This document shows, piece after piece, positions 1 to 36,123 of a DNA stretch of 36,123 nucleotides. Positions within the stretch are counted from its first letter, which is position 1; every line of letters begins with the position of its first letter. The notes below the pieces were generated by a model that had not been told where the DNA came from, did not search any database, and saw only the letters and a program-made list of their open reading frames with translations. The stretch lies in assembly GCA_030427525.1 (NCBI GenBank), contig JAUIBD010000010.1, positions 1-36,123 of the forward strand. Direction: 5' to 3'. The DNA comes from a bacterium. GTDB taxonomy: Bacteria; Patescibacteriota; Saccharimonadia; Saccharimonadales; Saccharimonadaceae. The position numbers were made by a program, and so were the translations under genes.

Positions 1-771
1 TTTTTGCACGGCATGGACACTGCCCACATTGAATGGGGCGATACACTCAACAACCCACTACTGGTAGAGAATGACGGGCTTATGAAGTTTGACGTGACGG
101 TAGCAAACCCACCGTTTTCGCTCAAAAAATGGGGAGCTGAGAGTGCAGATGCCGACCCATATAAACGCTTTTGGCGAGGTATACCTCCAAAAGATAAGGG
201 TGACTATGCATTTATCTCTCATATGATTGAGACGCTCAAGCCGCAGACCGGTCGCATGGCGGTGATTGTACCGCACGGTGTATTGTTTCGTGGTGGCGCA
301 GAGGGTAAAATTCGCCAGCAGCTTATCGAAGAAAACATCATTGACGCGGTTATTGGTCTAGCGCCCGGACTGTTCCAGACAACAGGCATTCCCGTAGCTG
401 TGCTTGTAATTGATCGCTCGCGGGAAAAGGGCGGTGCCCGAGAAAACGACAAAGATATACTATTTATTGAAGCATCGAAGCAGTACAAATCGGGTAAGGC
501 GCAAAACAGCCTCACCCAAGAAAACGCAGATAAGATTTTTGATACGTTTACTGCACGCATGGATGTCGAGAAGTTTGCACACCTCGCCAGCCCAGAAGAA
601 ATCAAGGAAAATGACTACAACCTCAACATCACCCGCTACGTAGACACGTTCGAGGAAGAAGAAGAGGTTGATATCGCTGCAACAATCAAGGCTATCGACG
701 AACTCAATCCTCAGCTCGAAAAACTCGAGGCACAGATGAAGCATTACCTAAAGGAGCTTGGGATCAAATAG
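1..771 (+). CDS. hsdM: Type I restriction-modification DNA methyltransferase subunit HsdM, C-terminal part (5' end outside window)
   Basis: The reading frame is open at the window edge, so this is the C-terminal ~256 residues of the adenine-N6 methyltransferase subunit of a type I RM complex. The catalytic motif IV, NPPF, is visible at nucleotides 106-117 within VANPPFSLKKW. It is followed by the usual HsdM stretch where the target-strand region continues (PHGVLFRGGAEGKIRQ, then IPVAVLVIDR). The C-terminus is a charged helix (ELNPQLEKLEAQMKHYLKEL), typical of HsdM tails that pack against HsdS. It ends in TAG one base before the next ATG, so the operon continues directly. Unusually, hsdS does not follow at once: five small ORFs intervene. 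The methylation target cannot be read from this. Confidence 0.95.
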   Translation, partial: FLHGMDTAHIEWGDTLNNPLLVENDGLMKFDVTVANPPFSLKKWGAESADADPYKRFWRGIPPKDKGDYAFISHMIETLKPQTGRMAVIVPHGVLFRGGAEGKIRQQLIEENIIDAVIGLAPGLFQTTGIPVAVLVIDRSREKGGARENDKDILFIEASKQYKSGKAQNSLTQENADKIFDTFTARMDVEKFAHLASPEEIKENDYNLNITRYVDTFEEEEEVDIAATIKAIDELNPQLEKLEAQMKHYLKELGIK

Positions 772-772
772 A

Positions 773-1162
773 ATGGCTAGGAGGCAGAAGTTTCAAGTAA
801 TTATACCGGCTGACGTAGACCCAACGCCTGAAGTGCACGAAGTGTCTGCTGCGCAAATTGTCGGGCGTTTCCTTGGGGCTGATGTACATTTTATAGCGCG
901 TAACAATTACAAGAGCGCCGATTTAAAAATTAATAACGAACTGTGGGAAATAAAAAGCCCTACCGGAACAGGCAAGCGAAATATCGAGCGTCAGCTGCAG
1001 CTTGCTATGAAGCAGTCGAGCTGTGTCGTATTAGACGCACGGCGATCAAAAATTCACATGGCCAAAATACGGAGCAGACTTGTGTATCAGGCGACTATGA
1101 CAAATAGCCTGAAGAGGCTGCTACTCATTACTAAGTCTGGAAAAGTTGAGGTGATCAAATGA
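773..1162 (+). CDS. Small PD-(D/E)XK nuclease, CdiA C-terminal (tRNase)-like
   Basis: A 129-residue soluble protein. I chose the ATG at 773, one base after the hsdM stop, because a TTG at 758 would leave no room for the AAGGAG at 751-756; initiation is probably coupled to hsdM termination. The core reads D50-LKINNELW-E59-I-K61, a PD-(D/E)XK catalytic triad, preceded by a helix carrying E23 and followed by a helix with Q74. The pattern D...W/Y-E-I/L-K-S/T-P...I..QL..A..Q...VLD is what I recall for the standalone and toxin-borne CdiA_C tRNA nuclease domains. Function as an RNase or DNase is inference. Its place between hsdM and hsdS suggests a role in the RM locus, either an extra nuclease effector or a passenger toxin. 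Confidence 0.7.
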   Translation: MARRQKFQVIIPADVDPTPEVHEVSAAQIVGRFLGADVHFIARNNYKSADLKINNELWEIKSPTGTGKRNIERQLQLAMKQSSCVVLDARRSKIHMAKIRSRLVYQATMTNSLKRLLLITKSGKVEVIK

Positions 1163-1272
1163 ATAGGCTAAAAAATGAAAAGAACCCGACTTGTGTAATC
1201 CAACACTGCCGAGATCTTTATGAATCTATGATACCAAACCATGACCACATTGTCAATAGAGAGGCAGGGTAG
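1159..1272 (+). CDS. 37-residue ORF overlapping the nuclease stop (ATGA)
   Basis: The start codon overlaps the stop of the upstream nuclease gene in an ATGA arrangement. It is preceded by a very good Shine-Dalgarno (GAGGTGA at 1148-1154) at normal spacing. The product is short, polar and rich in His and Asn, with two cysteines five residues apart (TCVIQHC) and a C-terminal HDHIVNREAG. No family is recognised. The overlap and ribosome-binding site argue that it is translated, and make a small partner, immunity or antitoxin role for the upstream nuclease conceivable. That is inference. Alternatively it only couples translation to the membrane gene starting at 1278. Confidence 0.5.
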   Translation: MNRLKNEKNPTCVIQHCRDLYESMIPNHDHIVNREAG

Positions 1273-1277
1273 CTGTA

Positions 1278-1763
1278 ATGGGATTGCTTGCAGATACCCT
1301 CAAGAACCTTGTATCGCGTTTTATAGACCTCTCCGTCAACGAACGCGTAAAAGATTATCGCTCGCAGTTTTTCCGCTATCAAGACATGATGACGCAAGTG
1401 ACGATCGAGACCGACAAGGCGCTGATGACGTTTTCTATCGCGGCGCTGGCAGCACTGGCCGCGCTCAATGACAATGTATTCAAGCCCTACGGATGGCTTT
1501 CGTTTTTGACGCTCACCAGCTTCATATTGGTAGTCGTCACGGTCATGATGGGCTACTACGTGTCAAAAGAGCTGATCAAAGACGCCCAGCGAATCATCAG
1601 CGATAACTTCAAAAAATCGCTCACCACGCCACTGGGCCAAGGGCTCGAGAACGTCAAGTTCGCTCGCCTAAGCGAATGGCTGAACCGTATTAGCCTGAGC
1701 CTGTTTGTAGCCGGGATGATTTTGTTCGTCGTATTAATGGGATGCTATATAAGGGGAGTGTAA
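1278..1763 (+). CDS. Three-helix membrane protein inside the RM operon, unknown function
   Basis: 161 residues. The start at 1278 is preceded by GAGGCAGGG at 1261-1269. An amphipathic N-terminal ~45 residues (NERVKDYRSQFFRYQDMM) is followed by hydrophobic segments at about 49-66, 73-96 and 139-158. A cytosolic-looking charged helix lies between the second and third (SKELIKDAQRIISDNFKKSL). The layout loosely resembles membrane effectors found in defence loci, but I do not recognise a named family and do not claim one. The next gene starts two bases after its stop, so it is operonic. Confidence 0.75.
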   Translation: MGLLADTLKNLVSRFIDLSVNERVKDYRSQFFRYQDMMTQVTIETDKALMTFSIAALAALAALNDNVFKPYGWLSFLTLTSFILVVVTVMMGYYVSKELIKDAQRIISDNFKKSLTTPLGQGLENVKFARLSEWLNRISLSLFVAGMILFVVLMGCYIRGV

Positions 1764-1764
1764 A

Positions 1765-1983
1765 ATGAGTGACGATAACCAATCAGGCCAACAACGTATA
1801 GTAGGAGAAATGTTTGATGCTGCCAACATAGCGCAGCCAGAAGTACCAACCGAAACACGTGGGTTTACGGTCGATAACGTTCAGCAGCCGTTACAAAAGC
1901 CGCAAACTGAAGATAATGGATTTACGAGTGACAATATCCAGCAACCAAATCCGCAACCCGAACAGGAGAAAAATAATGAATAG
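1765..1983 (+). CDS. 72-residue Gln/Pro-rich protein with a repeated GFTxDNxQQP motif
   Basis: It starts two bases after the previous stop, with AAGGGGAG at 1751-1758. The protein is acidic, very rich in Q, N, P and E, and predicted to be disordered, with no membrane segment. It carries two copies of a ten-residue motif, GFTVDNVQQP and GFTSDNIQQP, separated by a QKPQTED linker. An N-terminal helix candidate (RIVGEMFDAANI) precedes them. Its 3' end overlaps the next gene by 8 bases. Repeated short motifs in a disordered chain suggest a tether that binds two copies of a partner, perhaps a neighbouring operon product. This is inference; no homologue is known to me. Confidence 0.7.
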   Translation: MSDDNQSGQQRIVGEMFDAANIAQPEVPTETRGFTVDNVQQPLQKPQTEDNGFTSDNIQQPNPQPEQEKNNE

Positions 1984-2788
1984 CGAGTCAACACAGCCGG
2001 TACAAAAAAAGATTTCCGTCCACGATTTCTATTTTGAAACTCCACTCTATGATGTGATTGAATCGAATGATATTGATGGCAACATATTTTCTGGTACGGT
2101 CGACGGGTTTAGTCATAACGACAAACGGGAAACAACCTACAAAATTGACAAGATTGACTTGCGTGATTATACCTATCGGCTCGATGGTCTGAAAGCCGTA
2201 ACCTTGACAGACAAACGTGCCGATAGGCACGACCTGACCTTCTTTGTTGTAACAACAGATGACAATGAGCGCATTGTGAAGGTGGGACAAATCCCGTCGT
2301 TGGCAACGGTCCAGTATGCGGATATTGTGGAAAAATACCAGGCTGTAATGAACAAAGCCGATATGTTCATGCTCAAACGTGCTATTGGGCTGGCGGCGCA
2401 TGGTACCGGAATTGGTTCGTATGTGTACCTACGGCGCATACTAGAGAATCTTATCAATGAAACGTTCGCGAGTCATACAGACGACATTGAACTGAAAGAG
2501 GAAGATTTCGGAAAACTCCGCACGAAAGAAAAAATCCAAAAACTCAAAAAGTTTCTGCCTGCAAGTATGGCAAAGCTAACGCCGCTGTACGGCATACTGT
2601 CAAAAGGCATTCATGAGCTGACCGAGCAAGAGTGCTTGGCCTACTTCGACACCATGAAGCTCGCTATCGAGCTGATATTGCGTCAGAAGATCGAGCAAAA
2701 ACGTCAGCAAGACGAAGAAAACGAAACAATTCGCCGTATGCAAGCAGCTTCACAGCAGCTCTTGCAGAAAGAGAAGAAAGATGACTAG
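1976..2788 (+). CDS. RM-operon protein of unknown function, helical C-terminal half
   Basis: 270 residues from the ATG at 1976, chosen because AGGAG at 1964-1968 is ideally spaced. An upstream in-frame start (1859) would run entirely through the previous gene. The N-terminal ~120 residues look beta-rich. The C-terminal half is helical and contains AHGTGIGSYVYLRRILENLI followed by charged helices (EKIQKLKKFLPASM, then GILSKGIHELTEQE). This style of helix (GIGsYvYLRRilE.LI) recurs in uncharacterised proteins linked to restriction loci, and a HEPN-like or DUF4145-like fold is possible but unproven. The gene overlaps both neighbours by 8 bases, showing translational coupling with hsdS. Confidence 0.7.
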   Translation: MNSESTQPVQKKISVHDFYFETPLYDVIESNDIDGNIFSGTVDGFSHNDKRETTYKIDKIDLRDYTYRLDGLKAVTLTDKRADRHDLTFFVVTTDDNERIVKVGQIPSLATVQYADIVEKYQAVMNKADMFMLKRAIGLAAHGTGIGSYVYLRRILENLINETFASHTDDIELKEEDFGKLRTKEKIQKLKKFLPASMAKLTPLYGILSKGIHELTEQECLAYFDTMKLAIELILRQKIEQKRQQDEENETIRRMQAASQQLLQKEKKDD

Positions 2789-4022
2789 CTGGCAGACAAA
2801 AAAACTCGGTGAGCTGTCAAAGGTACAGACGGGTCCATTCGGCGCACAGTTGCATGAAAAAGACTACGTAAAGACTAACGGTACTCCAATTATTACCGTC
2901 GAAAATCTTTCTGGCGGAATTGTGAAGTTGCTACAGAGTACACCACTCGTATCTGACAGTGACAAGGCCAGGCTGCATCGCTATGTACTCAGAGAGGGCG
3001 ATATTGTATTCAGCCGTGTAGGATCCGTCGATAGGTCGGCATACGTTACGAGAAGTGCTGATGGTTGGATGTTCTCGGGACGACTACTGCGGGTACATCC
3101 CAGTGAAAAACTAGATGCAAAGTACTTGAATTATCATCTGAACAACGAGCGGACTAAAAACCTCATCCGTAATCTTGCAGTCGGAGGCACTATGCCTTCG
3201 CTAAATACTGAGATTTTGAACTTCGTCCCTATACATTTTCCCGAAAAACCAGAGCAGGAGCGGATTGTGGAGGTTTTGGAGGTTTGGGATGAGTATATCG
3301 AGAAGCTGGAGCAGAAGATTGCGCTGAAGGAGCAGCTTAAAAACGGCTTGATGCAGCAACTCCTCATCGGTAAACTACGCCTGCCCGGTTTTGTTGGCAA
3401 TTGGCAGACACGCAGAGTGAGCGAACTAGTTGATGTCAAAAAGGGTTCTGGGCTTTCTAAGGACACTTTGAGCTCAGATGGAGCGGAATGTGTACTTTAC
3501 GGAGAAATATATACAAAATACGACGAGATTATTGATAGCGTGGAGAGTCGCACCTTGACGAAAACAGGAGTCACATCAAAAAGTGGCGATATTTTAATCC
3601 CTGCATCGACCACCACTAGCAATCTCGATGTTGCAACAGCTGCATGTATCACAAAAAGTGGTGTGCTACTTGGCGGCGACATTAACATACTCAGACCAAA
3701 GGTTGAGTTGAATGGTGAATTTATTGCGCTCCTACTGTCGCGAGCCGAAAAGTATAATTTAGCGAAACGCGCGCAAGGAATAACCATCGTACATCTTTAC
3801 GGGAAAGATGTGGCTAAGATGAAAATCAGTATTCCCGATACCGAAGAGCAAGATGAAATTGTCAAAATTTACGAAATAGCTAGAGAGGAGCTGCGTATAC
3901 TGAAGAATGAGCTTTCAAACTTGAAACAGCAGAAAAAATACCTCCTCAAAAACCTCATCACTGGCACGATCCGGACACCCGAAGACTTGAAGCCGCTTGT
4001 ACAGGGTGGGGTGAAATCATGA
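2781..4022 (+). CDS. hsdS: Type I restriction-modification specificity subunit HsdS
   Basis: 413 residues, the DNA-recognition subunit shared by the methylase and restriction complexes. The usual two-fold plan is visible. Target recognition domain 1 begins WQTKKLGELSKVQTGPFG. A central conserved coiled coil follows (PEQERIVEVLEVWDEYIEKLEQKIALKE, ending LLIGKLRLPG). TRD2 begins WQTRRVSELVDVKKGSGL, and a second coiled coil (EEQDEIVKIYEIAREELRILK) ends LLKNLITGTIRTP. Both TRDs look complete, so a bipartite target is expected. The start overlaps the preceding stop by 8 bases and the stop overlaps hsdR in ATGA. I saw no simple repeat or inverted duplicate suggesting phase variation. Confidence 0.95.
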   Translation: MTSWQTKKLGELSKVQTGPFGAQLHEKDYVKTNGTPIITVENLSGGIVKLLQSTPLVSDSDKARLHRYVLREGDIVFSRVGSVDRSAYVTRSADGWMFSGRLLRVHPSEKLDAKYLNYHLNNERTKNLIRNLAVGGTMPSLNTEILNFVPIHFPEKPEQERIVEVLEVWDEYIEKLEQKIALKEQLKNGLMQQLLIGKLRLPGFVGNWQTRRVSELVDVKKGSGLSKDTLSSDGAECVLYGEIYTKYDEIIDSVESRTLTKTGVTSKSGDILIPASTTTSNLDVATAACITKSGVLLGGDINILRPKVELNGEFIALLLSRAEKYNLAKRAQGITIVHLYGKDVAKMKISIPDTEEQDEIVKIYEIAREELRILKNELSNLKQQKKYLLKNLITGTIRTPEDLKPLVQGGVKS

Positions 4023-7000
4023 GTATGGACAATGTAAACTTCGACGAAGCAAAGCAGTCTCAGCTGCCAGCAGTAGAACTGCTGATCAACCTCGGCTGGG
4101 AGTATCTACCAGCGAGTGAGGCGCTGGCGCTTCGTGGTGATGACGATAGTAAAATACTACTGGGCCACGTGTTGCGCCGTAGTCTGATGCGCATCAATAG
4201 TTACGAGCATGCCGGGCAAACACACCAGTTCAGCGAAAGTGCACTGGCTACCAAAGTCGACGAGCTAGAGAGCACGCGCGTAGAAGGCATTATCGATACC
4301 AGCCGAGACATCACCGATACTATCATGCCCAAGCTTGGTGGTAGTAGTATAGAGGTTTTTCATGAGGGCCAGCACGAGAGCAAAAGTATCCGCTACATCG
4401 ACTTCGATAACCCAGCAAACAACGAATACCACGTGACGGTAGAGTACAAAGTGACTGGGCGCGAAGCGATACGTTGCGATATAGTATGTTTTGTAAACGG
4501 CATCCCGCTGGTACATATCGAAAACAAGAAATCGAGCGTCGGCTACCAAAAAGCCATCGCCCAACTGCTGCGCTACCAGCAGCCTGACCAAGCACCAAAG
4601 CTGTTCGTTTACGAGCAGTTACTCATGGCGATGGACGCCGAACATGCGGTGTATGGCACGACAGGCACGCCCGAAAAGTTCTATGCCTCGTGGCGCGAAA
4701 AAGACATGCCTGTGCAGCAAGTGCATGCAGCGATTCACCAACTGATTTCCCAGCCAATCGAGCCGAGCATTTACAAACAGATACTCCGCGATCTCAACGG
4801 CGCAACACATGGTGTGAAGCAACTGCTGGCGCGGAGCATTATGCCGCAAGACGAAGCAATCTACGGCATGTTGCGCCAGGACCGATTGCTTGACATCGTT
4901 AAAAATTTCGTATTTTATGACGGCGCGATCAAAAAAGTCGCCCGCTACCAGCAGTTTTTTGCCATCAAACGAATGCTCGAGCGCGTGCAGCAAACCGAGC
5001 CGACTAAGTACGGTACTCGCCACAAAGGTGGCATTGTTTGGCATACGCAAGGCTCGGGCAAAAGCCTAACTATGGTGCTGTTTGTGCGGGCGCTGATAGA
5101 GCAAGCAGATATTACCAATTCGCGCATACTGGTGGTCACTGACCGTATAGACCTCGACAAGCAGATTAAAAAGACCTTCAAAAACGCTGGGCTGAAGAAA
5201 AAGGTCAAGCAAATGACCAGCGGGACTGACTTGCTGCAGCATATCAAAGACAAAGATACCAGTGTGCTGACGACACTGATCCACAAATTCGAAAGTGCCG
5301 GTAAACGTCGCGCAGATTTTCTGGATACCGACGATAATATCTATGTGCTGATCGACGAAGCGCATCGTAGTCAGGGCGGTGATGCCAATATGGAAATGCT
5401 CCGCGTGATCCCGAATGCTTGCGTGATTGCATTTACTGGTACGCCGCTGTTGAAAAACGACACATCGGTGACAAAATTCGGTACATTCATCGACCGCTAT
5501 ACTATCGACGATGCGCTAGCTGATAAAATCGTCCTGCCGCTCATCTATGAAGGGCGCTATGTAGCAATGGATCAAAATGCTGCGCGCGTGGACACACTGA
5601 CCGACCGCGTGAGTGAAGATTTGTCTGCCAAAGATAAATACAAGCTTCAAAAGCGTATCGAGACTAAAACTATTGCCGCCAACCCAAGTCGCATCGAAGA
5701 GATTTGCGTGGACATCGAAAAGCACTACACGCAGTATTTCCAACATACTGGACTGAAGGGGCAGATAGTCGCGCCGAATAAACCAGCAGCGCTACTGATG
5801 CAGCAATATTTTGAGCGGCGCGGCAAAGTGCAGACTGCACTGGTGCTGAGCGATGAAAACGGCGAAATCAGCGAAGAAGACCAGAAGAAGAAAGAAGTAG
5901 CCGACTATCTAAAAGTCATCAAGGCAAAGTATGCTGGGCTAAAACCCTATGAAGAGACGATGATCGAGGATTTCAAAAACAACCCTGAAGGCGTGGAGCT
6001 GCTGATCGTCGTCGATAAACTCCTGACTGGATTTGATGCCCCACGCAACACCGTGTTATACCTAGCCAAGCGGCTAAGAGACCACAATCTGCTACAGGCA
6101 ATTGCGCGCGTAAACCGCCTGTACGAAAACCCTGCCTACCCAAAAACGAGCGGATTTATCATCGACTACTCCGAAAATGCGGCTAATATCCATAGTGCAA
6201 TGCAATTGTTCGGCAATTTCGATGAGGCTGACGTACAAAACACCCTGATAGACGTTGACGAAAAGATTCACGAACTGTCACAAAAACACGCCGATATGCT
6301 GGCGATGTTTACTGGCGTCAGCCAAGATTCGCATGCGTACATAGAACACTTGCGCGACGAGCCAACGCGCAAACTATTCAAAGACAAGTACAACGAGCTG
6401 CTGCAGACGTACGAGGAATGCCGTGCGCTACGGAGTTTTGCTGAAAAGGTAAGTGGCGATGACCTAGAGCGTTACCGGCGCGATGTCAAAAAATTTGCCG
6501 AGCTAAAAAAGAACGCCGAGCTGCAATATGGCGACCAAGTAGACCTGAAGCAATACGAACGTGAAATCGGCCGTATACTCGACCAGTATGTGACTGCCGA
6601 GCAAGCGCAAATAATGACAGACCAGATAGAAGTAACCAATCGCGCCGAGCTGGACGAAGCGATAGAACAACTGGGTGATACGAAGTCGAAAGCCGAGGCA
6701 ATTGCCGCCCAAACAACGCGACGCATAAGCGAACGCCGCCGTGAAGACGAATCCTTATATGCGAGGTTTTCTGAGCGCATTGCTGAAATTCTACGCGCTA
6801 TGCACGAAAAGAAGCTAGCTGATATAGAAGCCCTTAAAATGCTACGTGAAGTTGAAGCAGAAGTCGATGCGAAACGCGACGATAGCTTGCCAGAAGCAGT
6901 TGCAAGCGTCCGTGGTGCCGACGTGCTTTACCGAAATCTGCAAGACAAACTACCAAAACTTGATGAGAACACATATCGACAAGTCGTACTTGGGATGACC

Positions 7001-7201
7001 GACGTATTGCAGTCGTATGCACGTGTAGATTGGTGGCGTAACTACGAAACGAAACGCCAAATGCGCTCGCACCTTGATGACTATTTATATGAAGATGTCA
7101 GCCAAAAGCGCGGTATTTCTTTGAGCTATGATGAAATTGAGCAGATTATCGAACAAGTGATGACGATAGCCGAAAATAACCATTCGCTGTACGGAGCGTA
7201 G
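4019..7201 (+). CDS. hsdR: Type I restriction enzyme endonuclease/translocase subunit HsdR
   Basis: 1060 residues, full family length. The N-terminal nuclease carries D154 (RCDIVCFVNG) and E168-N-K170 (VHIENKKSS), the PD-(D/E)XK site. The superfamily 2 translocase follows: Walker A TQGSGKS at 343-349, DEAH at 446-449 (VLIDEAHRSQGG), motif III TGTP at 473-476 and motif VI QAIARVNR at 693-700. A long charged helical C-terminus (about 780-1060) would dock on the methylase core. All key residues are present, so restriction should be active. The ATG at 4019 overlaps the hsdS stop. Confidence 0.96.
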   Translation: MSMDNVNFDEAKQSQLPAVELLINLGWEYLPASEALALRGDDDSKILLGHVLRRSLMRINSYEHAGQTHQFSESALATKVDELESTRVEGIIDTSRDITDTIMPKLGGSSIEVFHEGQHESKSIRYIDFDNPANNEYHVTVEYKVTGREAIRCDIVCFVNGIPLVHIENKKSSVGYQKAIAQLLRYQQPDQAPKLFVYEQLLMAMDAEHAVYGTTGTPEKFYASWREKDMPVQQVHAAIHQLISQPIEPSIYKQILRDLNGATHGVKQLLARSIMPQDEAIYGMLRQDRLLDIVKNFVFYDGAIKKVARYQQFFAIKRMLERVQQTEPTKYGTRHKGGIVWHTQGSGKSLTMVLFVRALIEQADITNSRILVVTDRIDLDKQIKKTFKNAGLKKKVKQMTSGTDLLQHIKDKDTSVLTTLIHKFESAGKRRADFLDTDDNIYVLIDEAHRSQGGDANMEMLRVIPNACVIAFTGTPLLKNDTSVTKFGTFIDRYTIDDALADKIVLPLIYEGRYVAMDQNAARVDTLTDRVSEDLSAKDKYKLQKRIETKTIAANPSRIEEICVDIEKHYTQYFQHTGLKGQIVAPNKPAALLMQQYFERRGKVQTALVLSDENGEISEEDQKKKEVADYLKVIKAKYAGLKPYEETMIEDFKNNPEGVELLIVVDKLLTGFDAPRNTVLYLAKRLRDHNLLQAIARVNRLYENPAYPKTSGFIIDYSENAANIHSAMQLFGNFDEADVQNTLIDVDEKIHELSQKHADMLAMFTGVSQDSHAYIEHLRDEPTRKLFKDKYNELLQTYEECRALRSFAEKVSGDDLERYRRDVKKFAELKKNAELQYGDQVDLKQYEREIGRILDQYVTAEQAQIMTDQIEVTNRAELDEAIEQLGDTKSKAEAIAAQTTRRISERRREDESLYARFSERIAEILRAMHEKKLADIEALKMLREVEAEVDAKRDDSLPEAVASVRGADVLYRNLQDKLPKLDENTYRQVVLGMTDVLQSYARVDWWRNYETKRQMRSHLDDYLYEDVSQKRGISLSYDEIEQIIEQVMTIAENNHSLYGA

Positions 7202-7203
7202 AC

Positions 7204-7905
7204 GTGAAACAAGTATTTGAGTACGGTAAGTATTCATACGACTACTACATTGAATTCGCCGAACGTAAAACGCTCGGGCTTGAAGTGTTACCCGACCTGC
7301 GTATTATTGCCAAAGTTCCGCTCGATGCGACGATTGATGAAATTGAGGCATTTTTGGTGCGTAAGTGGAAATGGCTCTATAAACAACTAGCAGAATTGAA
7401 GAAAATGAATAAGTTGCAAGCCGAGCGCCGGTATGTATCGGGTGAATCATACTACTACCTCGGTCGCCAGTATATGCTGCTGGTAGAGAAAGGTATGAAT
7501 GATGTTGTAAAACTGGAACGCGGTAAGTTGCGTTTGAATACAACAAAATCCACAAGAGATAGCATTCACAATGAGCGCCTACTCCGTGAATGGTATGAGT
7601 ATCGGCGGGATCGTATATTCAAGCAAGAATATTTAAAAGCCTTAAAATATTTTGACTATCCACAGATTCCCCAGCTCGGCCAGCGTGTCATGGCGCGTCG
7701 GTGGGGAAGCTACACAAGCGATGGCAAAGTTCTACTAAACCCGCGCCTCATTGAAGCGCCGCGCGAAGCGATCTTTTATGTATGCGTACACGAGTTATGC
7801 CACAAAATCAGTCACAAACACAATGAGTTATTCTATCGCGAACTTAACAATCGATTGCCTAATTGGCAGAGGATTAAAGACTCGCTAGAAATAAGACACG
7901 GGTAG
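7204..7905 (+). CDS. YgjP-type (DUF45/M48-like) zinc metallopeptidase
   Basis: 233 residues from a GTG start at 7204, two bases after the hsdR stop, with a CGGAG upstream. The zinc site is HELCH at 196-200, with a third ligand most likely H206 in the conserved HKHNELFY context. The preceding RRWGSYTSDGKVLLNPRLIEAP is the diagnostic YgjP strand (WGS...G.i.lN..Li..P). These soluble proteases are repeatedly encoded next to type I RM genes. Whether they process RM subunits is not established. As the last gene of the RM operon it presumably shares its transcript. Confidence 0.9.
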   Translation: MKQVFEYGKYSYDYYIEFAERKTLGLEVLPDLRIIAKVPLDATIDEIEAFLVRKWKWLYKQLAELKKMNKLQAERRYVSGESYYYLGRQYMLLVEKGMNDVVKLERGKLRLNTTKSTRDSIHNERLLREWYEYRRDRIFKQEYLKALKYFDYPQIPQLGQRVMARRWGSYTSDGKVLLNPRLIEAPREAIFYVCVHELCHKISHKHNELFYRELNNRLPNWQRIKDSLEIRHG

Positions 7906-8010
7906 TTCGGTGGCGCAAGGGAAATCTTACAGAGCACTTCAAGCTATATAACATCTATATCCAGCCGCTGAAGCTTGACCTTGAGATCTTCAGCATGATC
8001 TAATAAATCC

Positions 8011-8445
8011 ATGCCAGGATTGAATAAACAATTTGGTGATGAGGGCGAGCGGGAAGTCGTGGAACTTATAAAATGCCCGAATTGCGGCAAAGAATTGATG
8101 CTACTACCGCCAAACTACCCAATGAATGACGTGCAATGCACAGGCTGCATTTTTCGAGCGCAGATAAAAACTAACCGTTCAAAGCCCAAGGCAACAATTT
8201 TTGGTGCTGGCTGGGATGTGACTGAAAAAACACTAAAATCTGGCTACCTAATGCCGCCGCTGATCGCAAATTTCAAGTGGGAAGATAAGGAAGGCGTTCA
8301 TCATAAAATTATATTTTATCCTTTTATACCTAAAACAAACCTAAAGCACCGAAAACTTTCCGAAACTGCCCGTAGAGCAAACTATAAAATGTTTAATTAT
8401 ATCAGCCTGGATAAGTTACCAAACTTTGTTTTGTATGAAAAATAA
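8011..8445 (+). CDS. Four-cysteine PD-(D/E)XK-like protein resembling DpnI/DRP nucleases
   Basis: 144 residues with no clear Shine-Dalgarno. A zinc-ribbon-like set C22-x2-C25 and C43-x2-C46 surrounds D40, and is followed by Q51-I-K53. In DpnI and DAM-replacing proteins the order is CPxCG, D, CxxC, then E/Q-x-K, which matches closely (CPNCGKEL...NDVQCTGCIFRAQIKT). The N-terminal GDEGEREVVELI supplies the usual acidic helix. The catalytic Glu is replaced by Gln, as happens in some members, so activity is uncertain. The remaining ~90 residues (IFYPFIPKTNL...) are unfamiliar. Placement directly after an RM operon supports a DNA-modification-sensing role, by inference. Confidence 0.55.
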   Translation: MPGLNKQFGDEGEREVVELIKCPNCGKELMLLPPNYPMNDVQCTGCIFRAQIKTNRSKPKATIFGAGWDVTEKTLKSGYLMPPLIANFKWEDKEGVHHKIIFYPFIPKTNLKHRKLSETARRANYKMFNYISLDKLPNFVLYEK

Positions 8446-8500
8446 ACTAAGATGCAAGAGTAAGACAAAACCCTGCTGATAAAAGACTGGAGATAGATAC

Positions 8501-8872
8501 ATGGAAGCAACAGGTTTGATACTCGCAGCGATGTTGGCAGGAATAGCAGTGTTTCAGCTGCTGCTGGCGCTGGGAAGGCCGTATGGCAAATTTGCCTGGG
8601 GTGGGCAGTACCCGGACGTGTTGCCGATGGGCTATCGAATCGCCAGCGGCGTTTCTATAGTAGTGTATGGATTTTTGATTTCAGTGGTGCTGTCTGCGAC
8701 GGGAGTGATAAACATCTATAGCGATTCTTTCGAAAACACAGGCATGTGGGTGGTGGTAGCGCTGTCGGGCATCAGCGTGCTGATGAACGCCGTATCGCGC
8801 AGCAAGCCCGAGCGCCTATGGGCGCCCTACGCCGCCGTGATGCTGGCTCTAATTTTGATAATCGTGCTGTAA
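8501..8872 (+). CDS. Small four-helix membrane protein, conserved unknown
   Basis: 123 residues with GGAGAT before the ATG. Four hydrophobic segments lie at about 5-25, 47-67, 83-99 and 106-123, which is nearly the whole protein. The loop GRPYGKFAWGGQYPDVLPMGYRIAS (G.P.G..A.GG.....LP...R..S) matches a small integral membrane family that I remember from Gram-positive bacteria without an assigned function. No catalytic residues are evident. It stands alone between the defence block and the GC-rich gene. Confidence 0.75.
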   Translation: MEATGLILAAMLAGIAVFQLLLALGRPYGKFAWGGQYPDVLPMGYRIASGVSIVVYGFLISVVLSATGVINIYSDSFENTGMWVVVALSGISVLMNAVSRSKPERLWAPYAAVMLALILIIVL

Positions 8873-8922
8873 TTTTTCATCTGGCAGGGTACAGTGATGT
8901 ACGATCTGTGACAATGCGGGTA

Positions 8923-8951
8923 TTGACTTTTTTATATAAATTTGATATAAT
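8923..8951 (+). promoter_or_regulatory. Sigma70-type promoter of the GC-rich gene at 9010
   Basis: TTGACT at 8923-8928 and TATAAT at 8946-8951 with a 17-base spacer. It has the same -35 hexamer and spacing as the cassettes at 33-35 kb. Confidence 0.8.
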
Positions 8952-8957
8952 ATGCTA

Positions 8958-8980
8958 GTTCCGTAAACCTTACGGAGAAC
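8958..8980 (+). promoter_or_regulatory. Leader hairpin upstream of the GC-rich gene
   Basis: CCGTAA at 8961-8966 pairs with TTACGG at 8970-8975 over a 3-base loop, extended by GTT/AAC with a bulge. It starts right at the predicted transcript 5' end, so it may protect the mRNA. A strong AAAGGGGGAG ribosome-binding site follows at 8997-9006. Confidence 0.55.
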
Positions 8981-9009
8981 TTTCCCATCGACCCTGAAAG
9001 GGGGAGCGA

Positions 9010-9495
9010 ATGTCAGACGCCAAGAAGGCCCCTCTCTCTGAGAAGGGGTACGGCATCCTGATCGGTATCGGTGCGCTCGTGATCCTGAGCGTTGTTGCCA
9101 AGCTGTTGGCCGACCTGTACCTGTGGGCCAACTTCGAGCACTGTGACCCCGACTCGTACTGGGTCAACGTGTACGGCACCCCGCCGGACATCGTGTGCAC
9201 GACCAGTGGCCTCTACTGGAACTGGATCGGCGCCATCGGCGTGCTGATCGCGGCCGTACTGCTGATGGCCTGGGCCTACCGCAAGCGGCACCACTGGTAC
9301 CGAGAGGTCATGAGTGGCACCGTAGTCGCCCACGGGTGGTACTCGTCGAGGGGCTTGCTGAGTTCTGGCTACCAGGAGTACCTGGTGGCCGTGGCAGGCA
9401 AGAACCGTCACGGCGATTGCCGCGTTCAGTGGCGCCGGGTGCAGCCGAGGACCTACTACAACTACGAGGCTGGAGACCCGATCAACTTCGGCTAG
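9010..9495 (+). CDS. GC-rich orphan gene: two-helix membrane protein with cytosolic tail
   Basis: 161 residues. Membrane segments at about 14-37 and 70-91 flank an outer loop with two cysteines (C45, C64) that could form a disulfide. The C-terminal ~70 residues are basic and aromatic (RKRHHWYREV, then RTYYNYEAGDPINFG). Codon use is strikingly different from neighbours: nearly every third position is G or C (CTG, GTG, GCC, ATC), whereas adjacent genes are mixed. It is a single-gene unit with its own promoter, leader hairpin, strong ribosome-binding site and two terminator-like hairpins. No family is recognised. Transfer from a GC-rich host or mobile element is plausible; Saccharibacteria live on Actinobacteria, but origin is inference. 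Confidence 0.75.
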   Translation: MSDAKKAPLSEKGYGILIGIGALVILSVVAKLLADLYLWANFEHCDPDSYWVNVYGTPPDIVCTTSGLYWNWIGAIGVLIAAVLLMAWAYRKRHHWYREVMSGTVVAHGWYSSRGLLSSGYQEYLVAVAGKNRHGDCRVQWRRVQPRTYYNYEAGDPINFG

Positions 9496-9508
9496 CAGAT
9501 GGGTACAC

Positions 9509-9548
9509 GCCCACGGAGAGGACCACGCGTCCCGACCGTGGGCCTTTT
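9509..9548 (+). terminator. Rho-independent terminator after the GC-rich gene
   Basis: GCCCACGG at 9509-9516 pairs with CCGTGGGC at 9536-9543, followed by CTTTTCGTTT. Confidence 0.75.
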
Positions 9549-9593
9549 CGTTTATCAAAATCTGATCCACCACATCCACCTGCCCACCGCGAA

Positions 9594-9635
9594 GTCGACT
9601 CCCGTCCTTCGTGAGGGCGGGTTTCGACGTTTTAA
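9594..9635 (+). terminator. Second strong hairpin with T-rich tail
   Basis: CCCGTCCT at 9601-9608 pairs with AGGGCGGG at 9614-9621 (one G-T pair), extended by GTCGA/TCGAC outside and followed by GTTTTAAATT. It gives the unit a double 3' end. The stretch 9496-9642 holds only these two hairpins. Confidence 0.65.
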
Positions 9636-9642
9636 ATTGTAT

Positions 9643-10065
9643 TTATTGATGATAGGGTTCAGTGCGAACTAATAAATCGTAGGTATCCTCGCCAGCCCAG
9701 AACCTAATTTCTGGAATTAAGGCGGCGCGGCCTACGGCTTGCCAGTAGGGCAGAATACGGGGGCTGATTTCTGCTACATTTGTGTGAAGCCCTGTGCCGA
9801 TTTTTCTATCGACAAGAACGGGCGTTTCGGTAGTATGCCGCCCAAGTTCGAGAGCATTTATAGACGGCAGCTGTAATTTTCGTGGTGCGGTTGATCGTTT
9901 TTTCATTTTTTCAAGATATGCATGAACGGCGTCTTTTATAGGTTCGCGACCGATTATGAGCACGTGCTCGAGCTCGTGTGGTGATGTGTCATTAATATGT
10001 AGTTCACGTCCGTTGACACGCAGAGTAGTGCCAGAAATAGTTACGTCAGCCTCAGAAATAGCCAT
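9643..10065 (-). CDS. Hypothetical protein
   Basis: 140 residues. There is no signal peptide or membrane segment. The N-terminus is beta-like (DVTISGTTLRVNGRELHI), followed by HELEHVLIIGREPIKDAVHAYLEKMKKRS and a C-terminal domain ending RFWAGEDTYDLLVRTEPYHQ. I do not recognise a family. TATAAT on this strand (10074-10079) is 8 bases before the ATG, so the mRNA is probably leaderless or nearly so. It is divergent from the BI-1 gene. Confidence 0.7.
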   Translation of the reverse strand: MAISEADVTISGTTLRVNGRELHINDTSPHELEHVLIIGREPIKDAVHAYLEKMKKRSTAPRKLQLPSINALELGRHTTETPVLVDRKIGTGLHTNVAEISPRILPYWQAVGRAALIPEIRFWAGEDTYDLLVRTEPYHQ

Positions 10066-10073
10066 ATTACACT

Positions 10074-10079
10074 ATTATA
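10074..10079 (-). promoter_or_regulatory. -10 box 8 nt before the start codon (near-leaderless)
   Basis: TATAAT on the minus strand. With initiation about 7 nt downstream the transcript begins at or next to the ATG at 10065. Confidence 0.55.
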
Positions 10080-10128
10080 CCACAAAATATAGAAAAATAC
10101 AATATGCACTACTTTTCATGCTGCGTGC

Positions 10129-10134
10129 TACAAT
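10129..10134 (+). promoter_or_regulatory. -10 box 6 nt before the BI-1 start codon (leaderless)
   Basis: GTGCTACAAT supplies TACAAT with an upstream TG; exactly six bases (TTTGAT) separate it from the ATG at 10141. Confidence 0.6.
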
Positions 10135-10140
10135 TTTGAT

Positions 10141-10878
10141 ATGGCATATAAAAGTGGAAACCCAGCGCTTGGCGCGAACACCTTTACTAACTTTGCAGAA
10201 ACTGGCGATAAGTCGGTAATGACAATGGACGGCGTAGTGGCGAAAAGCGCACTGCTACTAGCAGTACTGCTGGCTGGTGGCGTAGCAGGCTGGCGTATTG
10301 CCGTGAACAACCCAGAGATTGCTGGTACGTTGATACTGACTGGTGTTGTCGTAGGCTTTATAGTTGCCCTAATAACGATATTTAAAAAGACAGTAGCAAA
10401 GTATAGCGCACCGGTATATGCGCTGGTAGAGGGCTTTGTGATTGGCGCAATATCGATGATATTTGAAGCTATCTACCCCGGCGTGGTGGTGCAGGCAATC
10501 TTGATAACCCTCGGTATTTTCCTGATGATGCTGGTGCTATACCGCTCTGAAGTGATAAAGGTGACAGAGAAATTCAAGCTAGGGATTGTGGCAGCGACTG
10601 GTGGCATTGCCTTGTACTACATCGCCTACCTTATAGCGGGGTTCTTTGGCGTGAGCTTGCCACTGGTAGATGAGGCCAGTGGGTGGGGAATCGCCTTTAG
10701 CGTGATTGTCGTGATAGTCGCATCGCTAAACTTGGTATTAGATTTCGACTTTATAAACCAAGGCGTGAAGAACAAAGCCCCGAAGTACCTGGAATGGTAT
10801 GCTAGCTTTGGCCTGATGGTCACGCTGATTTGGCTGTATCTAGAAATCCTTCGACTGCTAGGCAAAGCACGCCGTTAA
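10141..10878 (+). CDS. Bax inhibitor-1/YccA family membrane protein
   Basis: 245 residues with seven hydrophobic segments starting near residue 36. The C-terminal signature LVLDFDFINQG...KYLEWYASFGLMVTLIWLYLEILRLL is that of the YccA/BI-1 family, whose acidic pair in the DFDFI segment is linked to proton or calcium leak in characterised members. A 35-residue cytosolic N-terminus (NPALGANTFTNF) is also typical of the longer bacterial branch. The physiological role in bacteria is unclear; related proteins interact with membrane proteases such as FtsH. There is no Shine-Dalgarno because the promoter abuts the ATG. Confidence 0.92.
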   Translation: MAYKSGNPALGANTFTNFAETGDKSVMTMDGVVAKSALLLAVLLAGGVAGWRIAVNNPEIAGTLILTGVVVGFIVALITIFKKTVAKYSAPVYALVEGFVIGAISMIFEAIYPGVVVQAILITLGIFLMMLVLYRSEVIKVTEKFKLGIVAATGGIALYYIAYLIAGFFGVSLPLVDEASGWGIAFSVIVVIVASLNLVLDFDFINQGVKNKAPKYLEWYASFGLMVTLIWLYLEILRLLGKARR

Positions 10879-10935
10879 AAACGGGCGTATAATAAAAATA
10901 GCAGGCGACCATAAGCCGCCAGCGTGGAGGGTGCG

Positions 10936-11319
10936 ATGTTGGAACACACAACGGCGTTTAGCGGTTTTGCCGTAGACGACGCGAACGAAGCAAAGCAATT
11001 TTACGAAATGCTAGGACTGGACGTAAAGCAAACACCGATGGGGTTAGAGCTGCATTTTGATGGCCGCAACCCGGTATATATTTACGAGAAACCCGACTAC
11101 GAACCCGCCACGTATACAGTACTGAACTTTGAAGTAGATGACATAGACGCCACGGTAGATGCCATGAGCGAAGCAGGTGTAGAGTTTGAACACTATGATG
11201 ACATGCCGTTTGAACAAGACGAAAAAGGTATTGCCCGAGGTAAGGCCGCCAATATGGGGCCAGATATCGCCTGGTTCCACGACCCAGCCGGCAATATTTT
11301 CAGTGTACTGAGTAAATAG
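10936..11319 (+). CDS. VOC (glyoxalase/bleomycin-resistance-like) family protein
   Basis: 127 residues. The ATG at 10936 is chosen because GGAGG at 10926-10930 is correctly spaced; the GTG at 10924 overlaps that site. The fold pattern is clear: AFSGFAVDDANEAKQFYEMLGLDV, then VLNFEVDDIDATVDAMSEAGVEF and IAWFHDPAGNIFSVL. This is one beta-alpha-beta-beta-beta repeat pair of the VOC fold. Usual VOC metal positions are only partly matched, so substrate and metal use are unknown. A TATAAT-like box lies in the short gap upstream (CGTATAATAAA). Confidence 0.85.
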   Translation: MLEHTTAFSGFAVDDANEAKQFYEMLGLDVKQTPMGLELHFDGRNPVYIYEKPDYEPATYTVLNFEVDDIDATVDAMSEAGVEFEHYDDMPFEQDEKGIARGKAANMGPDIAWFHDPAGNIFSVLSK

Positions 11320-11352
11320 CTGGTAGAGTTAGCCCCGAATTTACACCATGGT

Positions 11353-11381
11353 TTGACATAACCACTTTGCTGTATTACCAT
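11353..11381 (+). promoter_or_regulatory. Promoter of the WxL-like surface operon
   Basis: TTGACA at 11353-11358, a 17-base spacer, and TACCAT at 11376-11381. A leader with GAGGGAGA precedes the first gene, unlike the leaderless genes nearby. Confidence 0.6.
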
Positions 11382-11416
11382 AGACCTAACCAATAGGGAG
11401 TAAACGAGGGAGATAC

Positions 11417-12067
11417 ATGCGAGGTAAATCACGCTCATTAGCGCTCGTTCTAGCGGCTGTAGGGGCATTTATACCTGTGGCAGTTTGGGCGGCACCAACA
11501 CCAACACTTAATCAAACTGTTAACCCGGGCACATTGTCGACAGACATTTTGCAAAACGATGGGTCGACACCAGTTGCGTCACCAACAGTGACCTTCCCGG
11601 CAGTGAACAAGAGCTTCAACTGTCAGACCAATGCTGCAACACTTGGTGACACGAACAACAAGGTGTACGTAACTAACCTAGCAAGTAACAACGGCTGGAC
11701 GCTAACTATGGCAGCAACCAGCGGTGCGGGAACACCGTGGGATGATGGTTCTAACAACTATAGCTTCGATGACCCAACCAGTACAGGTGAGGGAACGGGC
11801 TGTGCGAACGGTCAGTTAACGGTAGACCCCTCTGGCGCGACACTAACATTAGACTGTAACTCGGTGTGTAACTCAGCAGGCATTACGCAAGGTTCACCAA
11901 CCGCATATAACAACGGTACCGTAGATAGCGTAACGCTGATGCAAGACGCCAACGGTGACGCTTGGAAAGGCTACTTAACAGGTATTGGCTTAAGCCAAAA
12001 GATTCCAGGTGGTCAATCTGATGGTGCGTATTCACTAGGAATGACCATTACAGTCACCGCTAACTAA
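11417..12067 (+). CDS. Secreted WxL-like surface protein
   Basis: 216 residues. The signal peptide runs to about A25 (AVWA|AP). The mature protein carries one WxL-like module: NNGWTLTMAATSG holds a true W-x-L, and the C-terminus ...GQSDGAYSLGMTITVTAN matches the final strand of WxL domains, where the second motif would sit, though the second Trp is absent. It has four cysteines. The same module ends the 1077-residue protein of this operon (VTFPAVNKSFNCQTN versus VTMSPAVKDVACNSS). In Firmicutes WxL domains bind the cell wall non-covalently and are held by DUF916-type partners; such a partner is encoded next. Probable role: cell-surface subunit. Confidence 0.75.
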   Translation: MRGKSRSLALVLAAVGAFIPVAVWAAPTPTLNQTVNPGTLSTDILQNDGSTPVASPTVTFPAVNKSFNCQTNAATLGDTNNKVYVTNLASNNGWTLTMAATSGAGTPWDDGSNNYSFDDPTSTGEGTGCANGQLTVDPSGATLTLDCNSVCNSAGITQGSPTAYNNGTVDSVTLMQDANGDAWKGYLTGIGLSQKIPGGQSDGAYSLGMTITVTAN

Positions 12068-12116
12068 ACTTATGCTTGCCGAAGCTAAAAGATATACGGT
12101 ACAGTAGAGGTAACGT

Positions 12117-13256
12117 ATGAATAGGGTATTTCGCTACATTTTGGCAACGGTTCTATCTCTTATAGTTCTCGCTCCTATTGCCGCTGCGGTAGAGTATCAG
12201 GGTATTGGCGGACGTCCAGCAAACCCGGTGAAAGACAACCCGCGCACTCAGTCAATTTTTGTCTATGAGTTAGACCCAGGTTCATCGAAAGAAGATGCAG
12301 TACGCGTATTTAATAATACTGATACAACACGAACCATCACTCTAGACGCGGTTGACTCCGTGCTATCAAGCGGGGGTGCGTTTGCCTGTGCACAATCAGC
12401 AGACGCCAAGAGCGACGTGGGTGCCTGGACAGTGCTCTCGAAAACGAAGCTTGTATTGCCCGCTGGCGGTAGTGCCACGGTACCATTTACCGTAACGGTA
12501 CCGAAAGAGGTTGCCGTAGGTGAACATGACGGTTGTATAACGATCCAAGACAAGTCTAACAAGCAGACCAACGCGGATGGTGGAGTAGTGCTAGGATTTC
12601 GGTCAGGAATTCGTATGGCGGTTTCAATACCAGGCGATATTGTAAAGCGTCTTGAGATTGATTCGCTGGAAGTAAAAGAACGCAAGAAAGACACGTTCCG
12701 AGTTGTACCTACGGTATCAAATAAGGGAAACGTATCACTTGATACAGATGTAACAGTTTCATTTCAAACATTATTCGGCACTACAATAGGTGAAACGATT
12801 ACTAGCACGTACCCCGTACTACAGCGGTCTACTGCTAGCTGGAACCTTCAGCTTGAGCGTCCGTTTTGGGGTGGTTGGTACCGAGCGCACACCGCGGTTT
12901 CCTATAATAACAGTACATCAGCTGGGTTGGGAGAAACGGACGGTACGACTGAAGAAAAAGAACTTTCATCCGCCGTGTTCTTTGCGCCTCCTACGCTTGC
13001 GGCTGCATTGATAGAATTATTAATTTTAGCGGCGATTGCTGGAGTGATTGGCGCATATGTACAAAAGCAGCAAGATATCCAGCACATTCGGGCACATTGG
13101 GAAGATTATGTTGCAAAGAAAGACGATACGTTGGTAAGCCTAGCGAAAGATCGACACGTGTCTTGGCGCAAATTAGCCAGAGTCAATAAAGTAAAGGCAC
13201 CATACACACTGGAAAAAGGTAAAAAGCTGAAAGTTCCGCCGAAACACAAGGGCTAA
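12117..13256 (+). CDS. DUF916 (WxLIP)-like membrane-anchored surface protein with C-terminal LysM
   Basis: 379 residues. The signal peptide is at about 1-24. Two Ig-like beta domains follow (FVYELDPGSSKEDAVRVFNNTDTTRTITL, typical of DUF916; then KDTFRVVPTVSNKGNVSLDTDVTV). A membrane helix lies at about 294-315 (PPTLAAALIELLILAAIAGVIGAYV). After it comes a LysM-like repeat (DDTLVSLAKDRHVSWRKLARVNKV, ending LEKGKKLKVPP). DUF916 proteins bridge WxL proteins and peptidoglycan. By simple topology the LysM would be cytoplasmic, which is odd for a peptidoglycan binder. It lies 49 bp after the WxL-like gene, in an operon. Confidence 0.75.
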   Translation: MNRVFRYILATVLSLIVLAPIAAAVEYQGIGGRPANPVKDNPRTQSIFVYELDPGSSKEDAVRVFNNTDTTRTITLDAVDSVLSSGGAFACAQSADAKSDVGAWTVLSKTKLVLPAGGSATVPFTVTVPKEVAVGEHDGCITIQDKSNKQTNADGGVVLGFRSGIRMAVSIPGDIVKRLEIDSLEVKERKKDTFRVVPTVSNKGNVSLDTDVTVSFQTLFGTTIGETITSTYPVLQRSTASWNLQLERPFWGGWYRAHTAVSYNNSTSAGLGETDGTTEEKELSSAVFFAPPTLAAALIELLILAAIAGVIGAYVQKQQDIQHIRAHWEDYVAKKDDTLVSLAKDRHVSWRKLARVNKVKAPYTLEKGKKLKVPPKHKG

Positions 13257-13257
13257 T

Positions 13258-16200
13258 ATGCGTGTTTCAATAAACCAACGAAGCAAAGCATCCGCGTCGG
13301 TTGGTTTGAAGCAGCGATTTTTTTCAAAGCCGCTACTACTGCTATTTCTGCTATTGGCTGGGCAGCTTATTTCGATACCTTTTCTGTCTCCACGTGCATG
13401 GGCAGCTCCCGTTCAAATTATATTAACGAGTGGCGCCACCTGGACAGTGCCACCTGCATGGGACAATACGAATAACACAATTGAAGCGATTGGCGCAGGC
13501 GGTAACGGCGCACCGGGTTTAAACAATACCTACGCTGGTGCTGGCGGCGGTGGTGGTGAGTATCGCCAGGCTGTTAATGTTAGTCTTACCCCAAATAGTA
13601 CTGTTGACATAAATATACCATCGGGTGGAGCGGGCTCGGCGACTGACGGCGCATGGCTAAAGAATAGTGGCGGCACGATTCAAATTGAAGCAAAAAATGG
13701 CGGAAATGCCAGCGGTGCAACTGCAGGTACAGGTGGCACCGGAGGTACTGGTTCAGCACTCAACTTTGACGGTGGTGCTGGTGGCTCGGGCGGAAGTGGT
13801 AACAACAACGATTCCGCAGGTGGCGGTGGGGGCTCCGCAGGTCCGAATGGCACAGGAAAAGCTGGTGGTAATGGTGTTGGGGCGACATCCTATGGTGGCG
13901 GTGGTGGTGGCGGCAGCAACGGTGGCTCATCAACTGCGGGAGTCACTCCGACTGGTGTCCCAGGAGGAAATGGCGGCAACAATACAAGCGGTATTGGCGG
14001 TGGATCTGGTGGCTCTTCTAGAAATAGTAATGATGCAGTAAGCGGTAACTCCGGCGGTGGAGGTGGTGGTGGTAGCCAATCAACAGGAAGCACTCCGTCA
14101 ATTGGTGGTGATGGTAGCGTTCAAGACCTGTGGGACACTGGAGTTGGTCCTTCTGGCGGCGGTGGCGGCGGTGGTGGCTGTGGTGGAACAGGCTGTACAG
14201 TATCACACCTTGGCGGCGCAGGCGGTGCATATGGTGGCGGTGCTGGAGGTTGTGGTATGTCTGGCTCTCATGCTGCGGCAAACTGTCCATCAACACCAAC
14301 CGGTGGACAAGGAATTATTGTAATTACCTACACACCGTCTGTAAGTCCGAGTATTACCCAAGCAGACTACAGATTGTTTGAGAATCCAGCAGGTCTTGGA
14401 TCTACACCGTGGCAACAATGTCGAAGCGAACAGGGTGAAACCACTATCCCTGGTGGCTCAGCCAGTACAACAGTAACACTTTCACAATCTATTGCCGACG
14501 TAAACCAGGCATACTTGCTGATGAATTTCAGTGGTACCAGTTCCGTACAAAGCGCTGATGACAGTATGGCGACAGGGCAGATTACCAATGCAACTACACT
14601 CACATTCACCCGTGGTGCTGCAAGTGGTGGTGACGCAGAAATTAGCTATGCTGTGGTGGAGTGTTTCCAAAATGAGTTCAGTGTGCAACGTGGCACTACG
14701 ACCATTGCTACAGGTACAAGCTCGAACACTGCTTCGATTAGCGCGGTTGATACGGGCAAGTCTATGGTAATTGTTTCGAGCTATAGTGATGACAGTTCGG
14801 CGAATGAACAAACGGGACTTGCAACCGGTTCATTACAAGACAGCACAACGGTGCAGGTGAGCCGCTATGACTCCCCGACGATTAATGCGACTGTTGCATG
14901 GCAAGTCGTGACATTTTCTAACGGTTCTGGAGCAACTGTACAGACTGGCCAAACGACACTTGCATCCGGTAACGCATCAGATACAGCTACGATCAGTTCA
15001 GTCGATACCGCCCACTCATGGCTATATTGTAGTTACGACGCCGATAGTAATGGTCTTCGTCAAAATGCGGTTGGCTGTGATCTGACTGACTCGACTACGG
15101 TAACTGTGAACCGCTATGCAAGCAGTGCATATATAAATAATGTTCGTTGGTATGTTGTAAGTTTTCCTTCGGACGGGGTAAATGTACAGCGTGGCGCTGT
15201 GGTTGATACGGGTAGCACGACCGATAATACACGTTATGATATCAATATCCCCCTCAACACGCCTGTAATAGATATCACAAAGGCATTTAGTTTTGTGACA
15301 AATACGACAAGTGGTACCGGAACAGCGTTTCCGCGTAATCAGTGGATCAGCCAGTTGACCGACGCATCGACCTTGCAAACCTCCTTCTGGCGAGGCAGCA
15401 GCAATGGTAACGGCACGCACTACTGGCAAGTAATGGAGTTCGCGCCTTCGCCAGCAGATGTTGGCACGCCATTATCGGCCGAGAACACATCTGCCACACT
15501 ACGTTCTACTGACCGTCCGTTTCGGCTACGCATGCTACTTGGGGTGAGTGATGCAACGTTGGCTCAGGACACAGCTTTCAAACTGCAGTATGCACCGCTT
15601 TCAGGCAGTTGCTCGGCTAGTTCGTATAGCGATGTAACGGGAAGCAGTACGATTTCTTATCGAAACTTTGATTCGATAAGCGACAAGACTCCATTAGTTG
15701 CGAACGTTAATGATCCGGTCGATGGGACTAATACAACCGAAACTCAGACCTATGTTGAGTCAAATAATTTCGCAAACTCACAGTCAGCTTTGTCGCCAGG
15801 TGAAGACGGCGAGTGGGATTTCTCTTTAGCTGATAATGGAGCTGGGGCCAATAGTGCGTACTGCTTTCGTATTGTGCATAGCGATGGAGGCTTGCTTGAT
15901 GCATACACCTACTATCCGCTAATTACTACGTCTGACGGTGTTTTCCAAACAGATATTGTCGATAGTGGCGGTACACCGATTGCAAACCCAAGCGTGACAA
16001 TGTCGCCAGCTGTGAAGGACGTAGCTTGCAATAGCTCTAGTGGAACATTGGGTACGTCTTCGGAACGTCTAAGGGTTGTAAACCACAGTGCTAATATACC
16101 GTGGTCTATGTCTATAGCAGCGACGGATGGAACGAATGCGTTATGGACAGATGGGTCAGCATTGTTTGACTTTAATGACCCCTCGGGTGCACCAGCTGGA

Positions 16201-16491
16201 TGTTCAGCAGGCGCTGATGCAGACGTATATGCTGGCCAGCTGAGCTTTGCCTTTGGATCTGCTTCGATTAGCCCAGAGAGCGGCTGTTCATCAAGTGGCG
16301 TGACACTGGGTAGCAATGCTGGTTTTAATGAGGGGACACTTGATAGTGTTACTCTCGCATCCGCGGGTTCGTCTGCGGAAACGGGGTGTTACTGGGATAT
16401 TCAGGGTATTGACGTAGCACAAAGCATTCCAGGGGGGCAGCCTTCAGGTAACTACAGCCTTGATTTAACGGTAACGGTGGTAGCAAACTAA
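13258..16491 (+). CDS. Large secreted glycine-rich repeat protein ending in a WxL-like module
   Basis: 1077 residues. The signal peptide is cleaved near A49 (RAWA|AP). Residues 51-360 form a glycine-rich domain that begins with W.VPPAWDNTNNTIEAIGAGG, a start seen in phage-tail-like glycine-rich proteins. About four repeats of 90-100 residues then follow to ~730. They share VQRG/VQTG...ASISxVD...STTVxVxRY...VxWxVVxF and are likely beta sandwiches. A Cys-containing domain follows. The last ~190 residues are a WxL-like module (PWSMSIAATDG; ending GNYSLDLTVTVVAN) paralogous to the gene at 11417. Probable adhesin or surface fibre; host contact is a guess. It starts one base after the previous stop. 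Confidence 0.8.
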   Translation: MRVSINQRSKASASVGLKQRFFSKPLLLLFLLLAGQLISIPFLSPRAWAAPVQIILTSGATWTVPPAWDNTNNTIEAIGAGGNGAPGLNNTYAGAGGGGGEYRQAVNVSLTPNSTVDINIPSGGAGSATDGAWLKNSGGTIQIEAKNGGNASGATAGTGGTGGTGSALNFDGGAGGSGGSGNNNDSAGGGGGSAGPNGTGKAGGNGVGATSYGGGGGGGSNGGSSTAGVTPTGVPGGNGGNNTSGIGGGSGGSSRNSNDAVSGNSGGGGGGGSQSTGSTPSIGGDGSVQDLWDTGVGPSGGGGGGGGCGGTGCTVSHLGGAGGAYGGGAGGCGMSGSHAAANCPSTPTGGQGIIVITYTPSVSPSITQADYRLFENPAGLGSTPWQQCRSEQGETTIPGGSASTTVTLSQSIADVNQAYLLMNFSGTSSVQSADDSMATGQITNATTLTFTRGAASGGDAEISYAVVECFQNEFSVQRGTTTIATGTSSNTASISAVDTGKSMVIVSSYSDDSSANEQTGLATGSLQDSTTVQVSRYDSPTINATVAWQVVTFSNGSGATVQTGQTTLASGNASDTATISSVDTAHSWLYCSYDADSNGLRQNAVGCDLTDSTTVTVNRYASSAYINNVRWYVVSFPSDGVNVQRGAVVDTGSTTDNTRYDINIPLNTPVIDITKAFSFVTNTTSGTGTAFPRNQWISQLTDASTLQTSFWRGSSNGNGTHYWQVMEFAPSPADVGTPLSAENTSATLRSTDRPFRLRMLLGVSDATLAQDTAFKLQYAPLSGSCSASSYSDVTGSSTISYRNFDSISDKTPLVANVNDPVDGTNTTETQTYVESNNFANSQSALSPGEDGEWDFSLADNGAGANSAYCFRIVHSDGGLLDAYTYYPLITTSDGVFQTDIVDSGGTPIANPSVTMSPAVKDVACNSSSGTLGTSSERLRVVNHSANIPWSMSIAATDGTNALWTDGSALFDFNDPSGAPAGCSAGADADVYAGQLSFAFGSASISPESGCSSSGVTLGSNAGFNEGTLDSVTLASAGSSAETGCYWDIQGIDVAQSIPGGQPSGNYSLDLTVTVVAN

Positions 16492-17258
16492 TGCGTCGAC
16501 TAGCATATCTACTAATAGTGGCTACGGTACAGATGAGTTTTATCGCGAGTGCTGGCGCCGAATCATCAAAGCTTAAACAGCAAATTTTGCCAATAAATTG
16601 CATATTTGAAATAGTAGATTATGGTACGGGAGAGATACGTTTCTTGACCCCGGAAGAATGCGGTGTTGTGGTTACGCCCGATCCTCAGCCTGAATCAGAA
16701 AATAGTCAGTCGAGGAATTCAGGAAATGGATCGACCATCTTTTCGCAGAGCGGCGTATTTACGATTCAAAACTTGGGGCTATATAATGACCAAGATCTAC
16801 CATTAAAAGCTATTAACCTCGATCGATATGCTAGTTTTAGGACATCTCTTGGACAAGATATTCTGGTACGGGCAGGACAGACATACTACTTTAGGACAAC
16901 GGCTAGCAATAATGCGAAAAAACTAACGTCTGTCTTTATTTCAAAGATAACGAAGAATAGCATCGTAATAAGTATAAATGGAAAATCTGAAAGAGAACTA
17001 TTATTGCGTCACACACTAGCGCTCGATATTAATCAAGATAACATCGTCGACTTTTTTATCGGAGCAAAGTCTATAAAAAGTAGTTCTATTGCTGTAGTAA
17101 ACTTCCGCTACTTCCAAACCGTGAACAATAGAACGCCAGACAATACTACTGCTAAAGATGACTATACCGCTGTGTATGTGTTAGCGGGCATTATCTTAAT
17201 TATCACGGCGGAACGCATATCGAGGTGGCGTCGTAAGGAATTAGTTGATAAAAAATAA
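16491..17258 (+). CDS. Secreted, C-terminally membrane-anchored partner of the surface operon
   Basis: 255 residues. The start overlaps the previous stop (TAATG), so it is translationally coupled. The signal peptide is at about 1-23 (SAGAE). A Ser/Asn-rich linker follows (QPESENSQSRNSGNGS), then a beta-rich domain of ~140 residues. A single helix at ~226-243 (YVLAGIILIITAERI) has a basic cytosolic tail (RWRRKELVDKK). The layout is a type I membrane protein. Family unknown. In WxL operons the last gene is often a second anchoring protein (for example DUF3324), and this may be the functional equivalent. Confidence 0.7.
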   Translation: MRRLAYLLIVATVQMSFIASAGAESSKLKQQILPINCIFEIVDYGTGEIRFLTPEECGVVVTPDPQPESENSQSRNSGNGSTIFSQSGVFTIQNLGLYNDQDLPLKAINLDRYASFRTSLGQDILVRAGQTYYFRTTASNNAKKLTSVFISKITKNSIVISINGKSERELLLRHTLALDINQDNIVDFFIGAKSIKSSSIAVVNFRYFQTVNNRTPDNTTAKDDYTAVYVLAGIILIITAERISRWRRKELVDKK

Positions 17259-17302
17259 CAAGTGTACAATGGTAATGAACGCCAAGTAAAAAGGAGGCAG
17301 TA

Positions 17303-17614
17303 ATGATCGGAAGGTTTCTAGCAGGATTTATTAACTTTTTTGTCGGTGTGGCCGAGCTATTTTTGGGATTACGTGTGCTGCTGAGACTATTTGGCGCCAA
17401 CCCTGAGAATGGATTTGTGCAGTTTATTTACGATTCGAGTAGTGTGCTACTTGAACCGTTTCGTGGTATTTTTCCCGCGAAGGAAATTGCCAATGTTGGG
17501 GTGGTAGATTTTTCTGCTCTATTTGCCATGCTGGTATACGCATTGGTTGGCCTGGCGCTACTGGCGCTAGCAGCGTGGCTGACGCCATCTGAAGTAGTAG
17601 TGAAGAAAAAGTAG
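17303..17614 (+). CDS. YggT family membrane protein
   Basis: 103 residues with a strong Shine-Dalgarno (AAAGGAGG) ahead of the ATG. Hydrophobic segments at ~5-28 and ~70-92 surround the YggT motif region (LLRLFGANPENGFVQFIYDSSSVLLEPFRGIFP), where R-x-F-GAN and the P-F-R pair are typical. YggT proteins are implicated in envelope or osmotic functions, but the molecular role is unclear. Its short intergenic gap suggests co-transcription with the TspO-like gene. Confidence 0.85.
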   Translation: MIGRFLAGFINFFVGVAELFLGLRVLLRLFGANPENGFVQFIYDSSSVLLEPFRGIFPAKEIANVGVVDFSALFAMLVYALVGLALLALAAWLTPSEVVVKKK

Positions 17615-17664
17615 ATTTCTAAGCATAATATCTAGAGGCATAGAATAATTCATGAGGAGGAAAA

Positions 17665-18486
17665 ATGTTCGGACTATTCAAAAAAGAAAAGTTAGATAGA
17701 GCGTGGAAGTGGTATGCGACTGCATCGTTCGCTGCTGCGTTGGTGGTGAATGGTTTGGCAGGTAGCACCACACTCATTGGTGGACAAAATACGGCTGCGA
17801 TATCTGACAAATACGCAAATCTATTCGCACCGGCTGGCTTTACGTTTGCAATATGGGGCGTAATTTATCTGCTGTTGACAGTATTTTTAGTGCGAATATT
17901 CGGTTTTTGGCAGACAAATAGGCCGAAGGTTAGTACTAAAACACTGAACAATGTACTTAAACTGTTTACCTACACCTCGCTGATAAATGCAGCGTGGCTG
18001 CTGGCATGGCAATACGAAATACTATGGCTAAGTGTGATACTAATGATAGGGTTGCTGGTGACACTGATAGTACTACATCGAAGTGTAGTGTCTGAGAAAA
18101 AGAGCACGGCGGAATATATAGCAGTACAAGTACCGTTCAGCGTGTATCTTGGTTGGATATCGGTGGCTACGATTGCAAACATCACCACCTGGCTGGTGCA
18201 AATTGGCTGGAGTGGATGGGGAGTCAGTGAGAGTACCTGGACAATAATTGTGCTTCTGGTTGGCGCGGTGATTGGAATTACGACAGCACTTGTGCGAAGT
18301 GACTGGGCCTACTTGGCAGTATTTATTTGGGCATATTTCGGAATTCTATATAAACACCTGACATTTTTCGATGGTGACTACCAAGGAGTAATACTAACGA
18401 TTGTGATGTTACTACCTATGCTCGCTGTAGTAAGCTTGCTGAGTAGCTCGACAGTTAATAGATTGTTAGCTAAAACGAGGAGTTAG
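17665..18486 (+). CDS. TspO/MBR-related (tryptophan-rich sensory protein-like) membrane protein
   Basis: 273 residues with GAGGAGG upstream. Seven or more hydrophobic segments. Hallmarks are NGLAGSTTLIGGQNTAAIS, FAPAGFTFAIWGVIYLLL, then INAAWLLAWQYE and VPFSVYLGWISVATIANITTW. These match the long TspO-related family seen in bacteria and plants, larger than classical ~160-residue TspO. TspO binds tetrapyrroles and related lipophilic ligands; the ligand of this branch is unknown. Confidence 0.8.
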   Translation: MFGLFKKEKLDRAWKWYATASFAAALVVNGLAGSTTLIGGQNTAAISDKYANLFAPAGFTFAIWGVIYLLLTVFLVRIFGFWQTNRPKVSTKTLNNVLKLFTYTSLINAAWLLAWQYEILWLSVILMIGLLVTLIVLHRSVVSEKKSTAEYIAVQVPFSVYLGWISVATIANITTWLVQIGWSGWGVSESTWTIIVLLVGAVIGITTALVRSDWAYLAVFIWAYFGILYKHLTFFDGDYQGVILTIVMLLPMLAVVSLLSSSTVNRLLAKTRS

Positions 18487-18487
18487 G

Positions 18488-18604
18488 ATGACGAAAGCAG
18501 CGAGCTTTTCAGCAGCTAGCTAGATTCGACCTTACGAACCGCAACGTGACATTTATAACCTAGACGGTGAACAGTGGGTCTTTAACGACCCACAGTATCG
18601 CTAA
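18488..18604 (+). pseudogene. Small ORF interrupted by an in-frame amber codon
   Basis: A GAGGAG ribosome-binding site overlaps the end of the TspO-like gene. The ATG at 18488 opens 11 codons (MTKAASFSAAS), then TAG at 18521-18523. The same frame runs on for 26 clearly protein-like codons (RPYEPQRDIYNLDGEQWV...) to TAA at 18602-18604. The stop lies in a CTAGCTAG duplication. It is either a decayed gene, a readthrough case or a sequencing error. The rest of the gap to 18635 holds a hairpin (GTGGGTC at 18574-18580, GACCCAC at 18587-18593) and the next promoter. Confidence 0.4.
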
Positions 18605-18620
18605 AGTCCTGAAACTACGC

Positions 18621-18626
18621 TATACT
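18621..18626 (+). promoter_or_regulatory. -10 box 9 nt before the prephenate dehydrogenase start
   Basis: TATACT followed by nine bases then ATG at 18636; a leader of about 2-3 nt is predicted. Confidence 0.5.
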
Positions 18627-18635
18627 TTTCACACT

Positions 18636-19376
18636 ATGGCACGTGACAATCAAAAAAGCCTTGGGATTATAGGTTACGGACATTTTGGAAAATTTTTGGC
18701 AGAAAAACTGTCGCCACATTTTGAGTTGAGAGTATACAGCGCTAGCGGTAAAGAAAATAAATGGGCATCGGGCCTCGAAGTTACGGCGTCGTGCGATTTT
18801 TTAGTGCTTTCGTTGCCACTAGCAAAGCACGCCGAAGTGTGCGAACAAGTAAGGCCATATGTGCGACCAGAAACGGTGATTGTTGATGTGTGTTCGGTCA
18901 AAGAAGAGTCGGGGCTAATTATCAAAAAACATTTACCTTCGCAGCCACTTTTATCAACCCACCCACTGTTTGGGCCCGAATCGGCCACAGAGAGCTTAAA
19001 AGACCATGTGTTGGTGCTCTGCAGCGATGCGACCAATGCGGAACTAATTGAGCCAAGTAAACGATTTTTCGAGTCGTTGGATCTCAAAGTGATAGAGATG
19101 ACCAGCCGTGCACATGATGAGAATATGGCTTTGGTACAGGGGCTGACATTTTTCATCGCCCGAGTGCTAAAGGATTTCAATTTACATGAATCAGCACTCT
19201 CAACACCATCGTTTCAAAAACTGATAGCGCTCGCAGAGCTAGAGATGCAGCACACCCCTGAGCTCTTCGTGACCATACAAAAAGGCAACCCACATACCGA
19301 TCAAATAAGAAAAAAGTTTATCGCTCGTGCCGAAGAACTACAGGCTTTGCTGGAAAAAGAACAAATTCCGGAGTAG
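18636..19376 (+). CDS. Prephenate dehydrogenase-like (TyrA family) protein
   Basis: 246 residues from the ATG at 18636, preferred over an upstream in-frame start because a -10 box lies between. The NAD(P)-binding Rossmann motif is at 10-18 (GIIGYGHFG). DFLVLSLPLAKHAEV and VIVDVCSVKEE are the TyrA catalytic-domain signatures, then STHPLFGPES and RAHDENMALVQGLTFFIAR supply the conserved His residues. It would oxidise prephenate to hydroxyphenylpyruvate, or arogenate to tyrosine. No other shikimate-pathway gene is in this window, so the actual substrate is uncertain. It ends directly against the convergent glycosidase gene. Confidence 0.85.
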   Translation: MARDNQKSLGIIGYGHFGKFLAEKLSPHFELRVYSASGKENKWASGLEVTASCDFLVLSLPLAKHAEVCEQVRPYVRPETVIVDVCSVKEESGLIIKKHLPSQPLLSTHPLFGPESATESLKDHVLVLCSDATNAELIEPSKRFFESLDLKVIEMTSRAHDENMALVQGLTFFIARVLKDFNLHESALSTPSFQKLIALAELEMQHTPELFVTIQKGNPHTDQIRKKFIARAEELQALLEKEQIPE

Positions 19377-21149
19377 TTAGCGCCCAAACATACCGAATAA
19401 ACTGCCGAATGCATCGAATAAGCGACGGTGAAAGAGCCAAATACCACCAGCGGCTGCCGTAGCGCTGCCACCATAAACAAATGGTTTGCTTTTAACTTCA
19501 TTTGCAACAGCCACTGGCCATGGATTGTCGACTTTAATAATAATATCTTTGCTTTTACCGTTTTCTGTTACGGTTACAGTGTGGGTGCCATCTGTTAGCT
19601 TTTTGGTATCAATCTTGGTGTTGTCGTGCTCTTTTCCATCGACTTTTACTGATATAGTTGATCCAGGTTTTGTAGGTGTAACCTCGACTGTGCCAGTAAC
19701 CTCAAGAGGTTGCTCGATTGAGGTTTCTTTTTTTGTATCAATTTTTGTGACTGGTTCTGGTTCAGCGGGTTCCGGATCGGTCGGTGCTGGTACCGGCGCT
19801 GGCGTGTTGTCAAAGCGGACGCTACGAGTAGCGGTTTCCCCCATGTTGTCGGCAGCGTCGAATGCGCGGAGTACAATAGTATGTGAGCCGTCTTTATATT
19901 TTGTTGAGTCAAAGGTTAATTTGTATGGCGCAGACGTATCTTTCGCAACGTATTTATCATCTACTCGTAGCGTGACACTCTTTACTCCAACATTATCGCT
20001 GGCAGTAGCTGAAACCGTTACCATTCCGTCAAGCACTGCTCCTACGGCAGGGGAGGTAATAGATACATTTGGTTTGGTTGTATCTGGCGCAGGCGCCGGG
20101 GGCGGTGTTGTCGTGCCACCACCTCCAGTTACGCTTGAGCCTAGTTGATTGACACGCATTACACGCTGGTCGTTCTTGAGAATATTAATGAAAGCAGTTT
20201 TGTTTGCGCCTGTTAAGAGCCAGGAGCCTACGCTGTTCGCATCTGAATCAAAGTATGACATACCTACCATGTCTTTTTTGTTTTTGAACGACCATTCCCA
20301 GAAATCGGTAATTTGTGAGCTTGGTGCCTCGGCGCGTACCGCCCATTCGCCAATCGCATACGGCAGTCCTTTCGAGAGGACCCAGTTGATGGTTGTTGTC
20401 CATTTACTACCCAGTAGTGACTTTGAGCCGTCACGCTCGTAGATATCAAAGCCGATGAAATCCCAAATGCCACTACCGTACCAGTTGTTGTGGGCGCTGC
20501 CCATAGATATGATTTTTGACGATTGGTAAACTGGTGCAAATGCAATATTCTTTGTCTTTAAGGCAGTCATTCGTTGGCGTATGTGGCGTTGCATATTTAC
20601 GAAATCTGCAGCCGAGCCAGCGTTAGAATTACCTTCATCATTTTCAGGTTCATGCCAGAAGGTAACCCAAACAGGATGACCGGTGTTATCCAAGGCACGT
20701 AGAGTGGAATCTAGTATCGCATCGTGATCACCATTTGCCACTTGAGACCACTTTGGTGTCTTAAAAGATATCCAGACAAGGCGGTTTTTGCTGTAGTTTG
20801 AATTGATTGTATTGACGGCGGACGAAGCAGTGTTCCACTGATTAAATTTGCGATATACACCTACCGGTTTCCCGGAGGCAGCTTCGTAGTCATCTAAGTA
20901 CTTACCGGATGTACCAAAGAAAGCTTTGCCAGATACAAGCGGGTTAGGGTCGCCCGGAAACCGTTGTTGCACGGCAGCGTCTGAAACATTGAACTGGCCT
21001 CCCCAAAGGTAACTGGCAACACCGAAAAGAGAGACAACGATCAGCAGGGCAATAACGCTACCATACCGCCTCAGAAAACTCTGTCGCTTTGACGCAATGA
21101 CGCTTGATTTTTTGGTGGTACTTCTTTTTTGGCTTGATTTTGCTGCCAT
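19377..21149 (-). CDS. Membrane-anchored clan GH-A glycosidase (GH26-like) with Ig-like domains
   Basis: 590 residues from the ATG at 21149; a longer frame would run into the divergent gene's promoter. A basic N-terminus and a helix at ~30-50 form a signal anchor. The TIM-barrel glycosidase domain (~65-345) has a candidate acid/base E167 in VTFWHEPEN and nucleophile E268 in AIGEWAV, as in GH26 mannanases. Then an Ig-like domain (PNVSITSPAVGAVLDG...), a Pro/Glu linker (PAPTDPEPAEPEP), a second Ig-like segment, and a Gly-Ala C-terminal hydrophobic stretch ending in basic residues. It likely cuts an external polysaccharide, perhaps on the host surface or in a shared matrix; the substrate is inferred only. 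Confidence 0.8.
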   Translation of the reverse strand: MAAKSSQKRSTTKKSSVIASKRQSFLRRYGSVIALLIVVSLFGVASYLWGGQFNVSDAAVQQRFPGDPNPLVSGKAFFGTSGKYLDDYEAASGKPVGVYRKFNQWNTASSAVNTINSNYSKNRLVWISFKTPKWSQVANGDHDAILDSTLRALDNTGHPVWVTFWHEPENDEGNSNAGSAADFVNMQRHIRQRMTALKTKNIAFAPVYQSSKIISMGSAHNNWYGSGIWDFIGFDIYERDGSKSLLGSKWTTTINWVLSKGLPYAIGEWAVRAEAPSSQITDFWEWSFKNKKDMVGMSYFDSDANSVGSWLLTGANKTAFINILKNDQRVMRVNQLGSSVTGGGGTTTPPPAPAPDTTKPNVSITSPAVGAVLDGMVTVSATASDNVGVKSVTLRVDDKYVAKDTSAPYKLTFDSTKYKDGSHTIVLRAFDAADNMGETATRSVRFDNTPAPVPAPTDPEPAEPEPVTKIDTKKETSIEQPLEVTGTVEVTPTKPGSTISVKVDGKEHDNTKIDTKKLTDGTHTVTVTENGKSKDIIIKVDNPWPVAVANEVKSKPFVYGGSATAAAGGIWLFHRRLFDAFGSLFGMFGR

Positions 21150-21197
21150 ACTGAATATGCTTTCTGAACATAATAATACAACAAGTGGCAAAAATAG

Positions 21198-21203
21198 TAT
21201 AAT
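21198..21203 (+). promoter_or_regulatory. -10 box 8 nt before the methyltransferase start
   Basis: AGTATAAT contains TATAAT; eight bases (CACAAGAG) precede the ATG at 21212. Those bases include AGAG, so a short Shine-Dalgarno cannot be excluded. Confidence 0.5.
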
Positions 21204-21211
21204 CACAAGAG

Positions 21212-21931
21212 ATGAAACGCAAACATGAACAAGGCCAACACTTTTTACGCTCGCCAAGGCTAGTAGCAGAGCTAGTGGGGCACAGTAATATTCGAAAAAA
21301 TGATACTGTGTATGATTTAGGGGCAGGAAGTGGTGTGATTGCAAGTGTGCTGGCAAATCGATGCAAGCAAGTGATTGCGGTTGAAATTGAGCCTGAAGCA
21401 CTGAAAAAACTCAGACAAAATTTGGGACATGTTGAAAATTTAGTCATTATTGATAGCGATATTTTGGCGCTTGACCCTGCACCAGGAACATACAAGATAT
21501 TTGCAAATATTCCCTTTTCACTGAGCGCTCGGGTTGTAAGAAAGTTTACCTCTGGCGAGAACACACCAAAGGCAATATATTTGATAGTGCAGAAACAGTT
21601 TGCCCGGAAGTTGGTGCCAGGTGATGATCATTTTACCAGCGCATTAGCCGCGCAAATTGGGCCATGGTGGATAGTTCGAGTACGAAAGCCGCTGCGAAAA
21701 ACTGATTTTACGCCACCGCCGGCAGTCGACACGGTATTGCTAGAAATAAAACGACGCGAACAACCGATGGCGGCCTTAGACCAAGCTGCGTATCATGACT
21801 ATATAGCGAAAGCATTTTCAGACCAAGTATTCTTTCGAAACTTACCATTACAAAAGGCAGGTATTTCAGCCGAATTACGGCCATCGCAGCTTACTATAGA
21901 GCAATGGCTTGAGCTGTATGCTACGTCGTAA
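21212..21931 (+). CDS. rRNA adenine-N6 dimethyltransferase, Erm-like (KsgA/Erm family)
   Basis: 239 residues. QHFLRSPRLVAELV is the family N-terminus. SAM-binding GAGSG is at 37-41, the acidic E58 in VIAVEIE, D83 in DSDIL, and the catalytic N99-IPF motif. FTPPPAVDTVLLEI is the conserved C-terminal strand. NIPF together with the short C-terminal domain favours Erm (23S rRNA A2058) over KsgA (16S, NLPY, ~270 residues). If Erm, it could confer macrolide-lincosamide-streptogramin B resistance, but many environmental Erm-like proteins are untested. It overlaps the convergent ygiD-like gene by 11 bases. Confidence 0.8.
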   Translation: MKRKHEQGQHFLRSPRLVAELVGHSNIRKNDTVYDLGAGSGVIASVLANRCKQVIAVEIEPEALKKLRQNLGHVENLVIIDSDILALDPAPGTYKIFANIPFSLSARVVRKFTSGENTPKAIYLIVQKQFARKLVPGDDHFTSALAAQIGPWWIVRVRKPLRKTDFTPPPAVDTVLLEIKRREQPMAALDQAAYHDYIAKAFSDQVFFRNLPLQKAGISAELRPSQLTIEQWLELYATS

Positions 21932-22730
21932 TGAATGACCGCATTGAAACACTGCCGAGGTCGATTTTCTCGTTGAAGAAATCGAGTTGCTCATCTGGGT
22001 CAAGTAGTGACATGGCCCCAAGCATTGGGCGATAGTGATCATCTGTAGGTATAGAGGGTCGTGCAGCACCACCCAGGGTAACTGGTACGGTGAGACCGGC
22101 GATATTTTTTTCTTGAATCGCGATTTTTGAAAGTTCATCGAACTCGAGTGCCCAGTCGTACGCCGTGGGGCTATCAAACCGCACCATACCAAGATTATGA
22201 ACAATATTGCCACTACCGATAAAAATAACACCTTTATCGCGTAGCGGTCGTAAGTTCGAGAACATTTCTACCACTTGCGGCAAGCTTTGATTGGCATCGA
22301 GACTGATTTGGAGTACCGGCACATTTGCGACAGGTCGTAAGTGCTTTAATACCGACCAGGTACCATGGTCGAGCCCCCAACTGCTGTCCAGGATTGCTTC
22401 GTACTCTAAGAACTGCCTTTTTAGTACTTCGGCAAGTTTTGGGTCGCCCTTGGCGGGGTACTCGACTTCGTAAAGCTCATTCGGAAAACCATACATGTCG
22501 TAGATGATTGGCTGAGTGGGCGCATTGGTGATATGAGTACCGCGAGTGAGCCAGTGGGCGCTAATTACTACGATAGCTTGGGCTTGCGGTAGGTTTTTGC
22601 CTATTTTTTTCCAGCTGCGCGTAAATTCGTTATCAGTGATGGCATTCATAGGGTTGCCGTGGCCAACAAACAACACCGGCATACGTGGGCTGGGGCGAAG
22701 ATGTGTCGACAAAGAGGCTAAGCGGTCCAT
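21921..22730 (-). CDS. YgiD/4,5-DOPA extradiol dioxygenase family (LigB-like) protein
   Basis: 269 residues from the ATG at 22730; an upstream longer frame lies antisense to the next gene. Metal-ligand histidines are recognisable: H24 in VGHGNPM, H59 in ISAHWL and H178 in GSGNIVHNL. H122 in GLDHGTWSVL and HYRPMLGAM near the C-terminus are also conserved. In E. coli YgiD opens L-DOPA. The physiological substrate here is unknown, and aromatic catabolism is not otherwise evident. The -10 box TATACT (22741-22746) is ten bases upstream of the ATG. Confidence 0.88.
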   Translation of the reverse strand: MDRLASLSTHLRPSPRMPVLFVGHGNPMNAITDNEFTRSWKKIGKNLPQAQAIVVISAHWLTRGTHITNAPTQPIIYDMYGFPNELYEVEYPAKGDPKLAEVLKRQFLEYEAILDSSWGLDHGTWSVLKHLRPVANVPVLQISLDANQSLPQVVEMFSNLRPLRDKGVIFIGSGNIVHNLGMVRFDSPTAYDWALEFDELSKIAIQEKNIAGLTVPVTLGGAARPSIPTDDHYRPMLGAMSLLDPDEQLDFFNEKIDLGSVSMRSFITT

Positions 22731-22740
22731 AACTATACAT

Positions 22741-22746
22741 AGTATA
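22741..22746 (-). promoter_or_regulatory. -10 box 10 nt before the YgiD-like start
   Basis: TATACT on the minus strand. It is divergent from, and only ~22 bases from, the -10 of the neighbouring NAD(P)-binding gene. Confidence 0.5.
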
Positions 22747-22767
22747 GCAACAAGAGTTGTGATTTGG

Positions 22768-22773
22768 TATACT
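22768..22773 (+). promoter_or_regulatory. -10 box 6 nt before the NAD(P)-binding gene (leaderless)
   Basis: TATACT then GAAATC then ATG at 22780. Confidence 0.6.
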
Positions 22774-22779
22774 GAAATC

Positions 22780-23406
22780 ATGAAACTAGCAATAATCGCT
22801 GCAGATGGGCGAAGCGGCAGGGCACTCGTAGAGGCTGCAATCGAATCTGGACACACTGTGCGGGCAGGCATCCGCGGCGATAATCCTTTTAGCGAACACA
22901 AAAACCTAGAGGTGATGCAATGTGACGCAAGAAAGCCTGCCCAGGTGGGCTCGCTGATAAAAGGCTGTAATGTAGTGGTTATCCTGATTGGCCATGTCAA
23001 AGGTTCACCAGACAATGTACAGACTGCTGCGACGAAAGTGATTGTAGCTGAAATGAAAAAAGTCAAAACAAATAGAATTATTAGTCTTACGGGCACAGGT
23101 GTTCGTTTTCCTGGCGACAAAATCACGCTGGCAGATAGGGTCTTGAATCTAGCAATTTCTGTTGTCGACCCCGCCAGAGTGAAAGACGGTAAAGACCATG
23201 CTGAAGTTTTGAAAAAAAGTGGCTTGGATTGGACACTAATTCGTGTACTGAAGCTGCAGAACACTGACATGCAGCCCTTTGTATTGCGGGAAAAGGGGCC
23301 AACGAAACTATATGTCAGCCGAAAAGATGTTGCGCGCGCCATCTTGCAAGTGCTTTCAACCGACAGGTTTCATAAAAGCGCACCAATAATTGGAAAGGTT
23401 GATTAG
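22780..23406 (+). CDS. NAD(P)-binding atypical SDR (NmrA-like) protein
   Basis: 208 residues from the ATG at 22780, fixed by the abutting promoter. The N-terminal nucleotide-binding strand-loop is AIIAADGRSGRALVEAAIESGHTVRAGIR (GRSG in place of the usual GxxG). NVVVILIGHVKGS is followed by RIISLTGTGV and LDWTLIRVLKL, all typical of the NAD(P)H-binding PF13460 group. The YxxxK catalytic pair of classical SDRs is not evident, so a redox-sensing or flavin-reductase-like role is possible. The next gene follows after 3 bases. Confidence 0.85.
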   Translation: MKLAIIAADGRSGRALVEAAIESGHTVRAGIRGDNPFSEHKNLEVMQCDARKPAQVGSLIKGCNVVVILIGHVKGSPDNVQTAATKVIVAEMKKVKTNRIISLTGTGVRFPGDKITLADRVLNLAISVVDPARVKDGKDHAEVLKKSGLDWTLIRVLKLQNTDMQPFVLREKGPTKLYVSRKDVARAILQVLSTDRFHKSAPIIGKVD

Positions 23407-23409
23407 CGT

Positions 23410-23868
23410 ATGAATCCTACCCTGAAAATGGCAGCAAGTGCGACGGTGCATTGCTTGATTGGCTGCTCTATCGGTGAATTAATCGGTGTGACGATAGGCA
23501 CTGAATTACAGCTTCATCCTGTCCAGATTGTCTCTTTAGCAGGAGTTTTAGCCTTTATTAGTGGCTATGCGTTCTCTACCTGGCCGTTGATGCGTAGTGG
23601 CATGAAATTTTTCGAGTCATTGAAGCTCGTTGCAGCAGCAGATACGCTATCCATTGTTACGATGATAGTGGTAGATAACGCCGTAATGGCCAGTGTGCCA
23701 GGTGCATTTGACAAAGATTTTACGCAGCCTATCTACTGGATTAGTCGCGCTGTTGCGCTGACTGCGGCATTTTTGGTAGCATGGCCAGTGAATTACTATC
23801 TTATAAAAAGAGGCAAAGGCCACGCCCTGACCCACGGACATCATTCCCACCACGAACATCAGCACTAG
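23410..23868 (+). CDS. DUF4396 membrane protein with His-rich tail
   Basis: 152 residues and four hydrophobic segments (about 7-28, 38-58, 72-95, 110-130). The N-terminal VHCLIGCSIGELIGVTIG (H-C-x-x-G-C) and the HPVQIVSLAGVLAFISGY region match DUF4396 as I know it. The tail is extremely His-rich (HGHHSHHEHQH), suggesting metal binding. The N-terminal His/Cys residues may be a second metal site. Metal-related function is inference. It is co-transcribed with the preceding gene. Confidence 0.8.
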   Translation: MNPTLKMAASATVHCLIGCSIGELIGVTIGTELQLHPVQIVSLAGVLAFISGYAFSTWPLMRSGMKFFESLKLVAAADTLSIVTMIVVDNAVMASVPGAFDKDFTQPIYWISRAVALTAAFLVAWPVNYYLIKRGKGHALTHGHHSHHEHQH

Positions 23869-23874
23869 GTAGCG

Positions 23875-23880
23875 TATACT
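23875..23880 (+). promoter_or_regulatory. -10 box 6 nt before the PspC start (leaderless)
   Basis: TATACT, six bases (AGAAAC), then ATG at 23887. Confidence 0.6.
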
Positions 23881-23886
23881 AGAAAC

Positions 23887-24072
23887 ATGAAACGCTTATA
23901 TCGATCAAAAAAAGATAGAAAAATCAGCGGTGTTTGTGGTGGGCTAGGTGAGTATTTCAACGTTGATCCGACGATCATTCGTATTATATTTGTTGTCTTG
24001 GCACTTCCGGGCGGCCTACCTGGCATCATCCCCTACGTTATCTTGTGGGTTGTTGTACCATCGCAGCCATAG
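23887..24072 (+). CDS. PspC domain membrane protein
   Basis: 61 residues, a lone PspC domain: KRLYRSKKDRKISGVCGGLGEYFNVDPTIIRI followed by one hydrophobic hairpin (VVLALPGGLPGIIPYVILWVVVP). In enterobacteria PspC belongs to the phage-shock envelope-stress response; single-domain versions are common in Gram-positives. There is no partner pspA in this window. Confidence 0.93.
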   Translation: MKRLYRSKKDRKISGVCGGLGEYFNVDPTIIRIIFVVLALPGGLPGIIPYVILWVVVPSQP

Positions 24073-24092
24073 AATTTTTGCTTTCAACCTGA

Positions 24093-24098
24093 CATAAT
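24093..24098 (+). promoter_or_regulatory. Possible -10 box 8 nt before the ABC exporter start
   Basis: CATAAT followed by AGCTGCTA and ATG at 24107. Weaker than the TATACT examples. Confidence 0.35.
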
Positions 24099-24106
24099 AG
24101 CTGCTA

Positions 24107-25888
24107 ATGCACACGCTACTAAAAGTTCTTGGCTATGCACGACATTTGTGGCCGTACTATGTTGGAATAATCATTTTCTCAGTTTTGATGAGCTTAACGG
24201 CACTTGCTGCACCGTTCATTATTAAGGATGCAACTGACCTAGTGGTGGCAGCTATTCAAACAGGCAACCCAGATATTTCTGGAGCAATATGGTTGGCGGT
24301 TGCGCTGTTTGTAGCGGATGTGCTAAATACATTATTCACCAACTGGGGCGGATACCTCGGTGATGTCATGAGTGCCAAATTAAAAAAGCAACTGAGTGAA
24401 CGCTACTATACCCACTTGCTAAAACTGCCGCAGAGTTATTATGACAAAGAACTGACGGGCACAATCATTAACCGACTAAACCGCACGATTTTTGAGGTAA
24501 CTCAGTTTATGAACATGTTTGCGAACAATTTTTTCCAAATGTTCCTCACTATGATTCTGACGGTTATTATCGTACTGACTTACAGCTGGGAGCTGGCGCT
24601 GCTGTTGATTATTTTATATCCACTGTTCATGTGGCTGACGGCCCTAACCAGTAAAAAATGGCAGAAATGGCAAAACGAGAAGAATCTACAAACAGACATC
24701 GCAAGCGGGCGATTTGCGGAAGTGATATCACAGATTCGGGTGGTGAAAAGCTTTATACAAGAAAACCTGGAATTTCGCCATTTTGAACGGCGCTTTCAGC
24801 ATACGATTGATATAACACATAAACAGTCGCGCTACTGGCACAACATGGACATTACGCGTAGGTTTGCGCTGAATGCAATCTTTTTCGCTATGTTTGCGTA
24901 TTTATTTGTAAAAACCGCTGAAGGTAGATTTACCGTGGGTGAGATGGTGCTGTTGCTGCAGCTCATTAATATGATGAGATTCCCAATTTTCAATATGAGT
25001 TTCATTATTGAAGGCATCCAAAAGGCAATTTCTGGTAGCCGTGATTACTTTAAAGTAATGGAGCTAGAGCCTGCTGTGGCAGACAAAGACCACGCACCCG
25101 CACTTGAGGTATCAGAGGGTCGTGTGGAATATCACGAGGTCGATTTTGGTTATAACGAGCATGACCAGGTGCTGAAACGAATTAGTTTTGCTGTTGAGCC
25201 GGGCGAAAAAGTTGCCTTGGTTGGCGAAAGCGGTGAAGGAAAAACTACTCTAACAAGCTTGCTGCTACGACTGTACGATGTGAATAATGGTACGATAACC
25301 ATTGATGGTACATCTGTTGATGAGGTGCGCCAAACGAGCCTACGAGAAAATATTGCTGTGGTATTCCAGGAGCCAGCGCTTTTTAGTGGAACTATCCGCG
25401 AAAATATCGCCTATGCAAAGCCACATGCGACCGACGATGATATCGAAAAGGCTGCCAAGGCAGCAAATGCGTTTGATTTCATTGCAAAATTAGAAAATGG
25501 CTTCGATACAGAAATTGGCGAACGCGGTTTAAAGCTTTCTGGTGGACAAAAGCAACGCATAGCGATTGCTCGCGCTATATTAAAGAACGCGCCAATCTTA
25601 CTACTTGACGAGGCGACCAGTAGCTTAGATAGTCGAGCAGAGAAACAAGTGCAAGAAGCCCTTGATAGGCTTATGAAAGGGCGAACCACGCTAATTATTG
25701 CTCACCGCCTCAGTACGATTGCTCATGTGGATCGTATCGTTACACTGAAGCATGGCGAAATAGATGAGGTTGGTACACCGAAACAGCTTGCCAAAACTGG
25801 TGGTATTTATGCGCAGTTACTAGAGCTACAAATGGGTAGTAGCGAGCAGGCGAAAGCAAAATTACGCGACTATGAGATCGCTACGTAG
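24107..25888 (+). CDS. ABC transporter, fused permease/ATPase (exporter type)
   Basis: 593 residues, one half of a homo- or heterodimeric exporter. Six membrane helices occupy ~1-310. The ATPase has Walker A GESGEGKT at 373-380, Q-loop in VVFQEPALFSG, signature LSGGQ at 477-481, Walker B ILLLDEATSSLD with D501 and E502, and the H-loop IIAHRLST. The catalytic Glu is present, so it is an active site. The substrate cannot be read from the sequence; multidrug or lipid export are the usual annotations. No partner half-transporter is adjacent, favouring a homodimer. Confidence 0.93.
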   Translation: MHTLLKVLGYARHLWPYYVGIIIFSVLMSLTALAAPFIIKDATDLVVAAIQTGNPDISGAIWLAVALFVADVLNTLFTNWGGYLGDVMSAKLKKQLSERYYTHLLKLPQSYYDKELTGTIINRLNRTIFEVTQFMNMFANNFFQMFLTMILTVIIVLTYSWELALLLIILYPLFMWLTALTSKKWQKWQNEKNLQTDIASGRFAEVISQIRVVKSFIQENLEFRHFERRFQHTIDITHKQSRYWHNMDITRRFALNAIFFAMFAYLFVKTAEGRFTVGEMVLLLQLINMMRFPIFNMSFIIEGIQKAISGSRDYFKVMELEPAVADKDHAPALEVSEGRVEYHEVDFGYNEHDQVLKRISFAVEPGEKVALVGESGEGKTTLTSLLLRLYDVNNGTITIDGTSVDEVRQTSLRENIAVVFQEPALFSGTIRENIAYAKPHATDDDIEKAAKAANAFDFIAKLENGFDTEIGERGLKLSGGQKQRIAIARAILKNAPILLLDEATSSLDSRAEKQVQEALDRLMKGRTTLIIAHRLSTIAHVDRIVTLKHGEIDEVGTPKQLAKTGGIYAQLLELQMGSSEQAKAKLRDYEIAT

Positions 25889-25893
25889 TTTGA

Positions 25894-25899
25894 TATACT
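25894..25899 (+). promoter_or_regulatory. -10 box of the FKBP-trxB unit
   Basis: GATATACTAAG supplies TATACT. A ~30-base leader with AGGGGAT precedes the ATG at 25935. Confidence 0.5.
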
Positions 25900-25934
25900 A
25901 AGTAAAGTAATTAAGAAACATCTACAGGGGATTT

Positions 25935-26480
25935 ATGGCAACATCGACAAGTCAACGTTTTGGAATATGGGTGATAGCAATTGTACTAACAGTAGGTACA
26001 TTGGCCGGCTTTATTGCAATGATTATTGCACCACAAAACGAGGCAAACGATCAACTACAGCAACAACAAGATCTAGCGCAAAGTGTGAAGGACCAATGGA
26101 AAGCCAATGAACCACTGAAGGGCTACGAGGCAAGCTCCTTTGACCCGGCAAAAGTGACGAAACTCGATGTTGAGGTGCTAAAAAAAGGTACTGGCAAAAC
26201 AGCCGAGGATACCTCAACCGTAAGCGCGAATTATTTTGGCTGGAATAGCGAAGGATTGATTTTTGATAGTACTAATAGGGATGGTACGCAAACTCCAATT
26301 GACTTTGGACTAGACCAAGTAATTTCGGGTTGGACAGAAGGCCTCTCGGGACAAAAAGCTGGTTCGGTAGTTCGCCTTACAATTCCAGCAGACATGGCAT
26401 ATGGCGAAGACACGGGCACATTTACCGGCCGACCTACAGGACCGCTAAAGTTCGTTGTGATTCTGGAAGAGGTGAAATAG
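25935..26480 (+). CDS. Membrane-anchored FKBP-type peptidyl-prolyl cis-trans isomerase
   Basis: 181 residues. An N-terminal helix at ~10-32 (GIWVIAIVLTVGTLAGFIAMII) is an uncleaved anchor, followed by a Gln-rich linker (QLQQQQDLAQ). The FKBP domain occupies ~75-181: KKGTGKTAEDTSTVSANYFGW, GLIFDSTNRDG, PIDFGLDQVISGWTEGLSGQKAGSVVRLTIPADMAYGE, LKFVVILEEV. It probably folds exported proteins outside the membrane. It is separated by one base from trxB, so both may support envelope protein maturation. Confidence 0.93.
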   Translation: MATSTSQRFGIWVIAIVLTVGTLAGFIAMIIAPQNEANDQLQQQQDLAQSVKDQWKANEPLKGYEASSFDPAKVTKLDVEVLKKGTGKTAEDTSTVSANYFGWNSEGLIFDSTNRDGTQTPIDFGLDQVISGWTEGLSGQKAGSVVRLTIPADMAYGEDTGTFTGRPTGPLKFVVILEEVK

Positions 26481-26481
26481 C

Positions 26482-27432
26482 ATGAGCGACACTACTGTAC
26501 GAGATGTCGTAATGATCGGCGCTGGCCCAAGCGCGCTAGCGGCAGCTGTATATACCACTCGCGAAGATATTGACACGGTGCTGTATGAAAAAGGCGTTGT
26601 GGGCGGTATGGCGGCAATCACCGACAAAGTAGACAACTACCCTGGTTTCGCGGAAGGTATTGAAGGATTGAAGCTAGCCGAAGAGTTGCAAAAGCAAGCA
26701 CAGCGATTTGGTGCGAACATAGAATTTGGTGAAGTGAGCGAAATTCGTAACAACGGCGATACGAAAACAGTTGTAGTCGACGGCCAAGACGTGGAAGCAA
26801 AAACTGTACTAATTGCTACAGGCAGTGACTACAACAAAATCAATGTTCCTGGTGAAGCTGAATACTATGGTCGTGGTGTGCACTACTGTGCCACCTGCGA
26901 CGGTGCATTTTATCGTGACAAAAAGCTGGCGGTTGTGGGCGGCGGCAACTCGGCCGTTCAGGAAGCGCTGTTTCTTACGCGCTTTGCGAGCCACATTGAC
27001 CTATTGGTTCGCAGCGAAATTAAAGCCAGTGAAGTACTGCAGCACGAGCTACAGGAATTTATTGATAACGGCAAAATTACAGTACACCTTGGCACCACGA
27101 CGTCCGAAATTGTAGCTGGCGACGGTAAAAAAGTAAGTTCTGTAAAAATAGACGAAGCTGGTGAGCCGAAAGAAATTGAAGTTGACGGAGTGTTCGTGTT
27201 CGTAGGCCTAAAGCCAAACACGCAGTTTTTGCAGGGTTCTGAAATTGACTTAGATACATCTGGTTTGATAAAGACCGACAATTTGTTAGAGACCAGCATG
27301 CCAGGCGTATTTGCCAGCGGAGACGTACGTAGTGGCGCCACTATGCAGATTGCAAGTGCAGTTGGTGAAGGTGCTTCGGCTGCTCTGAGTATTCGAGAAT
27401 ATCTGAACGATATGAAACGCAAAAAATCTTAA
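26482..27432 (+). CDS. trxB: Thioredoxin reductase
   Basis: 316 residues, normal family length. FAD-binding GAGPSA is at 13-18, the redox pair C136-A-T-C139 in HYCATCDGAFYRDK, the NADPH-binding GGGNSA at 153-158, and the C-terminal FAD motif ASGDVRSGA. It transfers electrons from NADPH to thioredoxin. An unusual YEKGVVGGMAA replaces the more common E...GGQL. It ends tail-to-tail with the phospholipase gene, sharing the bases TTAA. Confidence 0.94.
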   Translation: MSDTTVRDVVMIGAGPSALAAAVYTTREDIDTVLYEKGVVGGMAAITDKVDNYPGFAEGIEGLKLAEELQKQAQRFGANIEFGEVSEIRNNGDTKTVVVDGQDVEAKTVLIATGSDYNKINVPGEAEYYGRGVHYCATCDGAFYRDKKLAVVGGGNSAVQEALFLTRFASHIDLLVRSEIKASEVLQHELQEFIDNGKITVHLGTTTSEIVAGDGKKVSSVKIDEAGEPKEIEVDGVFVFVGLKPNTQFLQGSEIDLDTSGLIKTDNLLETSMPGVFASGDVRSGATMQIASAVGEGASAALSIREYLNDMKRKKS

Positions 27433-28418
27433 GCGACGTATTTTTTAAAGAATTTCTCAAGCTGTTTGATGATTTTTGGATCACGTGTTTCAAGTGCGAC
27501 TTCACGTGTACCTAGTAGTACTCCTGCATATACAAAGTTGTGCGAACCAGTCAGAGCGACTTTTTCGCCGCTTGGCATTGTATAAATGATGAATTTCGCA
27601 TGTACGTAGCGGTCGCGTTTGTACAGTGTTTCATGGCCACTAAAGGCAAGTCCAATGCCGATCACCACCTTGTTTAAGGGTCCTGCAAGCTCAGGCCGAT
27701 TAAAATATAGCCTATGTTTTTTACTTTTTAATATGCGGCCAAGTTTACCGGTAGGGCAATACTGTGAAACCAGCAAAACTTCATCAGCCTTTTTTGCCAA
27801 CTCGCACGCTCGCCGATAGATAATCGAGTCACCTTGAAAGCCTCCGTCAGTCAGCACGGTATCTTTTCCATACGAAAATTTATGACTACGATAGGCATAA
27901 TGACTTCGGTCTGCTTTGGTAATTTGGGAACATTCATGAACCAAATCATCAGCCAGGCGCGGGTCTTCGCATCGGAACATGTAATCAATATTATTCAGGA
28001 TGTCTTTTCCGTATAGGTTGATACCTCCGAATGAAAAAACGATGTCATCGACGACTAATGCTTTTATGTGCGTACGCCCTGTGAATGGTGTGGCGCTAAA
28101 ACGTCCCAACCAATCAAATTTGACACCCTTTGATTTGAGTGAGCGTACCATAGCGGTAGTGTCCCGAGATTGTTTACTAAAAAATTTAACTGGCAAGAAG
28201 TGACCGCCTAGCTCGCCGTAGGTAAACATGTCTGCAGCAACAACTACTTCAACGCCACGCTCAGCAGCGCTACCCAGCGCGTCAATAAACTCGTCGGTCG
28301 TGTCATCATCGGTAATCATCAGCGCCATGAAATAGATGCGCGTTGACGCTTTATGAATAGCTGCGGTCGCCTCTTTGAGATACTCGCTAGGCAACAGCAA
28401 CGTAGGTTGTTTCGACAT
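27429..28418 (-). CDS. Phospholipase D-like / cardiolipin synthase-like protein
   Basis: 329 residues. The first HKD motif is intact: H117-I-K119-ALVV-D124 (GRTHIKALVVDD) with GGINLYG downstream. The second is H273-A-K275-FIIY, but the expected Asp is Thr280; the follow-on GSHNFVYAG is present. Members with one imperfect HKD may still work. There is no signal peptide or membrane segment, unlike canonical cardiolipin synthases. Lipid, nucleic-acid or unknown phosphodiester substrates are possible. The next gene upstream on the same strand is another phosphodiesterase (28433-29128), hinting at lipid turnover. Confidence 0.85.
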   Translation of the reverse strand: MSKQPTLLLPSEYLKEATAAIHKASTRIYFMALMITDDDTTDEFIDALGSAAERGVEVVVAADMFTYGELGGHFLPVKFFSKQSRDTTAMVRSLKSKGVKFDWLGRFSATPFTGRTHIKALVVDDIVFSFGGINLYGKDILNNIDYMFRCEDPRLADDLVHECSQITKADRSHYAYRSHKFSYGKDTVLTDGGFQGDSIIYRRACELAKKADEVLLVSQYCPTGKLGRILKSKKHRLYFNRPELAGPLNKVVIGIGLAFSGHETLYKRDRYVHAKFIIYTMPSGEKVALTGSHNFVYAGVLLGTREVALETRDPKIIKQLEKFFKKYVA

Positions 28419-28424
28419 ACTGTT

Positions 28425-28430
28425 ATTATA
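28425..28430 (-). promoter_or_regulatory. -10 box 6 nt before the PLD-like start (leaderless)
   Basis: TATAAT on the minus strand, then AACAGT, then ATG at 28418. Confidence 0.6.
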
Positions 28431-28432
28431 CC

Positions 28433-29128
28433 TTAACTGCTACGTTTCAATTTTTTAGCGATGAGTGCAGGGTCGTCAGTTACAATTCCGTCGACTCCGC
28501 GTTCAGCAAATAGCTTTGCCGTTGCTGGCAGGTTCACCGTGTACACATAGGTAAAAATACCTGCTTTTTTAGCAATGTCTAGTGCCAGCGCATTTGTCCG
28601 CTGGCGATGAAAACCGACAGCCGTGAGATCAAGTTTCAGGTGATGGGCAATGTAGGCAAATGGGTTTTTATCATGTAGTAGCGCGATATTCGCACGTTTG
28701 CTGACAGAACGAACTGCGTAGAGCTCGCTAACTTTAAATGATGAAAACACAATGGAGTCCCAGTCTGAAGCTTTTTTGATATAGCGATCGCGAACCATTC
28801 GAGCGATTTGTGAACCACTGCCGTAGCTTTTTATTTCTAAATTCAGTAAAATTTTGCCGAAAAATTCATCCAGGATTTCTTCGAGCGTATTTATATGATG
28901 GCCTTTTTCGAGCGCTTTTCGAATGCTTTCGTGTGACGACCAACGGATCCAATTTTGCTTGTTGTGTTTGCGCAGTGTCATGTCGTGTATCGCTAAAGGT
29001 ACCTTGTCGCGTGTCAAGCGAATATCAAATTCAAGCATGTCAGCACCGACCTCTTGGCCTTTTCGGAGGGCATCAACAGTATTTTCCGGCGCCAGCCCAG
29101 CTGCGCCGCGGTGTCCAATGATTAACAT
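28433..29128 (-). CDS. Glycerophosphodiester phosphodiesterase (GDPD family)
   Basis: 231 residues, cytosolic. The active-site set is complete: H6-R7 (IIGHRGAAG), E15 (APENT), E33 and D35 (MLEFDIRLT), H48 (AIHDMTL). The C-terminal GVDGIVTDDPALI is the final barrel strand. It would release glycerol-3-phosphate from deacylated phospholipids, possibly scavenged from a host. Its -10 box (TATACT, 29040-29045 region reads 29140-29145) lies about 11 bases before the ATG. Confidence 0.93.
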   Translation of the reverse strand: MLIIGHRGAAGLAPENTVDALRKGQEVGADMLEFDIRLTRDKVPLAIHDMTLRKHNKQNWIRWSSHESIRKALEKGHHINTLEEILDEFFGKILLNLEIKSYGSGSQIARMVRDRYIKKASDWDSIVFSSFKVSELYAVRSVSKRANIALLHDKNPFAYIAHHLKLDLTAVGFHRQRTNALALDIAKKAGIFTYVYTVNLPATAKLFAERGVDGIVTDDPALIAKKLKRSS

Positions 29129-29154
29129 AACTACCAGCTAGTATAACAATTTGC

Positions 29155-29160
29155 TACAAT
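29155..29160 (+). promoter_or_regulatory. -10 box of the pyrophosphatase-Nudix unit
   Basis: TTGCTACAAT contains TACAAT. A 25-base leader with AAGGAG at 29175-29180 follows, so this is a leadered transcript. Confidence 0.55.
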
Positions 29161-29185
29161 ATAAACAGTAAACAAAGGAGAAATA

Positions 29186-29713
29186 ATGGCAGACTTTAAC
29201 CAAGTTCTAACACCTGGTAACGTAGACGACGGCATGGTAAACACCGTAGTCGAGATCCCACAAGGTTCACAACTAAAAGTAGAATGGGACCGCGAACGCG
29301 CAGCGTTTATGCTCGACCGCGTAGAACCACGTATTTTTGCAAAGCCGGTTAACTACGGCTTTATTCCACAAACCCTCGACGAAGACGGCGACGAGCTTGA
29401 TACCTTGATTGTGTGCCCTGAACCATTGGCAACTGGCGTGTGGTTAGAGGCAAAAGTACTTGGCGTGATGAAATTTGTTGACGATGGCGAAGTAGATGAC
29501 AAGATTGTGGTAGTTCCAGCCGACAACCGAGACGATGGCGATGCAATTAATAGCCTCGACGACATTTCACACCTACTAAAACAAATTGAAAACCATTTCA
29601 ACCACTACAAAGACCTGAAAAAACCAGGCAGCACCGAAGTAAAATCTTGGGGCGATGTAGAAGAAGCCAAAGCAGTGATAAAAGAGTGCATGGAGCGCTG
29701 GAACAGCAAATAA
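29186..29713 (+). CDS. ppa: Inorganic pyrophosphatase (family I)
   Basis: 175 residues. Family I signature: VVEIPQGSQLKVEWDRERAAFMLDR, NYGFIPQTLDEDGDELDTLIV (the metal-binding D-x-D-x-x-D set), then KIVVVPADNRDD and HFNHYKDL. It hydrolyses pyrophosphate to drive biosynthesis. The N-terminal ~15 residues diverge from the common KLP start, but the core is intact. The Nudix gene starts within its stop codon. Confidence 0.95.
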   Translation: MADFNQVLTPGNVDDGMVNTVVEIPQGSQLKVEWDRERAAFMLDRVEPRIFAKPVNYGFIPQTLDEDGDELDTLIVCPEPLATGVWLEAKVLGVMKFVDDGEVDDKIVVVPADNRDDGDAINSLDDISHLLKQIENHFNHYKDLKKPGSTEVKSWGDVEEAKAVIKECMERWNSK

Positions 29714-30141
29714 TGCAAATCCTTAATGTCACCAAAGTTCTGATACGAAACGGCGAAGGCAAGTACCTTTTACTGAGAGGCAGCGTATGGCCAGAGCGAC
29801 CAGATAGATCGCAGAAGCCTGATTTACCAGGAGGCTTGGTAGACGAAGGCGAGACGCACGTGCAGGGCGCGGTTCGCGAGGTAAAAGAAGAAGCAAATAT
29901 AGATGTCGCTGAGTCTGATATGTTGCTTGTCTATTCTACGACATACCTCCACGCCTCAGAGGGCGAGTCTGTAAACCGTCATATTTATCGTGTAGATGTT
30001 GAAGGCACTCCAGAGGTGACACTCAGCTGGGAGCACGAGGCTTTCAGTTGGGTAAGCGCTGACGATCTACTGAACTTAGAAATACGCGACCCGTACCCAG
30101 AAGTCTTCCGATACCTGAAAGAAATTGGCCAGCTAAGCTAG
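29713..30141 (+). CDS. Nudix hydrolase
   Basis: 142 residues from the ATG at 29713, overlapping the ppa stop (TAATG). The Nudix box reads GGLVDEGETHVQGAVREVKEEANI, with the catalytic REVKEE intact and the usual final Gly replaced by Asn. WPERPDRSQKPDLPGG shows the conserved entry to the box. Nudix products release pyrophosphate or phosphate, which fits coupling to ppa. The substrate is unknown. The stop shares CTAG with the convergent rel gene. Confidence 0.92.
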   Translation: MQILNVTKVLIRNGEGKYLLLRGSVWPERPDRSQKPDLPGGLVDEGETHVQGAVREVKEEANIDVAESDMLLVYSTTYLHASEGESVNRHIYRVDVEGTPEVTLSWEHEAFSWVSADDLLNLEIRDPYPEVFRYLKEIGQLS

Positions 30142-31646
30142 TGCTTTCTGCTGGGCAATAGGCGTTCCAGCATGCCACGATTCTCGCGTGATAGCTGCAG
30201 GCGTAACTTTTCTTTCGCGTGATTAGTTACCAAATACTCTTTCCATTGCGGTTTTGGCTTGGCAGTTTTGCTGGTGAGCACTTCTACCGTGTCACCGTGC
30301 TGTAGTTCGTAGCTAAACGGCTTCATCACGCCATTGATACGAAAGCCACTCGCGTGTGAGGCAACGTCTGAGTGCACGCGGTAGGCGAAATCGAGCGGGT
30401 AAGCACCTGCAGGCAGATCCCATATATCGCCTTTTGGCGAGTAGATAAAAATACGGTCTTTGAACAAGTTCATGCGAAATTTTTTGGCGTCGAACTGTTT
30501 GCCTCCGGCGGCTTTTGCTGCCGTTTGCTGTAGGTCGCTAATCCATGATAGATTCGCAGGAAGTTTAGCGATGGCACCTTTTTTATAAGCCTCGGTTAGT
30601 TTTGATTCATTGTAATGGAAGCTTGCGGCGAATCCCCGTTCCGCGTAGTCGTGCATTTCGCGGGTACGCACCTGAAATTCTACTATCTGGCCAGTGTCGG
30701 TTTGAATTGTGGTGTGCAAGCTTTGGTACCCGTTTTGCTTTGGTTGCGCTACGTAATCTTTGATGCGCTCGTAAAATGGTGTGTATAGTTCGTGTAGCAC
30801 ACCAAGTACTAGGTAACAGGTCGAAAGGTCATCTACAATAATACGAAGGGCCACTAGGTCGTGCACACGGTCCATGTCGCCCTCTAGTCGGTCGAGCTTT
30901 TTGAATGTGCTATACACACTTTTTATGCGGCCATCCATCTCAAAGTCGATCTTTTCATCTTTCAGACGCGCTTCAACAGCCCGCTGTACAGTATTCAACC
31001 GTTTCTGGCTTTTCTTCAGGCGACTATCCATCAGTGCTTTCGTGCGTGCGAAATCTTTCGGCATCATGTATTTAAAGGCTAATTCCTCTAGCTGTACGCG
31101 TACTCGTCCCATGTTTAAACGGTCGGCCAGCGGCGCAAATACTTCCATGGTTTCTCGCGCGATTTTCTTTTGTTTTTCGCGGGGCATGTGTTCGAGTGTA
31201 CGCATATTATGCAAACGGTCGGCAAGTTTGATAATAAGAACACGTACATCTTGGCCAACAGCAATCATCAGCTTTGAAAGATTGTCTTTGGTACCAGGTA
31301 GGTAGGTCGTAAGGTCGCGCATTCCGCTACGTGCTTGGCCAACTTTGGTTACCCCATCTACCAAAAACGCGACATCGCGGCCAAAGGTGGTTTCTAGCTT
31401 TTCCAGAGTCAACTCTGTATCTTCCAGCGTGTCATGCAGTACGCCGGCAATGACCGTGTCGATATCCATGCCCCAATCAATCAAAATGCAGGCCACAGCT
31501 AGCGGGTGAATGATATAGCTTTCACCACTTTTTCGCTTTTGACCTTTGTGGGCTTTCGTAGCCATATCAATTGCATGCTCGAGCTCTAGTACGTCATTAT
31601 CGGCGTACTTTGCTTTTGCCGCGGCTACAACCTCTTTCCTGCTCAT
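30138..31646 (-). CDS. rel: Bifunctional (p)ppGpp synthetase/hydrolase lacking the C-terminal regulatory domain
   Basis: 502 residues from the ATG at 31646, fixed by the leaderless promoter. The HD hydrolase domain has H47, H71-D72 (LHDTLEDTE) and D143 (KLADRLHN), all intact. The synthetase has D263 (VHDLVALR), the RIKD motif at 294-297 typical of bifunctional Rel, and E323 (VEFQVRT). The TGS domain occupies ~396-460 (DRIFIYSPKGDIWDLPAGAYPLDFAY). The protein ends ~40 residues after TGS, whereas classical Rel has ~740 residues with helical, zinc-finger and ACT domains. Loss of these should weaken ribosome control. Confidence 0.93.
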   Translation of the reverse strand: MSRKEVVAAAKAKYADNDVLELEHAIDMATKAHKGQKRKSGESYIIHPLAVACILIDWGMDIDTVIAGVLHDTLEDTELTLEKLETTFGRDVAFLVDGVTKVGQARSGMRDLTTYLPGTKDNLSKLMIAVGQDVRVLIIKLADRLHNMRTLEHMPREKQKKIARETMEVFAPLADRLNMGRVRVQLEELAFKYMMPKDFARTKALMDSRLKKSQKRLNTVQRAVEARLKDEKIDFEMDGRIKSVYSTFKKLDRLEGDMDRVHDLVALRIIVDDLSTCYLVLGVLHELYTPFYERIKDYVAQPKQNGYQSLHTTIQTDTGQIVEFQVRTREMHDYAERGFAASFHYNESKLTEAYKKGAIAKLPANLSWISDLQQTAAKAAGGKQFDAKKFRMNLFKDRIFIYSPKGDIWDLPAGAYPLDFAYRVHSDVASHASGFRINGVMKPFSYELQHGDTVEVLTSKTAKPKPQWKEYLVTNHAKEKLRLQLSRENRGMLERLLPSRKH

Positions 31647-31652
31647 ATATCT

Positions 31653-31658
31653 AGTATA
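31653..31658 (-). promoter_or_regulatory. -10 box 6 nt before the rel start (leaderless)
   Basis: TATACT on the minus strand, then AGATAT, then ATG at 31646. Confidence 0.6.
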
Positions 31659-31676
31659 CCCTAGACCGAGGTAGTG

Positions 31677-31682
31677 TATAAT
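31677..31682 (+). promoter_or_regulatory. -10 box of gap
   Basis: GTGTATAATC supplies TATAAT; a ~40-base leader with GAAAGGGTGG follows. It lies ~20 bases from the divergent rel promoter. Confidence 0.6.
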
Positions 31683-31728
31683 CATAAGCAAGACAAGAAA
31701 TGCATGTACTGAAAGGGTGGGAAAACAC

Positions 31729-32739
31729 ATGAGTACAACCAAGATCGCCATAAATGGCTTTGGACGAATCGGCCGCAACGCTTTTAAAATTGCCTTTGAA
31801 CGGAGTGATTTAGAAATTGTCGCCATAAACGACCTAACAGATAATAAAACACTGGCGTACTTGCTGAAACACGACAGCAACTACGGCACCTATGGCCACG
31901 ATGTAAAGGCAGAGGAAGACGGCTTTACGGTAGATGGCAAAAAGGTAAAGGTGCTAGCTGAAAAAGATCCTGCTGCGCTGCCATGGGGTGATATGGGCGT
32001 TGACTTGGTAATTGAAAGTACTGGCTTTTTTACCGATAAAGAAGGTGCGAGTAAGCACATTCAGGCAGGCGCGAAACGTGTGGTGATATCTGGCCCTACA
32101 AAAAGCGATGGTGTCGACACAATTGTACTGGGTGCTAATGATGACAAAGTAGAGGGTGCAACGGAAGTGATTTCAAACGCCAGCTGTACCACAAATAGTT
32201 TAGGTGCTGTTATGGCGGTGCTCGACGCTGAATTTGGCGTGGAAAAGAGTATGCTAACCACCGTACACAGCTACACTGCTAGCCAGAAACTGCAAGATGC
32301 ACCGGCCAAAGACCTGCGTGAGGGCCGCAACGCTGCAGAAAACATGGTACCAACTACTACCGGCGCCGCCATTGCTGTTACGAAAACATTGCCACAGCTA
32401 GAGGGCAAGTTCGACGGTGTAAGTGTACGTGTACCGACTCCTGTGGTATCGATTTCAGATGTTACGGCGTTACTTTCAAAAGATGTAACTGTGGAAGAAG
32501 TGAACGAAGCCTTCAAAAAGGCTGCCGCGCAAGATTACTACCAGGGAATTTTGGGCGTGTCAGACGAACCGCTGGTCTCGAGCGATTACATTGGCAACAG
32601 CAATTCGGGTACTGTTGACCTACCGCTCACCAAAGTTGTCGATGGCAACTTGATAAAAGTGATGGTATGGTACGACAACGAGTGGGGTTATAGCAACCGC
32701 CTCGTAGAGCTTGTCGCCGACGTTGGCAAGAACTTGTAA
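31729..32739 (+). CDS. gap: Glyceraldehyde-3-phosphate dehydrogenase
   Basis: 336 residues, full length. The start at 31729 follows GGGTGG; the GTG at 31717 falls inside the ribosome-binding region. NAD-binding INGFGRIGRNAFK opens the protein, C153 in SNASCTTNSLG is the catalytic cysteine, and HSYTASQKLQDAP supplies the paired His. The C-terminus WYDNEWGYSNRLVELVADV is standard. It is a central glycolytic enzyme. A diverged copy of its last ~23 codons lies 80 bases downstream. Confidence 0.97.
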   Translation: MSTTKIAINGFGRIGRNAFKIAFERSDLEIVAINDLTDNKTLAYLLKHDSNYGTYGHDVKAEEDGFTVDGKKVKVLAEKDPAALPWGDMGVDLVIESTGFFTDKEGASKHIQAGAKRVVISGPTKSDGVDTIVLGANDDKVEGATEVISNASCTTNSLGAVMAVLDAEFGVEKSMLTTVHSYTASQKLQDAPAKDLREGRNAAENMVPTTTGAAIAVTKTLPQLEGKFDGVSVRVPTPVVSISDVTALLSKDVTVEEVNEAFKKAAAQDYYQGILGVSDEPLVSSDYIGNSNSGTVDLPLTKVVDGNLIKVMVWYDNEWGYSNRLVELVADVGKNL

Positions 32740-32740
32740 A

Positions 32741-32750
32741 ACATCACTTT
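32741..32750 (+). repeat. Left copy of a 10-bp direct repeat flanking the cassette segment
   Basis: ACATCACTTT, two bases after the gap stop; the identical 10-mer lies at 34961-34970. A 9-mer TTTCAAAGC also recurs in the same order (32779-32787 and 34969-34977). Confidence 0.5.
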
Positions 32751-32766
32751 AGGGGGTGGAAACGCA

Positions 32767-32810
32767 GCTTTGAATTCATTTCAAAGCACGTTGGAGGGGC
32801 GAGCCCCTCC
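32767..32810 (+). other. Two adjacent perfect hairpins downstream of gap
   Basis: GCTTTGAA (32767-32774) pairs with TTCAAAGC (32780-32787), and GGAGGGG (32793-32799) with CCCCTCC (32804-32810) over a four-base CGAG loop. There is no U-tract, so this is not a standard terminator; it could stabilise the gap mRNA or be a junction relic. Confidence 0.5.
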
Positions 32811-32818
32811 TGAAGGTG

Positions 32819-32890
32819 TACGACAACGAATGGGATTATGGCAACCGTCTCGTAGAGCTTGTTGCGGACGTTGGTAAAAGTTTGCAATAA
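32819..32890 (+). pseudogene. Fragment of a diverged gap 3' end
   Basis: The frame encodes YDNEWDYGNRLVELVADVGK plus a few residues and stops with TAA. It matches the true gap C-terminus at 32670-32739. Of the differing codons about six are synonymous and three change an amino acid, so the copy probably diverged under selection before truncation. Its stop codon abuts the A/T tract of the first cassette terminator. Confidence 0.75.
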
Positions 32891-32909
32891 AAAACACCCA
32901 TCTTGGGTG
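32889..32909 (-). terminator. Rho-independent terminator of GC-rich cassette 1
   Basis: On the minus strand CACCC-AAGAT-GGGTG is followed by TTTTTT. Confidence 0.85.
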
Positions 32910-32919
32910 AAATATCATT

Positions 32920-32967
32920 GAAGTGCGGGCTCCGCGGGACAGTGTCCCACGGAGCCCATCGCACCTC
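32920..32967 (-). other. Long GC-rich 3' hairpin of cassette 1
   Basis: On the minus strand it opens TGAGGTGCG and closes CGCACTTC around a ~13-bp GC stem (GGGCTCCGTGGGACA pairing with TCCCGCGGAGCCC). The linker to the terminator reads TCAATGATAT. Confidence 0.75.
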
Positions 32968-32977
32968 AGGCAGGTCG

Positions 32978-33382
32978 TCAGTTCCGCCGGACTCTCGCCC
33001 AGAGCTGTCGCTGCTGCAGAAGTCGACCGTTCTCCTGCTCGAACAGCTCACCGAGGAACTGCTCGTCGGTCTCGGCGACGAAGCGTCGCCGGTACTCGAT
33101 GGCGAGCAGCACCACGTGGCTGGCGAGAACAGGCAGCGTTGCCACTGTCAGCTTGCGCCAGGAGGGCTTGGTACGCGTCTCGACCAGACCGGGGTGCATG
33201 ATGCGGCCACGCATGGCGTTGACCGAGTGCACCAGCAGATGTGCTGATGCTCGTCCGAACTTGGTCGAGAGCTCTTCGTCGCTCAGGTGGCTGAAGCGGT
33301 CGGCGGCGAGAGCTTCCAGCCACTTGTAGTAGCCACGGGTGCTCTCGCGGGCCTGTCCGGACAGGTTCTGGGGGTTGAACAT
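32978..33382 (-). CDS. GC-rich cassette 1: orphan helical protein
   Basis: 134 residues from the ATG at 33382 (a TTG at 33391 would sit on the GGAAAG ribosome site). It is mostly helical and basic: NLSGQARESTRGYYKWLEAL, LSDEELSTKFGRASAHLLVHSVNAMRGRI, a short hydrophobic stretch (LTVATLPVLASHVVLLAIEY), and a charged tail rich in Arg, Glu and Gln (ENGRLLQQRQLWARVRRN). Codon use is strongly GC-biased at third positions, unlike gap. No family is recognised. One weak membrane segment is possible near residues 78-95. The gene has its own promoter, leader hairpin and double 3' hairpin. Confidence 0.7.
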   Translation of the reverse strand: MFNPQNLSGQARESTRGYYKWLEALAADRFSHLSDEELSTKFGRASAHLLVHSVNAMRGRIMHPGLVETRTKPSWRKLTVATLPVLASHVVLLAIEYRRRFVAETDEQFLGELFEQENGRLLQQRQLWARVRRN

Positions 33383-33403
33383 TGGGGCCAACTTTCCGAT
33401 CTA

Positions 33404-33419
33404 AGGTGCAGGCGCACCT
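33404..33419 (-). promoter_or_regulatory. Leader hairpin of cassette 1
   Basis: AGGTGC and GCACCT arms over a GCCT loop (minus strand), between promoter and start codon; the same arms occur in cassettes 2 and 3. Confidence 0.7.
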
Positions 33420-33455
33420 CGATCTAGGTAGTAGAGAGGTAGGGCCTATCTTTTC

Positions 33456-33484
33456 ATTATAGCATAAATAATACAAAAAGTCAA
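33456..33484 (-). promoter_or_regulatory. Promoter of cassette 1
   Basis: TTGACT (33479-33484) and TATAAT (33456-33461) on the minus strand, 17-base spacer, with TGC before the -10. Confidence 0.85.
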
Positions 33485-33512
33485 TATTCTTAGAATCCGT
33501 AATACAAATAAA

Positions 33513-33528
33513 ACACCCGACAGGGTGT
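33513..33528 (-). terminator. Rho-independent terminator of cassette 2
   Basis: Minus strand ACACCC-TGTC-GGGTGT then TTTATTTG. Confidence 0.8.
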
Positions 33529-33534
33529 ATCTTT

Positions 33535-33583
33535 GAAGCGCGGACACCGAGAGGCGAGTGCCTCTCAGTGCCCGATGCGCCTC
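33535..33583 (-). other. Long GC-rich 3' hairpin of cassette 2
   Basis: Minus strand: opens at the stop codon itself (TGAGGCGC), stem GGGCACTGAGAGGC with GCCTCTCGGTGTCC, closes GCGCTTC, then linker TCAAAGATA. Confidence 0.75.
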
Positions 33584-33863
33584 AGACGCGGAGCGTGACG
33601 GGCTGGGCGTTCGGCGATGTTGTCGCCATCTCGGCCTGCCAGTAGGTCACCGAGTCCATGATCTTCTTGAGGTTGCCGCCGTGCGTCCGCTGCAGCGTGG
33701 CCTGGCGAATCGCCTCCGCGACGGCCTCCACGGTGTTCGCGACGTTCTTGCGAGCCCGCACGTCGTCCTTGATCTTGTCGACCAGCTCGCGCATCGCCTG
33801 CTTGTCGGGGGCATTTGCGATCAGGTACTCCGGGTTCCACGAGTCGATCACCGGCTTGGGCAT
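33582..33863 (-). CDS. GC-rich cassette 2: orphan helical protein
   Basis: 93 residues from the ATG at 33863, with GGAG five bases upstream. A short N-terminal segment (MPKPVIDSWNPEYLIANAPD) precedes two amphipathic helices (KQAMRELVDKIKDDVRARKN, then TVEAVAEAIRQATLQR) and a basic GGNLKKIMDSVTYWQAEM. No membrane helix, no cysteine. The stop TGA is the first part of the conserved TGAGGCGC of the 3' hairpin. Third positions are GC-rich. No family recognised. A longer frame upstream to 33932 crosses the leader hairpin and is rejected. Confidence 0.65.
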   Translation of the reverse strand: MPKPVIDSWNPEYLIANAPDKQAMRELVDKIKDDVRARKNVANTVEAVAEAIRQATLQRTHGGNLKKIMDSVTYWQAEMATTSPNAQPVTLRV

Positions 33864-33878
33864 GGCGTCTCCGTCCTG

Positions 33879-33895
33879 AGGTGCAGACCGCACCT
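33879..33895 (-). promoter_or_regulatory. Leader hairpin of cassette 2
   Basis: Arms AGGTGC and GCACCT over a GGTCT loop (minus strand), followed by CAGGACGGAG. Confidence 0.7.
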
Positions 33896-33922
33896 CCGAG
33901 GGGGTTGGTGTAGTCAAGACTA

Positions 33923-33951
33923 ATTTCAGCACAAGCTAAACTTCGAGTCAA
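33923..33951 (-). promoter_or_regulatory. Promoter of cassette 2 with degenerate -10
   Basis: TTGACT (33946-33951), 17-base spacer ending TGC, then TGAAAT where the other cassettes have TATAAT. Probably weak or regulated. Confidence 0.55.
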
Positions 33952-33958
33952 GGCAGAG

Positions 33959-34492
33959 CTATTGTTCGCGTGCTACAGCTTGCTTGGTCACCGACACGCT
34001 CCGTTGAGCGCAGGGAATCATCGAACCGTTTGGTGTTGTAATGTAGGGACGCAGCAGATACGCACCTGGCTTATTTGCATCAATTACAAAGTTTGCACTG
34101 TTATGGTCGTCTGATGAAACCGTTTGAGTCATACTATCAACGGGCTTAAATTCAAACCGGCCTTTACCTAAGCCGCTGCGCAGAACTACTAATACGGCAC
34201 CGCCGAATTTTGTAAGATCACCCTGTAGCTGCATGTCTACATCGAAACTGTGACCGTTCTCACTAGTGACAATAACATTGCTGCACTCCACAGGTAATTC
34301 AAGCGGTGTGGCGAGTGTACTTTCTGGAACAGCATCGGAAATTGGTGGTTCGGGAGGTAGAGGCGCAACATATTCAGGAAGATCGGCTGAACACGCCGTA
34401 CCAATGCCAGCAACAGCAAGCAGCTCACCAGCTAGCATAGTCTTGGTGAGTGTAAATCTCTGGTGCGTGGGGCTGTGGTCTATTTTGCTCAT
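33959..34492 (-). CDS. Secreted or lipoprotein-like hypothetical protein
   Basis: 177 residues. A signal-like hydrophobic stretch (TMLAGELLAVAGIGTAC) ends at C34, which could be lipidated, though the residue at -3 is Gly rather than Leu. A Pro-rich linker follows (YVAPLPPEPPISDAVP), then a beta domain (SNVIVTSENGHSFDVDMQLQG, later KPGAYLLRPYITTPNGSM) with two cysteines. Base composition matches the bulk genome and not the flanking cassettes. AAGGAA precedes the ATG, and TGCTATAAC upstream is a probable -10. It shares orientation with the cassettes and sits between cassettes 2 and 3. Family unknown. Confidence 0.7.
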   Translation of the reverse strand: MSKIDHSPTHQRFTLTKTMLAGELLAVAGIGTACSADLPEYVAPLPPEPPISDAVPESTLATPLELPVECSNVIVTSENGHSFDVDMQLQGDLTKFGGAVLVVLRSGLGKGRFEFKPVDSMTQTVSSDDHNSANFVIDANKPGAYLLRPYITTPNGSMIPCAQRSVSVTKQAVAREQ

Positions 34493-34548
34493 ACTACTTC
34501 CTTGAGTGCTCTAGTTATAGCATGTGTCTACCTACAGGGCAAACAAAA

Positions 34549-34564
34549 AGCACCTAATGGTGCT
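34549..34564 (-). terminator. Rho-independent terminator of cassette 3
   Basis: Minus strand AGCACC-ATTA-GGTGCT then TTTTTGTTTG. Confidence 0.85.
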
Positions 34565-34572
34565 ATATCTTT

Positions 34573-34614
34573 GAGAGCGGGCCCGGGGGTTGCCCCCCGG
34601 AACCCGTGCGCCTC
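34573..34614 (-). other. Long GC-rich 3' hairpin of cassette 3
   Basis: Minus strand: opens at the stop codon (TGAGGCGC), stem with GGGTTCCGGGGG against CCCCCGGGCCC, closes GCTCTC, then linker TCAAAGATATA. Confidence 0.75.
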
Positions 34615-34843
34615 AGCGGTACTTGACCAGAAGGTCGATGGCGATGTCGAGCCCGCGCTGGGCGCGACGAACCGCTCCGCGCAGCGAACCGCTCTCCTTG
34701 GCGAGGTACGCCAGGCGAACTGCTCGCATGTGCTGGATCTTGTCTCGCCAGTTGGTGATGTCACACTTGGCGAGCGACTTGAGGTGCTCATCGAGCATCG
34801 CTCGCGCGAGGTCGGCCTCTTGCTGGGTTAGAGTGGCAGACAT
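34613..34843 (-). CDS. GC-rich cassette 3: small orphan helical protein
   Basis: 76 residues with AAAGGGG upstream. Almost entirely helical: TQQEADLARAMLDEHLKSLAK, TNWRDKIQHMRAVRLAYLAKE, then SGSLRGAVRRAQRGLDIAIDLLVKY. It is strongly basic with one cysteine and no membrane segment. GC-rich third positions. The stop codon is embedded in the conserved 3' element. It could be a small nucleic-acid- or protein-binding factor, but no family is recognised. Confidence 0.65.
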   Translation of the reverse strand: MSATLTQQEADLARAMLDEHLKSLAKCDITNWRDKIQHMRAVRLAYLAKESGSLRGAVRRAQRGLDIAIDLLVKYR

Positions 34844-34864
34844 GCCAGCCCCTTTCGAAGTATC

Positions 34865-34885
34865 TGAGGTGCGGGCTGCACCTCA
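34865..34885 (-). promoter_or_regulatory. Leader hairpin of cassette 3
   Basis: Perfect 8-bp arms TGAGGTGC and GCACCTCA over a five-base loop, the longest of the three. Confidence 0.75.
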
Positions 34886-34915
34886 ACGGATGGACGGAGG
34901 TGAAGCCTATCTATC

Positions 34916-34944
34916 ATTATAGCACAAAAAATAGGTTTAGTCAA
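34916..34944 (-). promoter_or_regulatory. Promoter of cassette 3
   Basis: TTGACT (34939-34944) and TATAAT (34916-34921) on the minus strand, 17-base spacer ending TGC. Confidence 0.85.
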
Positions 34945-34960
34945 TATAACCATAAGCTTT

Positions 34961-34970
34961 ACATCACTTT
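34961..34970 (+). repeat. Right copy of the 10-bp direct repeat
   Basis: ACATCACTTT, 10 bases before the rpiB -10 box; pairs with 32741-32750. Confidence 0.5.
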
Positions 34971-34980
34971 TCAAAGCGCT

Positions 34981-34986
34981 TATACT
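34981..34986 (+). promoter_or_regulatory. -10 box 6 nt before the rpiB start (leaderless)
   Basis: TATACT, GTAAGC, then ATG at 34993. Confidence 0.65.
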
Positions 34987-34992
34987 GTAAGC

Positions 34993-35448
34993 ATGAAGGT
35001 ATTCTTGGGTGCGGATCACGGTGGCTTTTACCTAAAAGAGAAGATTTTTGCGTACCTAGCAAAACACGGCCTAGAAGTAGAAGATGTCGGTGATAAAGAA
35101 CTCGACCCAAAAGACGACTTCCCAGAATTTGCCCAAATGGCGGCGCTAAAAGTGCTGGGTGAAGAAGAAAAAGACGACCCGCGTGCAATTCTTATTTGTA
35201 CCGGTGGGCAGGGTATGGCTATGGCGGCGAATCGTTTTAGTGGTATCCGTGCCGCGGTAATATGGGATGCGTTTGAAGCAAAAGAATGCCGGAACGATAA
35301 TGATAGCAACATTTTATGCCTTCCAGCCCGAGTGGTTGAAAACGATGAGGCGTTGTGGGAAGGCATCGTAGAAACCTGGCTAAATACTCCGTTTGCTGGT
35401 GCGGCTAGATATAAGCGCCGGAACGCGCAGTTAGACGAGATAGCGTAG
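34993..35448 (+). CDS. rpiB: Ribose-5-phosphate isomerase B (RpiB/LacAB family)
   Basis: 151 residues from the ATG at 34993; an upstream in-frame start lies before the promoter and is rejected. LGADHGGFYLKEKI is the family N-terminus with the substrate-binding D8-H9. CTGGQGMAMAANRFSGIRAA is the active-site loop with its Cys, close to the classical CGTGIG form but with GGQ in place of GTGI. ECRNDNDSNILCLPARVV is the HNDAN-like segment. It interconverts ribose-5-phosphate and ribulose-5-phosphate in the non-oxidative pentose phosphate pathway. The next gene overlaps its stop by one base. Confidence 0.92.
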   Translation: MKVFLGADHGGFYLKEKIFAYLAKHGLEVEDVGDKELDPKDDFPEFAQMAALKVLGEEEKDDPRAILICTGGQGMAMAANRFSGIRAAVIWDAFEAKECRNDNDSNILCLPARVVENDEALWEGIVETWLNTPFAGAARYKRRNAQLDEIA

Positions 35449-36092
35449 TGGCAGCAATTGCACCCTGTATTACGGTTGAAAACGACGATATGTACAAGGA
35501 AGCCATTCAACGGATTGCGCCATTCGCCGAGCGTGTGCATATAGACATAGCTGACGGAGAATTCGCGCCGACGTTTTTAGTCTCAGAAGAGCGTATTTAT
35601 TGGCAGCAAAACTGGCACGCCGATGTGCATGCAATGGTGGCACGGCCGAGTGAATATGTCGATAAGCTAATTGCCTTGAAGCCGAGCTTAGTAATTTTTC
35701 ATGCTGAGGTTGCCGAAGATTTAGTACCGATTCTGCAAAAGATTCAGCAAGCTGGTATAAAAGCGGGCGTTGCTTTGCAGCGTACTACCGTACCTAACAC
35801 AGTTGCCTCACTGATAGAACTCGCCGACCATGTGATGATATTTTCTGGCGACCTGGGCCACTACGGAGGAAAAGCCAGCCTTATGCAGCTGGAAAAGGTT
35901 CGGTTGATTCGTGCGATAAAACCCAGTATCGAAGTAGGCTGGGACGGCGGCGTGAATGTGGAAAACGCCTTTACTTTGAGCCAAGGCGGTGTTGATGTAC
36001 TAAATGTCGGCGGCACAATTGCAAAAAGTACCGACCCAGCAGCGACGTACAAACAATTGGTGGGCGAAATAAACAAGCACGGCGTTATTTAA
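35448..36092 (+). CDS. rpe: Ribulose-phosphate 3-epimerase-like protein
   Basis: 214 residues from a GTG start overlapping the rpiB stop (TAGTG). A (beta/alpha)8 barrel with VHIDIADGEFAP (metal-binding His and Asp of the family HxDxxDG), FHAEVAED (second His) and VGWDGGVNVENA (catalytic Asp). The phosphate loop reads NVGGTIAKS where AGSAIF is usual, and the first strand lacks the common SILxAD start, so it is a divergent member. Its place after rpiB supports pentose-phosphate epimerase activity. Confidence 0.8.
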   Translation: MAAIAPCITVENDDMYKEAIQRIAPFAERVHIDIADGEFAPTFLVSEERIYWQQNWHADVHAMVARPSEYVDKLIALKPSLVIFHAEVAEDLVPILQKIQQAGIKAGVALQRTTVPNTVASLIELADHVMIFSGDLGHYGGKASLMQLEKVRLIRAIKPSIEVGWDGGVNVENAFTLSQGGVDVLNVGGTIAKSTDPAATYKQLVGEINKHGVI

Positions 36093-36107
36093 CGCTTATG
36101 GCTATGC

Positions 36108-36113
36108 TACAAT
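36108..36113 (+). promoter_or_regulatory. -10 box at the window end for the next gene
   Basis: ATGCTACAAT supplies TACAAT with an upstream TG; the gene itself is outside the window. Confidence 0.4.
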
Positions 36114-36123
36114 AAGAGCAGTA

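Follow-up and report, generated by a model that had tools for sequence, protein, structure and literature searches.

How do unrelated orphan genes come to share a single expression frame at one chromosomal site? The question is raised by a stretch of 36,123 nucleotides from a member of the Saccharimonadaceae (contig JAUIBD010000010.1, assembly GCA_030427525.1), hereafter the window. Saccharibacteria are parasitic bacteria with very small genomes that live on Actinobacteria. Between gap (31717..32739, plus strand) and rpiB (34990..35448, plus strand; tool match 34993-35445) the window carries three minus-strand cassettes, w1, w2 and w3, each built of a promoter, a leader hairpin, a GC-rich orphan ORF, a 3' GC hairpin and a U-tailed terminator. 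All parts listed in a preliminary description of the cassettes are present, in place or a few bases away. The promoters read TTGACT-17 bp-TGC-TATAAT in w1 (34916..34944, from 34944) and w3 (33456..33484, from 33484), and TTGACT-17 bp-TGC-TGAAAT in w2 (33923..33951, from 33951). The leader hairpins follow: GAGGTGC-AGCCC-GCACCTC in w1 (34866..34884), GAGGTGC-GGTCT-GCACCTC in w2 (33878..33896) and GAGGTGC-GCCT-GCACCTT in w3 (33403..33420). The ORFs encode 76 aa (w1, 34613..34843, GC3 0.78), 93 aa (w2, 33582..33863, GC3 0.93) and 134 aa (w3, 32978..33382, GC3 0.81, predicted helical with one TM-like segment), whereas ordinary genes of the window have a GC3 of about 0.5.

The two ORFs w1 and w2 end in TGA, and their stop codon lies within the 3' GC hairpin, which is TGAGGCGC in both. 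In w1 the stop codon forms the base of the stem (TGAG...CTCA, 34572..34615), and in w2 the hairpin runs TGAGGCGC...GCGCTTCA (33534..33584). The w3 hairpin, TGAGGTGC...GCACTTCA (32919..32968), starts 12 nt past the actual stop. The terminators are GCACC..GGTGC-T5 (w1, 34544..34563), ACACCC..GGGTGT-TTT (w2, 33509..33528) and CACCC..GGGTG-T6 (w3, 32886..32909). A gene of normal composition (33959-34492) lies between w1 and w2, and adjoining w3 is what remains of a second 3' end of gap (...YDNEWDYGNRLVELVADVGKSLQ*, 32818..32890, plus strand), a probable recombination scar. Elsewhere in the window (8923..9495, plus strand) a related unit, also GC-rich, combines the promoter type of w1-w3 with a different leader hairpin (TCCGTAAACCTTACGGA); its ORF (9010-9495) encodes a 161-aa orphan with a GC3 of 0.87. 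The assembly, G000, is mixed and has two rpiB-gap loci, so that the order of the array could be affected by assembly; the cassette architecture, however, recurs in independent genomes.

We examined how the two hairpins are conserved. Both stems had been thought to covary. This holds for the 3' stem, where the changes between w2 and w3 are compensatory, but not for the 5' stem: GAGGTGC/GCACCTC is fixed across genera, and its changes are one-sided only, to G-U. The 3' stem opens with (T)GAGGYGC, as found in the leader palindrome. GC stems of at least 7 G-C pairs occur within 75 nt of the stop in 16 of 19 cassettes, compared with 5 of 138 ordinary genes (Fisher p about 6e-15). The hairpin pattern was found in 7/14 genomes of the genus and the reversed control pattern in 0, and cassettes score 50-90 bits with the leader covariance model. 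The cassette signal is far above chance. Against Rfam, the window gave no match at the gathering threshold, and the best relaxed match had an E value of 2.7. Neither of two further roles considered for the leader held up. Pairing at long range between leader GCACCTCAG and 3' CTGAGGTGC fails as the leader stays constant where the 3' copy varies (TGAGGCGC, TGAGATGC, TGACGTGC), the local 3' partner co-changing instead in w2 and w3. Likewise, a translated leader peptide is not supported, a start codon at the proper distance from GAGGTG being absent.

Covariance searches recovered about 20 additional cassettes, spread over 8 genera, and two more that are divergent, all in one Saccharibacteria family of the sampled order. 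All five new R2 matches, which were out-of-sample, lead into small orphan ORFs, and in four of these the ORF is GC-rich (GC3 0.65-0.74). The hairpin is absent from weak R1 matches (below about 38 bits), most of which are no more than a promoter; pattern matches in Chloroflexi, Anaerolineales and Lachnospiraceae lack a cassette ORF and were dismissed as chance. The outcome is the one for which the preliminary description had hoped from a leader model, namely more cassettes adjoining unrelated GC-rich small ORFs, rather than an isolated locus or one duplicated protein family. GC-rich orphan genes behind promoters of the w1-w3 type seem to form a broader class, of which the cassettes are the hairpin-tagged members.

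Most cassettes, though not all, lie between gap and rpiB, and the same slot is used in other genera. Comparison of this interval between strains had been proposed, and it proved variable: it is only 25-83 bp long if empty (G001, G005, G009), holds one, two or three cassettes in other genomes, and contains decayed remnants in G008 and G011, being occupied in most genomes. One case of exchange involves w3 and C25b, a cassette from a relative that occupies the same slot adjoining gap. Their 5' flanks are 84% identical up to the ATG and their 3' flanks 89% identical from the stop, whereas the coding sequences are at background (0.38; codon-shuffled 0.30-0.39) and the proteins are unrelated. Likewise, a hybrid in G007/UBA6664 matches cassette a of G002/UBA1050 over the leader and hairpin, and beyond the hairpin matches cassette b of the same genome (CDS 92%, 3' flank 98%). 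The hybrid is thus joined at the leader hairpin, and the w3/C25b breakpoint is at the start codon. Replacement or deletion of ORFs, with joins at one of these two points, is evident at the level of sequence. In addition, members of one protein family occupy the frame at three loci, drawn from three genera. Together these comparisons bear out the idea of a modular system in which unrelated ORFs are carried in one frame.

The 26 cassette proteins, small and mostly membrane or helical, make up at least 12 groups that are unrelated to one another. Distant relatives form the sets w3/G002b/G007, C25b/G002a/G004 and BP8/G102/G472b; the relatives of the w3 protein are in UBA1050 and UBA6664 (31% identity). 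A dN/dS of about 0.25 in the closest ORF pair indicates that the ORFs are coding. NCBIfam, Pfam and PHROG gave no match of note and no homologue, and anti-phage defence models of PADLOC nothing better than E 0.01. Structure prediction gave a mean pLDDT of 61 for w3 and of 73 for G010b (a TM helix plus a helical bundle), and no PDB fold matched the predicted structures below E 0.5. Codon use sets the cassettes apart: all 17 cassette ORFs examined for stops use TGA, compared with 16/140 host genes (p 5e-14), AAG use is 0.97 versus 0.38 in those genes, and TTA is absent among 226 leucine codons. This usage is actinobacteria-like. Ordinary codon optimisation as the cause of the high GC3 was rejected, because gap, fba and tkt, presumably well-expressed neighbours, have a GC3 of about 0.4-0.55.

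We consider the cassettes most probably (at about 0.68) to be gene slots resembling minimal mobile elements, with a shared expression frame and a content reshuffled by homologous recombination. Four elements make up the fixed frame: an extended -10 promoter close to consensus, a leader carrying the invariant hairpin, a GC hairpin located at the stop codon and a U-tailed terminator. The ORF inside it is the replaceable part. Exchange would take place by homologous recombination between shared frames and flanking genes, with natural transformation supplying the incoming DNA. Saccharibacteria are naturally competent and use competence for recombination (PMC10633639). In the flanks examined for such recombination, identity switches sharply at the frame borders and the gap 3'-end scar is present. 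Because unrelated ORFs have only about 100-150 bp of flank in common on each side, some swaps may have occurred without cell-to-cell transfer, by repeated deletion in ancestral tandem arrays. The frame would give each incoming ORF strong and insulated expression, and the two hairpins probably make the mRNA more stable. The products would be small accessory proteins, most of them in the membrane, and we infer that they probably serve in contacts with phages, competitors or the bacterial host. The fast turnover and the actinobacteria-like codons together suggest that the genes are drawn from a pool other than the ordinary Saccharibacteria genome.

The minimal mobile element of Neisseria (Saunders and Snyder 2002), as far as the definitions carried by PMC3082526 and PMC3898611 go, shares with the cassettes the presence of different whole-gene cassettes between a pair of conserved genes (gap and rpiB in this case) and the absence of mobility genes; homologous recombination would be the likely route. 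Different genes do occupy the interval between this conserved pair, though in different species rather than strains, and the exchanged segment holds orphan ORFs only. What sets the cassettes apart is that a single expression frame, 5' and 3', surrounds unrelated ORFs, at other loci as well, that breakpoints lie at frame borders and not solely in flanking genes, and that codon bias is extreme. In the literature we found no description of such cassettes in Saccharibacteria, and single-gene swapping through fixed expression slots looks like a real and undescribed process.

Could the shared ends instead mark a regulon, the leader hairpin being a cis-regulatory RNA to which a protein or small RNA binds, with genes of related function acquired or diverged independently? 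The 5' stem keeps its sequence, and not just its structure, unchanged, as a binding site would; it pairs an SD-like GAGGUG with an anti-SD-like CACCUC, and in some leaders an upstream CCTC-type stretch could pair with GAGG instead. However, this alternative pairing is missing in some members, and the conserved 3' hairpins, the frame-border breakpoints and the flanks, nearly identical although the ORFs they enclose in one slot are unrelated, are left unexplained, so that we regard a regulon as unlikely, if the strongest of the rivals. Somewhat less likely still is ordinary turnover, in which fast-evolving orphans duplicate, diverge and are lost while their ends are inherited from an old duplicated family. 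Several cassettes are distantly related, tandem arrays exist and most cassettes are at one locus, but the contrast between flanks and CDS in w3/C25b and the spread of one family over different loci and genera, amid so many unrelated groups, speak against it.

A dedicated site-specific or single-strand recombination at the leader palindrome and 3' stem-loop, like that of attC or IS200/IS605-type hairpins, would account for the invariant palindrome, for the G007 junction and for the shared start of the 3' stem. It is nonetheless doubtful: no recombinase gene was recognised near the loci examined, the w3/C25b breakpoint is outside the hairpin, and the promoter and terminator of each frame fall outside the hairpins. 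Like integron cassettes, the units mostly carry one orphan ORF, in some cases stand in tandem and have a structured element where the gene ends; unlike them, each is served by a promoter and terminator of its own, arrays do not exceed three and loci are dispersed. On inspection, the attC core GTTRRRY/RYYYAAC is absent from the 3' hairpins, which open with TGAGGYGC, and no IntI integrase was recognised among ORFs around the loci, in line with the initial impression that an integron-like site is absent. We give an equally slim chance to a bolder version, in which exchange takes place at the palindrome itself through a dedicated system without an integrase and the ORF pool is under an actinobacterial-host codon regime; if true, the genes would be host-captured or host-functioning, and the TGA-only stops and actinobacteria-like codons across several genera would be explained. 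Very improbable, finally, are phage or plasmid remnants carrying GC-rich morons. The build is moron-like (own promoter, single orphan gene, own terminator, deviant composition, insertion between unrelated genes), but the cassettes are chromosomal, with housekeeping neighbours, no phage genes and a common RNA frame. By tblastn, 50,697 phage and 72,556 plasmid records gave zero matches, and viral contigs were negative by pattern and protein, a single pattern match lacking a cassette ORF. In cluster K mycobacteriophages the SAS/ESAS, a conserved short sequence or inverted repeat, precedes many unrelated small genes; the cassettes differ in sequence and host, and SAS/ESAS is not known to have a shared 3' hairpin.

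How Saccharibacteria gain or change strain-specific genes is poorly known, and the cassettes bear on that. A fixed frame able to take in one unrelated gene after another would offer them an uncomplicated way to vary quickly, with no need for the enzymes of mobile elements. It also offers a handle for finding an overlooked class of GC-rich genes behind consensus promoters, and the codon bias raises the question of where cassette genes evolve and in whose cytoplasm they are translated.

In the window, the interval bordered by gap (31717-32739, plus strand) on one side and rpiB (about 34990-35448, plus strand) on the other holds three cassette units, w1, w2 and w3, all on the minus strand. As the preliminary description had it, they have a common promoter, leader hairpin, GC-rich ORF, GC hairpin and terminator. 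The promoter reads TTGACT-17 bp-TGC-TATAAT in w1 and w3, with TGAAAT as the -10 in w2. The leader hairpin of each unit, GAGGTGC-N4/5-GCACCTC, ends in T instead of C in w3, and the start codon follows ~15-25 nt 3' of it. All three are closed by a GC hairpin with a TGAGGYGC opening and a U-tailed terminator. The TGA stop lies inside this hairpin in w1 and w2; in w3 the hairpin begins 12 nt past the stop, at a second in-frame TGA. GC content is 60-66% within the cassette ORFs of the window, versus 45-50% in the surroundings. Between w1 and w2 lies a 177-aa gene (33959-34492, minus strand) of normal composition with a lipoprotein-like N-terminus and no family match.

Across 16 examples, the sequence of the leader hairpin is invariant apart from one-sided changes to G-U. 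The 3' stem changes freely in sequence while pairing is kept, as in the arms of w2 (TGAGGCGC/GCGCTTCA) and w3 (TGAGGTGC/GCACTTCA). Across the 3' stems, which were picked for length, 143 of 144 cells are paired, against 88.6 with shuffled arms. Stems of at least 7 G-C pairs occur at most 75 nt past the stop in 16/19 cassettes but in only 5/138 ordinary genes. Thus, the covariation first claimed for the stems at both ends is borne out in the 3' part only.

Comparison of related loci reveals different ORFs within the same frame. The assembly of the window (G000) has two rpiB-gap loci, on contigs C1 and C25 (L029), and seems to mix two species, because C25 is nearly identical to contig C15 of genome G012. 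w3 and its counterpart on contig 25 (C25b, also in G012) occupy the same slot adjoining gap. The two share 84% identity in the 5' flank, as far as the start codon, and 89% in the 3' flank, from the stop onward; CDS identity is 0.38, within the codon-shuffled background (0.30-0.39), and the proteins are unrelated. Likewise, the single cassette of UBA6664 (G007) is a hybrid of cassettes a and b of UBA1050 (G002): it resembles a through the leader hairpin and just past it switches to b (CDS 92%, 3' flank 98%). The G010b protein family (35-45% identity) is framed in three genera at three places, namely gap-rpiB, beside a Ham1-like gene and after xthA. Between w3 and the resident gap lies a second, diverged gap 3' end (32818-32890) of the GKSLQ* type found in the C25/G012 allele, with 84% DNA identity to the resident gap. 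It is likely a recombination scar; since it is mosaic, its first half being closer to the resident gap, its donor is uncertain.

The suggested comparison of gap-rpiB regions revealed variable occupancy. Three species have no cassette there (25-83 bp), two keep decayed ones (244 bp) and the rest of the genus has the slot filled, as do other genera of the family. The decayed cassettes (L141 in G011, L142 in G008) retain a recognisable -35-like box and terminator, with the ORF lost. The pattern GAGGTGCN{2,8}GCACCT matches nine times in the window's genome, counting both strands, and occurs in 7/14 genomes of the genus, the reversed pattern in none; the pattern is not chance. Covariance models of promoter plus leader (R1 and its improved version, R2) found cassettes in 16/394 genomes of the family and in 7/61 genera, with none in a sample of 393 genomes from other families of the order; metagenome assemblies make up most of the genomes. 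Named carriers include Ca. Saccharibacteria UBA1050, UBA6664, UBA2018 and UBA2952, among others. A variant hairpin in G006 was recognised by reading the slot, and G286 and G162 hold more divergent cassettes there. As anticipated, the scan reached beyond the locus: each of the five R2 matches outside the training set precedes a small orphan ORF, which is GC-rich in four cases (GC3 0.65-0.74) and intermediate in the fifth (0.56). One cassette (L210, G453) has two adjoining GC-rich ORFs with a TGAGGAAATG junction, flanked by an FtsK/SpoIIIE-like and an RNase J-like gene.

Exact copies of the consensus promoter TTGACTTTTT..TGNTATAAT number 27 across the genus, some of them at the same locus in related genomes, versus 0 for the reversed control. 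Fifteen of the 27 drive ORFs of GC3 >0.7, which look like a genome-wide class and include a NUDIX protein and a Cro/C1-type regulator. Many have other leader hairpins; the GAGGTGC cassettes are therefore one leader subfamily. The GC-rich ORFs behind these promoters (L152, L154, L155, L161, L168, L178, L188, L191, L192 and others) are mostly orphan, with GC3 0.7-0.97. In the window, a membrane-type orphan with the same promoter type (8923-9495, plus strand; 161 aa, GC3 0.87) differs from w1-w3 in both leader and 3' hairpin.

Codon usage sets the cassettes apart. Pooled core cassettes use AAG at 0.97, TTC at 0.97, ATC at 0.90 and TTA for 0/226 leucines, versus 0.38, 0.36, 0.24 and 0.14 in neighbouring genes, and TGA stops number 17/17 against 16/140 in other genes (p 5e-14). 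Related cassette ORFs across genera keep GC3 at 0.80-0.84 despite high synonymous divergence, so the sequences do not look like a recent import losing its composition. Differing four-fold sites (32 G/C to G/C, 49 with one A/T, 1 with both) indicate that the bias is maintained, though not absolute. Actinobacteria are known hosts of Saccharibacteria, and we take cassette codon usage to resemble theirs.

The simplest account of these sequences would be a slot resembling minimal mobile elements, in which different whole genes lie between two conserved genes without mobility genes (PMC3082526, PMC3898611), here with a common expression frame. Homologous recombination would reshuffle ORFs within common frames, and transfer is plausible since Saccharibacteria take up DNA by natural competence and recombine it (PMC10633639). 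Deletion inside tandem arrays could account for some swaps. Possibly the cassettes form a regulon, a reading that applies to the invariant leader hairpin as common control element; regulon and exchangeable slot can both be true together.

The proteins of w1, w2 and w3 are mutually unrelated, in line with the first impression, and the 26 cassette proteins make up at least 12 groups, between which no similarity is detectable. Selection on the protein level is visible, as the closest pair has dN 0.05 and dS 0.21. Searches against Pfam, PHROGs, NCBIfam and PADLOC, and against phages, plasmids and viral contigs, gave no match of note. Predicted structures are helical, at low to moderate confidence, with no fold match. 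About ten of the 26 proteins have three TM-like segments; the rest have one, two or none. That the products are small, membrane-located and quickly turned over suggests that they may act in contact with hosts, rivals or phages.
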